IMG/VR virus record: IMGVR_UViG_3300038441_000779
Coordinates: 1-64,000 of that record
Source: a virus
Length of the DNA stretch: 64,000 nt
Reading direction: 5' to 3' (one strand)
Shown here: piece by piece, positions 1 to 64,000 of the stretch
Numbering within the stretch: position 1 is the stretch's first letter
Layout: the number at the start of each line of letters is the position of its first letter
Program-made: the position numbers and the translations under genes
The notes under the pieces: model-generated
Databases searched by the model: none
Told to the model about the DNA's origin: nothing
Seen by the model: only the letters and a program-made list of their open reading frames with translations

Positions 1-15
1 AAAAAAAATAGTCAG

Positions 16-55
16 GTAAACCTACCTCTAGCCCTAGGGCTAGAGGTAGGTTTAC
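16..55 (-). terminator. Intrinsic terminator, 40-bp perfect palindrome
   Basis: The two 20-nt arms are exact reverse complements. On the minus strand the stem is followed by a run of U (plus-strand A tract at 1-8). It ends the leftward unit of small genes. The stop codon of the last gene lies inside the stem. Confidence 0.9.
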
Positions 56-222
56 TTGTCTGGATGTTTCTTAAACGCGCTTACCAAAGCAGCGTATTGC
101 TTTACTTGAGCTTCCACCAAATAGACTAAATCTTTGTCTGAATTGGGTGACAACTTAGCGCGATGATCGAGAGCCTCTTCCATGTGATGGACTGCTTCCT
201 CGTAAGTCATACGCCTTCTCAC
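52..222 (-). CDS. Small hypothetical protein (56 aa), GTG start
   Basis: This 56-residue protein is too short for usual ORF cut-offs. The minus strand has AAGGAG at 231-236, 8 nt before a GTG at 222; an in-frame ATG at 210 is the alternative start. The product is rich in Glu, His and Lys, has no membrane segment, and is probably a helical soluble protein. It is the last gene of a leftward unit, and its TAA (52-54) lies inside the terminator stem, so coding and termination signals overlap. Function unknown. Confidence 0.7.
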   Translation of the reverse strand: MRRRMTYEEAVHHMEEALDHRAKLSPNSDKDLVYLVEAQVKQYAALVSAFKKHPDK

Positions 223-239
223 AACAGTCTCCTTGCTTT

Positions 240-584
240 TTAAGCGACAGTGACTTTGTCGATGCTGCGTTGCAGGATTTCCACGCTCACCACGCGACCT
301 TGCAGAGGACCCGATGCAAAAGACTCCAGGTCCCTCATCAGTTTGGCCGCTCTGATAACCCCGGCGATGTCGGTGGAATAGATAACGAAATCTTCTTCCT
401 TGGCGGTGTCACTCACGGTCACCCAAAACGAGTGATCGAATTTATCTGGGGCAAACGTTTCAACACCTTCGGGAATAACCCCCAGTGCATTGAGGTCTTC
501 AATAAGACCGATGAAGGTGGTGCCTTGAACCAGAACACCAACCATTTTCTTACGACGCTGCTCTGCTCTGCTTCTGAACATCAT
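240..584 (-). CDS. Hypothetical protein (114 aa)
   Basis: The product starts with a basic stretch (MMFRSRAEQRRKKM) and continues as a mixed alpha/beta protein with no recognised motif. Two consecutive ATG codons follow an AAAGGAG site; the second (581) is equally plausible. The start overlaps the stop of the upstream gene, and the ribosome binding site lies in that gene's last codons, so translation is probably coupled. Function unknown. Confidence 0.8.
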   Translation of the reverse strand: MMFRSRAEQRRKKMVGVLVQGTTFIGLIEDLNALGVIPEGVETFAPDKFDHSFWVTVSDTAKEEDFVIYSTDIAGVIRAAKLMRDLESFASGPLQGRVVSVEILQRSIDKVTVA

Positions 585-928
585 TCCTCTCCTTTATTAA
601 GCGTTACTTTGGACAGCCCGTTTATATTGATGGTCAAACCACCGTTAAAGTCTGTACCCATAGTGCCACTACGGCTCCATGCGATGTACTTCGTACAGAA
701 GGTGTAAGGCTCTTTTAACTTATCAGTTAATTTAAGCGCTTCATCGGTTACCTTCAAATACTTCTTGTAGATAACCATGCCAGCCTTACGTGCTACAGAT
801 CCTACAACAGCATCAGGGTGTTTAGCCCTGTATGCGTTGTATTCGTCCATGATCTCTTCAGATTCCTTTAAAAGTTTCTGGATCTTGGCACGGATCTGGC
901 GTTCGGCGAAATCAATTACGACGCCCAT
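581..928 (-). CDS. Hypothetical protein (115 aa) with V-I-D-F N-terminus
   Basis: The protein starts MGVVIDFAERQ, an N-terminal pattern (two aliphatic residues, Asp, Phe, then basic residues) shared with the genes at 1820-2032 and 2045-2347. The next 60 residues are Lys/Glu-rich and probably helical; the C-terminal third is Gly/Asn-rich and beta-like. AGGTG precedes the ATG. Function unknown. Confidence 0.8.
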   Translation of the reverse strand: MGVVIDFAERQIRAKIQKLLKESEEIMDEYNAYRAKHPDAVVGSVARKAGMVIYKKYLKVTDEALKLTDKLKEPYTFCTKYIAWSRSGTMGTDFNGGLTININGLSKVTLNKGEE

Positions 929-936
929 AGAGACAC

Positions 937-1134
937 CTACAGTTCGAATTCCACTTCGAGAGCTTCGATCAGTTCTTCGAAGCCATCACACGGATCGGTC
1001 AACAGTTCGTCGTGATCCCAGGCTTGCCACTTGTCAGCGGTTGGATCGAAATCCAGACTGAGGGGGATGTGGTCTTCGCGAGCACGATCTTGAATTGCTT
1101 TGAAACGATCTTCCAACGATTTCTTATTACTCAC
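937..1134 (-). CDS. Small acidic hypothetical protein (65 aa), GTG start
   Basis: GTG at 1134 follows AAGGAG with an 8-nt spacer, which decides the start. The product is acidic, with a basic first 20 residues and an Asp/Glu-rich C-terminal half ending ALEVEFEL. There is no membrane segment or known motif. It lies between two other leftward small genes with gaps of 8-12 nt. Function unknown; acidic small phage proteins often inhibit or mimic nucleic-acid-binding proteins, but nothing here proves that. Confidence 0.75.
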   Translation of the reverse strand: MSNKKSLEDRFKAIQDRAREDHIPLSLDFDPTADKWQAWDHDELLTDPCDGFEELIEALEVEFEL

Positions 1135-1146
1135 ATCAATTACTCC

Positions 1147-1491
1147 TTAGCTAGCTTTCTTCATAGCGGAATTAACCAACGGGCTATTCCAGTTAGCGTC
1201 TTCGGTCATGAGTTTAAGCAGTGACGGACTGGCCTTAACCAGCGGGTTCATGTCCACCTCAAATCGCCCACCTTTGCGGACATGCAACACACCCAACTGG
1301 AAACCGAGTTCCGTGCTACTGAACTCAATGAAGTCACCTTCGTTACAGTAGTTGATTGCCAGTTGCAACATGCGAGGCATCGCGGTGTCGAAGTAACTAT
1401 AGCGACGAACCATGATTACTTCCTTGGACTTGCCACGAGTCATTGTGGCAACAACACGACGCTTCACAGGGTTGTTAATTGCTTTACTCAT
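1147..1491 (-). CDS. Hypothetical protein (114 aa)
   Basis: The N-terminal 30 residues are strongly basic; the middle (about 30-85) looks like a small alpha/beta domain; the C-terminal 30 residues are helical. There is no catalytic motif that I recognise. A GGTAT site precedes the ATG. It is separated from the next downstream gene by about 13 nt. Function unknown. Confidence 0.8.
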   Translation of the reverse strand: MSKAINNPVKRRVVATMTRGKSKEVIMVRRYSYFDTAMPRMLQLAINYCNEGDFIEFSSTELGFQLGVLHVRKGGRFEVDMNPLVKASPSLLKLMTEDANWNSPLVNSAMKKAS

Positions 1492-1541
1492 ACCGAATAC
1501 CTTACTATAATGTACAAAGGAAAAGTCCCGAAGGACCAGAT

Positions 1542-1823
1542 TTATTTCTGACGCTTGAACAGCGACTTAACGATCCGCCACCAGGTAGGCTTGTTTATCT
1601 TTTCGCGGCACTCGTCGGCAATCGTGCGGTAAGGCTGGATGATCTTGTCAAGGAAATCGGCCTTCTCACGCAACTCCTTGGCTCGCTCCCAATCCGACGT
1701 GTCCCTGGTATATCGTGATTCACGATCGTTGGCTTCAGCACGCAGTTCTTTGATTTCGACCTCTACCGGACCAATGATAGAGTTCATCAGTTCCAATCGA
1801 TCACGCCATACTGCACGACTCAC
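1542..1823 (-). CDS. Hypothetical coiled-coil protein (93 aa), GTG start
   Basis: The product is almost entirely charged helix (many Glu, Arg and Lys in heptad-like spacing over residues 8-75) and ends with a basic Trp-containing tail (TWWRIVKSLFKRQK) that could bind a membrane or nucleic acid. The GTG start overlaps the TGA of the upstream gene (GTGA overlap), so it is translationally coupled. A short UUCG hairpin lies just downstream at about 1525-1536. Function unknown. Confidence 0.75.
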   Translation of the reverse strand: MSRAVWRDRLELMNSIIGPVEVEIKELRAEANDRESRYTRDTSDWERAKELREKADFLDKIIQPYRTIADECREKINKPTWWRIVKSLFKRQK

Positions 1824-2032
1824 CGCATGATCCCCAGCTTACGAGAACGCTCTGCCACTTCCATCTTCAATTCCAGCGAGCGAATAACCGCACGCTCACG
1901 CTCACGGACACTGGGCGAAGTATGGAGCAGACGATCGCACTCAGCAATTTGCCGTTTAAGCGATTCGATGGTTTGCAGTTCACCGATATTGCGGCGACGT
2001 TTGAAAGCTACGAAATCTACTACTTGACCCAT
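1820..2032 (-). CDS. Hypothetical protein (70 aa) with V-V-D-F N-terminus
   Basis: It starts MGQVVDFVAFKRRR, matching the N-terminal pattern of the genes at 581-928 and 2045-2347. The rest is charged helix with a Cys in the middle. GGAG lies 8 nt before the ATG. It overlaps the next gene by 4 nt. Function unknown; the shared N-terminus suggests a common binding or targeting peptide in three otherwise different small proteins. Confidence 0.8.
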   Translation of the reverse strand: MGQVVDFVAFKRRRNIGELQTIESLKRQIAECDRLLHTSPSVRERERAVIRSLELKMEVAERSRKLGIMR

Positions 2033-2044
2033 GGCACTACTCCG

Positions 2045-2347
2045 TTAGATAGAACTGCATGGGGTGAAGTCGTCATGGAACGCGTATTCCCCCAGCAAGG
2101 TTTCAAGAGCACTGATAACACCGTTGCCTTCAGCTACAGCCAGATCAGCAATCTGTTTAAGTCGCTCGTGGTCCTTGGCAATCACCTGGATGTTCTCCCA
2201 GTGAACCAGCGCTGCTTTCTGGGAGTTGATAGTTACCCAGATAAGATCAGCGATCACCGCGTTAGGTAGTTCACCGTATTCAGTGAGCTTCCTGTTTACC
2301 AACCGTTTGGCCTTAGCACGCCAAAAGTCCAGAACTTTAGCAGTCAT
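2045..2347 (-). CDS. Hypothetical protein (100 aa) with V-L-D-F N-terminus
   Basis: It starts MTAKVLDFWRAKAKR, the third member of the N-terminal V-x-D-F pattern in this unit. The rest is a helical soluble protein with an acidic C-terminus. AGGAAAG precedes the ATG. The start overlaps the end of the upstream gene by 11 nt. Function unknown. Confidence 0.8.
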   Translation of the reverse strand: MTAKVLDFWRAKAKRLVNRKLTEYGELPNAVIADLIWVTINSQKAALVHWENIQVIAKDHERLKQIADLAVAEGNGVISALETLLGEYAFHDDFTPCSSI

Positions 2348-2594
2348 GGTCTTTCCTCATCCACGGACAACTCGGAGCAATATAAGCCTGGGGGTATTTG
2401 TCCCAGAACTCACCCTTTACTTCATCGGCACGATTAATCAGTGCCTGGGCTTGCTGATGTAGCGCAGAAGCCATTGCAGGGGTACTACAGCACGCGCTCC
2501 TTGCGAACAACAGATTACCTTCACCAGTGAGTGCATAGACCTGGGAGGTCAACCGTGCGCGTTCACGTGCTTCTTCAACTTTAACCGAATCCAT
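2337..2594 (-). CDS. Hypothetical protein (85 aa)
   Basis: The reading frame is open further upstream, but AAGGAG lies 9 nt before the ATG at 2594, and starting there avoids overlap with the upstream gene, so I place the start there. The product begins MDSVKVEEARERAR and is Ala/Glu-rich helix with two adjacent Cys in the middle. Function unknown. Confidence 0.75.
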   Translation of the reverse strand: MDSVKVEEARERARLTSQVYALTGEGNLLFARSACCSTPAMASALHQQAQALINRADEVKGEFWDKYPQAYIAPSCPWMRKDHDC

Positions 2595-2607
2595 CCCAAC
2601 CAACTCC

Positions 2608-2856
2608 TTAAACGTAGTAGCGTTTGTGGTACATAGCAAAATAAGTAAGATTGACTTCCATGCGACGCATGTTCATATCTTTCTTAAGCGCGTCACCTTG
2701 CATCAAGAGAGCATGACGTTCAGCGGGATCAGTACACTCAGTAGATCGAATGTAGTAATCATGAACCCGGCTTGCAAATTCTTCGGCGATTGCCAATTGG
2801 GTTTCAAACTTACCTTTCAGGATTTCGTATTCAGATTTCTGTTTACGGGCAGCCAT
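2608..2856 (-). CDS. Hypothetical protein (82 aa)
   Basis: A helical soluble protein with a basic N-terminus (MAARKQKSEYEILKGK) and a Tyr-rich C-terminus (YFAMYHKRYYV). A GGAAAC site precedes the ATG. A short GC-rich hairpin (2881-2899) lies in the leader just upstream. Function unknown. Confidence 0.8.
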   Translation of the reverse strand: MAARKQKSEYEILKGKFETQLAIAEEFASRVHDYYIRSTECTDPAERHALLMQGDALKKDMNMRRMEVNLTYFAMYHKRYYV

Positions 2857-2880
2857 GTTGTTTCCTTACCTAGCACAGTG

Positions 2881-2899
2881 GGGGAGGGAAAGCCTCCCC
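2881..2899 (-). other. Intergenic hairpin
   Basis: Seven-bp GC stem (GGGGAGG / CCTCCCC) with a 5-nt loop between two leftward genes and no U tract. It could be an RNA-processing or stability element rather than a terminator. Confidence 0.5.
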
Positions 2900-2913
2900 G
2901 AATTAATAAACGA

Positions 2914-3165
2914 TTACTTCATCTCGTCAAGTTGGCGCTGGAGCTCAGCGGCCTTCTTGAGTTCTTCCTGAGCAAACCCGTTGGCGATAAACTTGTCCGC
3001 CTTGTTGTCAGACTTGTTGCCGACTTCGGTGTAGATCTCGGCTTGCTGTTTGTGCGTTTCAATTGCACGACGCAGACTGATCATCTGCCCACGCTTGATA
3101 GAAGCAGTACGACGTTCAGCTTTACGAGCCAGTTCGAGATCGTTGATACCGGTTACTTTGCACAT
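2914..3165 (-). CDS. Hypothetical coiled-coil protein (83 aa)
   Basis: The frame is open upstream to 3210, but CAGGAG lies 7 nt before the ATG at 3165, which I take as the start (MCKVTGIND). The product is Ala/Glu/Lys/Gln-rich and predicted helical throughout, with the C-terminus ELQRQLDEMK typical of a coiled coil. It is the first gene after the promoter at 3221-3256, about 60 nt downstream of that promoter's core. Function unknown. Confidence 0.75.
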   Translation of the reverse strand: MCKVTGINDLELARKAERRTASIKRGQMISLRRAIETHKQQAEIYTEVGNKSDNKADKFIANGFAQEELKKAAELQRQLDEMK

Positions 3166-3220
3166 GGTGTTACTCCTGTTGGTGTGTGGGTAGTTTAAAC
3201 AAACTACCATTACGTGTCAA

Positions 3221-3256
3221 CAGGGTAATATAGGTTTCAAAGTACCTAGAAGTTAA
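3221..3256 (-). promoter_or_regulatory. Leftward early-type promoter
   Basis: The minus strand has TTAACTTCTAG, then TATATTAC at 3225-3232 followed by CC. The core is the one known for phiKZ early promoters, and the same combination recurs at nine other sites in this window. The stop codon of the upstream gene (3253-3255) lies in the upstream element. Confidence 0.75.
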
Positions 3257-3483
3257 CGTGGCCTGTTCCAGATAGCACGGTACTCATTGAGCAGATCAGT
3301 CGCTGCGCTACGACAACCTTCCGCCAAGAACAAGTAGTGTTTGCGTTTGCGTGGGTGCCACCAATAACGTTTAGCCATCTCCAAATTGACCATAGCCAAC
3401 CCTTGGTGATGCGCGATGAAACCAGAAAGCTCTGCACGATAAGCCTTGGTTTCCTTAGTACCTATTGCAGTAACCTTTTCCAT
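3253..3483 (-). CDS. Hypothetical protein (76 aa)
   Basis: Two in-frame ATG codons lie 6 nt apart; only the second (3483) has proper spacing from AAGGA, so I use it. The product is basic, with a His/Trp/Arg cluster in the middle (YWWHPRKRKHY) that could bind nucleic acid. It has its own promoter-like sequence upstream (3500-3530), and its stop codon is part of the next promoter. Function unknown. Confidence 0.75.
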   Translation of the reverse strand: MEKVTAIGTKETKAYRAELSGFIAHHQGLAMVNLEMAKRYWWHPRKRKHYLFLAEGCRSAATDLLNEYRAIWNRPR

Positions 3484-3499
3484 AGTCATCCTTAAATGC

Positions 3500-3530
3500 G
3501 TTCAAACCTAGATAATAGTGACTCAGTGAC
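3500..3530 (-). promoter_or_regulatory. Leftward promoter, variant of the early-type family
   Basis: The minus strand reads CACTATTATCTAGGTTTGA, which resembles the family core plus its GGGTGTA extension but is degenerate. It lies between a terminator hairpin and the next gene, the usual place for this family in the window. Confidence 0.45.
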
Positions 3531-3533
3531 AAT

Positions 3534-3565
3534 ATACCCTATCCCGGTTTCCCGGGATAGGGTAT
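3534..3565 (-). terminator. Hairpin terminator after the kelch gene
   Basis: Perfect 14-bp stem with a 4-nt loop, 6 nt after the stop of the leftward kelch gene. There is no clear U tract, so termination efficiency is uncertain. Confidence 0.65.
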
Positions 3566-3570
3566 AGAGA

Positions 3571-4500
3571 TTATGCAAATTTGATAGAGTCAGACAAACC
3601 GTTAGCACCACGGATCCCGGAGAAGTAATAGATAGTAGTACCTATCGCCGCAGACCCTCCGAAGCCCCGCATGATTCCAGCATTAGCACCCCATTCTTCC
3701 CAGGTGTTTTTATCTGGATCGTACCGGTAGCACTTCTCGTTACTTACCGCCGGTGTCTTAAATCCGAACAGACTAACCAGATAACCACGGAAGCTGTGGA
3801 ACGATCGTCTGCAACCAAAAGCAACCGGTGGCGGTTCCTTAGCCACTAACTCCAGTGACATCGGATCGAATTGATAAAGCTCCTTTTGGTAAACGCTTGA
3901 ACGACGCCCTCCCAAAATGTAGATCTTTCCTTTATGGGCAACCACCCCACAATCCAATCGTCCTGAGATAGGAAGTCCGAGCGCTGCCCACGTATTGGTA
4001 ACCGGGTCATAAACGTGGTTAACGAATGACGTCGGAGTTTCTTGATCTCCGGAGGCAGCAACAATCCCACTGAAATAATACAACTTGCCGTTGACCACAC
4101 AACCGTCACCATGTCGATGTGGTACGGGGCATGGAGCTAACGTTTCCCACAGCCCTGTTGCAAAGTCATAGCTTTCCAGAAGCCCAGTAACCGCAGTAGT
4201 GTTACCGAGGGTCCCAGCACAGATATAAAGCTTGCTACCGAGCATCAAGGAAGTGTGGCCCATTCGCCCCTGACGTAGTGAACGAGTGCTGCCCCAAGTG
4301 TTGGTAACTGGGTTATAAGTAGCAAAAGTGCTAAGAGGTGCTCCTCCCCCGTACCCACCAATCCAATGCGCCTCACCACCATAAGCAATTGCGTCGTGGT
4401 GAAACCCGTACGCTAAACCGGCGATACCAGTCCACGTCATTCCAGAGATGTCTGGTTTTTCTGCCGAACCGCCGGAACTAGGAACCATTAGCTCTAACAT
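3571..4500 (-). CDS. Kelch-repeat beta-propeller protein, probable virion adhesin (309 aa)
   Basis: The sequence shows about six kelch blades with their repeated signatures: a Gly-Gly pair after a short strand (IGGYGGG, ICAGTLG, ILGGRR) and YDP.TNTW / YDPDKNTW ends of blades. Kelch repeats form a beta-propeller that usually binds sugars or proteins. The N-terminus MLELMVPSSGG matches the short MLELL leader of the other adhesins in this window. With its neighbour (4515-5132) it is read leftward, away from the rightward tail block. A second kelch protein is at 40960-41877. Role as receptor-binding or decoration protein is inferred from fold and context. Confidence 0.85.
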   Translation of the reverse strand: MLELMVPSSGGSAEKPDISGMTWTGIAGLAYGFHHDAIAYGGEAHWIGGYGGGAPLSTFATYNPVTNTWGSTRSLRQGRMGHTSLMLGSKLYICAGTLGNTTAVTGLLESYDFATGLWETLAPCPVPHRHGDGCVVNGKLYYFSGIVAASGDQETPTSFVNHVYDPVTNTWAALGLPISGRLDCGVVAHKGKIYILGGRRSSVYQKELYQFDPMSLELVAKEPPPVAFGCRRSFHSFRGYLVSLFGFKTPAVSNEKCYRYDPDKNTWEEWGANAGIMRGFGGSAAIGTTIYYFSGIRGANGLSDSIKFA

Positions 4501-4514
4501 AATCGAATTCTCTT

Positions 4515-5132
4515 TTACACTTCAATTAGAATAGGTCTCCACCCAGCGTTAGTGTTACCGATGCTTTTGGTGGATACCGAGATGCCAGTCGGACCAGTGT
4601 AACCGCGGTTAACGCAGTAGGAACCGGATTGTTTAGACGTTTCCCTACAGTAGTTAGACCGTCCCTGTGAGTTAGCTGTGCTGTCGATACCTAATTCCGC
4701 ATTTGTGAAGTTAGCGTATATAGGGCCTGTATACGTGACATCCCTATTAGCAGCTACCGAATAAATGAGGTCGTTCCATTCCCCGCCAGCAGTATCACTA
4801 GGGTCAGCTACCGCCCCGGTCATAAGGCGGATCAAATAAGTTTTACCACCTATGTTTACGTTACGACCAAACACCAGGTTTAGGTTGTTTAACGCGACCC
4901 AAGAGAAGCTAGTGCGACAAGGCTTCTGTGGAACCCAGACTGTCTTCCCATTTACAGTAAACTGCATCCATGGCGAAGCAGCGTTTATAACAGTACCTGC
5001 GGACAACCCAACCGCTGTAGCGAGATCAGCATAAGTAATGAATTCTTCTGGGTTTACTAAACCATTAAAACCTTCTACCCCTGGATCTACACCAGAGGAT
5101 GCTCCCGCATTTGAAAGATGCAATTCTAGCAT
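4515..5132 (-). CDS. W/P-LEL family virion adhesin, single module (205 aa)
   Basis: This is one copy of a module repeated in the rightward block. It shows the conserved GGEWNDLIY, a Cys-containing segment, the RGYTGPTG loop and a GWRPI ending. The frame is open to a TTG at 5144, but the ATG at 5132 gives the family N-terminus MLELHLSNAG, so I prefer it. It is transcribed leftward from the divergent region, with TTTTATG 33 nt before the ATG. Probable cell-surface-binding virion protein; the fold is not known to me (a C-type-lectin-like fold is possible). Confidence 0.8.
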   Translation of the reverse strand: MLELHLSNAGASSGVDPGVEGFNGLVNPEEFITYADLATAVGLSAGTVINAASPWMQFTVNGKTVWVPQKPCRTSFSWVALNNLNLVFGRNVNIGGKTYLIRLMTGAVADPSDTAGGEWNDLIYSVAANRDVTYTGPIYANFTNAELGIDSTANSQGRSNYCRETSKQSGSYCVNRGYTGPTGISVSTKSIGNTNAGWRPILIEV

Positions 5133-5160
5133 AATCCTACCCAATTATCCGTTTAGGGTT

Positions 5161-5241
5161 AATACATAAAATTTACTGCGGCCCCTATTCTATTTTTATT
5201 GATTTTATGCCCTCACCAAAGTACACTTTCAAGGACCACCT
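5161..5241. promoter_or_regulatory. Divergent promoter region between the two adhesin units, late-type motif
   Basis: TTTTATG occurs on the plus strand at 5203-5209 and on the minus strand at 5165-5171. Each copy ends exactly 33 nt from the start codon it faces (5242 and 5132). A TATG motif has been reported for phiKZ late promoters. The region is otherwise AT-rich with no coding sequence. Confidence 0.6.
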
Positions 5242-5820
5242 ATGGATATCCCGAACTATGAGTTATTCCTGAAGCGGTTCATCGAAGTAAACGTAGAAGT
5301 ATACAAAGATGATCCCGCTTTCGTGGCTCAGCTCAATGCGCTGACGCTTGACACTCTCGTAATTACCAACCTGCGTAAGGCCGATCTTGAGGGTAAGGTT
5401 TACCACACCGTGGACGTAGAGAAGGTCGGTTTGCTGAAAGGCTTCGACCAGCACTACTACCCGGCGGACTACGTAGAACACCACGCTGCCAAACTGGAAG
5501 ACCCCGAACCGAAAACGGTAGAGGTTCTCCAGACCCGTACCCTGCCAGGCGTTTACCTGGTGCTCGTGAACGAGACTGATCACAAGAGCGCCCTGCTGGT
5601 AAACCACGGGGAAAAGACGATTGAAGCACTGACCGCTTTGGTCAAGGCTAAATCTAAAGTCGTACTGACCGACGAGCAGATCACCGTTAGCGAAGATCTG
5701 TCCACTGTGACGATCGACTCCCCTACCGTCATTGGTTTGTTGCAAGTATACGAAAGTATCTACGACGAACTCCCTCGCTGGAATGGGGAATACGTTTACG
5801 ACGGCACGTTGACGTATTAA
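5242..5820 (+). CDS. Virion-associated protein (192 aa), paralogue of 27359-27943
   Basis: First gene of the rightward tail block, preceded by AAGGA. The N-terminus (YELFLKRFIEVNVEVYKDDP) aligns with LELFFERFLSFNLDRYQSNP of the leftward gene at 27359-27943; both continue with an LT..T/D.. I-containing strand and a similar length. The rest is mixed alpha/beta with no catalytic motif. Its position just before the long fibre suggests a fibre-attachment or baseplate-linked role, but the function is unknown. Confidence 0.85.
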   Translation: MDIPNYELFLKRFIEVNVEVYKDDPAFVAQLNALTLDTLVITNLRKADLEGKVYHTVDVEKVGLLKGFDQHYYPADYVEHHAAKLEDPEPKTVEVLQTRTLPGVYLVLVNETDHKSALLVNHGEKTIEALTALVKAKSKVVLTDEQITVSEDLSTVTIDSPTVIGLLQVYESIYDELPRWNGEYVYDGTLTY

Positions 5821-5867
5821 CACCACCGACACGGACGGAACTTTAAATCCTTTTAGAGGAAAGAAAC

Positions 5868-8807
5868 ATGGTTGATTTTGTAGAAACTCCCAACTTCGAT
5901 GAGGCCATTGCCATCATCGAGACGGGTGAAAAAGTTCTGGGTGGCGCTGGCGGTCCTGCAAACCGTCCGCTGCAAGCCCTGGCTAACCGTACTCGCTACC
6001 TGAAAGATTTCCTGGATGGTATCGTCAGCGGTGGCATTGGTGGCGTTATCCTCATGGGCGTTCTGGAAACCCAGGCCGAACTGGATGCCATCCCTACTGA
6101 AGGTCTGAAGGTCGGCACCGCCTACTTCCTGAACTTCGAGATGCGCGTGTGGAACGGCACCGAGTGGGGTAACTCCGGTTCCCTGCGTGGTGAACGCGGC
6201 CTCAACATCCTGGGTGTCTGGCCTGACGCAGTTCCACTGCCGGACCACACTCAGAACGTCATCGGTGACGCTTACCTGTGGAAGAACGACATTCACGTTC
6301 TCGTGCCTTCGTTCGATCCTGAAGATCCGGAAGCCTCCGACCTGCCTCCTATCTGGGAAGGTCTGGGCATCCGTGGTCCAGACGGTAAGAGCACCTTCGA
6401 CATTTACCGCGAACAACCAGGTAACGCCAACAAGACCCAAGCCCAGTTCCTGGCTGAACAGAAAGGTGAGCAAGGCGACGACGCCTATGAAGCCTGGCTG
6501 AAGATCCCGGTGAACGAAGGCAAGTCTCGTGAACAGTGGGTTGAAGAAACCCGTGGTCTGCAAGGTGAAGTCGGTCCTGCCCGTGGTGCGTTCGTTGTAG
6601 CTGGTTCGAAGGCCAACGCTGGTCAACTCCCTACCCCGGGCGATGAGACCAAAGCCTGGTACGTAGGTATCGATCTGTACGTTTGGGTCGAAGCCGACCA
6701 GAACTACATCATGATCCCTGGTATCGCTGGTAAGTCGGCGTACACCATCTGGCTGGAATCTGATCCAGAGCATGAAGGTCAGACCGAAGCTCAGTTCCTG
6801 GAGTCGCTGAAAGGTGCTAAAGGTAATGACTCTGTCGTACCTGGTCCAAAAGGTGACGACGGTCGTAACCTGCGTATCCTCGGTACCGTTGGTACCAGTT
6901 CCGAACTGGCCCAGCTCGAAGACCCAGTAGACCAGGATGCCTATGCCACCCTGGACACTGGTCGCCTGTGGATGTTCCTGCCTCTGGAAGGTGGCTGGAA
7001 AGATCTCGGCCCATGGCGTGGTGTGGATGGTAAGTCTGCCTTTGAAGTATGGCAAGACAACGGCCATCCAGAAGGTACCCCAGCTGAGTTCTTTGCTTCG
7101 CTGAAAGGTAAAGACGGTATCAACATGGAGATCCGTGGCGTTGTTGCCACTCTCGCCGCGTTGCCAGCCGTTCCGCAAGAGCAATGGCTGTATGCCGTTC
7201 AGGATGAGCGTTCGTTCTACCTGTACCTCGATGGTGCTTGGGCGAACATCGGTACCTACGGTATCGACGGTGTTGACGGTAAAGACGGTAAGTCTCTCGA
7301 TATCGTCAAGATCCTCACCGAAGAAGACGACGTTCCGCCTGCCGCTGATGCCAACACCAAGGGCAAAGCGTATATCTCCTGGAACCCACGTGATGTCTAC
7401 GTGAACGTTTCCGGCGGTGCATGGGAGAATGCCGGTCCGTTCATGCCTCTGGGTCAACAAGGTATCCAGGGTGTTGCCTTCCGTCCTAAGGGTACCGTCA
7501 TGGCCCTGGGCGACCTGCCTCCTATTGGCGGCGATGGTAACGCGGTAGAAGGTGATACCTACTCGGTTATCGAAGAAGGCAAGAAGCTCTACACCGTTGT
7601 TGACGGTCAGTGGAGCGGTCCTCTGGACATCGTCGGCCCTATGGGTAAAGACGGTCCTCAGGGTATCCCTGGTGCGTTGATGCCTATTAAAGGTGTCTAC
7701 AAGACCATGGCTCTGCTGCGTGCGGCTCACCCTACTGGTGCGCTGGGCGACGCATACATGATCATCGATCCGGATGCCTTGCCAGAACCTATCCGTAACC
7801 TGGCCATCTGGTCGGTTGAGGGTAACGACTGGGTTGACACCGGTCCGTCGGGTATCAAAGGTGAGCAAGGTAATCCTGGTAACGACTCCACCGTACCAGG
7901 TCCTCAGGGTGAGAAAGGTAGCCAATGGCTGACCCTCGCTACCCAAGATGCTCCTTCTGCTGCGTTCAACGGTCGTCCTGGTGACTGGGCGGTTAACCAA
8001 CTGCTGCGCGTCTACTACAAAACTGTTAACCAAGGCTGGGTGTACTGGGGCCAACTGGTCGCGGGTGATGTTAACTCGCCTCTGCTCGCCGAAGGTAAAG
8101 TGGTACGTCTGGGTAATACCTGGATCCCACTGCCTGTAGACGAAGTAGAGAGCCCAGTTGAAGGTGAGTTCTACGCTCGTAAGAAAGTTGGCGAAGATCA
8201 AGGCAACCCAGTGATGGCTTGGGCCGCGCTGCCTGACATCATCGCTGACCTGCAAACCAAACACGACACCAAGCAATTCGTCCGGGTCTACAAGACCACT
8301 GACTCGGTGCCTGTGTGGGCTGAACTGCAGCTGCCTGCGGCTGGTATCTCCGATATCGCCAACCCGAAAGACGGTGCTCTGTACCTGCGCTTCGCCAAGA
8401 ACGGTACCTGGGTCGAATACATCCCGGCTCCGAACGACGCCAAGCAATACGTACAGAAGGGAGGTAACTGGATTTCCTTCGACCGTTATGACATGCCTGT
8501 TAAAGCCATGTCCGCTACCGGTTCCGTGGATCCGACTGTCGACCAGGTTGTAGCGCTGGATAACTCCGCCGTTGCTGCCAAGACCATTACCCTCGGTGAC
8601 GGTCCTAAAGGTGCGAACGCTCGGGCTCAAACCCTGATCGTAACGGTTACTGGTTCTGCTGGCGTTGTTAGCTTCGCAGCTACTGGTGCAACCACCCTGA
8701 GCTGGCACGGTGGTACTCCGCCTACTCTGTCGGGTTCCGTTACCAACATCGTGTTCTGGTGGACCGGTAGCCGTTGGATCGGTCAGCTGGGTGCGGTAGT
8801 CCCTTAA
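5868..8807 (+). CDS. Long tail fibre protein with collagen-like segments (979 aa)
   Basis: Residues 1-60 (FDEAIAIIETGEKVLGGAGG, then NRPLQALANRTRYLKD) resemble the attachment domain seen in many Pseudomonas phage fibres. The body alternates short Gly-X-Y runs (GPKGDDG, GIDGVDGKDGKS, GPMGKDGPQGIPG) with a repeated unit of about 50-60 residues of the form ..I.GV..T...L......GDAY.....LY...DG.W...GP. The last 100 residues are Thr/Gly/Ser-rich beta. AGAGGAAAG precedes the ATG. This is the expected trimeric fibre for host recognition; the next gene is its likely assembly factor. Confidence 0.9.
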   Translation: MVDFVETPNFDEAIAIIETGEKVLGGAGGPANRPLQALANRTRYLKDFLDGIVSGGIGGVILMGVLETQAELDAIPTEGLKVGTAYFLNFEMRVWNGTEWGNSGSLRGERGLNILGVWPDAVPLPDHTQNVIGDAYLWKNDIHVLVPSFDPEDPEASDLPPIWEGLGIRGPDGKSTFDIYREQPGNANKTQAQFLAEQKGEQGDDAYEAWLKIPVNEGKSREQWVEETRGLQGEVGPARGAFVVAGSKANAGQLPTPGDETKAWYVGIDLYVWVEADQNYIMIPGIAGKSAYTIWLESDPEHEGQTEAQFLESLKGAKGNDSVVPGPKGDDGRNLRILGTVGTSSELAQLEDPVDQDAYATLDTGRLWMFLPLEGGWKDLGPWRGVDGKSAFEVWQDNGHPEGTPAEFFASLKGKDGINMEIRGVVATLAALPAVPQEQWLYAVQDERSFYLYLDGAWANIGTYGIDGVDGKDGKSLDIVKILTEEDDVPPAADANTKGKAYISWNPRDVYVNVSGGAWENAGPFMPLGQQGIQGVAFRPKGTVMALGDLPPIGGDGNAVEGDTYSVIEEGKKLYTVVDGQWSGPLDIVGPMGKDGPQGIPGALMPIKGVYKTMALLRAAHPTGALGDAYMIIDPDALPEPIRNLAIWSVEGNDWVDTGPSGIKGEQGNPGNDSTVPGPQGEKGSQWLTLATQDAPSAAFNGRPGDWAVNQLLRVYYKTVNQGWVYWGQLVAGDVNSPLLAEGKVVRLGNTWIPLPVDEVESPVEGEFYARKKVGEDQGNPVMAWAALPDIIADLQTKHDTKQFVRVYKTTDSVPVWAELQLPAAGISDIANPKDGALYLRFAKNGTWVEYIPAPNDAKQYVQKGGNWISFDRYDMPVKAMSATGSVDPTVDQVVALDNSAVAAKTITLGDGPKGANARAQTLIVTVTGSAGVVSFAATGATTLSWHGGTPPTLSGSVTNIVFWWTGSRWIGQLGAVVP

Positions 8808-8815
8808 CTGAATAG

Positions 8816-8843
8816 CTACGGGGGTCTCTAAAGACCCTCGTAG
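8816..8843 (+). other. Intergenic hairpin after the fibre gene
   Basis: Stem CTACG-GGGTCT / AGACCC-CGTAG with one mismatch and a CTAA loop, 9 nt after the fibre stop codon. A short TTT follows. It may be a weak terminator or a processing site between the fibre and the next gene. Confidence 0.5.
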
Positions 8844-8872
8844 TTTCCCCACCAAAGATTTTAGGAGACAGT

Positions 8873-9526
8873 ATGACTACTGTTACTCGCGACACCCGTT
8901 TGATCCACATCCCGACTGGCGATTACCCTGTATACCTCCGGGACCTCAACACCCGTATCGAGAACGCGTGCATCAACCCTGATCGCATCGATTCGGAAGC
9001 ATTGGTAGATTTCGGCTACGCTCCTGTAGTAGAAGTCGACATGCCACCAGGCGACGTGGTTAGTGAAGGTGCCCCAGAGCTCGTAGACGGTGTTTACAAG
9101 CGTACCTGGATCATCCGTGAGCATACCCCTGTTGAAGAAGCTGCGTTGCTTAAGCAGGCCAAAGACACCGCGCTGGTTGCCATCGAACAGCTGCGTGTCA
9201 ACGAATTCCGTGATGGCGTTCCTTATCAGTTTACTGAAGGCGTCTACCACGTACAGATTCGTAGTGAAGACCGCATCAACATTGTTAGCCTGCGCATCAT
9301 GGCTAAAGAAGCGTTAGCTGCGGGCAGTCCTTTCGCGATCAAGTTCCGTGTGGCTGAAAATGTCAGCGTGGACCTGGAAGCCGAGGAAGTGGTTGCAATG
9401 TCCGATGCTGTTGCTGCACAAGTGCAAGCAGGTTATCAGGCTATCTGGGATCTGAAAGACCTCACCGAACTGGCTGAGACCATCGCAGAGATTCCGGAAA
9501 TCCCGACTTCCATCTTCTCCTTGTAA
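8873..9526 (+). CDS. Probable tail fibre assembly protein, DUF4376-like (217 aa)
   Basis: It lies directly after the long fibre gene, behind TAGGAG. The C-terminal 110 residues (about 105-215) have the layout of DUF4376 domains: a RDGVPYQF-like start, a strand with an Asp/Arg pair, a helix, and a final segment with a W-containing helix (YQAIWDLKDL). DUF4376 proteins commonly follow phage fibre genes and are thought to help fold or attach them. The N-terminal half looks like a separate beta domain. The match is by pattern, not by search. Confidence 0.65.
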   Translation: MTTVTRDTRLIHIPTGDYPVYLRDLNTRIENACINPDRIDSEALVDFGYAPVVEVDMPPGDVVSEGAPELVDGVYKRTWIIREHTPVEEAALLKQAKDTALVAIEQLRVNEFRDGVPYQFTEGVYHVQIRSEDRINIVSLRIMAKEALAAGSPFAIKFRVAENVSVDLEAEEVVAMSDAVAAQVQAGYQAIWDLKDLTELAETIAEIPEIPTSIFSL

Positions 9527-9530
9527 CGTA

Positions 9531-9565
9531 TAAGGGACTAGGTGGTAACCCCACCTAGTCCCTTA
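9531..9565 (+). other. Strong hairpin adjoining a ribosome binding site
   Basis: Perfect 15-bp stem with a 5-nt loop; the 3' arm ends at 9565 inside the TTAGGAG site of the next gene. It probably modulates or protects translation of the adhesin operon, or marks an RNA end; no U tract follows. Confidence 0.65.
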
Positions 9566-9575
9566 GGAGTTTCTC

Positions 9576-10634
9576 ATGCTCGAACTTCTACACGGAGGAA
9601 CCGGGGGCGTACGCCCTACGTACCCTAACTCTGGTCCTGGTACTAAGGTTTTACAATACGGCAACGAGGAGATCGGTTACTTTGGCGAGGTTACAGGGGC
9701 ACAGTTGTTTACCCCCAAAGAGTACATGACTCTTGCCAGAGCGTATTTCGGTAACCATGATAACACTGCCGATGCTTTGTCCAACATCTGGCTGAAGTAC
9801 TTCTTTAAAGGTAAAGTTGTTTTCATCGCCAAAATTCCTTTTGCGGCCAACGTCAACTGGAATGAAATTTATTTGTCCGGTTTGGTTTACGGAACTCAGA
9901 ACAATGGCAAGTACCCTGCGGGCAACGAACCGACGTGGCAATACAACCCGTTGTTCAAACAGGAAGGCCAGCGCAATTGGGCTTTGATCCCTCGTCTGAT
10001 CAAAGGTGTGGCGACCGATCCGTTTACTACCTTCAACGACGCGGCGTATACGGGTAGTGAATGGACGGAGTTGGTGGGTCGCTGCTTCGTTGGTCCTAAC
10101 CCACCGGTTAGTGAGAAGTGGGCATCGTTCTCGGTTGCAGATCTTCGCTTCGACACCAACCGTTATTTCTGGGCTCAAGAAACCGACAACGCTAACGTCA
10201 ACAATGCGTTGTACCTAACCAACGGTTCTGCCACGTTCTTTACCCGCACTAGCTTGGTTAAGACCTACCAGGCCATGTGGTATCGACCAGTGCTGGAATT
10301 GGTTGATGCTGCAAACGGTGGTGTGTTCCCTGCTGCTAATATTAAGATCAAGCCGTCTGAGGATATCGCGGATATCTGGTTGCTTGATACTGATATTGAA
10401 CCAGGCGACCCCGATCTCAACTTGGGTATTAACAACATCCGTATTGAAGACCAAGGCGTTAAAGACCTCCTGGTTACTTACTCCTTCGATCCAAGCACTC
10501 CTAGCCGGCCAAACAACATCAATGGCATGGTAGAAAGCAGTGACTGGAAATTGTTTGGCATTACTGGCGTTTATGTTGAGCCAAGCAACTTCGAACTCCC
10601 GCCAACGTATTACGAAATCCTGAAAGGCGAGTGA
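9576..10634 (+). CDS. W/P-LEL family virion adhesin with C-terminal extension (352 aa)
   Basis: The N-terminus MLELLHGG is the leader shared by several adhesins here. Residues about 18-245 form one W/P-LEL module: SGPGTKVLQYGNEEIGYFGE, then WLKYFFKGKVVFI, SGLVYGT, GSEWTELVG and finally MWYRPVLELV. A further 105 residues (about 246-352) form an unrelated acidic, beta-rich domain not found in the paralogues. It is the first of five tandem adhesin genes and probably contributes to surface binding. Confidence 0.85.
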   Translation: MLELLHGGTGGVRPTYPNSGPGTKVLQYGNEEIGYFGEVTGAQLFTPKEYMTLARAYFGNHDNTADALSNIWLKYFFKGKVVFIAKIPFAANVNWNEIYLSGLVYGTQNNGKYPAGNEPTWQYNPLFKQEGQRNWALIPRLIKGVATDPFTTFNDAAYTGSEWTELVGRCFVGPNPPVSEKWASFSVADLRFDTNRYFWAQETDNANVNNALYLTNGSATFFTRTSLVKTYQAMWYRPVLELVDAANGGVFPAANIKIKPSEDIADIWLLDTDIEPGDPDLNLGINNIRIEDQGVKDLLVTYSFDPSTPSRPNNINGMVESSDWKLFGITGVYVEPSNFELPPTYYEILKGE

Positions 10635-10635
10635 T

Positions 10636-11583
10636 ATGAAAAACATGATTAAGTGGGATAACCTCACTCAAATGCCGTTCACCACTAACGTCTACCGTGG
10701 TAACGCCCCGCTGGACCGGGCTGCATTGTCCAACCCCATTGCTACGTTGACTGCTGGTGAAACCCAGTACGAAGACGACGTGGTTCGTGGGCAGACTTAC
10801 TACTACGTGCTCGAAACCGTAAAGGGTAGCGACAAGGTCCCTAGCAACAACATCCAAGTAGTTGCCTTGCCGAAAAAAGGTCCTGGTCCTATCGCTTTGA
10901 AACAAGGCGATTACAACTACGGCTATTACGGTACGATCCCTACACGTGACTTCATTGGCACGCAGGGCATCCTCGACCAAACCAAACTTGTACTCAACGC
11001 CGGCAGCGCGATCCTACAACTTTCCCCTACCTGGCATAAATACATCCGTAACGGTAAGGTGTTGTACGTACCTAACGGCCCGCTGATTTCCGGGTTGTGG
11101 TATAAAAACGTCTATGACGCTGGATGTGTATTTGGTGTCGCCGGTCCTGGTCCTTACAACGCTGGCGCTGATGTACCACAGAGCAAAACTGTGGATATCG
11201 GTGGTACCAAGTTCAAAGTACGTCTGATGAAAGGTTGGAGTGATGATGTAACGGTTCAGCCACCATCTTCCCCGGCTTCGTCAGAACTCCTTAACCCGCT
11301 CCTTAACGAATGGGACGACCTGGTCTACCCGTTGTATGAGTACGTACCTACGTCCCAGCGGATGGCCAACGTGCAACAGCAGACCCGCACCCAACTCAAA
11401 CTCGACGCTACTAACGTCGGACGGTTTATGTGTCAAGAACGTTGGCAGGGTAGTACACCAATTTTCCGTGGTATAACTGTCGCTGGTCGCCCAGCAGTAA
11501 CCACTATCGGTGTTGACGGTAACGTTAGCATTACTGCTAACTTCATGTCGTGGTGGCCTGTACTGGAACTCGTCGAAAACTAA
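10636..11583 (+). CDS. W/P-LEL adhesin with N-terminal Fn3-like domain (315 aa)
   Basis: Residues 1-80 look like a fibronectin type III domain (VYRGNAPLD, then a YEDDVVRGQTYYYVLETV strand pair). The W/P-LEL module follows: GPGPIALKQGDYNYGYYG, WHKYIRNGKVLYVP, CVFGV, NEWDDLVY and the ending WWPVLELV. It starts 1 nt after the upstream stop, so it is translationally coupled. Sugar- or protein-binding virion protein by inference. Confidence 0.85.
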   Translation: MKNMIKWDNLTQMPFTTNVYRGNAPLDRAALSNPIATLTAGETQYEDDVVRGQTYYYVLETVKGSDKVPSNNIQVVALPKKGPGPIALKQGDYNYGYYGTIPTRDFIGTQGILDQTKLVLNAGSAILQLSPTWHKYIRNGKVLYVPNGPLISGLWYKNVYDAGCVFGVAGPGPYNAGADVPQSKTVDIGGTKFKVRLMKGWSDDVTVQPPSSPASSELLNPLLNEWDDLVYPLYEYVPTSQRMANVQQQTRTQLKLDATNVGRFMCQERWQGSTPIFRGITVAGRPAVTTIGVDGNVSITANFMSWWPVLELVEN

Positions 11584-11593
11584 GGAGATCTAA

Positions 11594-12565
11594 ATGAGCA
11601 TTAAAATCGCTTGGTCTCCTTTCGGCAGTGTGCCCGACCAACTGACGTTGTTTTGGAGTGATTCCCCGTTCACTGCCGAGACCCTACCACCTGACAGTGT
11701 AAACATCCCGCCAGCTAACGTTGATTACGTGGACGATGGTGTAGCGGAACGTGCTACACGGTACTACATGCTGCTGGCTAAAAAGGCTAACAAGCCAGAT
11801 CATTACAGCCAATGTCTGTGCTATGCCAACTGGAAGAAGACCGGTCCAGGGCGTAGCACTATCCTGCGTGGCGACTGGAACATTGGGTTGATGGACATTA
11901 TTACTAGTAGTCAACTCTTCACCGCAAGTGAATTGAAAACGGCACTAGGATTAGGTGTGGGCTTTGGCGGTAACGTAAACGATGCGGTGGCTGGTCATTG
12001 GTATAAGTTCATCCGCAGGGGTAAGATTATTTTTATCCCTACCGCGCCACTTTCCAATACCGGCACCATACGTTGGACTGATTTGTATAACGCGGGTCTT
12101 GTGTACGGCGTGGATGGTCCTGGGGCGGCTCCATTTAATTTAACGACTGCCGGTTTAACACCTCCAGTAACAGCTCCAGTCAACCAAAAGCGAGTAGTCG
12201 TTAAAGACGGGCACAGCTTCTTGGTGCGTACTCCAACCCTCAGCACGCTACCTACCGACCAGTTCATGGGAGCTAACAAGGATACGTTCCCCGGTGGTGA
12301 GTGGTGGGAAACCATGGTCATGGTGACCCTTAACCATATAGAGGCGGATGACGTTAGCAAAATACCACCGCTCAGGTGGGGTGATTCTGCTGGGGCACCA
12401 GCAAACTGGTGGTCTTGTGGTGCGACACCGCACTTCAGGCCAAACACATTCGCCACCTGCCTAAGTGCCAACAACTGGTCTGGTTATACCCCTCGTGACG
12501 CTAAGGGGACCTTGGCATCTAACTGGGTCAACTGGGTGCCTGTACTCGAATACATTCCTGAATAA
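11594..12565 (+). CDS. W/P-LEL adhesin with N-terminal Fn3-like domain (323 aa)
   Basis: Same domain order as its two neighbours: an Fn3-like N-terminus (LFWSDSPFT, then TRYYMLLAKK) and a W/P-LEL module with GPGRSTILRGDWNIG, WYKFIRRGKIIFIP, AGLVYGV, GGEWWETMV and a NWVPVLEYI ending. AAGGAG precedes the ATG. The divergence between these tandem paralogues suggests selection for variety in the binding surface. Confidence 0.85.
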   Translation: MSIKIAWSPFGSVPDQLTLFWSDSPFTAETLPPDSVNIPPANVDYVDDGVAERATRYYMLLAKKANKPDHYSQCLCYANWKKTGPGRSTILRGDWNIGLMDIITSSQLFTASELKTALGLGVGFGGNVNDAVAGHWYKFIRRGKIIFIPTAPLSNTGTIRWTDLYNAGLVYGVDGPGAAPFNLTTAGLTPPVTAPVNQKRVVVKDGHSFLVRTPTLSTLPTDQFMGANKDTFPGGEWWETMVMVTLNHIEADDVSKIPPLRWGDSAGAPANWWSCGATPHFRPNTFATCLSANNWSGYTPRDAKGTLASNWVNWVPVLEYIPE

Positions 12566-12576
12566 AGGTAAACACC

Positions 12577-13494
12577 ATGGGAATCAGAATTGAATGGGTT
12601 GACCCTAACCAGGCCAACGCCCCCGTCAGCATCTATCGGTCTGAAAACAAGATGCTTGACGACAACAATCTGCCTGAACCCATCGCGGTAGTTCCTAGCA
12701 ACACCGGATTCTACCTCGATGAGGACATCATCCGTAATAAACTGTATTACTACCGTGTGGCTACTCCTGGCGTAGAGGGGAGCGGTGAGCTGGTCATTAC
12801 CCCTAACAAGGGGTTGATGTTCATGCCGTACACAGGCCCGGGTCCCAAGAACATCATTCGTGGTGATTACGAGTTCGGTATCTTTGGTCGCATGCCCATG
12901 GGTAACTTGTTCAGTGCCCAAGAGCTCGTTAGTTGGTCCGGTATCGATGTTATCACCGAAACAGTTCCAGGCATCCCTAACGAATGGGTTAAGTTCATCC
13001 ACAAGGGCAAGATCTATTTCACACCGACGATGCCTATTGCAACCAAGGTATCATGGCTCAGCCTGTATAACGCTGGCTTGGTTTACGGGGAGATCCCGAA
13101 GGTTGAGTGGCCGCCGCTCGTCAAAGATACTTACCCATTCGTCCCGCAGAACAAAACGATCTCCCTAAGAGAGCATTTGTTCGGTGTTCGTTTCCCTACG
13201 TCGCGTAAGAATTCGCAAAGTACCGCCGGGGATCAAGCCAGTCTGATTGGGGGAGAATGGGATCAGTTCATTGCCAGCCTGTATGTGGTAAGGACTTTCC
13301 CCGACGCTAACGGTAATCCACAATTGGACGACAACGGCAACCCACCATACGCCAGCTTCACTACCGACGTTAGCGTGGCCGGTTGTTTGAACCGCGGGTA
13401 CTCCACCGCAGGGGATAGTACATTTAACTCATTGCCTAGTGGCACCACCGATGCTGTAAACGGCTGGCGTCCGTTGCTTACACTGATCCTTTAA
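12577..13494 (+). CDS. W/P-LEL adhesin with N-terminal Fn3-like domain (305 aa)
   Basis: Fn3-like residues 1-85 (VSIYRSENKML, then RNKLYYYRVATPG) are followed by a W/P-LEL module: TGPGPKNIIRGDYEFGIFG, WVKFIHKGKIYFTP, AGLVYGE, GGEWDQFIA, a Cys-Asn-Arg-Gly motif (CLNRGYS) and the ending GWRPLLTLI. AAAGGT precedes the ATG. Third consecutive protein of this two-domain design. Confidence 0.85.
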   Translation: MGIRIEWVDPNQANAPVSIYRSENKMLDDNNLPEPIAVVPSNTGFYLDEDIIRNKLYYYRVATPGVEGSGELVITPNKGLMFMPYTGPGPKNIIRGDYEFGIFGRMPMGNLFSAQELVSWSGIDVITETVPGIPNEWVKFIHKGKIYFTPTMPIATKVSWLSLYNAGLVYGEIPKVEWPPLVKDTYPFVPQNKTISLREHLFGVRFPTSRKNSQSTAGDQASLIGGEWDQFIASLYVVRTFPDANGNPQLDDNGNPPYASFTTDVSVAGCLNRGYSTAGDSTFNSLPSGTTDAVNGWRPLLTLIL

Positions 13495-13505
13495 AGGAAC
13501 CGCAT

Positions 13506-15506
13506 ATGGAGATTTTCCTAAGTGTCCTGGATGGGAAAAAGGAATATCCCTACCCAGATGACAAATATCTGGGGGAAGTGGCCAGCGGTGATTTCATTGA
13601 CGGTGTTACTCTGGCTGCCAATTTGGGTCTTACTGCGGGCATCTCCCAAAACGCTACAACCAGCTGGCTCAAGTTCCAAGCCCAGGAAGGCTATACGTTC
13701 CTGATTCCTAAGAAGAGTTTGCGCTATCGCCTCTCTTGGGATTCCTTGAATACGGCTAACGTAATCAATGGAGTCAAGACGGTCCTGGTTCAGGGCAACC
13801 TTTATAAGGTCCGGGTGCTCAAAGGCGCTGAAGCGAATCCAACTGGATGGACTTCAGCGCTGGGCCAGGATAACCCAGCTATTGCGAATCCTTCAGAATG
13901 GAACCGCTTCGTGCACAGGGTCAGTGCAAACAATCCTGGACTTGCCTCCAACTGGGAAAGTTTCAGCAATACTGACCTGGGTGTTGCCAACGGTACTACC
14001 ATCGGGCGAATGAGCATCTGTACGGAAGAAGTTGCTGCCATGTCTGGCTATGTGATTGGACGTGGTAATACAGCGTTGTCGGAATTCAACTACTTCACCA
14101 AGCTCGATGGAACGAGCACTGCGCAAAACCATTACGGCTGGCGCCCGGTATTGGAGTTGATTGGCCCTGCACCTTACTACCCTGATTCAGGTCCAGGTAG
14201 TAAGTACCTAATAACCGGTGACGAGCAATTGGGTTACTTCGGTGAAGTTAGTGCCGCTGATCTGATGACCCACATCGAACTACGTAACCACCTTAATCCG
14301 GCAATGGTTGCGGACATTCGCGTTCAATCTGATTTGGGTTGGTTCAAGTTCTACCATAAAGGGAAGGTGAAGTTCATCGGCAAGGGTAGTTTCTCTACCT
14401 ACCTGTCCTGGAACACGTTGTATGCTAACGGCGGTGTCTACGGCACTAACGATAACGGCAAATACCCGGCCTCAACTCCGGTTAACCAATATCGTCCTGT
14501 GACGTTGGTTCGTGAAGGTGTTGATTGTAAGTTGGTTCCTCGGCTGATTACCGGCGGTCCAGACCCTTACACATCAGCTACCGCCTACCACACGGATAAC
14601 GAGTACGGTGATCTCCTTTATCGGATGGTTACTGGCGCGCATCCTAACGCAGGTTTGTGGGCTAGCTACACAACTACTGCGCTGCGACTAAACCAAGCCC
14701 ACACGTGTGTTAGTACACAGGACACTAACTCAGCTAACTCCATGATCCGTGGTTATTCTGGTAACCTACACGCCGGCGCACAAAACTTAAGCAAGGCCGA
14801 TATCAACGGCTACAGTCAACACATCCGCATGGTGTTGGAACTGGAGAGTATTGTTAGACGACCTTTGTTGGCTTTGGACCCTTCTGATCAAACAGCAGGT
14901 TCTACGGTTATCGAAGATAAATCCGGTCGTGCCCTCACAGTAAGCAACGTTGGTGTGGTGGTATCTGATGACGGTCCTAAACCAGGCGTTAAGTCGATGT
15001 ACTTCGACGGTACTGGATGGAATTATCTGCGTATCCCGCATGCGCAAGTACCTAACATCCTCCGTGGTGATTTCACCATTGAGTATTGGTACAAACCGCA
15101 AACTAATGCCAACGGCTTGAGTGCTGTATTCAACCAATGGCAGCAAGCTGCTGGCCTGGGCGGTGTGGTTTGCTCGACGGCAAGCCCGACAGCTCAAACC
15201 TGTCACTTCGGTCCATTCAACGAGAACGGTGCGTTAATAACAGCAAGCGCTCCTCCACCAGGTTGGGTGCATGAAGCGATTACCCGTAAGGGTGATACCT
15301 TCACACGTTGGCGTGATGGTAAGTCTGTGGGTACAGCTCTCAGCGCTACGTCCAGAGACAAGATAGCTATTGACTGGACTGTCGGTGCCTACTTTGGCCC
15401 TGCCGGTACTGTACCAGCTAACGGGGCGACTGTGTTGAATGGTTGGGTGGCTAAGCTGGCTATTACTGGCTATTGCAAGTACACTGCGGAATTTACCCCT
15501 GAATAA
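13506..15506 (+). CDS. Double W/P-LEL adhesin with C-terminal LamG-like domain (666 aa)
   Basis: Two W/P-LEL modules lie in tandem: the first ends GWRPVLELIG near residue 220 and runs straight into SGPGSKYLITGDEQLGYFGE of the second, which ends HIRMVLELE near residue 450. The last 215 residues are a laminin-G/concanavalin-like domain (SMYFDGTGWNYLRI, FTIEYWYKP, GWVHEAITR). The join shows that the LEL strand of one module serves as the MLEL-like start of the next. Largest member of the tandem set; probably a branched or multi-specific adhesin. Confidence 0.85.
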   Translation: MEIFLSVLDGKKEYPYPDDKYLGEVASGDFIDGVTLAANLGLTAGISQNATTSWLKFQAQEGYTFLIPKKSLRYRLSWDSLNTANVINGVKTVLVQGNLYKVRVLKGAEANPTGWTSALGQDNPAIANPSEWNRFVHRVSANNPGLASNWESFSNTDLGVANGTTIGRMSICTEEVAAMSGYVIGRGNTALSEFNYFTKLDGTSTAQNHYGWRPVLELIGPAPYYPDSGPGSKYLITGDEQLGYFGEVSAADLMTHIELRNHLNPAMVADIRVQSDLGWFKFYHKGKVKFIGKGSFSTYLSWNTLYANGGVYGTNDNGKYPASTPVNQYRPVTLVREGVDCKLVPRLITGGPDPYTSATAYHTDNEYGDLLYRMVTGAHPNAGLWASYTTTALRLNQAHTCVSTQDTNSANSMIRGYSGNLHAGAQNLSKADINGYSQHIRMVLELESIVRRPLLALDPSDQTAGSTVIEDKSGRALTVSNVGVVVSDDGPKPGVKSMYFDGTGWNYLRIPHAQVPNILRGDFTIEYWYKPQTNANGLSAVFNQWQQAAGLGGVVCSTASPTAQTCHFGPFNENGALITASAPPPGWVHEAITRKGDTFTRWRDGKSVGTALSATSRDKIAIDWTVGAYFGPAGTVPANGATVLNGWVAKLAITGYCKYTAEFTPE

Positions 15507-15516
15507 GGAATGATTG

Positions 15517-15975
15517 ATGAGTACATTCACTAAGTTCTCCGGTGAAGAAGCATTGGTGTATAACCACGAACTCAGCGAACAGGCTGGTAAAGATTTGTGG
15601 AACACCATCCCAGGGTTTCGTTACTACCTGGGTAAAGAGAATTCGAACGAATACGTAGACGTCGAAACTGGCTTTGTCACGGACGGCGCTACTATTCCTC
15701 GGATCCTCTGGTGGTTGCTGCCTCCCATCGGCGAATATTCGCAGTGCACCACGCTGCATGATAAGTTGTGCACGACGTACTACTATATCCGCTTTGTTGA
15801 TGGCGTGGAAGTCAAGGTTGCGCTCACCCGCAAACAGATCGATGAGATCTTGAAAGAATCCATGGATGTGAAGAAAGTGACGTGGTGGAAGAAGAAGGCT
15901 ATCATGGCCGGCGTAAACTTGCACCGCATCTTGAGAAACCCCACCGCTCCTAAACCGGTTTACGAACTGGCTTAA
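15517..15975 (+). CDS. DUF1353-like protein (152 aa)
   Basis: The centre of the protein (GFVTDGATIPRILWWLLPP and the following C-T-T-L-H-D) matches the conserved core of DUF1353, a family common in phage tail and lysis regions with no firmly known activity. AAGGAA precedes the ATG at 15517; a TTG one codon earlier is less well placed. It is the last rightward gene before the hairpin at 15995-16033 and is presumably expressed with the adhesins. Confidence 0.75.
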   Translation: MSTFTKFSGEEALVYNHELSEQAGKDLWNTIPGFRYYLGKENSNEYVDVETGFVTDGATIPRILWWLLPPIGEYSQCTTLHDKLCTTYYYIRFVDGVEVKVALTRKQIDEILKESMDVKKVTWWKKKAIMAGVNLHRILRNPTAPKPVYELA

Positions 15976-15994
15976 GACAAAAAAAGAAAAGACT

Positions 15995-16033
15995 ATTAGT
16001 ACCCCTAGCCCTTAACGGGCTAGGGGTACTAAT
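15995..16033 (-). terminator. Terminator at the convergence of rightward and leftward genes
   Basis: Perfect 17-bp stem with a TTAAC loop. The plus-strand A tract at 15979-15985 gives a U tract for leftward transcripts only. Sequence and layout are nearly the same as at 42631-42670, the other junction of a rightward adhesin block with leftward genes. Confidence 0.85.
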
Positions 16034-16039
16034 ACCTAA

Positions 16040-16534
16040 TCAGCGCAGATCATCCCAATGTTCATCTGGGATATCATCTCCCTCTTCTTCGTCGAGAGCG
16101 TCATCCTCGACTTCGTCATCTTCATCTTCTGGTTCATCTTCTTCGTCCTGACGTTGCTCGTAGATCACCGCATCGTCATAACGTTCAACACGAGCTATGT
16201 GTACATCACGTTCTTGGCAGCACTTACAAACAATCAATGGCTCATCGCCAGAAGAAGCACAGAAGTCATACCACCGCCAGTCGATTGTGTCTTTAACCTT
16301 AACGGTCTGCAGACAATCGACGCAAGTGGTATCTTGCTCACCAGCTGCTGTTTCACAGCTAACGCGACACTCCTCGCAAACAATGTGCGCGAATACGAGA
16401 CCACTGTCGTCTCGCTCGTAGAAGTAACCGACAGCTTTACTCAAATCTTCTTTAGTGCAATGCTCGCAGTAATCGGCATCGTCCACGATAGTGTTGAACG
16501 ATTTAGTGTGACGGAACCCGGTAGTATTAGCCAT
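16040..16534 (-). CDS. Multi-CxxC zinc-ribbon-like protein with acidic tail (164 aa)
   Basis: Cys pairs lie at residues 23/26, 53/56, 71/74 and 103/106 with extra Cys at 60, 92 and 105, consistent with two or more zinc ribbons. The last 35 residues are almost all Asp and Glu. Such a layout suits a nucleic-acid or RNA-polymerase binding protein or a DNA mimic, but no specific family is recognised. AAGGAT precedes the ATG. It lies downstream of the HExxH protein in a two-gene unit led by the promoter at 17121-17160. Confidence 0.8.
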   Translation of the reverse strand: MANTTGFRHTKSFNTIVDDADYCEHCTKEDLSKAVGYFYERDDSGLVFAHIVCEECRVSCETAAGEQDTTCVDCLQTVKVKDTIDWRWYDFCASSGDEPLIVCKCCQERDVHIARVERYDDAVIYEQRQDEEDEPEDEDDEVEDDALDEEEGDDIPDEHWDDLR

Positions 16535-16546
16535 GTTCAGTAATCC

Positions 16547-17068
16547 TTAAGCAGCTTGAAAGTTATTAGCGATGTTCTCCAAATGGAGAGCAGTAGCTTC
16601 TTCAATAGAGATACCTTTAATAAAGGCAATCTGTGCAGCATACGCTTCTACTTCCCAAGGAGTAGCAGCATAAGAAGTCAGGTCAGCAGACAGGTTAACT
16701 TCTTCACCTTCCCAGAACAACTGAGTAGCGGTACCAGTCAAACGACCTTCCTCATGTTGGATGAGGTGAGTACGTTCGTGTACCAGAAAGCTTTGCAGAG
16801 CACGCTGACGACGACCAGCATCAGCTTGTTCCAGCATGTTCAAAGTGCTAACGATTTTGGTAGGGTTAATGATCAGAGCGACCACTGGACCTTTGCCATC
16901 TTCGAAGTCGTAACCAGTAACACAAGCCTCATAACCAGCAGCATCGAATACAGGCACCATACCTTCTTCGACTACTAGTACGTGAACATCATGAGGAATC
17001 AACATATCATAACCTTCTTTACCGAAGATAGTGATGAAGTCCTCAATCGAAATATTGCGCAGTTCCAT
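16547..17068 (-). CDS. Putative zinc metallopeptidase-like protein (173 aa)
   Basis: HERTH at residues 97-101 fits the HExxH zinc-binding motif, within LVHERTHLIQHEEG; a downstream PWEVEA (137-142) supplies Glu residues that could be the third ligand, as in gluzincin-type peptidases. The ATG at 17068 has AAGGAA with good spacing and is preferred to the TTG two codons upstream. No signal peptide is seen, so it would act in the cytoplasm or virion. Possible roles are prohead or host protein cleavage; the motif alone does not decide. Confidence 0.65.
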   Translation of the reverse strand: MELRNISIEDFITIFGKEGYDMLIPHDVHVLVVEEGMVPVFDAAGYEACVTGYDFEDGKGPVVALIINPTKIVSTLNMLEQADAGRRQRALQSFLVHERTHLIQHEEGRLTGTATQLFWEGEEVNLSADLTSYAATPWEVEAYAAQIAFIKGISIEEATALHLENIANNFQAA

Positions 17069-17120
17069 GACCAATTCCTTTTTAAAGTAGTTAGTAATCC
17101 AAATGAATTACTGTTACATT

Positions 17121-17160
17121 CATCCTGGTTATATAGGTCTGAAACACCCCAGAAATTAAA
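17121..17160 (-). promoter_or_regulatory. Leftward early-type promoter (TATATAAC core)
   Basis: The minus strand has TTTAATTTCTGG, then TCAGACC directly followed by TATATAAC (17128-17135). The core is one base off TATATTAC. It lies between the terminator at 17173-17206 and the HExxH gene, 60 nt before its ATG. Confidence 0.65.
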
Positions 17161-17172
17161 AGAAGTATAATA

Positions 17173-17206
17173 ACCTCCTACTACCCCGTCAAGGGTAGTA
17201 GGAGGT
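17173..17206 (-). terminator. Terminator
   Basis: Perfect 14-bp stem (ACCTCCTACTACCC and its complement) with a 6-nt loop, followed on the minus strand by an AU-rich stretch. It ends the unit of 17213-20262 and is followed at once by a promoter. Confidence 0.8.
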
Positions 17207-17212
17207 GTATCT

Positions 17213-17590
17213 TCAGAAGTTGCGAACAGCCGATTTATCAGTGTCGTCCAAATCGGCATTGTTTTGCCAAACAGTACGGGTGATGACCCCCATCAATTGA
17301 TAGAAGTCAGTCATGACCTTGTAGTTCTTTAGGACTTCTTTCTCCAGTACATCATGAGAACGAATAGGCACAATCTCCAACTTGGTCTTGGCCTTATTGT
17401 CTTCCTTATATACTTTCGCCTGCACACTGTAACACAGAATGCCGTGATGCTTGTAATGGAGAACCACCGAGTTGTTTGGTTTATCCCACTCCAGGTACAC
17501 TTCTGCCTTACAGTATTCGTAACGAAGGTACAAAGGACACAAACGCAAAATGCTCAGCGTCAATGCCATGATTTCCTGTTCTTTAGTCAT
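17213..17590 (-). CDS. Hypothetical protein (125 aa)
   Basis: The N-terminal half has alternating strands (YLRYEYCKAEVYLEW, SVVLHYKHHGILCYSVQAKV), the C-terminal half is helical with FYQLMGVI. Beta-sheet followed by a C-terminal helix is a layout seen in many unknown small proteins in this window. A weak AAAGG lies close to the ATG. Function unknown. Confidence 0.8.
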   Translation of the reverse strand: MTKEQEIMALTLSILRLCPLYLRYEYCKAEVYLEWDKPNNSVVLHYKHHGILCYSVQAKVYKEDNKAKTKLEIVPIRSHDVLEKEVLKNYKVMTDFYQLMGVITRTVWQNNADLDDTDKSAVRNF

Positions 17591-17605
17591 AACCTTTACC
17601 CAGCA

Positions 17606-18592
17606 CTAATTAGTTGGTTGTTCCAGCCCGATCTTGTTAGCGTATTCGCCCAGGACCGCTTCAGTGGCCAGCATACGCGCTTCGCCCTGCTTGTTGGAGT
17701 TACCACCCGGAACCCACGGTACCCAGCCTTCTACGTCCTTCCAGGAGTCGTAGATAGTCTCGGCCCGCTTCTCGATCTCGGCTTTACAGCGAGCCGCTTC
17801 CATCTCCATGAGGTATTGCTTGTCCTCGGAGTACGTACCTTCAGGGATGAGGTTCAGAGGCTCAGTAGCCTGACCAGCAACCCAGGCCCGAACAGTGTAG
17901 ACCCGACTGGTGTTGTAGTACTTGGACTTGGCGATAGTCAGCACGTTCTTCGCACCGACATCGAACTCGTCATCCCAGAATGGAATGTACACGCCTTGCT
18001 TCAGCAAGTCGCGCGCCAGTGCCACATACGCATGCCAGCGTTTGGTATACTGCTCGGTCAGGAAGTAACCCAGAGCAATACCGACCTTGGACGGATCGAC
18101 CCGGAACTTCTTCTCTTCCAGAATGCGAGGAAGATCAGTGAACTTGTTCATGGCAGTGAGGCCCAGCAAAGCCACCAGCAAAGGTACCTGACGTTCCAGG
18201 CGCGCTTCAGCCACGGCCTCTTCGTACGGATCACGCTTGTCACCAGCTGGGAGCACGTTAGTACCCTGTTGTTCAGCCACCGTGTTAGGGTAACGGCCTT
18301 CCAGCACAGCCACACGACGCGACAGCCAGCGGATACGATCCTTGGCGATCTCGCCCAGCAGGCTCTTGTGGATGTAGGCACCGTCGGTGCGATGCGACTG
18401 CATCATGCGCCGAGTATCTTCTTCGTCGCTGATAGTCGACATCATTGACAGACTGTAGGCGAGTTCATCATCACTGAGGAGATGTGCACCAGCCAGATCT
18501 TCACGCTGGATTTCAACATAACGCGGGTGTGGATCTTTCTCGCCGGTGGCCAGCCACTTCAGGTCAACAACTACGCGATCTTCTTTAGACAT
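17606..18592 (-). CDS. Hypothetical protein (328 aa)
   Basis: The frame opens at a TTG at 18607; the ATG at 18592 (MSKEDRVVVDLK) follows GGGAA at better spacing and is preferred. The product is a soluble, mostly helical protein with a basic Arg-rich region (about 65-100) and a Trp-rich C-terminal part (WVPWVPGG). Base composition is more GC-rich than the surrounding small genes, like the next gene at 18674. No known domain; could be virion-associated. Confidence 0.8.
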   Translation of the reverse strand: MSKEDRVVVDLKWLATGEKDPHPRYVEIQREDLAGAHLLSDDELAYSLSMMSTISDEEDTRRMMQSHRTDGAYIHKSLLGEIAKDRIRWLSRRVAVLEGRYPNTVAEQQGTNVLPAGDKRDPYEEAVAEARLERQVPLLVALLGLTAMNKFTDLPRILEEKKFRVDPSKVGIALGYFLTEQYTKRWHAYVALARDLLKQGVYIPFWDDEFDVGAKNVLTIAKSKYYNTSRVYTVRAWVAGQATEPLNLIPEGTYSEDKQYLMEMEAARCKAEIEKRAETIYDSWKDVEGWVPWVPGGNSNKQGEARMLATEAVLGEYANKIGLEQPTN

Positions 18593-18673
18593 TTTCTTAA
18601 TTCCCAAATACGAGTTAGTGGGTCACACCTCCCCACCCTTAGGTAGAGAGGTGTTCGCCGGAAAGGGTGTTAC

Positions 18674-19618
18674 TTAGGCAGTAGCTTTAGCCTTGGTCTT
18701 GCCTTTAGCCGCAGGTGCAGCAGCTTTGACCGGAACCTTGGCGGCACGTTCAGCTTCGCGACGAGCGTCGCCAGCTTTTTCGGCCTCGGTACGTTCGTGA
18801 ACCTTCAGGTGCTCGCTCAACGGCTTCAGATTGAGGTTCGAGGTATCAGGTCGCTTCTGAGGCCGTTGCTGCTTCTTTTGCTTGTTACCAGGCTTGACCA
18901 GCAGGCTGCCGATGTTGACCACACCGCTACGGTCGTTGCGCTTGCGCTCGTCAGCAGTCCACAGACCCATGCCCTTGTTGATCGCTTCACGCGGGAACAC
19001 ATCCAGGTCCAGGTTGTAGCAGTAACCGCCAGCGGCCAGAGTGTTCAACTGTGGCTGCTCTGGGTAGAAGTACACACGCGAAGGAACGTACTGCTGTTCC
19101 TTGTTACGCAGGCCGACTTCGATGATGGTCGGTTCTGGGTAGACCAGGCTCAACGCCTCCTGCCAGAAGTTGGCGATCATGGTGTTGTTGTTGTCGTACG
19201 CTCGCGGCCCACGCAGTAGGCTGTCGTTGTACATGGTGCGGATCGCACCCTTAACGTCCTGGGCGGTACCTTCGATCAGGAACGACCAGACCTTCTTGCC
19301 GACGATCGCAGTGAAGAAGATGAACTGCTGGCAAGCGGTGAACATCAGACGGAACTCACCGTCTACCGAGGCGATGACACCGAACGCAGTGATAGCGCCC
19401 TTGATACGTACTTCATGCCAGTTGCCGTAACCAGCAGTTTCTTTGTCCGACGGACGATTCTTGTGGATGTCCAGGGTCAGGATACGCTCGCAGGTCTCGC
19501 GCTGGAAGTCACGAGGGAAACCTTGTTCTTCGAGGCGCTTCTCGTTGGCGCCGGTATCGACGATGACGACCAGAGACTTCTTGGAAACGGCTTTTACTTC
19601 TTTAGTAGGCTGCGACAT
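18674..19618 (-). CDS. Hypothetical protein with Lys/Ala-rich C-terminal tail (314 aa)
   Basis: Residues 1-220 form a mixed alpha/beta domain with no recognised motif. From about 230 the sequence becomes disordered and strongly basic, ending in a Lys/Ala/Pro tail (PVKAAAPAAKGKTKAKATA) like that of histone H1-type or DNA-compacting proteins. The tail suggests DNA or RNA binding; the rest gives no clue. TTCCTTTT-derived AAGGAAG lies before the ATG. Confidence 0.8.
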   Translation of the reverse strand: MSQPTKEVKAVSKKSLVVIVDTGANEKRLEEQGFPRDFQRETCERILTLDIHKNRPSDKETAGYGNWHEVRIKGAITAFGVIASVDGEFRLMFTACQQFIFFTAIVGKKVWSFLIEGTAQDVKGAIRTMYNDSLLRGPRAYDNNNTMIANFWQEALSLVYPEPTIIEVGLRNKEQQYVPSRVYFYPEQPQLNTLAAGGYCYNLDLDVFPREAINKGMGLWTADERKRNDRSGVVNIGSLLVKPGNKQKKQQRPQKRPDTSNLNLKPLSEHLKVHERTEAEKAGDARREAERAAKVPVKAAAPAAKGKTKAKATA

Positions 19619-19734
19619 GATTACAACTTCCTTTTAACAAACCGATTGAACAGTGAATTACGATTGAAATAGATTGTGGAGGGGACGACTTCTTTCTCCT
19701 CCACGTAGTTATTGAAACGCCGTAACTTTTAAAG

Positions 19735-20262
19735 TTAGTAACGGCCACAGTAGTAGCTACGCGCCAACGATTCGTATTCCCGCGATGCCTGCTCGGACAT
19801 GACACGTTCTTCGATGAGACGTCCGCCCTGGTCACAGATGTACACAGAGATCAGGCCGTTCTTTTCGTTCTTCACGTTGAACGTAACGATCGCGCCGGCG
19901 TTTACCACACTGGAATCGACCAACGAGTATTCGTCAGCCTTACCAGTAGGGACCAGGTATTTCCACATGGACAGGTCGACGTTGGTTTGGGCCAAACGAG
20001 CGGCTGCAACACGAACAATGTCCGATCCCTGACCATTGCTAAGACCGTAGGCCGCCAGCTTGGCGAGTTCGATAGCCAGCGTCTTGTTATCGACTTCACG
20101 CAGTTCCGAACGGGATTCGATACTCTGGCCGATAGCGATGAGCTTTTCTACGTCGACGCTACCGAGTTCACGTTCACGTTCAGTGACTCGACGTGAACCA
20201 GCGGCTGGTCTGGCGACGTGTTCTTCACGACGAGTTTCGGATGGATCACCTTTTACTGGCAT
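19735..20262 (-). CDS. Hypothetical protein (175 aa)
   Basis: A basic, disordered N-terminus (about 30 residues) is followed by a helical region and a C-terminal beta-rich domain (GAIVTFNVKNEKNGLISVYI). It lies between two larger unknown leftward genes, and AAGGAAG precedes its ATG. A long-loop hairpin lies about 50 nt downstream. Function unknown. Confidence 0.8.
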   Translation of the reverse strand: MPVKGDPSETRREEHVARPAAGSRRVTERERELGSVDVEKLIAIGQSIESRSELREVDNKTLAIELAKLAAYGLSNGQGSDIVRVAAARLAQTNVDLSMWKYLVPTGKADEYSLVDSSVVNAGAIVTFNVKNEKNGLISVYICDQGGRLIEERVMSEQASREYESLARSYYCGRY

Positions 20263-20274
20263 AGTCTTACTTCC

Positions 20275-20823
20275 TTATTTAAATTTGTCGATCCAGGACC
20301 ACTTAATAGTAGCTGGTCCTACACTTTCCAGAGGGTTCTTTGGATCGCCGAATGGATGAATGAACATGGTGGGGGAAGCGTTAGTATTAAAGATCCTCAC
20401 ACGCCCTACGAACTGCATATGAACAGGATCCAGGATGCAGGTCTCCTCGGTCACACACGCATCCCAGATCATGCGCTGCGCCGTCAGCTCGGCAGGAAGG
20501 ATGATGTCCTCCTTACCGGTGAAACGCGGGCGAAATACCGAGTACTCCATATAGGGGTAGTTCTTCTTCTCGAACAAATGAGCCACATTAGGGAACACTC
20601 CCCTGAAACACTGCTCGATAGTAGGAGAACAAGAGATACGTGGGAGATTAGGCTCAGGGTAAGGGAAACTGATATCCCCTATTATTTCCTGAGCTTCATC
20701 AAAACCATCTGGGTTGTTAGGATGCCACATCCCTTGGAACGTAGAGTTCTTGAAAGAGATGTGGAACATTTCCTTAAATCCAGGTTTGGACTTCACCGTC
20801 CGGTACTTGAGTTTATCGCCCAT
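20275..20823 (-). CDS. Hypothetical protein (182 aa)
   Basis: The ATG at 20823 lies inside the last codons of the upstream gene; a TTG two codons earlier is a weaker alternative. The protein is Pro- and Phe-rich with no long hydrophobic segment, for example SPTIEQCFRGVFP and FIHPFGDPKNP. This composition suits a beta-rich structural protein. It belongs to a tightly overlapping set with 20813-22691. Function unknown. Confidence 0.8.
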   Translation of the reverse strand: MGDKLKYRTVKSKPGFKEMFHISFKNSTFQGMWHPNNPDGFDEAQEIIGDISFPYPEPNLPRISCSPTIEQCFRGVFPNVAHLFEKKNYPYMEYSVFRPRFTGKEDIILPAELTAQRMIWDACVTEETCILDPVHMQFVGRVRIFNTNASPTMFIHPFGDPKNPLESVGPATIKWSWIDKFK

Positions 20824-21349
20824 GGTCAATGTGTCCTATGGTCCCCACGTTGACGTATGCGGACCGGTCTTTAGAGGTTGGTCGATAGTTACTACGTGGC
20901 ATCTTTGCACGCCACATGGCTTCCTCTACCCACCCCTCACGATGAAGATTACGAGGGACCGGGTCCTTTGTATGGTTATCCCGATCCCCATTAAAGAGAT
21001 AATCACTGTACGTCCTACCAATGATCTCCTTGATGTTGCGAGCAGCGATCTTCCAGTGGTTGATCTGGTATTTCAACAGACAGCCTACCCGCCAACCAGC
21101 TACCTTTATATCAATTCCATCCACTGTCACATATGGGGCGAATTTAGGCATCTGGATGGCGCGTACAAACGGATTGGTGACGTTAGTGACAGGAACGTGC
21201 ATGTACTGGACCCAATCGTCCACTTCGGCACCACAGGGTACGTGGCGATACGCCGCCGGAGGTTCCCAGCGCAATGTCACCTTCGCAGGGCGGTACTCCC
21301 GGGTGATTGGATCCTGGCGCATGAAACTTATTTCTTTTTCAATAGCCAC
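20813..21349 (-). CDS. Hypothetical protein ending in an EF-Tu-like G1 motif (178 aa)
   Basis: GTG at 21349 follows AAGGA by 8 nt and overlaps the upstream stop; an ATG at 21379 lacks a binding site. Most of the protein is unrecognised. The C-terminus YVNVGTIGHIDHGR nearly repeats the N-terminal G1 region of EF-Tu (VNVGTIGHVDHGKTT) but stops just before the Thr-Thr, with Arg in place of the P-loop Lys. It cannot bind GTP as a GTPase domain. The last codons also contain the ribosome site and start of the next gene. Confidence 0.75.
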   Translation of the reverse strand: MAIEKEISFMRQDPITREYRPAKVTLRWEPPAAYRHVPCGAEVDDWVQYMHVPVTNVTNPFVRAIQMPKFAPYVTVDGIDIKVAGWRVGCLLKYQINHWKIAARNIKEIIGRTYSDYLFNGDRDNHTKDPVPRNLHREGWVEEAMWRAKMPRSNYRPTSKDRSAYVNVGTIGHIDHGR

Positions 21350-22691
21350 GCTTCGTTTCCTTTTCTGGGTATCTGGCATCGTTCAACCGCTGACGCGTCT
21401 TAACGATGTGGTTACGCACCCTAGACATGCAACTGGTGTGGGTTAGTCTAACCAGGAGGTTGCCGTTGCGATCACGGCCAGGCATACGCCCGTACAACTG
21501 GATGTGGACCAAAGACTCTACCGCACGTTCAGCCCAAGGCTCCAAAGGAAGAAAAACCTTAAGGGGTTCCATGGCGTGTTGGTACATGTATTCGACGTCA
21601 CGATCTATAATCGCTCCGCTGGAACTACTCTGAGCGCGCATAGCGGCTCGAAGTGTTATCGAGTCACAGATCCAACTGTCTACGTCACCACGCACCATCC
21701 TGGCCGGGAAAGTATGTATCTTCTTTCCACCAACATAGAGAGTATTGTACTCGAGTTTGATATATGTTGGATTGGCATTAGCGCTGAACTCTTCCACGGC
21801 TTTGGCGAAGAAAGAGCTGAACACTGGTACAGAAAGAGAGCCGGTGTAAGGCCAGTCTTCGTAAGTATCGGAAAAACGTAGCCCGCTGAACAGATTGCGC
21901 TCACGTTCGATCCCGTCCCTGTAGTGGTTAATGAAACCACTGTCCTCCAGGCAAAGGAACAGAGCGTTCTTACGTAGCCCGCCGAGGAACGAATTACGCC
22001 AGATGCCTGGGTGACGATAACGGCTTGGGTACAGGTAAGGGCTTTGGGGCAATGCTAGTTCACCACGACGGAAACCGCCACCTTTTGCCTGGCCATGCCT
22101 CACGGTTTGCCACATGTGGTGGCCCATGATCATTTCCTCCGAGGTGAGTGGTGTTCTGGCGGCTGTAAGGCAGTCCTTGGTCATGGAACTATGACCAGAA
22201 TAGCGACTGAAGCTACCCAGCGGTAAACCATTACGAAGGTGCTTGTTCAGAGCATCAAGTCCGGTTGGCATTTCGGTTCCACAATTACCAAAAGGAGCGC
22301 TCACAACCACCGGAGCGCGCGTCAATAATGTACGTCCTCCGAAATAATCCCGGCATCTCTGGAGCATCTCCTTCCCTGCTGATGTTACCGGCGGATGACT
22401 GATTGTGCAGGTGAGGGGACCTTTTAATCCATCGGTTAACAACACCGCCCTGGCAGCAACATTTTTGGCATGGTCTTCGGCAGTAAGGTACTCGATCGAC
22501 GGGTTCTTGGCGTTTTCCAGATGCTGGATTGCTTCTTCTACCGACATAGCTGGCAGATCCAGGAGAGTACGATCAATCAAGCCTGGTGTAGGGGTTTTCT
22601 TGTCCATCTTGAATTGCTCCGAACGATTATGGAGGTGTGTAATAGACCGACCTACGTCGTATGGAATTACTACATCGTCATCTTTAGGCAC
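21339..22691 (-). CDS. Hypothetical protein (450 aa), GTG start
   Basis: GTG at 22691 follows GGAGGAA by 9 nt and overlaps the upstream stop codon by 8 nt; the longer open frame upstream has no support. The product is large, Arg/Ser/Pro-rich and soluble, with many His and Tyr, and no motif that I recognise. It sits in the overlapping run 20275-23262, which looks like one translationally coupled unit. Could be a virion or enzyme component; function unknown. Confidence 0.8.
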   Translation of the reverse strand: MPKDDDVVIPYDVGRSITHLHNRSEQFKMDKKTPTPGLIDRTLLDLPAMSVEEAIQHLENAKNPSIEYLTAEDHAKNVAARAVLLTDGLKGPLTCTISHPPVTSAGKEMLQRCRDYFGGRTLLTRAPVVVSAPFGNCGTEMPTGLDALNKHLRNGLPLGSFSRYSGHSSMTKDCLTAARTPLTSEEMIMGHHMWQTVRHGQAKGGGFRRGELALPQSPYLYPSRYRHPGIWRNSFLGGLRKNALFLCLEDSGFINHYRDGIERERNLFSGLRFSDTYEDWPYTGSLSVPVFSSFFAKAVEEFSANANPTYIKLEYNTLYVGGKKIHTFPARMVRGDVDSWICDSITLRAAMRAQSSSSGAIIDRDVEYMYQHAMEPLKVFLPLEPWAERAVESLVHIQLYGRMPGRDRNGNLLVRLTHTSCMSRVRNHIVKTRQRLNDARYPEKETKRGY

Positions 22692-23262
22692 AGAGCATTT
22701 CCTCCAGCGGGTGTTTGCCGAAGTCACAGGTACGTGTACACTCACCAACAGTAACAGTAACTTGCTTGTTCATGAAAGGTAGCTTTGCCACACGGATGTG
22801 TGCCAGTGTATCCTTCCATTTGCCGCTCAGGTCGTACTCGAACTCTCTGTCCCCGAGGGTTTTCAGGAATTCCAGCACGAAGTGTTTCAGGATGTCGTAC
22901 ATTTGCATTGTAGAAGGACGTCCGTCCAACATGAATGCTTTGAAGAGGTTCATCCACGCCTCATCAAGATCGTGGCTCCCCGCCGCTACAGTGTAGGAGT
23001 AACGACGACTACGGGTAAACCAGTAATACTTGGTAGCACTGCCGCTGCTGAACACAACCATTTTGGTGTGCTGGGCATGAGTAACACCGAACAGGGTGAT
23101 GTTGCTACCCAGATTCGGTTTGACGACATGAACACGACCCGAAGCCATCGCACTCGCACGATGCTGGGTGGTAGGGATCAGTTGATCACGGTCAAGTACA
23201 ACAACACCTTCCGACATATCGAAAGGGAATTCGTGTTTCAGTTCAAAAGCCTTAACCAACAT
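22684..23262 (-). CDS. Hypothetical protein (192 aa)
   Basis: The N-terminal half is beta-rich (GVVVLDRDQLIPTT, KMVVFSSGS), the C-terminal half helical followed by a short strand pair (VTVTVGECTRTC). GGAG-type ribosome site before the ATG. It leads the overlapping unit that runs to 20275. Function unknown. Confidence 0.8.
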   Translation of the reverse strand: MLVKAFELKHEFPFDMSEGVVVLDRDQLIPTTQHRASAMASGRVHVVKPNLGSNITLFGVTHAQHTKMVVFSSGSATKYYWFTRSRRYSYTVAAGSHDLDEAWMNLFKAFMLDGRPSTMQMYDILKHFVLEFLKTLGDREFEYDLSGKWKDTLAHIRVAKLPFMNKQVTVTVGECTRTCDFGKHPLEEMLCA

Positions 23263-23314
23263 GGATCTTCTCCTAAAAGAACATCGGGGATCTAAGTCCC
23301 AATTAAAAGTGTAA

Positions 23315-23776
23315 TTAACGTGAGTAGTTATGCAGAACTTGGCGACTAGCCATGTTGCGTAACTTGAGAGCCAACCACTGTGTAGATGTTTGGTTCTTGT
23401 AAGCGAGCGACTGGCTCAAACGAATGAAGTTAGCCGCGGCTGCCAATAAAGAGTTACAACCTACCGGGTAAGTTGCTTGCATTTTAGGCAGAATGTCTCG
23501 AGCACTACCCAACCAGAAGTAGGTTGTTTGCACCCCATCACTTGCTACAATGATGATGCCGCCGTCCCCACGTAGCGCAAGATAAAACCCAATGTCATTC
23601 TTGAGCGACGTGGAAATACAAATGTGTCGTTTCAGAATGGTGTGCGGTATCAATTCCGCTGATTGCCCGGTAGCCCAACTAACTGGTTCACCAGTCATGC
23701 GGTCAACGAAGAAACGTTTCTTCACGAGCCCGAGCATCTTGGCTTTATGGACGTCGAGTTCCTTTAAGTCAGACAT
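23315..23776 (-). CDS. Hypothetical protein (153 aa)
   Basis: Two ATG codons lie 6 nt apart; the second (23776) has the right distance from AAGGAA. The centre shows a strand-rich block (DIGFYLALRGDGGIIIVASD, TTYFWLG) and then a long helix with many Ala, Asn and Gln. The strand-then-helix order recalls 22684-23262, which also has a TKYYWF segment at this place, so the two may be distant paralogues. Function unknown. Confidence 0.8.
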   Translation of the reverse strand: MSDLKELDVHKAKMLGLVKKRFFVDRMTGEPVSWATGQSAELIPHTILKRHICISTSLKNDIGFYLALRGDGGIIIVASDGVQTTYFWLGSARDILPKMQATYPVGCNSLLAAAANFIRLSQSLAYKNQTSTQWLALKLRNMASRQVLHNYSR

Positions 23777-23796
23777 GGTCATTCCTTAAGAAGATA

Positions 23797-23820
23797 GCCC
23801 CAGTTGTATTAACCTGGGGC
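23797..23820 (-). other. Intergenic hairpin
   Basis: Seven-bp perfect stem (GCCCCAG / CTGGGGC) with a 10-nt loop between two leftward genes, without U tract. Processing or weak pausing element. Confidence 0.5.
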
Positions 23821-23828
23821 GAGTGTTA

Positions 23829-24629
23829 TTAACCCAGGTAATCAGGTTTGTTGCCGGCGAAGTTGATGACGTTGAGAGGGTTACACTTCAGGTGTTCACC
23901 TTCTTTCGGGGCATCCGGAACAACAATGAAGTCGAGCAGTTTGTTGGTGTCCTGGACGCTGAAACTGGTGAAGTCCAGTTCGCACTCAAACGCACTGTCA
24001 GTAGTCATGGTGATCAGACCACCTTCATTGATCACCAGGCCAATGTTTTGACCGCAGGCTTCCACACCAACATGTACCGCGCCGTTAACCGCACCCAACG
24101 AGAAACTACCTGGAACGCTGAAACTGAAAATCACTTCCAGCCAGTTACCGTCACGGCGGTTCCAAACACACCATTTGTCGTCGCGTTTCTCGAAACGCAC
24201 CGGCCGTGCAAATTGCCGATGGAAAGTAATTTGGAAAACGGCATGTTGGGTATAGACCTGGTGCATCATGACATCATTGCCATAAGGCCCTTTAACAACT
24301 TCAACTTCGGCCTCTTCCCCATAGCTCCGCGCGAGGAGTTTGACGAGGTTGGCAAAAGTATCTACCGCAACATCAGAGCCGTCTGGATTTAATGTAAACA
24401 GCCCGTCTTTGTTGAGGTGCATTGAGGCTGGTAGAGCGGACACCCCGCCCATGTAGCCGAACATCGGTTGCATCCCCCCAACAACATTGGAGATACGGTG
24501 TCCCATGGAAATAACACCCACTGGCGTGGTGAGTGGATTTTTCGAATAACCTGGGCTGTAGATCTCTTCGAGCGAAGGTTGTGAAAATTGAGCGCCTTCA
24601 ACCAGAACATTCAGCATAATCTTTTTCAT
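23829..24629 (-). CDS. Hypothetical protein (266 aa)
   Basis: Beta-rich soluble protein; segments such as WLEVIFSFSVPGSFSLGAVN and GLVINEGGLITMTTDS alternate short strands with turns. The final part (SFSVQDTNKLLDFIVVPD) is a short helix-strand. There is no signal peptide. AAGGAT lies 8 nt before the ATG. Could be a structural protein; function unknown. Confidence 0.8.
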   Translation of the reverse strand: MKKIMLNVLVEGAQFSQPSLEEIYSPGYSKNPLTTPVGVISMGHRISNVVGGMQPMFGYMGGVSALPASMHLNKDGLFTLNPDGSDVAVDTFANLVKLLARSYGEEAEVEVVKGPYGNDVMMHQVYTQHAVFQITFHRQFARPVRFEKRDDKWCVWNRRDGNWLEVIFSFSVPGSFSLGAVNGAVHVGVEACGQNIGLVINEGGLITMTTDSAFECELDFTSFSVQDTNKLLDFIVVPDAPKEGEHLKCNPLNVINFAGNKPDYLG

Positions 24630-24659
24630 AACAATTTATCCTTGGTAATTAATAGAACG

Positions 24660-25988
24660 TTATCGACAGAAACCGTTGTAAGGTACCAGTGCAGTCTTTT
24701 CTTTCTCGCCTACGAACCAGTACTTGTCCGAGGGTTTCAGCTTGGCCGTGCCGAACTCACCTTTCGTGAAGTTCTTACGCCACCATTTGTTCTTGGCTTC
24801 GTCGTAACCCAGAACAGTAAGCGTGTCGCCAGGCAACTTGAGCTCGGTAACTTCTGTTACTCCGCCTTCATCAACCAGGTGATATCCGAATAGGGATTTG
24901 AAGGGATACGTGTAATAACGTTTACCTTCGAGCTGCCCGCCAGCGAAGTCAACTGAGCAGTTAGCTACAACGGTGTAACGACCAACTTGCATTTTGGTCA
25001 GCCCCCATTGCCACAGGCCATAGCCAATAGCAGCCAGGATGATCAAAGCAAGAGGCCAGAAAATTAGCCGACGGATCTTCTTCTTGCGTTTTTCTTCTTG
25101 CACACGTTCGAGTGCCGCCAGAGCCAGAATAGCCGGATCCTGAGAAACTTCGCCTTCCTGTGGATTCAATTGCTCTACATGTTGCTTAAGCGCATCGATA
25201 AACTCAGGGACGGTGAGGTCTTTGTTAGCCAGCAGGGCACCACGAATGTTGCCTTGACGTACGTGTTCTTTGCTACCTGGGCGCGGCGGCGCCTGGAGCG
25301 GGTCACCGGTCAAGAAATTCCCGCCGCGAGGCCATTCGCCGGTACGTGGCCACGGAGTATCAGGCTGCACCCCACGAGTGAATTTGGAGTAGATCTTGTG
25401 CTCGTCGAAGTAGTTCATCAGGGTCAAGTAGTGACTGTACATGTACCCTTGTCGAGCCTCTTCATCCATAGGCCCGACTTCTTGAACGAACACACCGTCA
25501 CCCTGGTACTTCAACCCAGGCATGAGCTTCTCGATTCCGGCGATATGCTCAGGCGCCAGACCGAGTTCGGTAGTGATGCGCATTTGATGATTGTTTTCTT
25601 TACGACCCATAGCTACTCGCGTTGATGGTGCATCAGATCCAAAATGCATGTGCTCATCAATTTGATCCAACGCTTTGAGGTTAATGACAGAACCATCCGG
25701 CAACCACTGGACGATACCGCCGATGTCGGTGATCTCCCAACGACAGGCAATGGCGACATCACCGGTATCCAACCACGTCCAGCCTTCCCCACGACGAACG
25801 TAATACCGCATCCCCTGCTTGAGGATGTCACCCTCTACTGCCCCAGGAATTACAAACCCCATCTGGGCTTCTGGTTCCGGTCGAGGAGTCTTAACCGGAG
25901 GCATTGCCGTTCCCACCGCTACATCTGGCAGACCAGGAATAGCGCTCTCCAAAACAGTTGTATCGTCAGTACCATTATTATCTTTCAT
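24660..25988 (-). CDS. Single-span membrane protein (442 aa)
   Basis: Residues 1-300 are soluble and Pro-rich, probably cytoplasmic. A basic stop (EEKRKKKIRR) precedes one hydrophobic span (LIFWPLALIILAAIGYGLW, about 312-331), and the last 110 residues contain two Cys far apart (NCSVDF and GFCR) suited to a periplasmic disulfide. The topology is thus N-in, C-out. A long cytoplasmic part joined to a small outer domain suggests a membrane sensor, anchor or host-envelope factor; no family is recognised. Confidence 0.8.
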   Translation of the reverse strand: MKDNNGTDDTTVLESAIPGLPDVAVGTAMPPVKTPRPEPEAQMGFVIPGAVEGDILKQGMRYYVRRGEGWTWLDTGDVAIACRWEITDIGGIVQWLPDGSVINLKALDQIDEHMHFGSDAPSTRVAMGRKENNHQMRITTELGLAPEHIAGIEKLMPGLKYQGDGVFVQEVGPMDEEARQGYMYSHYLTLMNYFDEHKIYSKFTRGVQPDTPWPRTGEWPRGGNFLTGDPLQAPPRPGSKEHVRQGNIRGALLANKDLTVPEFIDALKQHVEQLNPQEGEVSQDPAILALAALERVQEEKRKKKIRRLIFWPLALIILAAIGYGLWQWGLTKMQVGRYTVVANCSVDFAGGQLEGKRYYTYPFKSLFGYHLVDEGGVTEVTELKLPGDTLTVLGYDEAKNKWWRKNFTKGEFGTAKLKPSDKYWFVGEKEKTALVPYNGFCR

Positions 25989-26019
25989 GCAGCCCCCATT
26001 ACAAATTAAATAAACCTAA

Positions 26020-26047
26020 CCCTACCTGCCCCCGGGGACAGATAGGG
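26020..26047 (-). terminator. Terminator-like hairpin
   Basis: Imperfect palindrome (CCCTA-CTG-CCCC and complement, two mismatches) between two leftward genes, followed on the minus strand by a U-rich stretch. It ends the unit of the gene at 26054-26608. Confidence 0.65.
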
Positions 26048-26053
26048 CCAGAT

Positions 26054-26608
26054 TCAACTTACCAACCGAGTACGTTTAAAAGGTATGCTGATACGTTTAT
26101 CAGGCTGGTCCATGTCTCGGAAGTACAGAACAGCGTGACTGGTAGTCGGCGAGAAGTCCTTGTTGACGTACAACATGTAGTTCTTACCGTCCACCGGTAC
26201 CGGCAGGTGTGGCCGCAGATGCATCAACACGTAGTTGAAGATCCGCAGATACTTGTGCTCGTAGAACTCGTCGATGATCGCTGCAATACGCGGACCTACC
26301 TGGCAACCGAACAATTCGGGTTTCTGCTCAGTGCGGGCACGGTGTTGGCAAACAAAGATCAACTGTGAGTCTACGTCTTCGTTGTTGAGGAATTTCTTGA
26401 TTGGTGTTTCTGGATTGTGGATCATTTCGATCAGGCAGTCCAGGCCGAACAAGAATTCACGAATAAGGTATTTTGCATCCCGCCCAAAAATGTCTACCAA
26501 CTCCTGGGTCAACTCCGGACCGAATACTTGGTCGTAGTAATTCTTGGTGATAGCCCCCAACAGGTGATGCCCGTGGAAACTAGCTTCCATCTTCTTAGCC
26601 CCTTTCAT
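26054..26608 (-). CDS. Hypothetical protein (184 aa), paralogue of the upstream gene
   Basis: It aligns with the neighbouring 26677-27243: IREFLFGLDCLIEMI against LPEFVYGLDHMHEIT, KYLRIFNYVLMHL against DYLNVFFRVMHAV, DGKNYMLYV against DGRKCKLRL, and the end RISIPFKRTRL against KVLKLPFFLNRL. The common fold is helical followed by a C-terminal beta sheet. It has its own promoter (26644-26681). Function unknown. Confidence 0.85.
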   Translation of the reverse strand: MKGAKKMEASFHGHHLLGAITKNYYDQVFGPELTQELVDIFGRDAKYLIREFLFGLDCLIEMIHNPETPIKKFLNNEDVDSQLIFVCQHRARTEQKPELFGCQVGPRIAAIIDEFYEHKYLRIFNYVLMHLRPHLPVPVDGKNYMLYVNKDFSPTTSHAVLYFRDMDQPDKRISIPFKRTRLVS

Positions 26609-26643
26609 AAAGGTCGCCTCTACTAAAACTGTTTAACGTCTCC

Positions 26644-26681
26644 CCCTAGTAATGTAGCTTTGAATATGTGTAGAAGTTAAA
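26644..26681 (-). promoter_or_regulatory. Leftward early-type promoter (TACATTAC core)
   Basis: The minus strand has TTTAACTTCTAC and, after a spacer, TACATTAC (26649-26656) followed by TAGGGG. The stop codon of the upstream paralogue (26677-26679) is part of the upstream element. The core lies 41 nt before the next ATG. Confidence 0.65.
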
Positions 26682-27243
26682 TAGCACCAGCCATCTGAAT
26701 GACCGAACGTCTTGCCCCCGCTGCCTGGAGACTCTTGCCCAAACGATTCAGGAAGAAAGGCAGTTTAAGAACCTTGTGCTCTGTAACGTCCACATACTCA
26801 AAAACTGCAAACATGGGGTGTGGTGTTTTGATCTCTAATCGCAATTTGCACTTACGCCCGTCCAGCGTGAACTCAAGCTGGTTATTACCCACAGCGTGCA
26901 TAACCCGGAAGAATACGTTTAAATAATCCTGCTTAAGAAACTCGCCAATAGCTGCCCATGTAACCGGACCCACTGACTTTATTTTCCAGGTAAAGTCATT
27001 CTTGTGGAGTTTACATTTGTTAAAGACGCGATTAGCCTCGGTGCGCACCGAGTAGGTATCGTGGGTTTCCAGAATACGGTTGGACTTGAAATGTTCGCTT
27101 TCGGTGATCTCGTGCATGTGATCCAAACCGTAAACAAATTCTGGAAGCATTTTGATCGGCAGCAATCCGTTAACAAAAATGCTCGAGATGTCATCCGACA
27201 AGTAAGCGGCATGACGATCGTAATACTCTTGAAGGGTTTCCAT
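26677..27243 (-). CDS. Hypothetical protein (188 aa), paralogue of the downstream gene
   Basis: The ATG at 27243 has an AAAGGA site at 9 nt, preferred to the GTG at 27249. The order is an N-terminal helical half, a FVYGLDHMHEI helix, then a C-terminal sheet (LEFTLDGRKCKLRLEI, MFAVFEYVDV). It is clearly related to 26054-26608 over most of its length, a tandem duplication with strong divergence. It carries a basic, Ala-rich C-terminal tail that the paralogue lacks. Function unknown. Confidence 0.85.
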   Translation of the reverse strand: METLQEYYDRHAAYLSDDISSIFVNGLLPIKMLPEFVYGLDHMHEITESEHFKSNRILETHDTYSVRTEANRVFNKCKLHKNDFTWKIKSVGPVTWAAIGEFLKQDYLNVFFRVMHAVGNNQLEFTLDGRKCKLRLEIKTPHPMFAVFEYVDVTEHKVLKLPFFLNRLGKSLQAAGARRSVIQMAGAI

Positions 27244-27265
27244 TACCACAATTCCTTTATGCGTA

Positions 27266-27290
27266 AATGCGCAATATATTAGCAGGTTTG
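27266..27290 (-). promoter_or_regulatory. Leftward promoter, TATATTGC variant
   Basis: The minus strand reads CTGCTAATATATTGCGC; the core TATATTGC at 27271-27278 differs by one base from TATATTAC. It lies between the terminator at 27319-27348 and the gene starting at 27243. The upstream element is poorly conserved here. Confidence 0.45.
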
Positions 27291-27318
27291 TTATATTTTA
27301 CCAAAATGCAGCCATAAC

Positions 27319-27348
27319 CCTACCCTAACCCGTTAAGGTTAGGGTAGG
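27319..27348 (-). terminator. Terminator hairpin
   Basis: Perfect 12-bp stem (CCTACCCTAACC and its complement) with a 6-nt loop, 11 nt after the stop of the 27359-27943 gene. The U tract is weak. Confidence 0.65.
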
Positions 27349-27358
27349 TGGCTACTAA

Positions 27359-27943
27359 TTAAACGTTTTCAGCATCCAGCTGACCGTAGTCAGTTTCTGG
27401 GATGATGACTACCGGCGCGGTACCAGCTACCCATTCCAGGGTACCTTCGAAGGTATCGCCAACCAGGACAGCGGTGGTGCCACCTGGAGCAACGGTAACG
27501 GTCGGGATATCGTATTTCAGGTTGGCACGCAGCATTGCTTCTACTGCGGCCGGAATACCTGCTTCTTCGATACCCGCGGCGATGACGATACCGACTTTGA
27601 CGTCAGGACCATCAACGTAGGAGTACAAGCCGGCTTCGGTCTGCGCTTCGAGAGCATTCAGATCAGCCAGGGCTTCGGTGTTCTTCAGGGTATACAGTTC
27701 CAGGTCGGTTGCGGCAGGTGCCGGAGTCCAGGACTGGTTGATACCGCGGAAGTTACGCGAAACCGAAGTAACGGTGGAAGAACGACGGGTGTCACCGTCG
27801 GTTTTGACGATAGCGCTGATAGTTACATCAGCGAAAGTCAGATCGGTGAACAACGCCAAATAAGTTGGGTTGCTCTGATAACGATCCAGGTTAAAACTGA
27901 GGAAGCGTTCGAAGAACAGTTCCAAGTGCTGTTTAGCAGCCAT
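27359..27943 (-). CDS. Virion-type protein (194 aa), paralogue of 5242-5820
   Basis: The N-terminus (LELFFERFLSFNLDRYQSNP, then LTFADVTISAI) matches that of the first gene of the rightward tail block. The middle part (GIVIAAGIEEAGIPAAVEAM) and the Thr/Val-rich end are compatible with the same fold. Its composition is GC-rich and Ala/Thr-rich like virion proteins, unlike the small early genes around it. It is next to the chaperonin gene and could be one of its clients, but that is speculation. Confidence 0.8.
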   Translation of the reverse strand: MAAKQHLELFFERFLSFNLDRYQSNPTYLALFTDLTFADVTISAIVKTDGDTRRSSTVTSVSRNFRGINQSWTPAPAATDLELYTLKNTEALADLNALEAQTEAGLYSYVDGPDVKVGIVIAAGIEEAGIPAAVEAMLRANLKYDIPTVTVAPGGTTAVLVGDTFEGTLEWVAGTAPVVIIPETDYGQLDAENV

Positions 27944-27966
27944 GACACACCCCTTTGTGAGTACCT

Positions 27967-27989
27967 TACCCAGACAAAGTGTCTAGGTA
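27967..27989 (-). other. Intergenic hairpin
   Basis: Ten-bp stem with one mismatch (TACCCAGACA / TGTCTAGGTA) and a 3-nt loop, between two leftward genes, no U tract. Confidence 0.45.
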
Positions 27990-27996
27990 TAAGATC

Positions 27997-28200
27997 TCAC
28001 TGGTATATCAATGTCAGCACTACACCAATAGGCAAAGTTGCCAGGAAACACGTGTTGCGACTAAAATTAGTCAGTAGTACTAGTCCGGACAAAGCCAATG
28101 CAAAAAGATAAGGCCCCTTCATCTGAATAGCGTAACCGACAATCATCCAGAATGTAAGGAACCACTTATCTTCCCACAACAATCTCATACGTTCAGTCAT
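27997..28200 (-). CDS. Small membrane protein (67 aa)
   Basis: Almost wholly hydrophobic after a charged N-terminus (MTERMRLLWEDK). Two or three membrane spans are likely, for example YLFALALSGLVLL and FLATLPIGVVLTLI. GGGAG precedes the ATG. It lies just downstream of the chaperonin gene. A holin-like role is conceivable by size and topology, but the promoter context suggests an early gene; function unknown. Confidence 0.75.
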   Translation of the reverse strand: MTERMRLLWEDKWFLTFWMIVGYAIQMKGPYLFALALSGLVLLTNFSRNTCFLATLPIGVVLTLIYQ

Positions 28201-28215
28201 TTAAACTCCCTAACT

Positions 28216-28244
28216 ACTGGGAGGAGTTTCCCCCTCCCGGCAGT
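28216..28244 (-). other. Intergenic hairpin after the chaperonin gene
   Basis: Stem ACT-GGGAGG / CCTCCC-AGT with a 3-nt bulge, 9 nt after the chaperonin stop codon. No U tract; possible attenuating or mRNA 3'-end protecting element. Confidence 0.5.
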
Positions 28245-28252
28245 CTTACTTA

Positions 28253-29920
28253 TTAATTGCCCAGGCTAACAGAGTCCAGTTTGTTGCTGACCATGATGCT
28301 CGACATGTTCGCCAGGATCTTGGCAGTCTGCATACCACCTTTCAGAGCGGTGATGGACGCGTAGGCCGTGTCGTAGATCCCGAGTTCTTCAGGCTGGCCA
28401 CGACGACCGGTTGCCAGATCGAGTACATCTTTCTGCTCGTTGGCGTCCTGGAAGATACCTTCCATGAGGATTTCGTTTTGCTTGTGCGCAACGTCGATAA
28501 CCCCACCGAGGATAGCCTTCCATTCGTTCGGGAACCAGATGGTTTCCGGGCCGGCGACTTCCTGCTCCACGAGCACCGCTACGGTGTCCATTGCCTTGAT
28601 GAGGGTAGTACCAACCCCAGGCACGATACCGTTCACCAGCGCGCTCTTGACCGCCTTGATGACGTCTTCGAAACGGTCCTTACGTTCCTTCACGTCAGAT
28701 TCGGTTTCGCCACCGACCCAGATGGTGATTACCTTACCGGTCATATTCCGGATACGGGTTTCGTCGAAACGAGCACGACGGTTGAAACGGTTCAGTCCGT
28801 CATAGTTACCCAGCGCTTCACTGATCTCTTCCACACGCTCAACGATACGCGCCTTGGCTGCTTCACCAGGTTCGAAGATCGAACGTACGTTGTTGGTAGT
28901 GAGCGGATCGGTAACCATGGTGATGTCGGTGTGCAGTACCTGGTCCAGGTTGGCGAACATAGGAACACCGAACATGATAGCCAGGTCTTGCATCATCAGG
29001 CTCCCTACCGAGCCACCAGCACCGTTTACACGGCAACCGACGAACTGCATGTTCAGAGGAACCTGTTGCTGGGCTGCCCGCTGTTGCAGAGCGCCGTTGA
29101 AAGCGATCACCACGTTGTCCATGTTGGTCTCGATCGAACGAGTGATCAACAGGACCGTGACCAGACCTTCTTCGTGTTTGACGTCCTTGAAATGTTCCAG
29201 TACCGCGAACAGATCTTTCGGATCGTTACCACGAATGTAGTCATCGACGATTACCGGAATATAACGATCATAGGTAACCTGGGTACGGTTCTTACCGGCA
29301 TACAGCGGGTTGCTGTAGACGATGCCCAGATTCAGACCGTCGGTACGCACGACTTTGTCTTCGGCTTCCACACCGTGAACCAGTTCGATTGATGGGAACG
29401 AGTCTTCGTTTTCACGATACAGGTTCACCACCAGCGACGACAGCTTGACGTCGTTGTTCGACGAGGTGCGGGCCATGTCGTACAGGCGCTTGTCAGACAC
29501 GTCGATGTGGATGGTGTTGTTCTGGAGCTCGGTGATCCACATCTGGCAGAGCTTGTCGATGAAAGCTTGTTCCTGGTAGGTATCGAACTCGCGATACAGC
29601 TTGAACAGTTCAGCCATCAGCAACGTGGTAGTGGTGGTACCGTCACCGCACTCTTCATCGGTCTTGATCGGTGCTTCGGTAGCCACCTTGTTGACCAGCT
29701 CTTTACGCGGGTCATTGAACTTGATGGAACGGGCAACGGTTACCCCGTCTTTGGTGACCTTGGGTTTGGTACCAGTGCTGATGACCGCCAGCTTACCGTT
29801 TGGGCCCATGGTCGCTACTACGGCCTTACGTACATCTTCGACCACTTCCGACACCAGTTCACCAGTTTGGGCGATGGTCAGGAAATCAACAATACCAGTG
29901 CTATTATCAAAACCGCGCAT
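28253..29920 (-). CDS. groEL: GroEL-like chaperonin (555 aa)
   Basis: The protein has the group I chaperonin signature: ATMGPNGKLAVI (36-47), TKDGVTVARSI (56-66), GDGTTTTTLL (92-101, holding the metal/ATP Asp at 93) and, near the C-terminus, KERKDRFEDVIKA (411-423) with Asp419 at the place of the catalytic Asp398 of GroEL. The length is close to GroEL (548), but the Gly-Gly-Met tail is missing and the end is DSVSLGN. No groES is visible in the window. phiEL and OBP encode chaperonins reported to work without a co-chaperonin; this gene fits that type. It has its own early-type promoter, 54 nt before the ATG. Confidence 0.95.
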   Translation of the reverse strand: MRGFDNSTGIVDFLTIAQTGELVSEVVEDVRKAVVATMGPNGKLAVISTGTKPKVTKDGVTVARSIKFNDPRKELVNKVATEAPIKTDEECGDGTTTTTLLMAELFKLYREFDTYQEQAFIDKLCQMWITELQNNTIHIDVSDKRLYDMARTSSNNDVKLSSLVVNLYRENEDSFPSIELVHGVEAEDKVVRTDGLNLGIVYSNPLYAGKNRTQVTYDRYIPVIVDDYIRGNDPKDLFAVLEHFKDVKHEEGLVTVLLITRSIETNMDNVVIAFNGALQQRAAQQQVPLNMQFVGCRVNGAGGSVGSLMMQDLAIMFGVPMFANLDQVLHTDITMVTDPLTTNNVRSIFEPGEAAKARIVERVEEISEALGNYDGLNRFNRRARFDETRIRNMTGKVITIWVGGETESDVKERKDRFEDVIKAVKSALVNGIVPGVGTTLIKAMDTVAVLVEQEVAGPETIWFPNEWKAILGGVIDVAHKQNEILMEGIFQDANEQKDVLDLATGRRGQPEELGIYDTAYASITALKGGMQTAKILANMSSIMVSNKLDSVSLGN

Positions 29921-29964
29921 TACGAGTACTCCAACTAATAAAAGAATTCTTTAATGTGCCTCTG

Positions 29965-29997
29965 CACACTATAGTAATATAGGCTTCAGTTATTTCT
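29965..29997 (-). promoter_or_regulatory. Leftward early-type promoter of the chaperonin gene
   Basis: The minus strand has AAATAACTGAAGCC followed by TATATTAC (29974-29981). The core is exact, 54 nt before the chaperonin ATG; the stop codon of the upstream gene (29990-29992) lies in the upstream element. Confidence 0.75.
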
Positions 29998-30613
29998 CAG
30001 CCGCATCGAATACTTCGCGTTCAAAGAACTTACGAAGCTGATGAATAGCTGCAATAGCTTTACCTACACCCTTAACTAACTCGTCGATCTGCTTAGCAGA
30101 ACGGTTGGCCAGATCATGCCGACCAGCATAGGGCACGGGCACCCAAATGACGATGGTCTTGTGGCAATCACCGATGCTGACACTGCCGGTACCGTTCCGC
30201 TCCAGGTTGTAGGAGACCAGACCGGTGTAGCGACTGTCTTCTGGATTCAGCCAGTGCTTGGCCACTACCGGATCTTTCTCCTCCTTCCCCCAACCTTTAT
30301 ACAGCTTGAGGAACTCCTTGAGCGTGTCTTGTAGCAGTTGTAGCTTGCTTTCCTGCTTGACCAAACCCACGTCGTCATCGATGTTGTGCAGGTGGACACG
30401 CACGCCGTCGATACCGATGTTCAGATGTCCATCCCAACTATAGTTGTAGTTCTCTGGAGCACCTTTCTTACGCTTCTCGTCGCTGATACGACAACTGGCG
30501 GTGAAACAGTAGTCCCAGTACGAAGTAGCCAGCGGATTAGTCGTACTGACGAACTCACGACCAATAACCGTTAACTGATCAAAGCAAACTGTGCCTTTAT
30601 CATAACCTTTCAT
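29990..30613 (-). CDS. Hypothetical protein (207 aa)
   Basis: The centre has strands around GHLNIGIDGVRVHL and a helix with LQLLQDTLKEFLKLY; a strand pair (GTGSVSIGDCHKTIVIWVP) and a long terminal helix follow. GAGG lies 8 nt before the ATG. It is the last gene before the chaperonin promoter. Function unknown; the sheet-plus-helix pattern resembles other unknowns of this phage. Confidence 0.8.
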   Translation of the reverse strand: MKGYDKGTVCFDQLTVIGREFVSTTNPLATSYWDYCFTASCRISDEKRKKGAPENYNYSWDGHLNIGIDGVRVHLHNIDDDVGLVKQESKLQLLQDTLKEFLKLYKGWGKEEKDPVVAKHWLNPEDSRYTGLVSYNLERNGTGSVSIGDCHKTIVIWVPVPYAGRHDLANRSAKQIDELVKGVGKAIAAIHQLRKFFEREVFDAAEK

Positions 30614-30646
30614 AACAGTTGCCTCAAAAATACAAAAAGATGAAAA

Positions 30647-30677
30647 CTAACCTCTACCTTATTCGGGTAGAGGTTAG
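30647..30677 (-). terminator. Strong intrinsic terminator
   Basis: Perfect 12-bp stem (CTAACCTCTACC and its complement), 7-nt loop, followed on the minus strand by TTTTCATCTTTTT. It ends the leftward unit that includes 30688-34016. Confidence 0.9.
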
Positions 30678-30687
30678 AATTTACTTA

Positions 30688-30957
30688 TTACGCTGCCTTC
30701 CGTACGAGGTAGTAGGTACCCTTGCGGTCCACGAACTTGTAGTCGGCTTTGCCCTCGATCGGACCCATCGCTACCATAGCCTCGATCTTCGAACCGAGGT
30801 TGAAGGCATTGTGGACCTTGCCCAGGACGTCGTCGGTAGTGAGGGCGTTGTCACCTACGTCTTTGACGATACGCACACCCTCGGCGCCTTTCACTTGTTC
30901 CATCAGCCGCTTGAATTCAGCAGTGCCCAGCTTTTGTTGTACTTTGATAGTAGCCAT
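30688..30957 (-). CDS. Small hypothetical protein (89 aa)
   Basis: Basic soluble protein; N-terminal helix (MATIKVQQKLGTAEFKRLME), a central Val/Asp-rich stretch and a C-terminal strand pair (KADYKFVDRKGTYYLVRKAA). GGAG before the ATG. It is the last gene before a strong terminator. Function unknown. Confidence 0.8.
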   Translation of the reverse strand: MATIKVQQKLGTAEFKRLMEQVKGAEGVRIVKDVGDNALTTDDVLGKVHNAFNLGSKIEAMVAMGPIEGKADYKFVDRKGTYYLVRKAA

Positions 30958-30966
30958 TGTGGCTCC

Positions 30967-31233
30967 TTAGAAATAATGGAAGAGGCAAATAACCGCGTAG
31001 ATACCCAGATAAACCCAACCGATCTTGTACAGCACGTGGAGTCTTGCTAATAGCTTGACCTCTTGGGTCTCCTTCATCTGGAAACCTTTACGACTAACCA
31101 TATGAAGGAACACAATGCTAGGCCCACCAGACTGTTGGATGATGATGTCCACCAAAATGTTCCTGATAACCAAACGGTAGATTATCATCCAGACGACAAG
31201 CGCCCCGGTCAGGATATGGATACCGACCATCAT
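30967..31233 (-). CDS. Small two-span membrane protein (88 aa)
   Basis: Hydrophobic segments at about 4-24 (ILTGALVVWMIIYRLVI) and 70-87 (IGWVYLGIYAVICLF) flank a charged middle part. Both ends would be on the same side of the membrane. The start overlaps the stop of 31230-31628 by 4 nt. One of several tiny membrane proteins in this unit (also 31643, 33115, 34625). Function unknown. Confidence 0.75.
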   Translation of the reverse strand: MMVGIHILTGALVVWMIIYRLVIRNILVDIIIQQSGGPSIVFLHMVSRKGFQMKETQEVKLLARLHVLYKIGWVYLGIYAVICLFHYF

Positions 31234-31628
31234 TCGACCAGCCTTTTAACGAAGTCTACCAACTTCTGCAAGTCGTAAACCTGGAAGTTGTCTGGCATCA
31301 TCCCGGTGATGTCGAACTCCTCTTCACCATTACGGTAGAACACCTGGATGCCACGGTGGCGTTCGACGTACATGTAGAACCGACCACCCTTGTCGTCCGG
31401 GTTTTCTTTGTCTGCGTGGATAGTGACATCCGCGAACGAGTTACCCAGGCAGTAGGTGTAGGTGATCGACCCCAGTTTGTCGAAGATCGTGCCAAAGCTG
31501 GTCTTGTGGCCGTAAGCTTCTTTGTCCCAGACGAACTTGTTGTCCTGCACCATTGTCAGCCAACGCAGGAAGACATCTTGCTCTGCCATGGTTGGGGTGT
31601 GAGTTACTTCTGCTGCTGTTGTTGTCAT
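31230..31628 (-). CDS. Hypothetical protein (132 aa)
   Basis: The N-terminus has a Thr-rich leader and a helix (MAEQDVFLRWLTMVQD); the middle is a sheet (GSITYTYCLGNSFADVTIHA, GRFYMYVERHRGIQVFYR), and the end a helix with LQKLVDFVKRLVE. GGAG precedes the ATG. It lies between two small membrane protein genes. Function unknown. Confidence 0.8.
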   Translation of the reverse strand: MTTTAAEVTHTPTMAEQDVFLRWLTMVQDNKFVWDKEAYGHKTSFGTIFDKLGSITYTYCLGNSFADVTIHADKENPDDKGGRFYMYVERHRGIQVFYRNGEEEFDITGMMPDNFQVYDLQKLVDFVKRLVE

Positions 31629-31642
31629 TACCGATTACTCCA

Positions 31643-31858
31643 TTAATACGAAAGGTTTGAGAAGGTACCCCAAGTGATGATTACCTGCATGGTAAACAAA
31701 CAACCTAGAACTACCTTCCCCCAGAAATCTTCCCGCCGAAAGAACTTAGTATAAGTCTTCGGTGAAAAATTGTACCCAATGTAACGATGCAACCACAACC
31801 GCACCAGGAAAACATAAACGGCAGTCAGTGCCATTAACCCAAGGTGGAAGTAGAGCAC
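31643..31858 (-). CDS. Small membrane protein (71 aa), GTG start
   Basis: GTG at 31858 follows AAGGAG by 5 nt. Spans at about 2-20 (LYFHLGLMALTAVYVFLV) and 48-66 (VVLGCLFTMQVIITW) flank a basic loop with RLWLHRYIGYNFSPKTYTK. It belongs to the set of two-span microproteins of this unit. Function unknown. Confidence 0.75.
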   Translation of the reverse strand: MLYFHLGLMALTAVYVFLVRLWLHRYIGYNFSPKTYTKFFRREDFWGKVVLGCLFTMQVIITWGTFSNLSY

Positions 31859-31867
31859 GTTTACTCC

Positions 31868-32632
31868 TTATTTGAAATGGCCACGTTTAATGGCTTCGGT
31901 AGTAATAGCCACACAACGGGCAAAGTCTTTGTGGGACAACAACCGTTTAACTCGGTGGATCTGGTCCATATACTCGAACGCACCCCCGCGTTGAACTGCG
32001 GCCAGACGGAAGTCTTTGTAGTACTGGTGGTCCTTGAACTCGGCGAAGTCTTTGTCAAAGTCGCCCTCGTATGTAGACAAGTAAGGTTCGTGTTCGGTAG
32101 CCAGTCGTAGGATCGGTCGCACATCGATTGGCCTGGCCACCCCGCTCTTCTCGCACACCGGAATCTTTGGGACATCCCAGAGTACGTTAATTGGAATACC
32201 TGCCCAGACGTCATCAGTCAAGTGCTCCAAGAACTCCCCACGGTTCAACGGGTCCTCGCAGGAGAGATCTCCTGGATCTTCACCGAACTGCACCGGTAAC
32301 TGAATTGCCCAGTTGAGGAGTTCTTCACCGAAGTACAGGGCCTCACTTGGGTCACTACCTTGCTGGTGACGGCCCCAGGCTTCCACTACTTGCAAGAAAC
32401 CAGCAAAGGTACAACGACCGAAAGCATTGATGAGGTCATCAGCCATTTTGTAAGCAGGGGCCATGCGATCAGAACAAGCCTTCCGACAGACCAGATCGCT
32501 GGCGATCATCATGGTGTCGCCACCGTAAGCCTGCACCACGATGGACACCTGTTCAAACAGATCCCGAGCAATTGGGTTTTTACGGATCAGTTCGATTTCT
32601 TCAACGATGTTTTTATCATATTTACGAGACAT
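31868..32632 (-). CDS. Hypothetical protein (254 aa)
   Basis: Helical, acidic soluble protein with scattered Cys and Trp. The N-terminus (SRKYDKNIVEEIELIRKNP) is a charged helix; the C-terminus has HRVKRLLSHKDFARCVAI. No motif is recognised. It overlaps the upstream gene by 11 nt, consistent with coupled translation. Function unknown. Confidence 0.8.
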   Translation of the reverse strand: MSRKYDKNIVEEIELIRKNPIARDLFEQVSIVVQAYGGDTMMIASDLVCRKACSDRMAPAYKMADDLINAFGRCTFAGFLQVVEAWGRHQQGSDPSEALYFGEELLNWAIQLPVQFGEDPGDLSCEDPLNRGEFLEHLTDDVWAGIPINVLWDVPKIPVCEKSGVARPIDVRPILRLATEHEPYLSTYEGDFDKDFAEFKDHQYYKDFRLAAVQRGGAFEYMDQIHRVKRLLSHKDFARCVAITTEAIKRGHFK

Positions 32633-33104
32633 GGCCTTTCACCATTTCCAAATATCGAACAAAGTCTTCGGCAACTTTAGCAGCTACCGCCCAACCAGCT
32701 TCACGATTGAACTCTGGCGTAACCTTCCAGTGTAGGTTCCATACCGGGAACCAGAAATGTTTGCCGGTCTTCGGGTGCGGCTGCTTGAGGAAGTTGATCC
32801 GCGACGTCTGGGTGATACCCATGAGGTGTTGCTGTTCCCCTAGGTGGTGACGGAACAAGCGCGACAGCTCGTCGATATGGTCTGGATCACGCACACCGAT
32901 CATGATGTACGGTTCATCCCACCCGCTGTTGTCATCATGACCTTGGCAGGACCAGAGGGTAACCAGTTCCGGTGACTTGTTGATTGCCAATACCAGAGAC
33001 TGGATCTTTTCGTCAATGGCAGACAAAGGCAGGTGATCAGCCCGATTACGCATCACACGGAAATCAGTTGCGTGCATGCGGTGGTTCTTGTTGAATACAG
33101 TCAT
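32622..33104 (-). CDS. Hypothetical protein with S-C-Q-G-H motif (160 aa)
   Basis: ELVTLWSCQGHDDN (about 46-59) followed by YIMIGVRD and a later basic helix resembles the layout of TYW3-like folds, where a Ser-Cys-x-Gly-Arg/His loop follows a helix. The resemblance is weak, and proteins of this kind in phages have no known role. AAGGG lies 7 nt before the ATG. A DNA- or tRNA-modification role would be a guess. Confidence 0.75.
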   Translation of the reverse strand: MTVFNKNHRMHATDFRVMRNRADHLPLSAIDEKIQSLVLAINKSPELVTLWSCQGHDDNSGWDEPYIMIGVRDPDHIDELSRLFRHHLGEQQHLMGITQTSRINFLKQPHPKTGKHFWFPVWNLHWKVTPEFNREAGWAVAAKVAEDFVRYLEMVKGHVS

Positions 33105-33114
33105 TACTGAGCCC

Positions 33115-33318
33115 TTAATAAAGAGTTCTTGAAATTAAATAGCCAGCCACTAGTGCCAAAGAAATCACCAGTGAACCGCTAAACAAAGAAAACATACACA
33201 GCTGTAGATCGGTTAGCTTGCCCAGTATGTATTGACCACGATACGTACCGAACCAGCCGACAAACCACAGTACTACTAACACAGTGAAGCAGCTAAACAT
33301 CACATCTAACCAGTCCAT
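33115..33318 (-). CDS. Small two-span membrane protein (67 aa)
   Basis: Spans at about 7-25 (MFSCFTVLVVLWFVGWF) and 42-63 (MFSLFSGSLVISLALVAGYLI) with a short polar loop containing KLTDLQ. AGGTG before the ATG. Same general design as 31643 and 30967 but no clear sequence identity. Function unknown. Confidence 0.75.
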   Translation of the reverse strand: MDWLDVMFSCFTVLVVLWFVGWFGTYRGQYILGKLTDLQLCMFSLFSGSLVISLALVAGYLISRTLY

Positions 33319-33336
33319 GTCGGCACCTATTCGATG

Positions 33337-33384
33337 TTAGTTACCAAGGAGTCCTAACGAACCCCATCCGGTTACATTACCCAT
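33337..33384 (-). CDS. Possible micro-ORF (15 aa)
   Basis: GAGGA lies 7 nt before an ATG, and the frame gives MGNVTGWGSLGLLGN and a stop. It fills the gap between the genes at 33395 and 33318. A leader peptide or very small hydrophobic protein is possible; chance occurrence is also possible. Confidence 0.3.
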   Translation of the reverse strand: MGNVTGWGSLGLLGN

Positions 33385-33394
33385 TACACAATCC

Positions 33395-33619
33395 TCAAAT
33401 AAACATTGGTTGGTCTTTGGGGACTAACAATCCCTTATGGAACTGCAACGTCTCACCCACTCGCAGATTATTCTGCCCAGCCTTTATGAAAAATAAAAGG
33501 GTCCCACATGCAATGACTGCACCGGAACCCCTTATCGCCTTTACCTTAAAAGACGTAAACCGGGAGAGAATCAGATACTCCTCTCTGGCTAGTTCTAAGT
33601 ATCGACTTGGAAGGAGCAT
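33395..33619 (-). CDS. Hypothetical protein (74 aa) overlapping the upstream gene
   Basis: The ATG at 33619 follows AAGAGG by 6 nt and lies inside the end of the gene at 33546-34016, so the two frames overlap by 74 nt. The product has a charged N-terminus, a hydrophobic stretch (GAVIACGTLLFFI, about 34-46) that could span a membrane, and a polar C-terminus. The long overlap is unusual here; a frameshift joining the two frames is the alternative explanation. Confidence 0.55.
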   Translation of the reverse strand: MLLPSRYLELAREEYLILSRFTSFKVKAIRGSGAVIACGTLLFFIKAGQNNLRVGETLQFHKGLLVPKDQPMFI

Positions 33620-34016
33620 CGACAACCTCTTCTTTGAAGTTGCAGTCCCGGAAGACTGCTTTATCTTGGAAGATGGTGTCGGAATCGTTCTCGATCGAAC
33701 TTATTCCAACCTCCCGATCCCCCTTCTCATTCACATAGAGATAGAGGACCTTGTTAAATTTATCCGTGTGGTAAGTGATGGCCAGCCCATCCAAACCTAC
33801 CCAACCCGGATTAACGGTGTCGTACTTATCGCCGTTGTACATTACGTACTCGGAGGTCAGATCAAACACCGTTTCTTGCTGTACGGTTTGGATCTCGTGG
33901 AAATCCTCAGCCCGATCGGTGAAACCGTATTGCTTGCAAACGAGGGAATCGTCGGCTACAGCAGAGTTAGCCAACAAAGCCAGAGAACAAACTACAACAC
34001 TGAACATCCCTTTCAC
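33546..34016 (-). CDS. Exported protein with signal peptide (156 aa), GTG start
   Basis: GTG at 34016 has AAGGAG at 7 nt and overlaps the upstream stop. Residues 1-21 are a signal peptide (FSVVVCSLALLANSAVA, likely cut after AVA). The mature part has two Cys (SLVCKQYG and FRDCNF) that may form a disulfide in the periplasm, and Tyr/Asp-rich beta segments. It resembles 36720-37151 in design (signal peptide, C.KY/Q start, late D-C). Likely acts in the host envelope; function unknown. Confidence 0.8.
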   Translation of the reverse strand: MKGMFSVVVCSLALLANSAVADDSLVCKQYGFTDRAEDFHEIQTVQQETVFDLTSEYVMYNGDKYDTVNPGWVGLDGLAITYHTDKFNKVLYLYVNEKGDREVGISSIENDSDTIFQDKAVFRDCNFKEEVVDAPSKSILRTSQRGVSDSLPVYVF

Positions 34017-34561
34017 GCTACTTCTCCTTGCAGGACCAGACGGCTGTTGATGATTTCGTTGATTGGCATGGCATCGAGTTCTTTCAGGTGTTTACGGTAG
34101 TGTTCCGCGATAGCGCTGATGCGCTCACCGAAAGGAGTGGTCTCGAGGCTACGGGTGTTCTTGCACTGGAGTTCCAGGCTGTGCAAGGTAGGACCAAAAG
34201 CACTGAAGCTAATCTTGTCCTTGGTCATCTTGCCGTGGAAGAACAGTGGACTTTCCTGGTCGACGAACTGGGAGAAGGTTACCGACTTATCACCTTTCAA
34301 CCATTCACGGAAGTTTTCCAGCCCGTCAATGATTTCCAGGATATCAGCCTGGTATTTACCGATCTCGGTAGCAATGCTGAAAGTGTGCAGCGAGTCAGTG
34401 CTAATAATAGCCTGACGTTTGATACAGCCGTTGTCAGCGAACTCTACAACCGAACGGAGAATCAGATCACCGTTCTTTGCAACCGAAGCAGTGGATTCGA
34501 ACACTACGTTACGGGTCTTGAATTCGTCAACGATAGCGCGGGAAGAAAATACGATAGCCAT
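34013..34561 (-). CDS. Hypothetical protein (182 aa)
   Basis: The frame opens at 34603, but TAGGAG lies 8 nt before the ATG at 34561, which starts MAIVFSSRAIVDEFKTRN. A sheet with Glu/Lys-rich strands (ILRSVVEFADNGCIKRQAII) is followed by a helical part with LEIIDGLENFREWLKG and a C-terminal helix. It overlaps the exported-protein gene by 4 nt. Function unknown. Confidence 0.8.
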   Translation of the reverse strand: MAIVFSSRAIVDEFKTRNVVFESTASVAKNGDLILRSVVEFADNGCIKRQAIISTDSLHTFSIATEIGKYQADILEIIDGLENFREWLKGDKSVTFSQFVDQESPLFFHGKMTKDKISFSAFGPTLHSLELQCKNTRSLETTPFGERISAIAEHYRKHLKELDAMPINEIINSRLVLQGEVA

Positions 34562-34624
34562 AACAAAAACTCCTATTAGGTGTCTACACAGACGACCTGT
34601 CAATAATGGTAGGCTTAGCAGCCG

Positions 34625-34846
34625 TTACATCCGATAAAACTGCGAAGCCAATTCCAGGATCATGTAGACGTCCCAGAGCAGGATTCCAGCCGCCACTGCT
34701 ATCCCCAAGCAGCAAGCGTTGTATTCAGCGGAATACTCTTCCGTTTGACTTAGACTGCGATTGCAGAACCGTATCACCCAAATGCAAAATGCAATGGTTA
34801 CAACGAAGAAGAGTACCCCAAGTATTATAATCTTTGCGGCGGTCAT
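34625..34846 (-). CDS. Small two-span membrane protein (73 aa)
   Basis: Spans at about 5-25 (KIIILGVLFFVVTIAFCIWVI) and 45-62 (CLGIAVAAGILLWDVYMI) with a polar loop (SLSQTEEYSAEYNACC). GGAG before the ATG. First gene after the promoter at 34901-34941. One of a series of two-span microproteins; function unknown. Confidence 0.75.
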   Translation of the reverse strand: MTAAKIIILGVLFFVVTIAFCIWVIRFCNRSLSQTEEYSAEYNACCLGIAVAAGILLWDVYMILELASQFYRM

Positions 34847-34900
34847 GCCAGTTACTCCTTGTGGTTATGCAATGCTTATTAAAAACATCTACGTGCATTA

Positions 34901-34941
34901 CACCCAAGTAATATAGACCTGACCGCCTCTAGAAGTTAAAC
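34901..34941 (-). promoter_or_regulatory. Leftward early-type promoter, best match to the family
   Basis: The minus strand has GTTTAACTTCTAGAGG, then GGTCAGGTC followed by TATATTAC (34908-34915) and TTGGGTGTA. The stop codon of the upstream GNAT gene (34936-34938) is inside the upstream element. It lies about 60 nt before the next ATG. Confidence 0.8.
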
Positions 34942-35436
34942 GGTTAGTTTAAGCCTGGTGTAGATACCGGTCTGGTCAATTACCTGGAAGCCCAAACGCT
35001 GGTAGAAGTTCAGTCCCCGTTTGTTATCACGGTAGCACTGGACCTCCAATGGTTGCTTGAAGATCTCCATGTGGTTGTTAACCAGGTAACTACCGCTAGT
35101 CCACCCCCGACACCATTCCTCGAAGTAAATAGAAAGGAGTTGGTCTTCTGCCACTGCCATAAAGCCAACCGGTTCACCGCTACGTTCGAAGACATATACC
35201 CAGTCGAGTAGCTTCAGGTATTCATCGAACTTCTCGTCCATGAAACCAGGTTTACGGCACTGGGCGATCTGGTCTTTGAACATCTCACTAACTGCCTCAC
35301 AAGAGAGCAGTAAACTGAGTTCATAGCGCGTCAGTTCATCCCAGAGACGTCTAACACTTTTAATGATCTCTTCGGTAAGACCGGTCTTGGAATACATCTT
35401 GACGATAGCACCACGCAGTTTCCCGTCGTTTCTCAT
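34936..35436 (-). CDS. GNAT-like acetyltransferase (166 aa)
   Basis: The C-terminal NKRGLNFYQRLGFQVI is the typical end of GNAT folds (the N-x-x-G/A-x-x-F-Y-x-x-x-G-F pattern), preceded by a strand GEPVGFMAVAEDQLLSIYF. The acetyl-CoA pyrophosphate loop is poorly conserved, so activity is not certain. It overlaps the next upstream gene by 4 nt and is one of three tandem GNAT-like genes. Known phage GNATs modify host RNA polymerase or other proteins. Confidence 0.75.
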   Translation of the reverse strand: MRNDGKLRGAIVKMYSKTGLTEEIIKSVRRLWDELTRYELSLLLSCEAVSEMFKDQIAQCRKPGFMDEKFDEYLKLLDWVYVFERSGEPVGFMAVAEDQLLSIYFEEWCRGWTSGSYLVNNHMEIFKQPLEVQCYRDNKRGLNFYQRLGFQVIDQTGIYTRLKLTV

Positions 35437-36062
35437 TCAGTCAGTTCCTTACGGGCTACAGTCAAAATAGCTTCCAACTGAGCCAATGTGTAATGACCAT
35501 CCACAACAGCATAACTCCCACGAAAATCGACATACCCAGCCCAGTTGTCGATAATACTCTTTTGTAGCTCAATGTTCTCCGGGGTGTATGCCGTGGTACG
35601 GGAGCCATTGAGAGCTGCTGGATCGAACTCCGAAGTGACACTAAAGCCACATTTAAGAGCCAACTGCACCATTCCGACGACTTCGCCGCTCCAAACCATC
35701 TTGAGTTGTGCATAAGTAACACTAGCTGCCGCCTTGTATTCACGGAGCATGCTGAAAGCATGTCCGCAATGGCGAAACGCTTCCAGCACAAAGATCTCCA
35801 GCACTTGGTTAGCGCCGGCCATCAGGTAGCCTACAGGTTCGCCATCATGCAAGCCTTCAATAATGGTGATGTAATCTACCCCATGATCGATAGCCTCGCG
35901 GAGTTCTTTTTCCGCTTGCTCTTCTTCAGAAAGTTTCAAACCATGCAGTTCCCGATACATGAAAAGCAATGTTTGGAACGGGCCTCCGTAAAAAGCTTGA
36001 GAGAAATCTGATTTCTCTGGTTTGCCGTATTTCTGAGTAAAGAAGGTATGTGAAACTTGCAT
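35433..36062 (-). CDS. GNAT-like protein (209 aa)
   Basis: GEPVGYLMAGANQVLEIFVL (about 77-96) is the central GNAT strand pair, matching GEPVGFMAVAEDQLLSIYF of the downstream gene and VVGYLAMNVQNHVLALYI of the upstream one. A VQLALKCGFSV segment corresponds to the Y-x-x-x-G-F end, and an extra C-terminal region of about 60 residues follows. The acetyl-CoA loop is degenerate. Likely a diverged acetyltransferase or non-enzymatic homologue. Confidence 0.65.
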   Translation of the reverse strand: MQVSHTFFTQKYGKPEKSDFSQAFYGGPFQTLLFMYRELHGLKLSEEEQAEKELREAIDHGVDYITIIEGLHDGEPVGYLMAGANQVLEIFVLEAFRHCGHAFSMLREYKAAASVTYAQLKMVWSGEVVGMVQLALKCGFSVTSEFDPAALNGSRTTAYTPENIELQKSIIDNWAGYVDFRGSYAVVDGHYTLAQLEAILTVARKELTE

Positions 36063-36083
36063 AAATAAAACTCCTAAGGTAAT

Positions 36084-36111
36084 GGGTAAGCTAGCCTAGG
36101 CTAGCTTACCC
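36084..36111 (-). terminator. Perfect 28-bp palindrome in the GNAT unit
   Basis: GGGTAAGCTAGCC and its exact complement. It lies 12 nt after the stop of the upstream GNAT gene and just before the ribosome site of the next. The U tract is short, so it may be a partial terminator or processing hairpin. Confidence 0.6.
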
Positions 36112-36122
36112 TACACCGGTTG

Positions 36123-36707
36123 TTAGTTAATGTCTTTAGCCAGACGCCAGATGAGATTGGTGATCGCAGTATTCGTTGGATACGCTGTCTGTTCGGAATC
36201 GTCCTGCACGAACCCCAACCGGTCGAAGAAAGCTAATGCATCCGGACTCTGATACCCGACGGCTGCAGTTACTTCCTTTACATCGAAACGATTAATGTAC
36301 AACTCCAGCAAAGACAACCCAATGCGGTCCTTACGGAAGGCTGGCATGATGTAAAGCGCCAGCACATGGTTTTGGACATTCATAGCCAGGTAACCAACCA
36401 CCATGCCAGTATTGGCTTCCATGGTGATGAGCTTTGCTGTCTCTTCCATTTCCAAGGAGAACATTTCGCTACGCTGTACAGGATCCAGTGCCCAGTCGAG
36501 CTTCCGCTTGAAGCGCGGATCTTTCATGAACACCGGCAGCTGTTCATAAATGCTCATGTTGTAAAGCTCTTTAACCATGCCATAAATGGATGAATCTATC
36601 GCATTACCGTCCATCATGATCAAACGAGCCTGGAAATCGTTTGCATGCTTAACTTGGCGACGAGGAAGACCGAACACATTACGCTCAAACAAATTCTTAT
36701 TAGACAT
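36123..36707 (-). CDS. GNAT-like acetyltransferase (194 aa)
   Basis: VVGYLAMNVQNHVLALYIMP (about 106-125) followed by RKDRIGLSLLELYI gives the GNAT strand-4/helix-3 region with a usable acetyl-CoA loop, and PDALAFFDRLGFVQ is the C-terminal signature. This is the most complete of the three tandem paralogues. GAGGAG lies upstream of the ATG. Substrate unknown; protein or aminoglycoside-like small molecules are both possible for this family. Confidence 0.8.
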   Translation of the reverse strand: MSNKNLFERNVFGLPRRQVKHANDFQARLIMMDGNAIDSSIYGMVKELYNMSIYEQLPVFMKDPRFKRKLDWALDPVQRSEMFSLEMEETAKLITMEANTGMVVGYLAMNVQNHVLALYIMPAFRKDRIGLSLLELYINRFDVKEVTAAVGYQSPDALAFFDRLGFVQDDSEQTAYPTNTAITNLIWRLAKDIN

Positions 36708-36719
36708 ACCAAATACTCC

Positions 36720-37151
36720 TCAGCTGCGGGTGCAGTCTGCCAAAAACACGCCGCGGTTGATTTCGCGATCATCGTTAGTGAGATAAACAATGAAATACGT
36801 TTTACCATCATCGTCAACACGACGGAACAACATATCGCGTTGATTGCCAGCCACACCGCTGATAGCCCCACCCTCGGGGATACTCAGCTTGAGTCCTTCC
36901 TTGAAAAGATCATTCTTTTCGACGGTGAACTCGTACTTGGTTTGCTCTATTACGATTTCCTTTTGAATAACCGGGTTATCAGTCAGGAAACCTTGAGTCA
37001 TGTTCATTGCGTTGTCAGTGTACTTCTGGCACGTGTAGGTCTTCAGGACCTGGGCGCCAACGGTAGGGTCTACCGCAATAAAAGGCTGTTGGTTCATAGC
37101 AGCAAAACCAACAGTAGGAATCAGGGACAGTACCAGTGCAATCTTCTTCAT
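36720..37151 (-). CDS. Exported protein with signal peptide (143 aa)
   Basis: MKKIALVLSLIPTVGFA is a clear signal peptide with cleavage after GFA. The mature protein has Cys in KTYTCQKY and ADCTRS near its ends, suited to a disulfide, and a Lys/Glu-rich beta middle. Similar in design to the exported protein at 33546-34016. It would act in the periplasm of the infected cell; function unknown. Confidence 0.8.
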   Translation of the reverse strand: MKKIALVLSLIPTVGFAAMNQQPFIAVDPTVGAQVLKTYTCQKYTDNAMNMTQGFLTDNPVIQKEIVIEQTKYEFTVEKNDLFKEGLKLSIPEGGAISGVAGNQRDMLFRRVDDDGKTYFIVYLTNDDREINRGVFLADCTRS

Positions 37152-37195
37152 GAAACACTCCTAAATGAATCGAGTGCAAGTAGACCAGAATTGGC

Positions 37196-37480
37196 TTACT
37201 TGTTGAAACGGGCTTTCAGTTCTTCCAGCTTACGCAGTTTGGTCTTGCCCGCCTTGCGCGCTTTCCACACAGCAGTACCATGTACACGGCAGTACCAATC
37301 AATCCACTTGGGGTTCAGACCGAAGGTGGTATCACCGCGAAGCTCTGGTTCTGGATCAGGCCCGAGTTTAGCTTCCAGTTTAGGCGGTGTACGATTAATA
37401 GCGTCGTAGATAGCCTGATCCATACCTGGCATGATCCCGTCGAAGTCGGCGTTCAGGGATTTCAATTTATCATTAGTCAC
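37196..37480 (-). CDS. W-x-x-W-Y module protein (94 aa), GTG start
   Basis: GTG at 37480 has CGGAG at 6 nt and overlaps the upstream stop by 8 nt. The C-terminal half carries the module found in nine small proteins of this phage: PEPELRGDTTFGLNPKWIDW followed by YC, a helix and ARKAGKTKLRKLEELKARF. The N-terminal half is a short acidic helix. First of four such genes in 37196-38905. Function unknown. Confidence 0.75.
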   Translation of the reverse strand: MTNDKLKSLNADFDGIMPGMDQAIYDAINRTPPKLEAKLGPDPEPELRGDTTFGLNPKWIDWYCRVHGTAVWKARKAGKTKLRKLEELKARFNK

Positions 37481-37871
37481 GGGGATACTCCGGATACATT
37501 GAGAGACGTTCGGTATGTTTCCTGTAGAGGCGAGGACGTACCTTAACCAATCTAGAGAAAACATCCTTGGTGGTAAAGAAGTAATCTTCGATCACGTTGA
37601 AACCGAGGATACGCAAGCCTTCATCGACCGTAAACAACGGGGCTTTCATGTAGCAGCGATCGCCGTCAAAATCGATCATTGCATAACCACGGTTCAATGC
37701 AATCTTGCGTGGCACACCGGTTTGACGCATGTGCCATTCGACCCAGTCGTTGGACAAGAGATTATCCGGACCAGCGGTGAGTTTGGGCTCTGGGTCAGTA
37801 GCCAGTTTAATACGTGTCAACACATTGGTCGCATTATGACCAAGAGTACTGGTTAGAGCTTTATGTTTCAT
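37473..37871 (-). CDS. W-x-x-W-H module protein (132 aa)
   Basis: Residues about 26-66 hold the module: PEPKLTAGPDNLLSNDWVEW then H and a helix ending ALNRGYAMI. The remaining 65 residues (RILGFNVIEDYFFTTKDVF and a basic Arg/Tyr tail) are a different domain. ATG overlaps the upstream stop as ATGA. Function unknown. Confidence 0.8.
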   Translation of the reverse strand: MKHKALTSTLGHNATNVLTRIKLATDPEPKLTAGPDNLLSNDWVEWHMRQTGVPRKIALNRGYAMIDFDGDRCYMKAPLFTVDEGLRILGFNVIEDYFFTTKDVFSRLVKVRPRLYRKHTERLSMYPEYPRD

Positions 37872-38095
37872 GCTATCCCCATTTCACGATGGAATACACG
37901 CAGCATGGCCTTGTGTACCTTTTCGCCTTCGTCCCGTGGTACGTCCGCCAGGAACTTGGCTTTGTGCGTTCCGGCACTTCTTTCGAAAGCATCGGAAGCG
38001 TTGTTGAAGCGATAAGCTGGATCAGCTTCTTCAGCTTCCTTGGCCTCCAGCTCGGCAGCCATTTGCTGACGGAAACGAGTACTCATGATGCCCAT
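37868..38095 (-). CDS. Small hypothetical protein (75 aa)
   Basis: Charged helical protein with QQMAAELEAKEAEEADP and a His/Arg-rich C-terminus (KVHKAMLRVFHREMG). GGGGA lies before the ATG at 38095 and is part of the end of the upstream gene. Another ATG three codons on is possible. Function unknown. Confidence 0.75.
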   Translation of the reverse strand: MGIMSTRFRQQMAAELEAKEAEEADPAYRFNNASDAFERSAGTHKAKFLADVPRDEGEKVHKAMLRVFHREMGIA

Positions 38096-38097
38096 GG

Positions 38098-38592
38098 CTA
38101 TTCCCCTTTGACTTTGAAATGGACGTCATTTTTGATTACAACACGCCCGTCTTCTAAAGCTTCTGAACGAACACCGCCAGCCAGCGTACGAATTGGTTTC
38201 GTTACCCCTTCGATTTTTTCTGGTTTACGTGCGGCATGATACTGCTCAGCCGCTTCCACTTGATGCGGGTGCTTACCTTTTTCTGCAGACGGCTGCAAAT
38301 TCAAAGCAAGATTGTTATACAGCTTGAGACCGCCATTGTCCGCTTTGATTTCTGGAGTGATGGCGTAAGACTTACCGTCTACAGTTACCCACCCGTTAGA
38401 GTAGGCAATGCCGCAGAGTTCCCAGAACGACTTGACCACTTTGCGTATGTGGCCAGCTAGGCTTTCAATACCCAGGATAATCGCTTTACGATCTTCATCG
38501 GAAGCTTGTTGCCAGAAGTCTTTGACGTACTTCTCCAGCGCTTCCTTACCTTCTACGTCAGCCAGGCCACTTACAAATTCGTCGAGAGTCAT
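38098..38592 (-). CDS. Hypothetical protein (164 aa)
   Basis: Helical N-terminal 70 residues with LDEFVSGLADVEG and a Trp in SFWELCGI; a beta hairpin (WVTVDGKSYAITPEI) follows, then a Pro/Lys-rich linker and a C-terminal strand pair (GRVVIKNDVHFKV). It lies 2 nt from the next upstream gene. Function unknown. Confidence 0.8.
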   Translation of the reverse strand: MTLDEFVSGLADVEGKEALEKYVKDFWQQASDEDRKAIILGIESLAGHIRKVVKSFWELCGIAYSNGWVTVDGKSYAITPEIKADNGGLKLYNNLALNLQPSAEKGKHPHQVEAAEQYHAARKPEKIEGVTKPIRTLAGGVRSEALEDGRVVIKNDVHFKVKGE

Positions 38593-38593
38593 A

Positions 38594-38905
38594 TTACCAC
38601 CATGCCTTGAGATCGTTAACTACTTTGCCTTCTTGTAAAGCTTGGATACGGATACGGGCAGTAGCCTTAGCCACATTAGAAGACACCTTTTTCTGCAACC
38701 TGTACCAAGCGATCCATACCGGGTTTGCTTTACCTTCAGCGTTGGTCAAACTAGGTTCGTTCATGCACTGAACGACTTCATTAAAAACCTTATGCGCTCG
38801 CAGGTAGCTAACCCCGTGTTGTTGCATATACCACTTGGTCCAGGGTGCAACATTTAAAACACCCTTACTGGTAATAAGGGATGGCTCTTTGTCATTCGTT
38901 ATCAT
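38594..38905 (-). CDS. Protein with two W-x-x-W-Y modules (103 aa)
   Basis: Two copies follow each other: KEPSLITSKGVLNVAPWTKW and YM.. (1-45), then NEPSLTNAEGKANPVWIAWY and a helix (46-95). The duplicated design shows that about 45 residues make an independent unit. The ATG overlaps the stop of the upstream gene by 14 nt. Function unknown. Confidence 0.8.
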   Translation of the reverse strand: MITNDKEPSLITSKGVLNVAPWTKWYMQQHGVSYLRAHKVFNEVVQCMNEPSLTNAEGKANPVWIAWYRLQKKVSSNVAKATARIRIQALQEGKVVNDLKAWW

Positions 38906-39383
38906 TGTGTTTCAACCGATCCATGGAGCCAGGGGTACGGATAATGGTCAGGTGGGTGGCCTTATCGCTAAAGACGTCCTTATGGAAGATGGCACCACCG
39001 TCCGCCATCACCCTTTCCCGATTAAGCCGAATCCCGACTCTTGTAGGACCTTTAAAGCCAAGGCAAGCCACCCAGGCTCTGTACAACAAACGTCGCGTGC
39101 CCGGACTGTTGGACACCAGGCGAGTGACGCGGTCCTGGAACGGGTCGAACTTGGGGATGGTGTAAAACCCACCTCGCGGGCCACCTTTAAAACGATCACC
39201 AGTGATTTGTGGCATCGTTTCATGCAGGGTGGTTAGAAAGCTGAAAGCAGGAGTAGACGGCACTGGGTATCCCTGCTGATCCACCACAATGAACGGTGCG
39301 CCACCACCAGGATGAGTAAGGACCTCATCCAAAGTTGGTTTTGGCATTTTCTTCAAAAGTTCGTCTACCAATTTCTTATCCAT
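38892..39383 (-). CDS. Hypothetical protein (163 aa)
   Basis: Gly/Pro-rich central segment (GDRFKGGPRGGFYTIPKFDP) and Arg-rich C-terminal half (RRLLYRAWVACLGFKG, then RVGIRLNRERVM). The basic, compact nature suggests nucleic acid binding, but no known motif is present. GGAG precedes the ATG. First gene after the promoter at 39418-39456. Function unknown. Confidence 0.8.
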   Translation of the reverse strand: MDKKLVDELLKKMPKPTLDEVLTHPGGGAPFIVVDQQGYPVPSTPAFSFLTTLHETMPQITGDRFKGGPRGGFYTIPKFDPFQDRVTRLVSNSPGTRRLLYRAWVACLGFKGPTRVGIRLNRERVMADGGAIFHKDVFSDKATHLTIIRTPGSMDRLKHNDNE

Positions 39384-39417
39384 TACCGATTACTCCTTAA
39401 AAACTAATGTACTATAC

Positions 39418-39456
39418 ACACTAATAATTTAGGCCTGAGTTCTTGCAGAAATTAAA
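39418..39456 (-). promoter_or_regulatory. Leftward early-type promoter (TAAATTAT variant)
   Basis: The minus strand has GTTTAATTTCTGCAAG, then CTCAGGCC followed by TAAATTAT (39424-39431) and TAGTGTGTA. Two bases of the core differ. It is placed 41 nt before the ATG at 39383, back to back with the rightward adhesin cassette. Confidence 0.6.
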
Positions 39457-39498
39457 CACTCTATAGGGTACTATATACCTACTACAGTGAGAAATAAT
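39457..39498 (+). promoter_or_regulatory. Possible promoter/leader of the rightward adhesin cassette
   Basis: AT-rich leader containing CTCTATAG and CTATATACC. The G of CTATAG is 33 nt before the ATG at 39499, the same spacing as the TTTTATG motifs at 5165-5209, but the sequence match is poor. Confidence 0.3.
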
Positions 39499-40215
39499 AT
39501 GAAAGAGTTACTACTCTCTGGGGGAGCTCCGAACAATCCTGAACCTACCGGCGATGTGTTGTTTTTGTACGATCCCGAGACAAGCAAAGACCTTATCTCC
39601 GGACAAGTCTGTGTTGCACTATCCGGCGGAGCCGCTGTAGACAATATTACCAAGATTGATGGCAAAGGAACGCTAAAGTTGGTAGGCGGTGGTAGCCAGG
39701 GATTGATTACATTCCCCACCCCGCTCAGCCTTGAAGTATTGTCTGAATGGACAGTTGAATGGGTATCTCGCCCGATCTCCATTCAAAGTGGTTACGTTAC
39801 CGAGATGTTTATTGACACTAGCCCTAGCTCAGGTTACCCCATTGGTTGCCGCTGGCCAGATGGTGGTTATGGTAACCGTGCGCAGTTCAACCTGTCTAAC
39901 TGGGCGAACGAAAACATTTGGCACCCGCCATTTGCCAAAGCTGCGGCGGAAGGCAATACCATTCGGTGGGCGATGGTTTATAAAGGTGGGTTGATACGGA
40001 TCTACAAAGACGGGATTAAACAGTCTTTGGCGGCCGGCACCAGTGGGATCTACGACAAGGACTTCATTTCCAAAACTGTGTCATGGCCTGTGTACCACAA
40101 AATTTACTTGGGGTACTTCAACGGTACTAACTCTGCTTGGACCGGTAACTTCGGCCGTTTACGGATTAGTAACTTTGCTCGTTATCTCGCCAACTACACA
40201 CCAGTGCCGTTCTAA
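39499..40215 (+). CDS. LamG-like virion adhesin (238 aa)
   Basis: The N-terminus MKELLLSGG is the adhesin leader. The rest has the features of a laminin-G/concanavalin-like jelly roll: WTVEWVSRP, an aromatic-rich centre (YGNRAQFNLSNW), RWAMVYKGGLIRIYKDGIKQ and the ending FGRLRISNFARYLANYTPVP. The ATG at 39499 is used because it gives the family N-terminus; the GTG upstream lacks a site. First gene of a four-gene rightward cassette. Probable carbohydrate binding. Confidence 0.85.
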   Translation: MKELLLSGGAPNNPEPTGDVLFLYDPETSKDLISGQVCVALSGGAAVDNITKIDGKGTLKLVGGGSQGLITFPTPLSLEVLSEWTVEWVSRPISIQSGYVTEMFIDTSPSSGYPIGCRWPDGGYGNRAQFNLSNWANENIWHPPFAKAAAEGNTIRWAMVYKGGLIRIYKDGIKQSLAAGTSGIYDKDFISKTVSWPVYHKIYLGYFNGTNSAWTGNFGRLRISNFARYLANYTPVPF

Positions 40216-40227
40216 TAGGAGGCGTGC

Positions 40228-40947
40228 ATGATTGAGTTACTGAACGGACGCGGGCAACAAATCGTGGAACCAACGGGTGATGTCGTTCTGTTGTTCGATT
40301 ACGATACCATGACCAACTTGGTCGATTATCCGATCACTGCGTCTTTGGTAGATGCTTCTATCGATCGCGTTAACTTGATTGATGGTGTTCCGGTGTTGTC
40401 CAAAGATAACATGAGCACTAGTCGGCTAGTAATCAATTTTGGTATACCGTTAGATTTCTCTGTAGGTAATTGGACCTTTGAATGGTCTACTTTTACCACT
40501 CAGCTGTACGGTGGGTACAGCGGTGAAATGTGGTTCGATGGCGGTAATGTAAGTAATGCGGGTTTCGCTAGTTTCTTTGGGGACTACGGTTTTGGTAACA
40601 GAATTATGCTTGCCGACGGCCAAGCACCGGATACTGCGGACTTGTGGCGGCCCCTGCATTATAAAGCTGATATGTTAAACAAGTTAGTGCGTTACGCCTG
40701 CGTTTATAGAAATGGGTTTTTCTCCTTCTTTATCGATGGTAAGAAACAAGCCATGGAAAACGGCGTTACCAACGGTACAGTCAAGACCGACGTTCCGTTG
40801 CGTGGCCTAGGTAAAGGAATGACCCGTCTGGAGGTGGGTCGAGTGACCGGTTACAGCCACATCCTCCCTAACATCGGACGAGTAGGCAGAATACGTGTTA
40901 GCAAATTTGCTCGCTACTCATCGGACTACACACCAACACCATTCTGA
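40228..40947 (+). CDS. LamG-like virion adhesin (239 aa)
   Basis: Starts MIELLNGRG and continues EPTGDVVLLFDYDT, like EPTGDVLFLYDPET in its neighbour. Core features NWTFEWSTF, YGFGNRIML, RYACVYRNGFFSFFIDGKKQ and the ending GRIRVSKFARYSSDYTPTP are all shared with 39499 and 41912. AGGAGG lies 5 nt before the ATG. A tandem paralogue; sugar-binding role inferred from fold. Confidence 0.85.
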   Translation: MIELLNGRGQQIVEPTGDVVLLFDYDTMTNLVDYPITASLVDASIDRVNLIDGVPVLSKDNMSTSRLVINFGIPLDFSVGNWTFEWSTFTTQLYGGYSGEMWFDGGNVSNAGFASFFGDYGFGNRIMLADGQAPDTADLWRPLHYKADMLNKLVRYACVYRNGFFSFFIDGKKQAMENGVTNGTVKTDVPLRGLGKGMTRLEVGRVTGYSHILPNIGRVGRIRVSKFARYSSDYTPTPF

Positions 40948-40959
40948 TAGGAGGTGGCT

Positions 40960-41877
40960 ATGATCGAAATGTTCCTACCGCAGAATACCATTAGTGAACC
41001 ACCTATCCCAGTTATTGGTGGAGTCTATAAACAACTTGCCAGCGCGGTCACGCCACGGAGTTCCCACTCCGTCGTTGCCATTGATGGGAAGATCTACGCA
41101 TTCGGCGGTAGTTATGGTGCTCTCAACAGCACCATGGAAGTTTACGATATCGAAACCAACACTTGGGCACCTGTTGTTGCTCAAGGCATGCCAAGCCCTC
41201 GTCATGGTTGTGCATGCTGTGTATTGAACGGTAAGTTTTATATCTTCGGTGGGTCCACTGGCAACGGCTGGGGGCCGATGAGTCAAGAGGTTTATGTATT
41301 CGACCCTGCGACGGTAGCCTGGACTAAACTGGCAAACACACCGAATGCGGTTGCGTTGCATACGGCAGTACCCATTAAAGGCAAGATCTACATATTCGCT
41401 GGGTTCAATGGAGGAGCTCCGGTAAACGATCTGTACGAGTATGATCCTGTCGCGAATACCTATCGAACCATTGCTAACAGCCAGCCTGTCCAACACGGCC
41501 ACAAGGCAGTAGCGATCGGCGACCGTATGTTTGTTGTGGGCGGGGTGTCTAGCTCGACATTGCTCAACCGTTGTGTTGCTTACGACCCTGTAAACAACAC
41601 CTGGCAACACTACGCGGCTTCTCCTGTTGGTAACACCTACACCTTCGTTGGTGCATTAGGTAACTACATCTACATGTTTGGGGGTAGCCTTAACAACATC
41701 ACGACAACCAACAACCGTTTGTTCAAGTTTAGTCTGGAGACTAACAGTTGGGCTGAACTTCCGTCTGGTGCTAGTCCCGCTTACCTTGGCTGGATGGCCG
41801 TCTCGGATAAAGCACTTTATTTGCACGGCGGTTATAACAACACTGCGGTACTTGCCGAGCTTTGGGAAGTCAAGTAA
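40960..41877 (+). CDS. Kelch-repeat beta-propeller virion adhesin (305 aa)
   Basis: About six kelch blades: SSHSVVAIDGKIYAFGGSYG, YDIETNTWAP, GKFYIFGGSTG, YVFDPATVAWTKL, GKIYIFAGFNGG and so on. It starts MIEMFLPQ, the leader shared with LamG-like neighbours. AGGAGG precedes the ATG at 40960, while the GTG two codons earlier lies inside that site. Related to the kelch protein at 3571-4500, which is in the other adhesin region. Probably part of the same surface structure. Confidence 0.85.
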   Translation: MIEMFLPQNTISEPPIPVIGGVYKQLASAVTPRSSHSVVAIDGKIYAFGGSYGALNSTMEVYDIETNTWAPVVAQGMPSPRHGCACCVLNGKFYIFGGSTGNGWGPMSQEVYVFDPATVAWTKLANTPNAVALHTAVPIKGKIYIFAGFNGGAPVNDLYEYDPVANTYRTIANSQPVQHGHKAVAIGDRMFVVGGVSSSTLLNRCVAYDPVNNTWQHYAASPVGNTYTFVGALGNYIYMFGGSLNNITTTNNRLFKFSLETNSWAELPSGASPAYLGWMAVSDKALYLHGGYNNTAVLAELWEVK

Positions 41878-41911
41878 TGCTTAATACTCTATTAACCAAA
41901 GGCTAAAGGAA

Positions 41912-42613
41912 ATGATCGAGCTTTTAGGATTCGTTGGTAAATCTAACGTTAGTCCTCCTGTTGGTGTGGATAATTTCTTCTTCTTTGACGGACCTACTCC
42001 CCCAACACTTACCCTGACCTTAGGAGGTTCAGCGGCATTCGAATCGACGCCTACAATCGATGGAAAGACAGCGTCATTCACCACCACAGCAGATACGCTA
42101 AAAGTTACATTCGGAACCCCTCTTAACTTGAGTACATCCGACTGGACTTTGGAGTGGTCGATAATTAACCAGGCAGTGCCTGCGGCGGATTACGCTGCTG
42201 AGCTGGGGCTGTTTCCAGCTAATGGTGGTGTGGCCGGTCTCCAGGCTCGTTACGGTAGTCCAGGTTTTGGTAACCGTCTACAGTTCGGTGGGAGAATGGC
42301 TGCTCTAGAAACCTGTTATAGTTCTCAATACACTAAATCCGGATTGGTCGGTGTGCTGAAACGTTTTGCCCTGGTTTCCAAGAACAAGAGCATTACGTTA
42401 TACGTTAATGGCGTTAGGGAAAACTTTGCGTTGGGTACTACCAACACATACAACACCACGGCTTTTGGATTAGACACGGACATGTCTGCCATTACCAACT
42501 TGCTGTTGGGTAGTAACCCTCTTGCAGGCGGTTCTGTATTGGCTAAGCGTGGTCCGGTGAAACTCAGCATGTTCGCTAAGTACAGTGCCAATTACACGCC
42601 GGTTCCATTTTGA
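41912..42613 (+). CDS. LamG-like virion adhesin (233 aa)
   Basis: Starts MIELLGFVGKSNVSPPVGVD. LamG-type features: DWTLEWSIIN, PGFGNRLQFGG, KRFALVSKNKSITLYVNGVR and the ending GPVKLSMFAKYSANYTPVP. Together with 39499 and 40228 this makes three LamG paralogues around one kelch gene. AAAGGAA is close to the ATG. The cassette ends here, before the hairpin at 42631-42670. Confidence 0.85.
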   Translation: MIELLGFVGKSNVSPPVGVDNFFFFDGPTPPTLTLTLGGSAAFESTPTIDGKTASFTTTADTLKVTFGTPLNLSTSDWTLEWSIINQAVPAADYAAELGLFPANGGVAGLQARYGSPGFGNRLQFGGRMAALETCYSSQYTKSGLVGVLKRFALVSKNKSITLYVNGVRENFALGTTNTYNTTAFGLDTDMSAITNLLLGSNPLAGGSVLAKRGPVKLSMFAKYSANYTPVPF

Positions 42614-42630
42614 AGCAAAAAAAAGAAACA

Positions 42631-42670
42631 TATACTACCCCTAGCCCTTAACGGGGCTAGGGGTAGTATA
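42631..42670 (-). terminator. Terminator at the end of the adhesin cassette
   Basis: Perfect 17-bp stem (TATACTACCCCTAGCCC and complement) with a TTAACG loop. The A tract at 42617-42624 is the U tract for leftward transcription from 42675. It shares the CCCCTAGCCC-TTAAC core and the A tract with 15995-16033. Confidence 0.85.
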
Positions 42671-42674
42671 GTCA

Positions 42675-43235
42675 CTATAGGTTTTTCAGGACCTTGCCCT
42701 TACGCTGATATTCAGCCAACGCTTCCCGTGGAATTTCTGGATCGATATCCGGGTGTTGGTGGACGATGCTGTCATCCAGTTGCTGGCGGATTACTTCAAG
42801 TGCTAACTTGAGTTTCTCACCGTCCATCTCGCCCAGCGAGCCATCCAGGTTTCTACCGGCCTTGTACTGTTCGTGTTGGAAAGTACCCGATTCCTTGATA
42901 CCGGCTGCCCACAACTGGGTCATCACGTAGGACTCAAGGTACTTACCGTAGAACAAATCCACGTTGAGCAGTTGCCCTTTGTGGAAGTGCAGCTTCGACG
43001 CATTACCGTCGAGAATGCCGGTGAAGGTCAGAAGATCTTTTTCGTAAGCCGCTTTAGCTTCCGCCAAATACTCCAGCGGGTAATTGTGGTAAACCGCTTT
43101 GATTTGGCCATCAGCGCCAACATCGATACCACCAATACCGAGATCCCAACGAACTTGCGTATGGAAACCTTTTTCGATCTGTACGCCATGGAAGCCAAGA
43201 CCCTCCTGGAAGTTAATATCAGTTACCCAACCCAT
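42675..43235 (-). CDS. Hypothetical protein (186 aa)
   Basis: N-terminal beta part with two Gly-rich strands (GFHGVQIEKGFHTQVRWDLG, GGIDVGADGQIKAVYH), then a helical region (EYLAEAKAAYEKDLLTF) and a Lys/Leu-rich helix (EKLKLALEVIRQQLDD). GGAGCTG before the ATG. It lies downstream of the metallophosphatase in the same unit. Function unknown. Confidence 0.8.
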   Translation of the reverse strand: MGWVTDINFQEGLGFHGVQIEKGFHTQVRWDLGIGGIDVGADGQIKAVYHNYPLEYLAEAKAAYEKDLLTFTGILDGNASKLHFHKGQLLNVDLFYGKYLESYVMTQLWAAGIKESGTFQHEQYKAGRNLDGSLGEMDGEKLKLALEVIRQQLDDSIVHQHPDIDPEIPREALAEYQRKGKVLKNL

Positions 43236-43244
43236 AACAGCTCC

Positions 43245-43922
43245 TTACATCACTTGTAGTCCATTGAGATTCAACAGAGTAAACTTACCACGACCAGGTT
43301 TCCACCCTTCAGTGTCGATGTAATAAGTGTTACCCAACTTCAACATATCCGTTACCGGGTTATGTCCCACTACCAAGGCGCGAACACCTGTAATCCTGGT
43401 AGTGTCTTTCTCTTCGAACCGTGCACGGCTGTACATGCACTTGTTCATTACCTTCTTGTGTTCCTTACGACGGCTATCGTCACGCAGACGCGCTACAAGC
43501 TCATCCCAGCTGTCGTAAGCACAACCGGCATGCACAATACCAACTAACCCGTATTTGGTCTCTACCTCGATTGCAATGGGCAGAGCATCAAAAGGAACAG
43601 AGAACAACTCCTGCTCTTGTGGGGTGAACGCTTTAAACCAACTACCGGCGTTTTCTAACCAACTGGGCGAGGTCAGATAACGAGAAACATGGTCGTCATG
43701 ATTACCCTTTACCGAGAACACCCAGTCTTTGTTTAACCAATTAAAAGCTTCACGGTTCTCCGGCCCACGATCAACCAGATCTCCTACAATGAACAAACGA
43801 TCAATCAGTGGGTTGAACTTAATCCGGTCCAATTCCACCTGTAGGTAACTGAAGTGCCCATGCACATCACCTACAGCGATATCTCGCCCCTCGGTGTTTA
43901 CTCCAAATCGCTTAACATACAT
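43245..43922 (-). CDS. Metallophosphatase, Ser/Thr protein phosphatase-like (225 aa)
   Basis: All motifs of the calcineurin-like family are present in order: GDVHGH (18-23), GDLVDRG (47-53), GNHDDH (73-78), a His in VGIVHAG and GHNP near residue 195. Length and layout match phage lambda PP and bacterial PrpA/PrpB enzymes, which use two metal ions to dephosphorylate phosphoproteins. AAAGGAA precedes the ATG. It probably acts on host or phage phosphoproteins in the cytoplasm; nucleotide substrates are the main alternative. Confidence 0.9.
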   Translation of the reverse strand: MYVKRFGVNTEGRDIAVGDVHGHFSYLQVELDRIKFNPLIDRLFIVGDLVDRGPENREAFNWLNKDWVFSVKGNHDDHVSRYLTSPSWLENAGSWFKAFTPQEQELFSVPFDALPIAIEVETKYGLVGIVHAGCAYDSWDELVARLRDDSRRKEHKKVMNKCMYSRARFEEKDTTRITGVRALVVGHNPVTDMLKLGNTYYIDTEGWKPGRGKFTLLNLNGLQVM

Positions 43923-43937
43923 AGCCCCATTCCTTTA

Positions 43938-44471
43938 TTAGGTCCGGGAAGCTAGTCCCGGTACGTACAATAACCAATTACCGTGAATCATAATAGAAAT
44001 TTGATCGCTCTCTTTGTCGTAAGCGACCTTTGGACAAACCTTAACAGCTAAGGTATCTGCCAAAGTAGGCTCCGCCATAAAGCCTCGGTAAGCAGGATCA
44101 CCAATCATGGCGGTAGGAGCTTGTGTAAGCACCTCTACCCAACGTTCTTGTTCATCCCGGAGGGTATCCATGATTACCTGGATATCTCGTGGGGAGAACG
44201 TAGGGAAGCCGATGGCGAGTTCGTGGTACCAGTCTTTGTTGAAGTCGCCGTTGATGTTAAGCAGTGGCGTCTTCTCAATGAATTCAACAACCCGTAACCG
44301 TAAACATTCACCGATTACTTGACCTTTATCCCAAGGGCTAGGGTCGATAGCACCTGGGTAACCGCCGTCGAAAGCGCGGTCCATGAAACTGGTCGGTACT
44401 GGTTCTTTTTCTTGTGGTTTGAAAAGAAAACTCTTAACCCGCATACTTACAGTATTTACAAGGTGGCGCAT
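43938..44471 (-). CDS. Hypothetical protein (177 aa)
   Basis: Basic N-terminus (MRHLVNTVSMRVKSFLFK), an acidic Pro-rich linker and a helical core with CLRLRVVEFIEKTPLLNI and a DIQVIMDTLRDEQERW helix; ends with a strand pair (DQISIMIHGNWLLYV). AAAGGAG before the ATG. First gene after the terminator at 44494-44521. Function unknown. Confidence 0.8.
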   Translation of the reverse strand: MRHLVNTVSMRVKSFLFKPQEKEPVPTSFMDRAFDGGYPGAIDPSPWDKGQVIGECLRLRVVEFIEKTPLLNINGDFNKDWYHELAIGFPTFSPRDIQVIMDTLRDEQERWVEVLTQAPTAMIGDPAYRGFMAEPTLADTLAVKVCPKVAYDKESDQISIMIHGNWLLYVPGLASRT

Positions 44472-44493
44472 AATAGTTCTCCTTTAAGTAAAA

Positions 44494-44521
44494 CTATCTA
44501 GCGGTGTTACCCGCTAGATAG
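44494..44521 (-). terminator. Terminator of the membrane-protein operon
   Basis: Perfect 11-bp stem (CTATCTAGCGG and complement), 6-nt loop, followed on the minus strand by TTTTACTT. It lies 12 nt after the LemA-like gene and so ends the unit running leftward from about 48561. Confidence 0.85.
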
Positions 44522-44533
44522 CCACACTGCTTA

Positions 44534-45091
44534 CTACTTGATAGTAGCTTCGCGCTTGCCGGTAGCAAAGGCGTTCTGGGTTGCTTCGTCAGACACGATC
44601 CGGCACATGGTCAGTACGTCTTTCTTCGGGAAGCCTGCCATCTTCAACAGCCAGCCACGAACCAGGTAGTCACGGGTGGTTTCGTACTGGGTACACAGTT
44701 CGATCTTGCGGTCCTGGGAAATCTTGAATTCAGAACCACCGCCGTCGATGATGTCATGGACTTTCAGGAACAGCTTCGAATCCACAGTGGGGTTCTGTTC
44801 CTGGATCCATTGCATCGTAGCCTGACTACCATTCTTGCCGTAACGACCTTCCACCGCAGCCTGCACCACTTCCTTGAGGGAGTTGGTGTACTGCTTGTTC
44901 AGACCCACAGCATCCTGGATCTTGATGGTGGTGGTGCTCAACACGTTTTCACTTTTGGTGTTGAGTGCCTTGATGTCGTTTTCGAAGGTGATCGCGGTGT
45001 CGTGCATGCTCTGGTAGCCCAGGAACAATGCACCAGCCACACCGCCGATGATCAGAAACAGCACGCCAACAACAATACCAGCTACTTTCAT
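44534..45091 (-). CDS. LemA-like membrane protein (185 aa)
   Basis: A single N-terminal span (VAGIVVGVLFLIIGGVAGALF, about 3-23) is followed by a helical bundle as in LemA proteins: FENDIKALNTKSENVLST (in place of the usual helix after the span), a second long helix with an EGRYG turn, then YETTRDYLVRGWLLKMAGFP, close to LemA's R-x-Y-N...F-P end. LemA proteins are membrane-anchored; their biochemical role is not established. It is the last gene of the membrane unit and next to a TPM-like membrane protein, as LemA often is in bacteria. Confidence 0.65.
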   Translation of the reverse strand: MKVAGIVVGVLFLIIGGVAGALFLGYQSMHDTAITFENDIKALNTKSENVLSTTTIKIQDAVGLNKQYTNSLKEVVQAAVEGRYGKNGSQATMQWIQEQNPTVDSKLFLKVHDIIDGGGSEFKISQDRKIELCTQYETTRDYLVRGWLLKMAGFPKKDVLTMCRIVSDEATQNAFATGKREATIK

Positions 45092-45109
45092 TTTCTTGCT
45101 TTCCTTGAG

Positions 45110-46201
45110 TTATGCAACGTCTTCTTTAATTACATACACCGCGATACCGATGGCGGAAGCCAGGTTCAGCAATACCATGGTAACAATTACCCAGGTGGGC
45201 GGTATCCACCCGTTCTTCATGTATTCGAACTTCTTGTTCGAGACACGTTTGAAGTCTTCTTTGATCAGATGGTACTGTTCTTGCACCAACTGGTCAGTGA
45301 ACTTACGTTCGTAGGTCATACTCTGGAGTTGCTTGAGCATGATCTGGTTATCTTGCCCGTCAGCAAACGACATGGCCCGAGCCCACTTAATGTTCTCTTC
45401 ATCGTCGATGCCATAGAACAAGATTACGTCATTCTTACGAGCACCACTCCAATACTCCATGAGAGCATAGAAATAGTCGTCAGGGTTCTGCGTTACTACC
45501 AGGATGACGTTAAGTTGCTTGGTAGGGCCATCATGACTGAGTTGCGCATTCAGCCAGATGTTGATACCATCGTAATCCGTATTAACCCCAGGATCCTGGA
45601 CAACACGGTTGAAACGATAGTAGTCGTACGGTTTTGGATATGCGGGCAGTTTACCAACGTAGCGGTTATGCATGGCTGTATCCACTTTGAAGCGGTTACG
45701 GTCCAGTAGCATGAAGTTAGTAACCATCCCAACCTGTGCAACCGGGTCGGCTACCTCCACCACGCTGTAACGCTCTGGCATCTTCAAGCCGCGACGATCC
45801 GCACGATCAATGGTGTACGTCCCCAAAGTCGTGTAAACGTCCCAGTCGACGTCGTAGGAGTGCTCATCGCAGTACTTGGGCCGACATACCGTACGGGAGC
45901 GCCGCTTACCCTTGGAATCCGTGTAACTCTCCGACTTACAGGTCTCCCCGCACTTGTACTGGTGACTACAGGACACGTGTACCGAGTCCTTACCAGTAAC
46001 AAATCCGTTAAAGATGCTGATGTCAGACGTTTGGGAAGAAGCGGCTGCCGCGATAACACCCATACATAGCGCGGTACTAACAATAGCACCCAAGCCCTGC
46101 AAGGCCCATTCTTTCGGAGTGATCTTGTGCGGGAAGAAGAACTTCGCGATCAAAGCCACCAAGAAAGCCGGTATGAAAACTAAAGGGAAATAAAACCCCA
46201 T
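45110..46201 (-). CDS. TPM-like multi-span membrane protein (363 aa)
   Basis: Two N-terminal spans (FPLVFIPAFLVALIAKFFF and GAIVSTALCMGVIAAAA) and one near the C-terminus (VIVTMVLLNLASAIGIAVYV). Between the spans lies a Cys-rich segment (CSHQYKCGETC, then CRPKYCDEH) and a domain with LNVILVVTQNPDDYFYALME, YWSGARKNDVILFYGIDDEE, which resembles TPM/YgcG domains. ATG at 46201 has GGAG at 8 nt and overlaps the upstream stop. TPM-domain proteins are frequent LemA partners; the match here is by pattern only. Confidence 0.65.
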   Translation of the reverse strand: MGFYFPLVFIPAFLVALIAKFFFPHKITPKEWALQGLGAIVSTALCMGVIAAAASSQTSDISIFNGFVTGKDSVHVSCSHQYKCGETCKSESYTDSKGKRRSRTVCRPKYCDEHSYDVDWDVYTTLGTYTIDRADRRGLKMPERYSVVEVADPVAQVGMVTNFMLLDRNRFKVDTAMHNRYVGKLPAYPKPYDYYRFNRVVQDPGVNTDYDGINIWLNAQLSHDGPTKQLNVILVVTQNPDDYFYALMEYWSGARKNDVILFYGIDDEENIKWARAMSFADGQDNQIMLKQLQSMTYERKFTDQLVQEQYHLIKEDFKRVSNKKFEYMKNGWIPPTWVIVTMVLLNLASAIGIAVYVIKEDVA

Positions 46202-46605
46202 CAACTACTCTCCTTATACTCCTTGTAGGCTTTGGCGTTTTCCTTAGCCTTATCTTCTCGACATACGAATGTATCATACACACCGGTGCAATGACGATAG
46301 TTGTAGTCTTTCGCCCAGGCGTCCAGATCACCCATGGTTTTTGCATAACCTAGCGCACACAGTAAAACAAAAGTGCCTAGGAGCAGCCAACCAACGAAGT
46401 TAGTCATTGGCGGGTCTTTCACAATCTTCACTGGCGGACGACGTGGTAGCACTGGCTTGTGCTTAGGGACCAACGGTAGCTTGGCGTGTGTTTCATACTT
46501 CCGTGACGGCGGAGGTGCCGCAGGAGCAGGAGGACGTTTGTAACTATGCCCTGGATACTCCTTGCCTTCCAGATCATCAGGCGGGGGTATGGTGTCACGA
46601 GTCAT
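46201..46605 (-). CDS. C-x8-C small membrane protein, proline-rich form (134 aa)
   Basis: The frame extends upstream, but GAGG before the ATG at 46605 and the stop of the upstream gene fix the start (MTRDTIPPPDD). Residues 1-68 are cytoplasmic and Pro/Lys-rich, 71-88 form a span (FVGWLLLGTFVLLCALGY), and outside follow HCTGVYDTFVC, the C-x8-C motif, and a Lys/Glu-rich helix. One of six paralogues between 46201 and 48037, and the only one with a long Pro-rich cytoplasmic part. Confidence 0.8.
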   Translation of the reverse strand: MTRDTIPPPDDLEGKEYPGHSYKRPPAPAAPPPSRKYETHAKLPLVPKHKPVLPRRPPVKIVKDPPMTNFVGWLLLGTFVLLCALGYAKTMGDLDAWAKDYNYRHCTGVYDTFVCREDKAKENAKAYKEYKESS

Positions 46606-46607
46606 AA

Positions 46608-46817
46608 TCACCTCGGCAAACAAGAAATGAAGAAAACCCACATGCCGATAACAGCAAGGATCAGCAACCAAAACCAAAGGTCATCGTTCAACTCTTTGGG
46701 TTGGTCTGCTTTAGCTGTACCGGGTTTGCGTATGTATACAAATACACCAGTAGAAGGGTCGTCTATGACGACCTCTTCTTTGGCTATGTATTGTCCCTCA
46801 ATTGGTTTTGAGGGCAT
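46608..46817 (-). CDS. Small C-terminally anchored membrane protein (69 aa)
   Basis: The first 45 residues are polar (VIDDPSTGVFVYIRKPG); the end is a span (LWFWLLILAVIGMWVFFI) followed by SCLPR. This is opposite in layout to the C-x8-C paralogues around it and lacks their motif. AAGGA lies before the ATG; it overlaps the upstream gene by 20 nt. Part of the membrane unit; function unknown. Confidence 0.75.
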   Translation of the reverse strand: MPSKPIEGQYIAKEEVVIDDPSTGVFVYIRKPGTAKADQPKELNDDLWFWLLILAVIGMWVFFISCLPR

Positions 46818-47067
46818 TGAGTCCTTCCTCGTACTGTTGTCTGAGTTCCGCTTGTTTCAAGCGTACTTGCAGGCATTCAGGAGTGGCGTATTCTTCCGCA
46901 CAGACAGTACGGTTGTGGGCGTCTTTAAGACGACGAGCATTTTCCCCGTCAACCTTGATGCCGTAGAACACCGCCCCATAAACAAGGACTACGATAAGTG
47001 CGAATATAGCAACGACAAACCAGCACCCAGGTCCGCCCTTAATTAGGATTTCCCCCAGTCGTTTCAT
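46798..47067 (-). CDS. C-x8-C small membrane protein (89 aa)
   Basis: Short basic N-terminus, span at about 16-36 (FVVAIFALIVVLVYGAVFYG), then an outer segment with CAEEYATPEC and a coiled-coil end (QVRLKQAELRQQYEEGLNAL). Fits the family: aromatic residue at the fourth place of the loop and Lys/Glu/Gln-rich helix after it. 4-nt overlap with the upstream paralogue. Confidence 0.8.
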   Translation of the reverse strand: MKRLGEILIKGGPGCWFVVAIFALIVVLVYGAVFYGIKVDGENARRLKDAHNRTVCAEEYATPECLQVRLKQAELRQQYEEGLNALKTN

Positions 47068-47294
47068 TTAAGCAACTCCTTTTGTCGACTTTCCAACAAG
47101 AGTTTCTCGATCTTGTACTGGTGGCAAGGAATGGTGTCGAAGCGACCAACACAATTGGTCTTGTTATCTTCACGGATCTCGCCACGACGCATCTCAACCC
47201 ACTTCTCTATTAGCAGTACGGAAGGCACGCCTATCACAACAATAATAGCAATGCGGCTCAAATACCACCACCACCACGTATTACGTCCTCTCAT
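47064..47294 (-). CDS. C-x8-C small membrane protein (76 aa)
   Basis: N-terminus with five Trp/Arg residues (MRGRNTWWWWYLSR), span at about 12-30 (LSRIAIIVVIGVPSVLLI), a charged stalk, then CVGRFDTIPC and a helix ending LESRQKELLK. 4-nt overlaps with both neighbours show strict coupling within the array. Confidence 0.8.
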   Translation of the reverse strand: MRGRNTWWWWYLSRIAIIVVIGVPSVLLIEKWVEMRRGEIREDNKTNCVGRFDTIPCHQYKIEKLLLESRQKELLK

Positions 47295-47524
47295 TTATTT
47301 ACTTCCTTCAGCTTGCGCTGGTACTCTTCTTCGATAACCGATTTCTGAAGCTTCTTAGTGTGGCAGGCAGGGAGATCCCACTCAGCCTCACAGTTCTTCT
47401 TCTGCAAGTCTTCATTGGCCTCGTAGAAACCATAGGAAAAGCAAGTAACACACAGCAAGAACATTCCAACTAACGAAAATACAAACCGGCCGCTGGTGCC
47501 GTCTTCGTCATCATAACAACTCAT
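47291..47524 (-). CDS. C-x8-C small membrane protein (77 aa)
   Basis: Acidic N-terminus (MSCYDDEDGTSG), span at about 13-32 (FVFSLVGMFLLCVTCFSYGF), then CEAEWDLPAC and a helix ending YQRKLKEVNK, almost the same as YEQKLQELNK of the next upstream paralogue. 4-nt overlaps with neighbours. Confidence 0.8.
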   Translation of the reverse strand: MSCYDDEDGTSGRFVFSLVGMFLLCVTCFSYGFYEANEDLQKKNCEAEWDLPACHTKKLQKSVIEEEYQRKLKEVNK

Positions 47525-47757
47525 TTATTTAGTTCCTGGAGTTTTTGTTCGTAGGCTTCTTTAGCCTGTACTTTCTTTATGCGCTTTTCCAAACAGTCGA
47601 CGGTTTCATATTCGACAGTACACAGATCCGCACGTTCACGCCGATCATATTCGGTAGACGCTTTGCCAATACCAATCAAGACAAGAATAATCACCGCCAC
47701 CGTACTGAGGAGTTTTAATCCGTCCATAAAGGTGAAGCGGGTATCATTTCGACTCAT
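47521..47757 (-). CDS. C-x8-C small membrane protein (78 aa)
   Basis: Cytoplasmic N-terminus of 13 residues, span at about 14-31 (LLSTVAVIILVLIGIGKA), a charged stalk (STEYDRRERAD), then CTVEYETVDC and a coiled coil ending YEQKLQELNK. The best-balanced representative of the family. Overlaps the upstream gene by 14 nt. Confidence 0.8.
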   Translation of the reverse strand: MSRNDTRFTFMDGLKLLSTVAVIILVLIGIGKASTEYDRRERADLCTVEYETVDCLEKRIKKVQAKEAYEQKLQELNK

Positions 47758-48037
47758 TGCTCTCTCCCGCTTTAAGGGTTTCTTCGAGCGCCTTAGTCAG
47801 ACAAAGAGGATTGTTCATCAGTAACTTACACTCCGATTTAGTGGGTGTGTTACGAATAACCTCTTGCTGCCGTTTGGCGTCTGCCAGGAACGCTTCGGTG
47901 GTCTTTTTGTAGTCAGCACTGAGGGCCGCCAGCTGTACCAAGAAAGAAATACAGATAGTAGGAATGGCTGCCATGCAAAACAAGAACAACCAATCCCAAC
48001 GGTTAAGGCTACGTACTTTCTTTACGATCTGCTTCAA
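47744..48037 (-). CDS. C-x8-C small membrane protein, diverged (97 aa), TTG start
   Basis: TTG at 48037 follows GGGAG by 9 nt and overlaps the upstream stop; no better start exists. A basic N-terminus, span at about 16-35 (LFLFCMAAIPTICISFLVQL), a longer helical stalk, then CKLLMNNPLC and a Glu/Lys end. The loop lacks the aromatic residue of the other members, so this is the most diverged copy. Confidence 0.7.
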   Translation of the reverse strand: MKQIVKKVRSLNRWDWLFLFCMAAIPTICISFLVQLAALSADYKKTTEAFLADAKRQQEVIRNTPTKSECKLLMNNPLCLTKALEETLKAGESNESK

Positions 48038-48561
48038 TCGCCACAGCTCCCACCACCACTGTCGCCACCACTGCTGCCGCTATCGCCGCTATCACTACCA
48101 CGGCCGTAGTCTGTCGGTGTATCGATAACGCAAGCGCTACGCTCAGGGCGACGGTAGCTGTCGTCATCACCGCTGGACAGCACAGTATGTGCTACTGCCA
48201 GGTGCATGAGCGTATTGTCTGGTTCATGGTAACGTGGACCGGGCTGTTGGCCAGGATAATTCACACGACGCATTGGAGGAGGTGGTGGTGGTTGGCGATT
48301 CTGGCCAGTTAACGGATGTACTGGCGGAATAGAGCGCGTATAACCGGCAGGGGCTTCATGCATGCCGTAACCAGGATTAACGCTAGATTTCCAGGTTGGG
48401 GTCTCGGGGCTTTCCATTGGCTCTTCCCCATGGTTTCTACGTAGGGCTTCAATGAACTCCTTATCCCCTGGCTTTACCTTGATACGGCTACGGAACATCA
48501 CGAAACCAACACACGCGCCACCCAGGCCAATTACACCCAGTACAATCGATCCCAAATCCAT
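48034..48561 (-). CDS. Membrane protein with Pro-rich region and Gly/Ser/Cys tail (175 aa)
   Basis: One N-terminal span (LGSIVLGVIGLGGACVGFVMF, about 3-23), a basic segment, a Pro-rich middle (NRQPPPPPPMRR) and a low-complexity end rich in Gly, Ser and Asp with a Cys (GSSGGDSGGGSCGD). Such Gly/Ser tails are common in the TPM/DUF2207 proteins that accompany LemA in bacteria. It leads the membrane unit, behind a hairpin at 48586-48615. Function unknown. Confidence 0.8.
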   Translation of the reverse strand: MDLGSIVLGVIGLGGACVGFVMFRSRIKVKPGDKEFIEALRRNHGEEPMESPETPTWKSSVNPGYGMHEAPAGYTRSIPPVHPLTGQNRQPPPPPPMRRVNYPGQQPGPRYHEPDNTLMHLAVAHTVLSSGDDDSYRRPERSACVIDTPTDYGRGSDSGDSGSSGGDSGGGSCGD

Positions 48562-48585
48562 AAATAATCTCCCGTGGTTAAAGTA

Positions 48586-48615
48586 CCTACCGGAGTCCCG
48601 AAGGACCCCGATAGG
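48586..48615 (-). terminator. UUCG-loop hairpin before the membrane unit
   Basis: Imperfect 13-bp stem closed by a TTCG loop on the minus strand (CCTATCGGGGTCC and partner), between 48625-48951 and 48034-48561. A short TTT follows. It may be a partial terminator or mRNA-stabilising element. Confidence 0.55.
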
Positions 48616-48624
48616 ATTTCTAAA

Positions 48625-48951
48625 TTATTGTTTAGACAGTAACGAAATACGGCGCTTACCTTCCGCAAATGCTTCCGGGCCAGTACGCCCGGTTTGAGCT
48701 TTATACCAATCCATCCAACTAGCCGAAGGAGAGAAAGGATCAAAGGTGCTAAGCATGACAGGCTCTGGGGTAGGAGGCATGTTATCTGGGTGATTATTCC
48801 CGGACTTACCTTGCTGCCAATTGAGAGTACTGGTATTGGCATCTACCAGATACAACTCCTTCTCATAACCGTCCACAGTTACCTTGTAGATGATCTTCCC
48901 CTCGTGGTTGCGCCCCACTTGGTCTACCCGCGCGTTCTTTTCCAGGTTCAT
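48625..48951 (-). CDS. W-x-x-W-Y module protein (108 aa)
   Basis: The first half is a beta domain (RNHEGKIIYKVTVDGYEKEL); the second half is the module: PEPVMLSTFDPFSPSASWMD then WYKAQTGRTGPEAFAEGKRR. The Ala-x-x-x-Gly step at the end of the helix is well kept. GGAG before the ATG. Function unknown. Confidence 0.8.
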   Translation of the reverse strand: MNLEKNARVDQVGRNHEGKIIYKVTVDGYEKELYLVDANTSTLNWQQGKSGNNHPDNMPPTPEPVMLSTFDPFSPSASWMDWYKAQTGRTGPEAFAEGKRRISLLSKQ

Positions 48952-48954
48952 GGT

Positions 48955-49515
48955 TTACTCCGGTTTAGGCTTAGGGAAGATTCCGTCGGCAGGATCCCGG
49001 TATGCACCATAGGTCGGGTCGATAACCGCCGTCAGCGTTTTCCAGTTCTCGAGCAGCTTCTCCAGACCCTCTTGAGTTAATCCAAGGGTAGCTGGGTTGG
49101 CAACTTCGAAACAGTCAACGATAAGCTTACCGGGCAACTTAGGGAACTTCTTTAGGATCTCGGCGCCCAGATGCGCCATATCGTTTTGATCCAAGATCCC
49201 CACGCAGTAGGCAACACGGTTAACCATGAGGCTGATTCGCGACAGGACCATCGAACGATCTTCGAAACTTTTACGTACTTCTTTCAAAGTACGACGGAAC
49301 CCTACAGCTTCCATAAACGATTCGCCAGATTTAGAAGGCAGCCAGTTGCTGAAGTAACCGTCCGGAATGACCCGAACCTCCACACCTTTGTCAACTACTT
49401 TACCCTCGATAGCATCGATTGCAACGCCGTGAGGTATTAAAGTCCCTTGACGCAACATGCGACCGAGCGACTGCTTATTAACTGGTTCTGGCTGAGTATC
49501 TTTATCTTTTGTCAT
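48955..49515 (-). CDS. Hypothetical protein (186 aa)
   Basis: Mixed protein with a strand-rich part (DKGVEVRVIPDGYFSNW), a basic helix (RTLKEVRKSFEDRSMVLSRI) and a final region with LTQEGLEKLLENWKTL. No motif recognised. It lies 3 nt from the W-x-x-W-Y gene downstream and GAGG precedes its ATG. Function unknown. Confidence 0.8.
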   Translation of the reverse strand: MTKDKDTQPEPVNKQSLGRMLRQGTLIPHGVAIDAIEGKVVDKGVEVRVIPDGYFSNWLPSKSGESFMEAVGFRRTLKEVRKSFEDRSMVLSRISLMVNRVAYCVGILDQNDMAHLGAEILKKFPKLPGKLIVDCFEVANPATLGLTQEGLEKLLENWKTLTAVIDPTYGAYRDPADGIFPKPKPE

Positions 49516-49517
49516 TA

Positions 49518-49895
49518 TTACATTCCTCGTTTAAGAGCCAAACTGTAAGCATACGCTTCTTCTGGGGACATCTTGTCTTCACGGGCCATGTGCATCACCC
49601 AAAGCAAAGAGATATGTCCATCAGAAGTAAGCATGGTATCTGGAACAGGGATGATGTTGTCAGGAATGGTAAGAACCAAATCAGCAACAATCTTCCGTTT
49701 TATAGTTTCCCCGTAGTCCCTTACCATACGGTCACCTACGTTCTTCGCTTGTCCAAAACGAGGAATTTGTTTTACTCTACCTAACAAGTGAGGCTTCCAA
49801 TACTCAATCCAGACGTCGTTCACTTCATCTGGATTGGTGGTAAATACCGAAGGTTCGTTGTCCTTCGGTAAGTACAAAACTATTCCGTCGTCCAT
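49518..49895 (-). CDS. Protein with two degenerate W-x-x-W-Y modules (125 aa)
   Basis: First copy: NEPSVFTTNPDEVNDVWIEY then W; second copy: LTSDGHISLLWVMHMAREDK followed by SPEEAYAYSLALKRG. A basic linker with RMVRDYGETIKRK lies between. The ATG overlaps the stop of the next gene upstream by 1 nt. Function unknown. Confidence 0.75.
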   Translation of the reverse strand: MDDGIVLYLPKDNEPSVFTTNPDEVNDVWIEYWKPHLLGRVKQIPRFGQAKNVGDRMVRDYGETIKRKIVADLVLTIPDNIIPVPDTMLTSDGHISLLWVMHMAREDKMSPEEAYAYSLALKRGM

Positions 49896-50308
49896 TACTC
49901 TTCCTTGGTCTCTGGGCCAACCTGAACAAGCTTATTACAATCCAGCTCACCCCAGACGCCAGCGTGATAAGCCGACCCATAACCCACGTTGTGGGTATAG
50001 CGGTACCAAATGATCCACTCCAAACGCGATACTTGTTTGGGACCATTGCCGACAGATGCCTCAATAAATTTAATCGGCTCGATGCTCGGATCCATGTAAC
50101 GGAGAGGTTCTTCTTCGAGGAGCTTGATAACTTCCTCACCACGTTGATAAGCCTGCATGAGGTTCGTACGTGGGTTGTTACGAATATACCAGGCAAGCCA
50201 ATGCACACTAACAGGGCGGCGATGGTTACCAGTGAAGATGCAAGGCTCGTCCAATGCTGGCTGGTAAGTGACGTTGGTGTTATTAACGTCCAGAGCTTTG
50301 TCGTTCAT
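49895..50308 (-). CDS. Protein with two W-x-x-W-Y modules (137 aa)
   Basis: First copy: DEPCIFTGNHRRPVSVHWLA then WY, a helix and AYQRGEEVIKLLEE. Second copy: IEPIKFIEASVGNGPKQVSR then LEWIIWYRYTHN and AYHAGVWGEL. Full-length duplicates in one protein support the unit length of about 45-60 residues. Function unknown. Confidence 0.8.
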   Translation of the reverse strand: MNDKALDVNNTNVTYQPALDEPCIFTGNHRRPVSVHWLAWYIRNNPRTNLMQAYQRGEEVIKLLEEEPLRYMDPSIEPIKFIEASVGNGPKQVSRLEWIIWYRYTHNVGYGSAYHAGVWGELDCNKLVQVGPETKEE

Positions 50309-50313
50309 GTTGA

Positions 50314-50898
50314 TTACTCTTTTCCTAAGAAGGTTTTACTTGCTGTAAAGTACACTTGTTTACGATCGAACACACAGAACTCGGCTTTACCTGCGGAACC
50401 ATGACCACTACCGCCGTGGATGGCTCCGTCATAGCCGAGCTTACGCAATCTGTTCACTTCCATGAGGCTTTCGAAGAAACGATGGGCCTGGAAGTACAAC
50501 TTGGATAAATCATCTCGCTCCGACAGGTATTCCGGAACACTCCGGAAATACATACTCAGCTTGCGCCAATTGTCGGTTTCTTCAATATACTTGGCGAAAC
50601 GGAGAGCGATCCGCTTAGCTTCGCCTTTACCCAAACGTTCAGCCACGTCACTGAGTTCCAGGAACGGATCATCAGGCTGGTCGATAAAAGGTCGGTCCAG
50701 TACCAAATGAACCGGGTAGACACGTGAGGTGTAATAGTTGCCAGTGGTGCTGTCGACCTCGGAATAGATGTTGGCCGTGTCGATATCTCCGAAATACAAA
50801 GCACGGAGATTAGACTTAGGCGTATCGTAAGCGGGGTGGGTACATTCGCCCCGGAACAAACGCAAAGCCTGACCATCAGGTCCTTTATAAAACGGCAT
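50314..50898 (-). CDS. ADP-ribosyltransferase-like protein (194 aa)
   Basis: Features in order: LRLFRGE (12-18, Arg of the NAD-binding strand), LYFGDIDTANIYSE (35-48, the typical F-S/G-x-x-x-x-A-x-x-Y step), RVYPVHLVLDRPFID (59-73), and near the end a YDGAIHGGSGHG loop and AEFCVFDRKQVYFT, the usual strand before the C-terminus of ART-PolyVal-type domains. The ATG at 50898 with AAGGAG at 6 nt is preferred to the TTG upstream. If active it would modify host proteins or nucleic acids early in infection. Assignment is by pattern. Confidence 0.6.
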   Translation of the reverse strand: MPFYKGPDGQALRLFRGECTHPAYDTPKSNLRALYFGDIDTANIYSEVDSTTGNYYTSRVYPVHLVLDRPFIDQPDDPFLELSDVAERLGKGEAKRIALRFAKYIEETDNWRKLSMYFRSVPEYLSERDDLSKLYFQAHRFFESLMEVNRLRKLGYDGAIHGGSGHGSAGKAEFCVFDRKQVYFTASKTFLGKE

Positions 50899-50911
50899 AA
50901 CCAACTCCTTA

Positions 50912-51550
50912 TTAATAACCTTCTTGGTCGTCGATAGCGTGGTCGAAGAAATACGACATACCAGAGAAACCGAAGTGGTGGAACATCATGACCTTACCTT
51001 TGAAATGGGTAAGGCCTTTTTCACGCGCCCACTTGTAGTACGACTTCTTGATGAGGTCTTTCTCATCTTCGATAGTCCACTTATCGTGTTCACGCAGCCA
51101 CTTGGCGTTGGTGGATACTTGGAAGCCCCAGACTTCTTTGTCGTTGTAGATAACCCCGTGGTTACCTTCAGCGATCATGCGCTCAATGATCTCACCCCAG
51201 CGCACCTTTTCCGCGAAGTACTTCAGTACGTGCTTCACCGGGCACTTGGCCGACATGATGTTATCCAGCAACGAACGTTGCATGAAGCGTGGTACGTTGT
51301 GGTAGTTACGTTGGCACAGCTGGATGATCTTCTTCGGGTTATCGGTGAAGTAACGGTAGAAGTAATCGATCAACTGGTTTTCCTGTTCGATCGGATACAG
51401 CGAATCATCCAGAACGAAAGGTGGTGGGGTCTTACGGAAACTAGGCGGGGTTTTGGTATACTGCTTCCAAGCCAAGGCCAGTTCGCTCAGGGCTTCGTCA
51501 GACAGTTTAGCGTTAGCCAGCTCTTGTTTCAACTCAGTGGTAGCGTCCAA
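50912..51550 (-). CDS. Hypothetical protein (212 aa), TTG start
   Basis: The TTG at 51550 follows the stop of the upstream gene directly and has AAAGGA at 8 nt. The protein is helical, rich in Tyr, Trp, Lys and Phe, with a short helix of LSDEALSELALAWKQYTK and a C-terminal HHFGFSGMSYFFDHA. No catalytic motif is recognised. Function unknown. Confidence 0.75.
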   Translation of the reverse strand: MDATTELKQELANAKLSDEALSELALAWKQYTKTPPSFRKTPPPFVLDDSLYPIEQENQLIDYFYRYFTDNPKKIIQLCQRNYHNVPRFMQRSLLDNIMSAKCPVKHVLKYFAEKVRWGEIIERMIAEGNHGVIYNDKEVWGFQVSTNAKWLREHDKWTIEDEKDLIKKSYYKWAREKGLTHFKGKVMMFHHFGFSGMSYFFDHAIDDQEGY

Positions 51551-51859
51551 TTACTTATTCCTTTCCTGTAAACGTTTATTTTTGCTGCGGATATTACGAT
51601 TAGTACGACGAAGTTGTTTAACCTCGTCTTCCAGCCACAACATACGTTGGGCTACGGCAGCTATCACATGTTCTGGGATAGTGGTTTCTTCCAGGTGCTC
51701 GGTAGCCAATAGGTCTACCAGAATCTCTTCGGTAGACTTTTCTGGATAGATGAACTCCGCACGAGTAATGGGTTGGTTAAGTTTATATTTTGTAGCAAAA
51801 TACGCCAAGTGGTCTTTAACCAGTACCCCATTGGAATCGAAGTTTAAACGATTACCCAT
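51551..51859 (-). CDS. Hypothetical protein with C-terminal coiled coil (102 aa)
   Basis: The first 40 residues are mixed (VLVKDHLAYFATKYKLN); from about 42 the protein is helix, ending in a strongly basic coiled coil (VKQLRRTNRNIRSKNKRLQE). This tail could bind RNA or DNA. Function unknown. Confidence 0.8.
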   Translation of the reverse strand: MGNRLNFDSNGVLVKDHLAYFATKYKLNQPITRAEFIYPEKSTEEILVDLLATEHLEETTIPEHVIAAVAQRMLWLEDEVKQLRRTNRNIRSKNKRLQERNK

Positions 51860-51868
51860 GGAACCCCC

Positions 51869-52258
51869 TTAGTGCTTGACGACTTCTTTCTTGTTCTGAT
51901 ACTCGTCGACGTAGGTTTTAACGCCAGTGATCAGAACATCGACGATGTCGTCATCGAGTTTATCTTCACCATGGAACATGACGGTCATGCGCATGTCCTT
52001 TTTGTCTTTCAGTGAGTGCGCAGTTAACAGGCCGATCTGCTGAGTACCTTTCTGCTCGGCGATTTGGATGGCGATCATCTTCTGCTTCTTGTTGTTCTTG
52101 CCTTCGGCGCAGTTGAACAAGAAGTGGCGACCGCGGAGTACTTCTGGGATCGACTCAGCGTGATCAAAGATCAATGCCGGGATAGTCTGCTGTTCGTGGA
52201 TGAACTGGAACAGTGCATCATAGGTTTTGGTGAACGGGGATTTCTTGACGATAGCCAT
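51869..52258 (-). CDS. Hypothetical protein (129 aa)
   Basis: N-terminal helix (KTYDALFQFIHEQQTIPALI), a sheet (GRHFLFNCAEG, KMIAIQIAEQKGTQQIGLLT) and a C-terminal helix (DDDIVDVLITGVKTYVDEY). The same order and some positions (an IPALI/MPGLV strand after the first helix, the R-L-x-G/GRHFLFN strand) recur in 52268-52702, so the two may be paralogues. Function unknown. Confidence 0.8.
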   Translation of the reverse strand: MAIVKKSPFTKTYDALFQFIHEQQTIPALIFDHAESIPEVLRGRHFLFNCAEGKNNKKQKMIAIQIAEQKGTQQIGLLTAHSLKDKKDMRMTVMFHGEDKLDDDIVDVLITGVKTYVDEYQNKKEVVKH

Positions 52259-52267
52259 TGTGGCTCC

Positions 52268-52702
52268 TTAGTGAATAGTAGTATTGCCTGGCAGAACGGT
52301 AGCTGCCATTTCTTCTTTGGTGATAAACTGCATGCTGTCGTCCTCTACTTTGAAGACATACCCGTGCAGCATGGATACCAACTCTTGGGTTTCCCGTGGG
52401 CTGAGGTCGTCCAGCATGCTCAGAGGGGTAATACAGAAACCACCATCTTGATCTTCAAAGATCACACGCAACGGTTCGTAGTCCTTCTCTGGGTCACCTG
52501 TGTTACCGATCAGCTTGAGGATAACCAACCCCAAACCACCCATGGGATTACGGGCGATGGTAAACATGAACGACGCACCATCCAGACGATGAACTTCGTT
52601 CTTGAAGATAGCCGTGATAACCAACCCCGGCATGTCTTCCTTTTCCAGGTATTCATCGAACGCGGTTACCAGCTTATCAATAGCACCTTTTTCTTCTTTC
52701 AC
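52268..52702 (-). CDS. Hypothetical protein (144 aa), GTG start
   Basis: GTG at 52702 has GGAG at 10 nt. N-terminal helix (IDKLVTAFDEYLEKEDMPGL), a sheet (LDGASFMFTIARNPMGGLGL) and a helix with SPRETQELVSMLHGYV. Similar arrangement to the downstream gene 51869-52258. First gene after the promoter at 52735-52767. Function unknown. Confidence 0.8.
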   Translation of the reverse strand: MKEEKGAIDKLVTAFDEYLEKEDMPGLVITAIFKNEVHRLDGASFMFTIARNPMGGLGLVILKLIGNTGDPEKDYEPLRVIFEDQDGGFCITPLSMLDDLSPRETQELVSMLHGYVFKVEDDSMQFITKEEMAATVLPGNTTIH

Positions 52703-52734
52703 GATTACAATACTCCTTAAACAAAGTTATTGCT

Positions 52735-52767
52735 ACACCCAGGTAATATAGATGCGTAATCCGGTTA
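52735..52767 (-). promoter_or_regulatory. Leftward early-type promoter
   Basis: The minus strand has GGTTACGCAT-like spacer sequence and exact TATATTAC at 52743-52750 followed by CTGGGTGTA. The upstream element is reduced to TTTTAACC. It lies between the palindrome at 52779-52806 and the gene starting at 52702, with the core 41 nt from the start codon. Confidence 0.7.
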
Positions 52768-52778
52768 AAACTAATATA

Positions 52779-52806
52779 CCTCTATCCCTCCTAGGAGGGA
52801 TAGAGG
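52779..52806 (-). terminator. Perfect 28-bp palindrome, terminator
   Basis: CCTCTATCCCTCCT and its exact complement, 7 nt after the stop of the upstream gene, followed on the minus strand by an AU-rich stretch with TTTT. It is paired with the promoter just downstream. Confidence 0.75.
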
Positions 52807-52813
52807 CTATGGG

Positions 52814-53425
52814 TCAGATGCGGATCTCTGCCAACTTCCGAACGAAGATGATTTCGAGGTTGTTGACCTCTGCCGGGTACCAGGCCCAGTCCTTCTCTTC
52901 GCGGTTGAGTTCTTTTGCTACACGCTCAGCGCCGGCTTGCCAGGCGGTGGTGGTGTCGACGGAGTAAATAGAGCGATACCACTCGAGCCAGTCTTTTTCC
53001 AGAGTCGGTATGGAATCACGCTTGAAGCTGCAGAGCTTCGGTTCTTTCGGGCCTTTCGCAGCATAGTTCGAAAATTCGTGGAGGAACTGCTGCATGGCGG
53101 CCAATGGGTTGAACCCCTGGATACCTTCGGGCACTTCCACTACGATCATGTTCGACTGGATGCGCCTGGCGCCCATACGCTGTTCAATAGCGTCGCTGAT
53201 TTCTTTATATACGTCTTTGGTTCTGAAGCCCCACAGGGTATTATCGGACGTCACCACACCGATTTCAACGGTTTCGCCGCCGTACCCCCAGTTGGCTAAA
53301 AGCCAGCTGGTGAACTGGCGGTCGTTCATACGACCCAGGGTGTCGACAGCCAGTTTCTTGACATGCAGCAACTCTTCTTCGGTGAGGTTGTCACGGACGT
53401 ACATATTGTTAACACGAACAGACAT
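52814..53425 (-). CDS. W-x-x-W-Y module protein (203 aa)
   Basis: N-terminal domain of about 130 residues with LLHVKKLAVDTLGRMNDRQF and a sheet (GGETVEIGVVTSDNTLWGF). The module follows: KEPKLCSFKRDSIPTLEKDW then LEWYRSIYSV and a helix with TTAWQAGAERVAKELN. GCAGGAG before the ATG. Here the module is attached to a larger domain. Function unknown. Confidence 0.8.
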   Translation of the reverse strand: MSVRVNNMYVRDNLTEEELLHVKKLAVDTLGRMNDRQFTSWLLANWGYGGETVEIGVVTSDNTLWGFRTKDVYKEISDAIEQRMGARRIQSNMIVVEVPEGIQGFNPLAAMQQFLHEFSNYAAKGPKEPKLCSFKRDSIPTLEKDWLEWYRSIYSVDTTTAWQAGAERVAKELNREEKDWAWYPAEVNNLEIIFVRKLAEIRI

Positions 53426-53441
53426 GCGTAGCTCCTGCTAT

Positions 53442-54347
53442 TTAGAAAACAGTGATGGGGTTGTTGGTATAGACCGTGAAGTTACGAGTACCGTGTTCCA
53501 TCTTGGCTTTATAAGTGTCGTACTGTGCCCCGTGTTCTTTTTCAAGTTCACGGCAGACCTTGTACGCACCGATCTTGATTTCTTCGTCAACCATCTGTGC
53601 GACGAAAGCAATGTCACGATGGTTTGTTTTCGAAACGAATACATGCCACGCCAGCCAGTCTACTGGAATATAGCGAACACCTTTGATAGCGTCAGCCCAA
53701 TTCCACTTGCTAGGCTCGGACTTCGTGTATTCACTTGCCTTCCAGTGATCACCCAGGGCTTTGAGTAGGTACCGTAGGACCCCACCAACGATCTCATCGG
53801 AAACCCGATTGGAATACACCTCAAAGGTGCTCTTGGTGATAATCGCCAGGACTTCCATGTTGGACTTCTTGTGGATAACAATAGATCCGGTATGGAAGGT
53901 TTGCACCTGGAACCAGCCGAGGTCCCATTCCTTCTGTTCTACTATGAACAAGCCCAGCAGGCCCAATGCATCATACAACGTCTGGAATTCGTTGCAGTAT
54001 GGATGCCGGTCGTACTTGACTGGGAGTCCTTTGTCACCGTACTCACCTTGGTCTTTGTCAAGATGCCGGCGCAACAAGTCAGCGAAGGCAGCATTGATGC
54101 GCTTAGGTGGGAAAGCTTCCTGCAAAGCACTACCACCGCTGTAAACAAACTTACCGGTGCCCTCAGAGTAGTAACCCACCGCGATACCGTCCAACATAAC
54201 GTGTATATTGTTGCTTACCGCAGCGGATGGTGCTCTGTGAAGAATGATCGAACCAGTCTTGTTCTTGAACAGCTCGCTTGGATTCAATCTGAACCCATAA
54301 GCGTACAGCATGTTCATTCGTTCTTTAAGGGGGATATCTTCAGCCAT
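53442..54347 (-). CDS. W-x-x-W-H module protein (301 aa)
   Basis: The largest module-bearing protein. The first 200 residues include strands such as GSIILHRAPSAAVSNNIHVM and GSIVIHKKSNMEVLAIITKS, repeated in a way that suggests two similar beta domains. The module is at about 215-265 (EPSKWNWADAIKGVRYIPVD, then WLAWHVFV and a helix). It ends with a basic segment. GGGAG before the ATG. Function unknown. Confidence 0.8.
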   Translation of the reverse strand: MAEDIPLKERMNMLYAYGFRLNPSELFKNKTGSIILHRAPSAAVSNNIHVMLDGIAVGYYSEGTGKFVYSGGSALQEAFPPKRINAAFADLLRRHLDKDQGEYGDKGLPVKYDRHPYCNEFQTLYDALGLLGLFIVEQKEWDLGWFQVQTFHTGSIVIHKKSNMEVLAIITKSTFEVYSNRVSDEIVGGVLRYLLKALGDHWKASEYTKSEPSKWNWADAIKGVRYIPVDWLAWHVFVSKTNHRDIAFVAQMVDEEIKIGAYKVCRELEKEHGAQYDTYKAKMEHGTRNFTVYTNNPITVF

Positions 54348-54676
54348 TAATGTCGCTCCCTGCTATTGAATTCCGACTTGGTAACTTCCTTGAGGATGAG
54401 TTGCACCCCGCCCTTTGGATGCTGGGTTTGGGAAGTCACCGTAAAGCCACGCTTGGAAACCAGGATGGCACGTTCAGCCAAAGGCTGGATACATACCGAC
54501 CCAACTTTGAGCTGGCGTTTAAGCTTGCGCATCTCTGGGAGCACAGGCAAGCCAAAAACTTGAAAGCAGTAGTCGTCTATCAGCTCTTCGAAGAGACTTT
54601 TAGCCTTTTCGGCATCCAGTCCTTCGAAGAGCTTTTCGAAACGACCCTTCAATACTTCTTCAGTATTGTCGGTCAT
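54347..54676 (-). CDS. Hypothetical protein (109 aa)
   Basis: N-terminal helix with KAKSLFEELIDDYCFQVFG, then a basic segment (MRKLKRQLKVGSVCIQPLAE) and a C-terminal sheet (AILVSKRGFTVTSQT, GGVQLILKEVTKS). It overlaps both neighbours by 1 nt, so it is coupled with the module proteins on each side. Function unknown. Confidence 0.8.
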   Translation of the reverse strand: MTDNTEEVLKGRFEKLFEGLDAEKAKSLFEELIDDYCFQVFGLPVLPEMRKLKRQLKVGSVCIQPLAERAILVSKRGFTVTSQTQHPKGGVQLILKEVTKSEFNSRERH

Positions 54677-54978
54677 TACTTCTCCTTAATCATTTCCACC
54701 AACGGTATGGGCGAGTAGAAGTCCTTAGCCGGAATGTATTCTTTTACGAATACTGTACATTCCTTCATCAGGTCCTCGTCGCTTTTCTCGAGCAACTCGA
54801 TAGTCTGGTTTGCATTGGCCAGAAAATCTTTCATCTTCTTGGCCAGGTGTTCCATGGCCACTTCCATGGTCAGATTATGCTGAGCCATATATTCAGCCAA
54901 CCACACCTTATTAACGTCAGGGGAATCGACGTTAGTGAACAGCCATGGACGGCGAAAAGACATAGAGCTATTAGGCAT
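54676..54978 (-). CDS. W-x-x-x-Y module protein (100 aa)
   Basis: The module stands near the N-terminus: RRPWLFTNVDSPDVNKVWLA then EYMAQHNLTMEVAMEHLAKK. Here the second Trp is Glu, so the copy is degenerate. A helix (ANQTIELLEKSDEDLMKEC) and a short strand follow. AAGGGA before the ATG. Function unknown. Confidence 0.75.
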   Translation of the reverse strand: MPNSSMSFRRPWLFTNVDSPDVNKVWLAEYMAQHNLTMEVAMEHLAKKMKDFLANANQTIELLEKSDEDLMKECTVFVKEYIPAKDFYSPIPLVEMIKEK

Positions 54979-55055
54979 CTGGTATTCCCTTCTTGGTTTA
55001 TTTAGAGGTTAACAACAGTTACTCCCTGCAAAACTTCGTCCATAGTTCTGGTTTC

Positions 55056-55415
55056 TTATTTAGCCTCCCCCTCAGTGTATTTGGTTAGCATTCCTTCCAG
55101 AGCAGTTACAACCTCGCTTAGGTCACCGTGACCCAGCAAAGTCATTTCCTTGTCAGCAACGCGACGACGGAAGTTCATCATACGTTGTAGGCAGGGTTTG
55201 ATTTCAGAGCCGGTCCAGCCAGAGGTCTTCTTGTCCAGCATGATGACGAAATCCGGAATGCGGATCAGGTCACCACTGAACTGGACATGTAAAACATAAT
55301 CGCTAGTGTGAAAATAGTGATCGTACTTCTCCCCCTCGGGAGTAGGTGCTTTGTCGAGCAGTTGGTTCACCAGTAGTTTGGATTTGTCAACCAGCTCACC
55401 GTAGACGATAGGCAT
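55056..55415 (-). CDS. Hypothetical protein (119 aa)
   Basis: N-terminal helix (DKSKLLVNQLLDKAPTPEG), a His/Tyr-rich strand region (YDHYFHTSDYVLHVQFSGDL) and a C-terminal helix (DLSEVVTALEGMLTKYTEG). Same helix-sheet-helix order as 55415-55723, with which it overlaps by 1 nt. Function unknown. Confidence 0.8.
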   Translation of the reverse strand: MPIVYGELVDKSKLLVNQLLDKAPTPEGEKYDHYFHTSDYVLHVQFSGDLIRIPDFVIMLDKKTSGWTGSEIKPCLQRMMNFRRRVADKEMTLLGHGDLSEVVTALEGMLTKYTEGEAK

Positions 55416-55723
55416 TACTTCTTTCCTTCTAAGTCATTGATGGCCTTAATTACCATGGCATAGATTTCGTTAATATCGCCGTAGGTAACTGGGTCATCGT
55501 CAATTTGATAATTATCAGTAACATGGATCTTGATGGCTAGCTCTGGCTCATTGGTTGCCAGGACTACGTAGCCGATCCGCGGATTGTACTCGACGCTAAG
55601 AATAACGTCACCCGATTTAGCAAAGCCCAACCAACCGACCATATTGGGTTCTTCCGGTCGGACGTACTCGATGAGCTTCTTCAGTGGTTCAACCAGTTCT
55701 ACTACAATTTGTTCGAGGTTCAT
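55415..55723 (-). CDS. Hypothetical protein (102 aa)
   Basis: N-terminal helix (LEQIVVELVEPLKKLIEYVR), a sheet (GDVILSVEYNPRIGYVVLAT) and a C-terminal helix (DINEIYAMVIKAINDLEGKK). Acidic overall. GGGGAG before the ATG. Part of a group of small helix-sheet-helix proteins in this unit. Function unknown. Confidence 0.8.
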   Translation of the reverse strand: MNLEQIVVELVEPLKKLIEYVRPEEPNMVGWLGFAKSGDVILSVEYNPRIGYVVLATNEPELAIKIHVTDNYQIDDDPVTYGDINEIYAMVIKAINDLEGKK

Positions 55724-55734
55724 CTATGCTCCCC

Positions 55735-55941
55735 TTACGTAATTGCGTTACAGGTCACTACTAGTTTGGTCGGACCCTTCTCTGCCTTAATACTCGAATT
55801 CGACCAGCTCTTTATATAACTGGTCATCCCGTAACTTTTTACAACCTGCTCCATAGCCGGCTTACATTCGTTAGCGGGCATAGTGGTAGTAACCGGGGCA
55901 CTACCTACCATGGAGAACACAGCAATAACGAGCGCTTTCAT
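55735..55941 (-). CDS. Small exported protein (68 aa)
   Basis: The N-terminus MKALVIAVFSMVGSAPVTTT is a short signal peptide; cleavage could lie after GSA. The mature part of about 50 residues has two Cys (ANECKPAM and VVTCNAIT), suited to one disulfide. AGGTG before the ATG. It would be a small periplasmic protein; function unknown. Confidence 0.75.
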   Translation of the reverse strand: MKALVIAVFSMVGSAPVTTTMPANECKPAMEQVVKSYGMTSYIKSWSNSSIKAEKGPTKLVVTCNAIT

Positions 55942-55975
55942 AAATCACCTATAATGCAAAAAGAAAAGGTGAGCA

Positions 55976-56001
55976 CCAGGTACCCCCGAAGGAGTACCTG
56001 G
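55976..56001 (-). terminator. UUCG-loop terminator
   Basis: Stem CCAGGTAC-CC / GG-GTACCTGG with one mismatch and a TTCG loop on the minus strand; TTTTCTTTTT follows about 10 nt later. It lies 10 nt after the stop of the 56012-57313 gene. Confidence 0.7.
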
Positions 56002-56011
56002 CACTGAACCG

Positions 56012-57313
56012 TTAGCCCATCAGGTAGCTGGCCAGACCTTGGATCATGCCGCCTTCAGAAGCTTCAGCTGCTGGGGTTTGACTGGCGATGACCTTTGGAG
56101 TCGGAGCTGCTTCGATGGCATTGTCTTCTACGTGGCTGTAGGAGCCCTCGTAGAAGTTGTCACCTGGGATTACCGCACGACCCAGACGGGTACCACCGAC
56201 ACCTGCCAGCAGGCCAGCACCAGCTGCCAGCCCGCTACGCAGGATGTTGTCTTCGACGTGCTCGTCGACCAGAGTACCCAGACCGAAGGCCGCTGCAGTA
56301 CCGATGGCACCGCCTGCCAGAGAACCGATGCTCATGCCGCGCTGAGCGATGTCGATACCACCGGCAACCACTGCCACGCCAGCTGCGATCCAGCCACCAC
56401 GGATGCCGCCCTTGTTTTCACGCATGAAGCTGTACGGCGACTCGTCTTCCTTCTTCGGATTTTCCTGAGCGAAGTCAACCAGGCTGACCACGTTCTTCAG
56501 GTTGTCTTCGGAAGTCAGCAGGTACATTGCCAGCTTGTTGTCGAACTTCTTGATCTCGTCGCCGACGAACTTGTTGAACTTCTTGAACGACTTGGCGTGA
56601 GCCTTGTCGGACTCCAGCCAGGCGTTGAAGGTTTCTTCACGCTCTTCGGCGCTGGTCAGACCAGGAACTTCTTTCAGGCAACCGATCAGCGATTTGATGA
56701 TCGGCTTCAGGTAGTCGTAGACACCCATGACCTTGCCGCTGGCCAGGTCGCCTTCCAGGAAGGACAGAACGATGTGACGGTTGCCTTTCTTGACCTTGCC
56801 CTTCTCGATGGCAGTGGCCAGAGCTTCGGCGAAGGCTTTGGCCTCGACGTTGGCGCGACCGTTATCGTTGTCCTTGGCCTTCTTGTCCTTTTTGGTAGGA
56901 GCAGGAGCGGCGTTGGCGTGGATGTTTTCGGCGACGTTGTTTTCTGGAGCGGTAGCGGTTTGCATGGCGGATGCCTCGGTGGTGGTTGCATTAGGGTTGG
57001 TGTTGGTGATCATCTTGTTGTCAGCGGGCAATTCTGAGATACCCTTAACGCTGTCGACAATCACCGGCAGTACTTTTTCTGGCAGATTAGCTTTCAGGCC
57101 GTTCAGCAATGCTGGGTTGGCCTTCTTGATAATCGTGATCGAATACTTGGTATCGAAGCGAGTGTTGATTGCTTCGAGTACCGCTTGACGATCTTCGCGA
57201 GTTACGAAATGATCGTCCAGCAGGTAATGCTTGACTACTGCTGTTACTGCTGCATTCTCCTGAGCATCCAGAGCAAGTTGAATGGCAGCAGCAATAGTTT
57301 CAATCTGATACAT
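56012..57313 (-). CDS. Ala/Gly-rich protein with hydrophobic C-terminal segments (433 aa)
   Basis: Residues 1-110 are helical; 110-155 form an Ala/Pro/Lys/Asp-rich linker; 155-290 a helical domain (FAEALATAIEKGKVKKGNRH, then SFKKFNKFVGDEIKKFDNKL). From about 300 come three Gly-rich hydrophobic stretches (GGWIAAGVAVVAGGIDIA, SLAGGAIGTAAAFGLGTLV, SGLAAGAGLLAGVGGTRLG), as in pore-forming or ejected internal proteins. Codon use is strongly GC-rich compared with its neighbours, like an abundant virion protein, although the gene has an early-type promoter. Confidence 0.8.
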   Translation of the reverse strand: MYQIETIAAAIQLALDAQENAAVTAVVKHYLLDDHFVTREDRQAVLEAINTRFDTKYSITIIKKANPALLNGLKANLPEKVLPVIVDSVKGISELPADNKMITNTNPNATTTEASAMQTATAPENNVAENIHANAAPAPTKKDKKAKDNDNGRANVEAKAFAEALATAIEKGKVKKGNRHIVLSFLEGDLASGKVMGVYDYLKPIIKSLIGCLKEVPGLTSAEEREETFNAWLESDKAHAKSFKKFNKFVGDEIKKFDNKLAMYLLTSEDNLKNVVSLVDFAQENPKKEDESPYSFMRENKGGIRGGWIAAGVAVVAGGIDIAQRGMSIGSLAGGAIGTAAAFGLGTLVDEHVEDNILRSGLAAGAGLLAGVGGTRLGRAVIPGDNFYEGSYSHVEDNAIEAAPTPKVIASQTPAAEASEGGMIQGLASYLMG

Positions 57314-57363
57314 GATTCACTCCTAGGAATTAATTGAGTTCGATTAAAAACTCTATGTTTCAT

Positions 57364-57402
57364 ACACCCAAGTAATACAGGTCTGAACAATCCTAGAAGT
57401 TA
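57364..57402 (-). promoter_or_regulatory. Leftward early-type promoter (TGTATTAC core)
   Basis: The minus strand has TTTAACTTCTAGGATT, then TTCAGACC followed by TGTATTAC (57372-57379) and TTGGGTGTA. Apart from one base of the core it matches the family consensus over its full length, 59 nt before the ATG at 57313. Confidence 0.75.
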
Positions 57403-57422
57403 AATTTATTGCTTATAAGTAA

Positions 57423-57863
57423 TTACTTATCTTTAATGAATCCAAAGCTCATATTGGTAAAGATAAGTTCACGACCCATCCATTCAGCGAATACCTGCTC
57501 CAGCTCCAGATGGTTGTATGCATCCAGCTTGTAGCCCAGGGACATATGGAACAAGGGAGTACCGTACGAATGTTCGTAGCCTGCTTCTTTAAGACTACGG
57601 AACTCTTCGAGCATCTGCGGGGACGTCAGGTGGAATACGTATGCGTCGCCCAGCTTACCCATGCTGATGATCTTGGCAGCGAAGGTCTTGGTCTTGTCGA
57701 GTTCTACCAAAGGTTCCTTGTGTTCGCGCTCGTCGTACATCATGGTGACGTGCAGATCGTATTTATCGCTAGGGGCTTGACCAGCCTCCATGAGCGCGCC
57801 GAATACGTCTTCTACCATGTTGTCTTGCAGGCTTACTTGAATGTAGCTGTAATCCGGTTCCAT
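57423..57863 (-). CDS. 2H phosphoesterase, Acb1-like (146 aa)
   Basis: Two H-x-T/S motifs stand in the right surroundings: LHVTMMY (H38, T40) and FHMSLGY (H106, S108), each in a hydrophobic strand as in 2H phosphoesterases. The length and the spacing of 68 residues resemble T4 Acb1 (about 152 residues, motifs near 44/46 and 113/115 as I recall), which opens cyclic oligonucleotides of CBASS immunity. Other members are 2'-5' RNA ligases and cyclic phosphodiesterases of RNA ends, so Acb1 activity is inferred only. No signal peptide; cytoplasmic. Confidence 0.75.
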   Translation of the reverse strand: MEPDYSYIQVSLQDNMVEDVFGALMEAGQAPSDKYDLHVTMMYDEREHKEPLVELDKTKTFAAKIISMGKLGDAYVFHLTSPQMLEEFRSLKEAGYEHSYGTPLFHMSLGYKLDAYNHLELEQVFAEWMGRELIFTNMSFGFIKDK

Positions 57864-57898
57864 GATTTATCCTTGAGGCAAAAAAATAAGATAAGGAC

Positions 57899-57924
57899 GG
57901 CTACTACCCCTAGGGGTAGTAGCC
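57899..57924 (-). terminator. Terminator, perfect 26-bp palindrome
   Basis: GGCTACTACCCCT and its exact complement. On the minus strand GTCCTTATC and then TTATTTTTTT follow. It ends the unit with 57938-62491 and shares the CTACCCCTAG core with other terminators of the window. Confidence 0.85.
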
Positions 57925-57937
57925 TATACGATCGACC

Positions 57938-58693
57938 TTAGGCAGGCTGTACGTTTACGTACTCATAGAAAGCAGTACACACTTCCCGCACCGACTCTGC
58001 CAGTTCGTTCATATCTAGTCCGACCACCGGGGCACCAACACTGGAAATAACATCCAGTCGGCCATGGTGCCCTTCAATGGTCACCTGGTGTTTATGCGAA
58101 CTCCCAAATTTGATTTGGACGTAAGCCAAACGCTGGTCAGTCATGTGGTGGTAGGTGACAACTGCATCACCCAGAGGACCTCTACCAACTACCCCCTTAT
58201 AACGTCCATGAGTAGCATGGATACTTTCAATCAACTTACCCAATTCCACCATGATAGCCGTGACAGGTCTTGGTTCGTTGGCAGCAGTAAGGTCAACAAC
58301 CGATGGCGGCGATAGGAGGTCCTTCGCAGTACTACGCCATACATTAGAACAAAGGGCCGCGATGGTCTTGGTGTTATCAAACTTTATCACCGCCTGCTGG
58401 ACCAATGGCTTCCAGAAATGCGCATCCGCTTCTGCCAACCGGGAATGGTAGGTAGCAGGACCGAATATCAACAGTGCTCTTTCAGACATGCTGAAGTTGT
58501 ACAGGCAAGCCTTGAGTTCGCCATTGCTTTGATCGGTGACAAATACCAAATGGTATCCTTCATCAACAACAGTCGACACCAGGTCAGGGCGTTGCAGTGC
58601 GTCTTTTGAGAGAACGGACTGGTAACTCTCTACCAGCCCTTTACCCATGGCCATGATCTGTTTGATCAACGGATCAGAAGTATTAGCATCCAT
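57938..58693 (-). CDS. Hypothetical protein (251 aa)
   Basis: The open frame begins further upstream, but AAGGAT lies before the ATG at 58693 (MDANTSDPLIKQ) and the frame above belongs to the DHH gene, whose end it overlaps by 11 nt. The protein has a helix-sheet N-terminal half (YHLVFVTDQSNGELKACLYN) and a similar C-terminal half (RLAYVQIKFGSSHKHQVTIE), perhaps two repeats of one fold. Function unknown. Confidence 0.8.
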   Translation of the reverse strand: MDANTSDPLIKQIMAMGKGLVESYQSVLSKDALQRPDLVSTVVDEGYHLVFVTDQSNGELKACLYNFSMSERALLIFGPATYHSRLAEADAHFWKPLVQQAVIKFDNTKTIAALCSNVWRSTAKDLLSPPSVVDLTAANEPRPVTAIMVELGKLIESIHATHGRYKGVVGRGPLGDAVVTYHHMTDQRLAYVQIKFGSSHKHQVTIEGHHGRLDVISSVGAPVVGLDMNELAESVREVCTAFYEYVNVQPA

Positions 58694-59687
58694 GTTCACA
58701 TCCTTGTTTAGGAACTTTCGCCCATTCACCGCCGACCTTCGTGTAACTGTACGACGACAGGTATTCGTGGGAATGATGGAACTGTTCATCAGTAAGTGGG
58801 ATACGGAACGCCGCGCTGTTGGCATGACCACCGCCACCGAAGCGTTTGGCGATCTCACCTACGTGCACACCGCCATCCTTCTTACTACGCAGCGAGTACT
58901 GACGACCATCACGACCATCTGCATAAGTAACCGAGAACGGTTCACCGACAGACAGAGCAGCACCCAGCTCATTGCGGAACAGGGAGTTCGCGTTAACGAT
59001 AGGTACGTCGTAATCATCCAGCTTGAAGCGACGAGCGCTCCGTGACAGACCCTTAACGGTCTTATCGATATGACGCTGGATGGCAACACCTTCAGCTACC
59101 AGTTCGTCGATATCTTTGTTGATGACCGTGTCGAAGGTAGTGACGTTCATTTCATAACTAAACGCGGCAGCAACCCAATGTTTGGTGTTGGGGTGTTTGT
59201 GCCACCACATGTCGTAGTCTTCGGCGTAAATGATCCCCAGGGGACAGGCCGACGACACGTTATCGACGTTGAACCATTTCCAGGCCAACATGGCACCAGA
59301 GTGACGATTATCAACGACAACAACCGAACCACCATCTCCCTGTTCGCTTTTGAACCAAGCTTCCAGACCTTTCTCCCATTCCTTCTCGGCGATGGGAGCG
59401 AGTTCTTTCAAGGCGGTATCGTGGTGATCCAGTACCAGCAACGAACAGATCGACATGAGGTGTTTGGTGGTGTGCAGATCAAAAGCAAAGTCCACACAGA
59501 TAACACGTTTACCGATCAGCTTTCCAAAACCCTGGCCGAAGATGTCTTCGAAGTCATCCCCGTACTGAACAGCCACAGTATCAGCCTGACCACCGTAATA
59601 CTTCCAGACTACCCAACCAGCAGCCAGACCGTCCAGGCAGTTCTTGTGGTAAATAATCACTACATCGTGTTGCGATTCAAAAGCCAT
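58683..59687 (-). CDS. DHH-family phosphoesterase (334 aa)
   Basis: The DHH motifs are complete: HKNCLDGLAAG (14-24, with H14 and D19), VDFAF (65-69), LDHHDTA (86-92, the DHH), and GGGGHANSAAFRI (284-296) of the DHHA1 domain that holds the substrate. Family members hydrolyse short oligonucleotides (NrnA) or cyclic/linear dinucleotides; sequence cannot tell which. Nearby is the 2H phosphoesterase at 57423, so together they could clear signalling nucleotides. GGGG lies before the ATG. Confidence 0.9.
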   Translation of the reverse strand: MAFESQHDVVIIYHKNCLDGLAAGWVVWKYYGGQADTVAVQYGDDFEDIFGQGFGKLIGKRVICVDFAFDLHTTKHLMSICSLLVLDHHDTALKELAPIAEKEWEKGLEAWFKSEQGDGGSVVVVDNRHSGAMLAWKWFNVDNVSSACPLGIIYAEDYDMWWHKHPNTKHWVAAAFSYEMNVTTFDTVINKDIDELVAEGVAIQRHIDKTVKGLSRSARRFKLDDYDVPIVNANSLFRNELGAALSVGEPFSVTYADGRDGRQYSLRSKKDGGVHVGEIAKRFGGGGHANSAAFRIPLTDEQFHHSHEYLSSYSYTKVGGEWAKVPKQGCEHGC

Positions 59688-59690
59688 TAC

Positions 59691-60002
59691 TTAAACCCCG
59701 TTCTTAACCCAGAATTCCGTTTGCTCTTCACTGCGAGTAGCAATGTACGCACCCTGTTCATTGACTGCATCGTAGTACGCGTTTTCTTCGTAAAGGTATT
59801 CGACCTTATCGATGAAGCCGTTCTTGATGGTCACGTAGAAAGCACGGCCGTCGGGCTGGTCCGCACGTACGCGCACTTCAGGCCCGCCGACCACACCCAA
59901 TACACCTTCTAATGCAAAGGTGGTGATGTGTTCGGACTTTTCGGAACCTCGCTCGATGAAACGCCAGTCATTGCCGTGTTTAAAGAAACGATAACGAAAC
60001 AT
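59691..60002 (-). CDS. Hypothetical protein (103 aa)
   Basis: Beta-rich protein starting MFRYRFFKHGNDWRFIERGS; strands such as RAFYVTIKNGFIDKVEYLYE follow, then a short helix and strand. AAGGACG precedes the ATG, and it overlaps the next upstream gene by 1 nt. Function unknown. Confidence 0.8.
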   Translation of the reverse strand: MFRYRFFKHGNDWRFIERGSEKSEHITTFALEGVLGVVGGPEVRVRADQPDGRAFYVTIKNGFIDKVEYLYEENAYYDAVNEQGAYIATRSEEQTEFWVKNGV

Positions 60003-60382
60003 TAGACGTCCTTATTCTTTTCTTTTAAGAAACCTTCTTTACGCTTCGCCAATTTAACCGCGATGGTATCCTTGGTCGATTGCAGAAGACCTTCAATGAG
60101 TTTCCGAGGGAAGAGTGGTTCGTTGTTACCATTCTTCCGCGGATAGACGATGGACTCACGAGTGATAACGACTAATGGGTCAGGGTTTTCCACGGCACTC
60201 AAGCTGTAATGGATGACGATGGAAGGATTCCCTGTTTTGAAATCTTTACAGTGCAGGCAGAAATTATTGTTTTCCGGGATGTAGAAACCACCAACACGGA
60301 AATCGGATATGATCTCCGAAGCTGAGGCAATCAACATCTCATCAGTAACCTCTGCAACATCATCCACTTGTTTGTTTTCCAT
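60002..60382 (-). CDS. Hypothetical protein (126 aa)
   Basis: N-terminal acidic helix (DDVAEVTDEMLIASASEIIS), a His/Cys segment (NNFCLHCKDF), a sheet (SIVIHYSLSAVENPDPLVVI) and a basic C-terminal helix (IAVKLAKRKEGFLKEKNKDV). The CLHC pair may bind a metal. AAGGAC before the ATG. Function unknown. Confidence 0.8.
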   Translation of the reverse strand: MENKQVDDVAEVTDEMLIASASEIISDFRVGGFYIPENNNFCLHCKDFKTGNPSIVIHYSLSAVENPDPLVVITRESIVYPRKNGNNEPLFPRKLIEGLLQSTKDTIAVKLAKRKEGFLKEKNKDV

Positions 60383-60391
60383 GAGAAGTCC

Positions 60392-60583
60392 TTAGCCTTT
60401 GTGGCGCGGGTCTTTGACGTGGATGGCAACGATGGTGCCACGAGATTTCTTAATTCGTGCGAAGGTGCGACGAGCAGCTGTGTCCGCAGGGCACGGCATC
60501 TTCATGCAGTCAGTAGTAAACTGCAAATGCCCGAGTTTAGCCAAGAACAAGTATTCCCGCTTTACTTTATATTTCTCGACCAT
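60392..60583 (-). CDS. Small basic protein (63 aa), paralogue of the upstream gene
   Basis: Ends RGTIVAIHVKDPRHKG, against GRTIVAVHIKNPRYPLDKE in the 59-residue gene immediately upstream; both have an Arg-rich helix before it (RRTFARIKKSRG). Two Cys (TDCMKMPC) are specific to this copy. AAGGAA before the ATG. A basic micro-protein of this kind could bind nucleic acid; function unknown. Confidence 0.75.
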   Translation of the reverse strand: MVEKYKVKREYLFLAKLGHLQFTTDCMKMPCPADTAARRTFARIKKSRGTIVAIHVKDPRHKG

Positions 60584-60587
60584 GAAC

Positions 60588-60767
60588 TTATTCCTTGTCC
60601 AGCGGGTAGCGTGGGTTCTTGATATGGACAGCCACGATGGTCCGGCCAGTACGGATGCGTTCCTGGATACGTCTTACAGCCGCTTCTGCAAAACCCGCGT
60701 CTTGCTCACGGAAATAGCGCCAGCCGGCGGAGTCTTCGGTGATCTCTACGATGTACTTGCTTTCCAT
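60588..60767 (-). CDS. Small basic protein (59 aa), paralogue of the downstream gene
   Basis: This gene is short enough to be missed by a 60-residue cut-off. ATG at 60767 has AAGGA at 8 nt. The product starts MESKYIVEITEDSAGW, has an Arg-rich helix (AAVRRIQERIRTGR) and ends TIVAVHIKNPRYPLDKE, in register with the downstream paralogue at 60392-60583. The gap of 4 nt to that gene confirms the pair. Function unknown. Confidence 0.8.
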   Translation of the reverse strand: MESKYIVEITEDSAGWRYFREQDAGFAEAAVRRIQERIRTGRTIVAVHIKNPRYPLDKE

Positions 60768-60771
60768 ATTC

Positions 60772-61098
60772 TTATTCCTTTTTCAAATGGACTGAACCAA
60801 CTGACTCGGTTTGAGGTGCCATGGACGTGGCATAAGGTCCAACATAATTGATAACATCAACCATAACCTTAACGTCGTCGTGTTCTTTGAGGAAGGTTGC
60901 AGTACCCTCCCCGTTACGCAAAGTTTCCAGGTAGACGTTACCGTGGCCGTGAGCGTCAGAGATACGGTTAAACAAAGTGCTACCAGCCAAGTCCTCAGAC
61001 AAACGGATCTGAGGGAACTTGTGGAAATCCAGGAAGCGTTCCATGTGGATTGCGCCGTCTTGTACAGCTCTTACTCGTAGAAAAGAGAACTGTGCCAT
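60772..61098 (-). CDS. Hypothetical protein (108 aa)
   Basis: Mixed protein starting MAQFSFLRVRAVQDGA; a helix-turn region (PQIRLSEDLAGSTLFNRI) and a His-rich turn (DAHGHGNVYLETLRNGEG) are followed by a sheet (DVKVMVDVINYVG). AAGGAGCG before the ATG. Function unknown. Confidence 0.8.
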   Translation of the reverse strand: MAQFSFLRVRAVQDGAIHMERFLDFHKFPQIRLSEDLAGSTLFNRISDAHGHGNVYLETLRNGEGTATFLKEHDDVKVMVDVINYVGPYATSMAPQTESVGSVHLKKE

Positions 61099-61107
61099 AA
61101 CCGCTCC

Positions 61108-61425
61108 TTATTGGCTTTTGTCACAAATGGCTTGTAGGCCCTTCAGCTCAGAGCCATAACGATCACCGTAGCGGAAGTCTTCTACTACAACGTCCCATTT
61201 GCTACCGATCTTCACTTTTTCTGCTTCACTTCTTCTGCAGCCAAAGCGCTCGTCACGATAGACCTTGTTGGTGCCGACTACTTTAAGGTCCAACGTACTA
61301 CCACGTTTAGACCGGAGATCAACGTCAATCACTTCCATAGTGACACGTTCGGTCTTGGTGACTTCACGTTCTGGACAACCGGTCAGTGCAGCCATTGCCA
61401 AAGAAACTACTAACAACTTACGCAT
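61108..61425 (-). CDS. Lipoprotein (105 aa)
   Basis: The N-terminus MRKLLVVSLAMAALTGC is a lipoprotein signal with a lipobox L-T-G-C, so Cys17 should be lipidated. Mature residues include Cys in RFGCRRSE and AICDKSQ and beta segments with Val/Asp/Lys. The residues after the Cys (PERE) do not include Asp at +2, which favours outer-membrane sorting. Possible roles are superinfection exclusion or lysis (Rz1-like), but it is longer than Rz1 and not Pro-rich. Confidence 0.8.
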   Translation of the reverse strand: MRKLLVVSLAMAALTGCPEREVTKTERVTMEVIDVDLRSKRGSTLDLKVVGTNKVYRDERFGCRRSEAEKVKIGSKWDVVVEDFRYGDRYGSELKGLQAICDKSQ

Positions 61426-61427
61426 GA

Positions 61428-61775
61428 TTACCCCGCAATAATCAAAGAGTTCATTGCTGCCTTGATGGTGTCGACAGCTTCATCCAGGACCAACAGTACT
61501 TCTGTGTTGATGTAGATTACCAGATGCTGGTCTTGTTTACAGATCATGCAGATCGGCAACAGACTTTGTTTGTAGTCGTAGATGTAAACAACCGGGCCGT
61601 TGTCACGACAGACGTTATAAAGCGCCAGCACGTTGTCACGTGAGTTGAAGTGCGTAACGCTGTTACGACTATAAGACAACTCTTTGTGTAATTTTTCAAT
61701 GGATCGGTATGTAGACCCCAGGTCACAACGACTGTTAGCCAGGGTGGTGAAGTGTTGCTCGAATCCCTTGATCAT
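61428..61775 (-). CDS. Hypothetical protein (115 aa)
   Basis: Helical N-terminus (FEQHFTTLANSRCDLG), a Tyr/Ser-rich middle, then a sheet with GPVVYIYDYKQSLLPICMIC and QHLVIYINTEVLLVLDEA and a final helix. Same general order as other unknowns in this unit. The ATG overlaps the upstream stop by 4 nt. Function unknown. Confidence 0.8.
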   Translation of the reverse strand: MIKGFEQHFTTLANSRCDLGSTYRSIEKLHKELSYSRNSVTHFNSRDNVLALYNVCRDNGPVVYIYDYKQSLLPICMICKQDQHLVIYINTEVLLVLDEAVDTIKAAMNSLIIAG

Positions 61776-62491
61776 CGCAGATCACCTTGTGGTTTGCCAA
61801 CGATATCGATACAACGGAACACAGCAAAGCCGTCATTGAACTCAGCAGCCAGTCGTCCGGCTTCACTCATAGCCAAAGCCATGGTCAAATGACGGAACGG
61901 CGCACGGTTGAACAACGCCACACCATTATTACCTACCTTGGCGATTACGTAACGGCCGAGAGTCTTGTTATAGTTCTCACGGTAGGTAATGTCGTTAGCC
62001 TTAGTGAACTTGTTGTGGTACAGTCTGAAGCCATCCCACAATGCATTCACTCGTGCATTGAGGTAGTTGTCATTGAAGTCCCTGGCCAGGTCGCTCTTTG
62101 TGAGGCCCGGCTCGATCTCAAACACGACATCTTCGAACTCAGTCCGAAGCGAGCTACGCTTGGTATTTGGATTGGGGGCGAATTGCATCTTCGGAGCATC
62201 GGCCTTGGGTTTCTTGGCGGTGCTCACATTGTGCAATGGAATTGCCAGAATGTACGGGTCTTTGGGATCCTCGGAGATATACACGACCGGGTTGAGGCTG
62301 TCGTTGAAGTTACGGCCAGTACGTTCCAGCAAACGGTCCAGTACTTCGTTCAGCGCACCTTCGGCATCTGGCTCACTGAGACCATTCTCAACGGCCAGTT
62401 CTTTTGCGCGATTATCGATCCACTCAGGGGAAATAGCCCGCAGGGAATAACCCTGCTCGTGGAAGAAGTCTTCGCGGTCTTTGGTTTCCAT
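61772..62491 (-). CDS. Hypothetical protein (239 aa)
   Basis: N-terminal helical domain (RAKELAVENGLSEPDAEGAL, then NEVLDRLLERTGRNF), a beta segment with KDPYILAIPL, and a C-terminal helical half with NYLNARVNALWDGFRLYHNK. No recognised motif. It lies 15 nt from the RNase HI gene upstream, with an AAGGACAG site before its ATG. Function unknown. Confidence 0.8.
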   Translation of the reverse strand: METKDREDFFHEQGYSLRAISPEWIDNRAKELAVENGLSEPDAEGALNEVLDRLLERTGRNFNDSLNPVVYISEDPKDPYILAIPLHNVSTAKKPKADAPKMQFAPNPNTKRSSLRTEFEDVVFEIEPGLTKSDLARDFNDNYLNARVNALWDGFRLYHNKFTKANDITYRENYNKTLGRYVIAKVGNNGVALFNRAPFRHLTMALAMSEAGRLAAEFNDGFAVFRCIDIVGKPQGDLR

Positions 62492-62506
62492 TACATCTGT
62501 CCTTAA

Positions 62507-63058
62507 TTAAGCAGCGGCAACTGGGGGAGTACCCGCCAGTGGTTTATATTCTTCGTCAATAGTAGTTGGGTTAGCGGCGGCTTCAACAGCCAATTCGTCA
62601 GCCATTTCGTTAAACGGATCACCAGCATGGCCGGCTACCTTGTGGAAGGTAACCTTGTTTAGCTTGAGTAGCTCGTCCATGATCTTCCAGAGATCGGCGT
62701 TCTTAACCGGGGTTTGTGCCTGGTAGGTTACCCAATTGTTACGAATCCATCCACGCAGCCAATTGGTGGCGCCGTCGATAACATATTGGGAATCAGTGCA
62801 GATAATGAAATGTTTACCTGGCCCGAACTCTTCCAGGGCGGCAATTACCCCCAAGATCTCTTGGCGGTTATTGGTGGTCATGTAGTAGCCCTTAGACAGC
62901 TTAACCACAATGCCATCATAGATAGCTACAATCCCATAACCTCCAGGTCCGGGGTTACCCTTACAGGCGCCGTCAGTATAGATGATGTAAGGATTCTGTT
63001 TTAAAGCTTCCTTAACCCCCTTGTTACTGACTTTCTTTTTGAAACGATTACTAGCCAT
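62507..63058 (-). CDS. rnhA: Ribonuclease HI (183 aa)
   Basis: All catalytic residues of RNase HI are present: YTDGACKGNPGPGGYG (D29), TNNRQEILG (E67), CTDSQYV (D89), and AGHAGDPFNEMAD (H144 and D154), in the spacing of E. coli D10/E48/D70/H124/D134. A basic N-terminal extension of about 20 residues and a C-terminal tail of about 25 are added. The enzyme removes RNA from RNA-DNA hybrids, for example primers in phage replication. AGAGG before the ATG. Confidence 0.95.
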   Translation of the reverse strand: MASNRFKKKVSNKGVKEALKQNPYIIYTDGACKGNPGPGGYGIVAIYDGIVVKLSKGYYMTTNNRQEILGVIAALEEFGPGKHFIICTDSQYVIDGATNWLRGWIRNNWVTYQAQTPVKNADLWKIMDELLKLNKVTFHKVAGHAGDPFNEMADELAVEAAANPTTIDEEYKPLAGTPPVAAA

Positions 63059-63074
63059 AAGAACCTCTGACCGA

Positions 63075-63093
63075 GGAGGGTGGTTAACCCTCC
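63075..63093 (-). other. Leader hairpin of the RNase HI gene
   Basis: Seven-bp stem (GGAGGGT / ACCCTCC) with a 5-nt loop, between the upstream stop and the RNase HI ribosome site. No U tract. Confidence 0.5.
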
Positions 63094-63106
63094 CCAGCTT
63101 TACAGG

Positions 63107-64000
63107 TTAAAAGTACATGTTGAAACTGTCGGTGGTATCACGCGGTTCCAACTGACGGGTCATCTCAGCGGCGGTGTCGATAGTTTTGATAACCTTGACA
63201 CGCGACATGATGGTGTCGGACACGTAACGCAGGATGCTGACCATCAGTGGATCGTTGGACGGTTTAACAGCTGGCTCTTCGTAACGGCCATCGAACATTA
63301 CCAGGGCCTTACCCAACCACTCGTCCAGCTCGTTGCGCAGTTCCCACTCTTCTTTGTCCAGCTTGAACTTGAACGGATCGGAAGTACCAAAGCCACCACC
63401 GATGATCTCGATGGTGTTTTCTTCGGTACGGACCATGAGCATGTCGCGGAAACGGCCGTGCGGCAGAACAACCTCGGTAATCGCCAGCTTGTTGCGAGCA
63501 TAGAGCGAGTTGGTGTTGATCGTCCGGTCTTTCACGCTCTGGTTGGCGATACCGATGAAGGTAGGGCAGTTCAACCAGCAACGCATCAGGTTAACGCCGG
63601 TGAGGGACAGGCGGCTGTTGGTACGAACGGTGGTCTCGGTGATAGTACACTCCTTGACCGCTACCCGCCCGTTACAGTCGATCTTGGAATCGGTGATCTG
63701 TGCCTGGAAGTAATCACCGCGGCTCAAACCACTGCGACGGATAGTGGAACGCTCCAGATAGACACCGTTGTAGTTGGTATCGAACTCACGCACTTTCTCG
63801 TATTCGCCCACATCCAGTTTCTTTGGAGTGTGGTCGACAGTGGTGTCACTGATCAGGCACTCGCTGTACTTGCCGCCGATCAGACTGACCGAGTTGAACA
63901 GACTGCAATCACGCACGTCGGCGTTGATCACGATAACAGACGCGCCGCGCTTGTGATCGACCTGGTTGCGGTTCATGCTCCAAGGATTGGACAGGTGCCC
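63107..64000 (-). CDS. Beta-helix-like protein, 5' end cut by the window (at least 289 aa)
   Basis: The frame is open through the right edge; an ATG at 63976 has no properly spaced ribosome site, so the true start is probably outside. The sequence repeats short elements such as DCSLFNSVSLIGGKYSECLI, ERSTIRRSGLSRGDYFQAQI, SKIDCNGRVAVKECTITETT with aliphatic residues every few positions, as in pentapeptide or right-handed beta-helix proteins. A helical C-terminal domain follows from about 210. Could be structural or a DNA mimic; function unknown. Confidence 0.75.
   Translation of the reverse strand, partial: GHLSNPWSMNRNQVDHKRGASVIVINADVRDCSLFNSVSLIGGKYSECLISDTTVDHTPKKLDVGEYEKVREFDTNYNGVYLERSTIRRSGLSRGDYFQAQITDSKIDCNGRVAVKECTITETTVRTNSRLSLTGVNLMRCWLNCPTFIGIANQSVKDRTINTNSLYARNKLAITEVVLPHGRFRDMLMVRTEENTIEIIGGGFGTSDPFKFKLDKEEWELRNELDEWLGKALVMFDGRYEEPAVKPSNDPLMVSILRYVSDTIMSRVKVIKTIDTAAEMTRQLEPRDTTDSFNMYF

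What the first reader, a model, noticed from the sequence alone, without database searches (positions are those of the whole stretch)
44534..48561. Phage-encoded membrane module: LemA-like and TPM-like proteins with six paralogous C-x8-C microproteins
Seen: six genes (46201-46605, 46798-47067, 47064-47294, 47291-47524, 47521-47757, 47744-48037) encode one membrane span followed by an outer segment with two Cys exactly 8 residues apart (CTGVYDTFVC, CAEEYATPEC, CVGRFDTIPC, CEAEWDLPAC, CTVEYETVDC, CKLLMNNPLC) and a Lys/Glu/Gln-rich helix. Five have an aromatic residue at the fourth loop position. They overlap by a few nt and are followed by a TPM-like and a LemA-like gene, then a strong terminator. 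Known: LemA and TPM/YgcG proteins are often encoded together in bacteria, role unclear. Inference: one hetero-oligomeric envelope complex, perhaps for superinfection exclusion, envelope remodelling or lysis timing.
Basis: partly seen in the sequence, partly recalled or inferred. Interest (0 to 1): 0.88.

Follow-up and report, generated by a model that had tools for sequence, protein, structure and literature searches.

The report
Jumbo-phage disulfide-loop membrane microprotein array
A giant bacterial virus carries a row of tiny membrane proteins that share a previously undescribed cysteine-closed loop, placed in front of a two-gene membrane cassette (TPM-like plus LemA-like) found in hundreds of other phages and in bacteria; both are real, but they are separable modules and neither has a tested function.

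Summary
A minus-strand gene block (48561 to 44534), bounded by two stable hairpins, encodes small single-pass membrane proteins, then a TPM-like and a LemA-like protein. Five of the six C-x8-C proteins are true paralogues: a model built only from a related phage finds them (E 2.5e-14 to 5e-5). The sixth (47744-48037) shares spacing only.

The microprotein family was found in just three EL-like jumbo-phage records and in no family library. The TPM-LemA pair is different. It is a conserved two-gene cassette (phrog_2087 then phrog_1383), detected in about 470 phage records and adjacent in all 42 loci inspected where both genes were present, 12 of them bacterial. It lies below Pfam cut-offs. LemA homology is supported by profiles and fold, TPM mainly by fold.

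Inside the EL-like group all four combinations occur: both modules, microproteins only, TPM-LemA only, neither. This argues against one obligate hetero-oligomer.

Best reading: two membrane modules in one transcription unit. TPM-LemA is probably an inner-membrane assembly or stress factor. The microproteins are probably locus-specific envelope ligands with a shared disulfide-closed docking loop. Mechanism is inferred, not shown.

The parts
48586..48615 (-). Terminator-like hairpin before the first gene of the block
   Evidence: RNA fold of 48562-48622(-): -24.5 kcal/mol, z -3.3; hairpins at the matching place in L008 (4358-4425) and L044 (4583-4674)
48034..48561 (-). Membrane protein: N-terminal span, Pro-rich linker, Ser/Gly/Asp-rich tail ending SGGGSCGD
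   Evidence: ORF; 37% identical counterpart in L008 4423-4983; absent from the L044 locus, where the first gene after the hairpin is a microprotein
47744..48037 (-). Small membrane protein with CKLLMNNPLC; same layout but not demonstrably homologous to the other five
   Evidence: ORF; not found by L008-only, leave-one-out or 15-member models
47521..47757 (-). Microprotein paralogue, loop CTVEYETVDC
   Evidence: L008-only HMM E 1.8e-5; G000 hit
47291..47524 (-). Microprotein paralogue, loop CEAEWDLPAC
   Evidence: L008-only HMM E 5.3e-5
47064..47294 (-). Microprotein paralogue, loop CVGRFDTIPC; orthologues in L008 5622-5861 and L044 4896-5153
   Evidence: L008-only HMM E 4.2e-12; tree and best partners
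46798..47067 (-). Microprotein paralogue, loop CAEEYATPEC
   Evidence: L008-only HMM E 3.4e-7
46608..46817 (-). 69-aa protein with a C-terminal membrane span; similarly placed and built genes in L008 and L044
   Evidence: PIEGQYIA / PIEGEYLA in window and L008; 32% and 19% identity
46201..46605 (-). Microprotein paralogue with Pro-rich N-terminal extension, loop CTGVYDTFVC; orthologues in L008 (ends 6895) and L044 5749-6174
   Evidence: L008-only HMM E 2.5e-14; 50% identity to L008
45110..46201 (-). TPM-like membrane protein (phrog_2087): N-terminal span(s), Cys-rich segment, TPM-like domain, C-terminal span
   Evidence: phrog_2087 E 4.4e-117; fold top matches 3ptj/3pvh AtTLP18.3 prob 0.97; ATG start as in L008
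44534..45091 (-). LemA-like membrane protein (phrog_1383): N-terminal span plus helical domain
   Evidence: phrog_1383 E 2.1e-59; hhalign to authentic LemA 95.5%; fold top match 2ETD prob 0.98
44494..44521 (-). Terminator-like hairpin with U-rich tail after the LemA-like gene
   Evidence: RNA fold of 44475-44535(-): -25.4 kcal/mol, z -5.2; hairpin at the matching place in L008 8568-8640

Best explanation
Two membrane modules share one hairpin-bounded transcription unit of an EL-like jumbo phage. Module 1 (46.2-47.8 kb): five paralogous single-pass microproteins. Most likely the N-terminus is cytoplasmic and the C-terminal 40-50 residues are periplasmic. Two invariant cysteines close a disulfide loop, C-x-(G)-x-[YFW]-[DNRE]-T-x-x-C, followed by a charged helix. 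The fixed loop on variable spans and tails suggests that every paralogue docks on the same kind of partner through the loop. I infer that they bind and alter host inner-membrane or periplasmic proteins, for example to change the envelope or hinder competing phages, and that duplication diversified their targets. Module 2: TPM-like plus LemA-like, a two-protein inner-membrane unit that travels as a pair through phages and bacteria. By analogy with bacterial TPM-PspA-SPFH systems it probably helps assemble or stabilise membrane protein complexes under envelope stress during infection. Shown: genes, paralogy of five, cassette conservation, LemA homology, separability. Inferred: topology, disulfide, targets, functions.
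For: Paralogy without circularity. Invariant Cys pair and near-invariant Thr in 15 proteins from three genomes. Orthologue groups at matching positions, so duplication predates the split (support modest, short sequences). Hairpins at matching places bound the unit. TPM immediately upstream of LemA in 30 of 30 phage loci and in 12 of 12 bacterial loci that hold both genes; about 470 phage records carry each gene. LemA. TPM. All four module combinations in the EL-like group. Classical LemA and TPM genes lie side by side in Variovorax. Published: TPM domains associate with PspA and band-7 (SPFH) genes and are proposed to aid assembly of membrane-linked complexes (PMC11237479). An SPFH-like gene lies just after LemA in contig L009.
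Against: No function, localisation or disulfide has been measured. Charge bias around the spans is not uniform (47291 is +1/-4 on the N side), so orientation is uncertain. TPM profile-profile comparison is not significant (probability 0.2%) and PF04536 is matched weakly by one of 13. The TPM model has mean pLDDT 68. No SPFH gene was found in the window's record or its EL-like relatives, which weakens the analogy. Only three microprotein genomes are known.
Confidence: 0.4

Rival explanations
1. One hetero-oligomeric envelope complex: the microproteins are subunits or adaptors of the TPM-LemA complex.
For: Same transcription unit and order in the window and L008; microproteins overlap by 4 nt and run into TPM; a shared loop could dock on TPM or LemA; the TPM-like protein itself has a Cys-rich segment.
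Against: L044 keeps five microproteins without TPM or LemA; TPM-LemA occurs in hundreds of phages and in bacteria without them.
Confidence: 0.2
2. Lysis-related proteins (spanin-like or antiholin-like): small single-span periplasmic proteins that time or complete lysis.
For: Layout resembles inner-membrane spanins; two of 15 members match the Rz-like spanin profile phrog_1152, best E 0.005.
Against: Matches are weak and probably driven by the hydrophobic span (a stronger hit, phrog_7885, rings in 11 of 14 control genomes). No lysis gene was identified next to the block, no outer-membrane spanin partner is evident, and five paralogues would be unusual.
Confidence: 0.12
3. Superinfection exclusion proteins: the array blocks DNA entry of other phages at the inner membrane.
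For: Small membrane proteins with a periplasmic part are a common design for exclusion proteins (established knowledge); lineage-restricted, fast-diverging array.
Against: No similarity to any known exclusion family by Pfam or PHROGs; no direct evidence.
Confidence: 0.2
4. Virion components: the LemA-like protein and neighbours are structural, as the label of phrog_1383 says.
For: phrog_1383 and several GenBank records are labelled 'virion structural protein'.
Against: In CsCl-purified Sajous1 virions neither gp96 (LemA) nor gp97 (TPM) was listed (PMC10892097 Table 6). RAY gp46 is not in that phage's mass-spectrometry table (PMC6690015).
Confidence: 0.06

Closest known systems
LemA family (PF04011; solved structure 2ETD, Thermotoga TM0961)
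   Same: N-terminal span, elongated helical domain, profile-profile similarity 95.5%, best PDB match by sequence profile and by fold; gene next to a TPM gene
   Different: Below the Pfam cut-off in all members tested; gene order TPM-LemA rather than LemA-TPM-TPM seen in Variovorax; forms its own phage/bacterial group
TPM domain proteins (PF04536; AtTLP18.3 3PTJ/3PVH, Corynebacterium cg2496 2KPT, B. subtilis YdjH)
   Same: Fold matches; membrane-anchored
   Different: Below Pfam cut-off, profile comparison not significant; has an added Cys-rich CSH.Y.CGE.C...C segment and a C-terminal span
PHROG phrog_2087 and phrog_1383
   Same: Direct members (E 4e-117, 2e-59)
   Different: Families have no tested function; the 'virion structural' label of phrog_1383 is not borne out by two published proteomes
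Rz-like inner-membrane spanins (phrog_1152)
   Same: Single N-terminal span plus short charged helix
   Different: No o-spanin partner or lysis context found; disulfide loop; five paralogues; weak score

Membership tests
LemA family (PF04011) | Match above curated Pfam cut-off | tested here: not met
   No hit for the window protein; 2 of 13 phage members at best E 0.0014; bacterial members 13.6-16.8 bits against 26.2
LemA family (PF04011) | Homology to authentic LemA by profile comparison | tested here: met
   hhalign 95.5%, E 1.5e-8 over 134 columns; controls 0.1-0.2%; 2ETD best PDB profile hit, E 0.01
LemA family (PF04011) | LemA fold | tested here: met
   Model pLDDT 74.5; 2ETD ranked first, probability 0.98, but E 0.14 and TM-score 0.35-0.44
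TPM domain (PF04536) | Match above curated Pfam cut-off | tested here: not met
   1 of 13 at E 0.005; one bacterial member 13.2 bits against 22.1
TPM domain (PF04536) | Homology by profile comparison | tested here: not met
   hhalign 0.2%, although the aligned stretch lies in the domain expected to be TPM
TPM domain (PF04536) | TPM fold | tested here: inconclusive
   Top two matches AtTLP18.3, prob 0.97, E 0.015, TMt 0.49; 2KPT ranked 9; model mean pLDDT 68
phrog_2087 - phrog_1383 cassette | Both genes present, adjacent, TPM upstream | tested here: met
Rz-like spanin | Clear profile match and paired outer-membrane spanin near an endolysin | tested here: not met
   Best E 0.005 in 2 of 15; no endolysin or spanin partner among the neighbouring genes examined
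Superinfection exclusion proteins | Protection of the expressing cell from phage | not testable with these tools
   needs an experiment

The most novel reading that the evidence does not exclude
A new phage membrane machine: a set of disulfide-loop microproteins that assemble on one another through the shared loop into a hetero-oligomer in the inner membrane, whose assembly is assisted by the phage TPM-LemA pair when present, and which remodels the host envelope during jumbo-phage infection.
Probability: 0.12. Interest if true: 0.75.

Novelty: new variant of a known kind. Interest (0 to 1): 0.5.

Why it matters
LemA and TPM proteins are widespread in bacteria with poorly defined roles. Finding that hundreds of phages carry a matched TPM-LemA pair, adjacent wherever it was inspected and below the detection limit of standard libraries, gives a compact, genetically tractable setting in which to learn what the pair does. 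The microprotein array is a new family with a defined, testable feature (a disulfide-closed aromatic-acidic-Thr loop). Its natural separation from TPM-LemA in related phages offers ready-made controls.

Tried and rejected
Single-protein scans of viral contigs with two microproteins and tblastn against 50,697 phage records: no relatives. The phrog_7885 hit to 46798 (E 4e-4) was dropped because the model rings in most control genomes, so it is probably a hydrophobic-span match. The best PDB profile hits of the microproteins are transporters, read as span matches. The 'virion structural' label of the LemA family was checked against two published proteomes and not supported. An EL-type phage promoter motif was not enriched in the window. 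A bacterial-genome scan with a microprotein group found nothing. SPFH was tested as a constant partner and is not: 8 of 20 records, none EL-like. Literature searches found no paper on LemA or TPM in phages.
Full report
What is there. The window belongs to a 184,196-base virus record. Its tail fibre, GroEL-like chaperonin and another protein point to an EL-like jumbo phage: best matches include Pseudomonas phage EL at 35-37% identity. On the minus strand, 48561 to 44534, lie ten genes with Shine-Dalgarno-like sequences and mostly overlapping ends. In order they are: a membrane protein with a Ser/Gly/Asp-rich tail, six small C-x8-C membrane proteins with one further small membrane gene (46608-46817) between the last two, then a TPM-like and a LemA-like gene. 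A stable hairpin lies before the first gene and another after the last; both recur at the matching places in the related phage L008, and the first recurs in L044.

Are the microproteins a real family? An HMM built only from the five proteins of L008 was run over all 629 window ORFs of 30 aa or more. It found 46201 (E 2.5e-14), 47064 (4.2e-12), 46798 (3.4e-7), 47521 (1.8e-5) and 47291 (5.3e-5), with the next ORF at 0.72. The reverse search with the window set found all five in L008. The sixth protein, 47744-48037, was found by neither this model, a leave-one-out model, nor the 15-member profile. It shares layout and spacing but homology is not shown. Across 15 members from three genomes only the two cysteines are invariant and the loop Thr is nearly so. 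The consensus is C-x-(G)-x-[YFW]-[DNRE]-T-x-x-C. Spans and tails vary.

Where else? tblastn against the phage collection found no relatives. Viral-contig scans with four alignments of orthologous groups returned only two contigs besides the window: L008 (236 kb) and L044 (229 kb). One bacterial-genome scan found none. These scans rely on short patterns and may miss distant members. Orthologue groups {46201, L008 6392, L044 5749} and {47064, L008 5622, L044 4896} occupy matching positions, so the array predates the split of these phages (branch support is modest because the sequences are short).

The TPM-LemA pair. The two proteins are clear members of phrog_2087 and phrog_1383. tblastn finds 473 and 470 phage records, with nearly the same host breakdown. 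They include Ackermannviridae, Demerecviridae, Agricanvirus, Straboviridae (Aeh1) and ICP1 phages. In all 30 phage loci examined TPM lies directly upstream of LemA. A bacterial-genome scan with the LemA alignment returned 13 loci; 12 held a TPM gene directly upstream and the thirteenth is a 3-kb contig that begins at the LemA gene. Some bacterial loci sit beside what look like ordinary chromosomal genes. So this is a conserved two-gene cassette shared by phages and bacteria, which standard libraries do not name.

Are they really LemA and TPM? LemA: profile-profile comparison with three authentic bacterial LemA proteins gave 95.5%, E 1.5e-8, against 0.1-0.2% for the crossed controls. The best PDB sequence-profile hit and the best fold hit are both 2ETD, the Thermotoga LemA protein, though the fold hit has E 0.14. 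TPM: profile comparison with classical TPM proteins was not significant, but the two best fold matches are AtTLP18.3, with cg2496 (2KPT) lower in the list. I call it TPM-like, resting mainly on fold. In Variovorax classical LemA and TPM genes also lie side by side, in the other order.

Do the two modules form one machine? Within the EL-like group every combination occurs. The window and L008 have both. L044 has five microproteins and, at the syntenic site and in the whole record, no TPM or LemA (the same TPM profile rings in the other records). L002 and L003 have TPM-LemA and no microproteins. EL has no microproteins and no TPM. Records may be incomplete, but L044's locus is contiguous. The Ser/Gly/Asp-rich gene is present where TPM-LemA is present with the array (window, L008) and missing from the L044 locus. 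An obligate complex of all parts is therefore unlikely; a facultative association is not excluded.

Mechanism. Published comparative genomics finds TPM domains next to PspA and band-7 (SPFH) genes and proposes a chaperone-like role in assembling membrane-linked complexes (PMC11237479). B. subtilis YdjG/H, the latter a TPM protein by that account, help bring PspA and the SPFH protein YdjI to the membrane (PMC8581546). One phage contig (L009) has an SPFH-like gene right after LemA, but SPFH is not a constant partner. I therefore propose, as inference, that TPM-LemA is an inner-membrane assembly or stress factor used during infection. For the microproteins, an invariant cysteine pair, a fixed aromatic-acidic-Thr loop and variable remainder suggest disulfide-closed periplasmic docking loops that share a partner type. 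Whether that partner is a host envelope protein, the other microproteins, or TPM-LemA is undecided; I give most weight to a host target. The label 'virion structural' is not borne out: neither protein is listed in purified Sajous1 virions (PMC10892097), nor RAY gp46 in that phage's table (PMC6690015).

Verdict. The finding is real and partly new: a new microprotein family of narrow distribution and an apparently unrecognised, widespread TPM-LemA cassette. The single-complex interpretation is weakened. Function is open, and the decisive tests are experimental.

Noticed in passing
window 37196-37564, 37473-37871, 38594-38905, 48625-48951, 49518-49895, 49895-50308 (all -): A second multiplied small domain of about 40 residues with a W-x-x-W-Y core, up to two copies per gene; also 2-8 copies in L002, L003, L008, L044 and EL. 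The three window proteins tested have no PHROG match.
   Followed up: partly
L009 just after the LemA gene; also records of L007, L010, L011, L017, L021, L052: SPFH (band-7) genes in several TPM-LemA phages, adjacent to LemA in L009.
   Followed up: partly
L007 (Aeh1) 6821-7849: Three small genes after LemA, each with an N-terminal span and two cysteines about 22-31 residues apart: an analogous set not recognised by the microprotein profile.
   Followed up: no
window 43245-43922 (-): NinI-like Ser/Thr phosphatase (phrog_246), best matches about 52-54% in smaller Pseudomonas phages; syntenic in L044, so a useful anchor.
   Followed up: partly
L065-L075, L077: Bacterial and candidate-phyla genomes carry the same divergent TPM-LemA pair, some beside ordinary metabolic genes.
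   Followed up: partly
L044 11228-11662, L002 8850-9311, L003 12089-12562, EL ORF136: Conserved secreted-looking protein family with paired cysteines (C..YTDN..D....TDNP) in EL-like phages.
   Followed up: no
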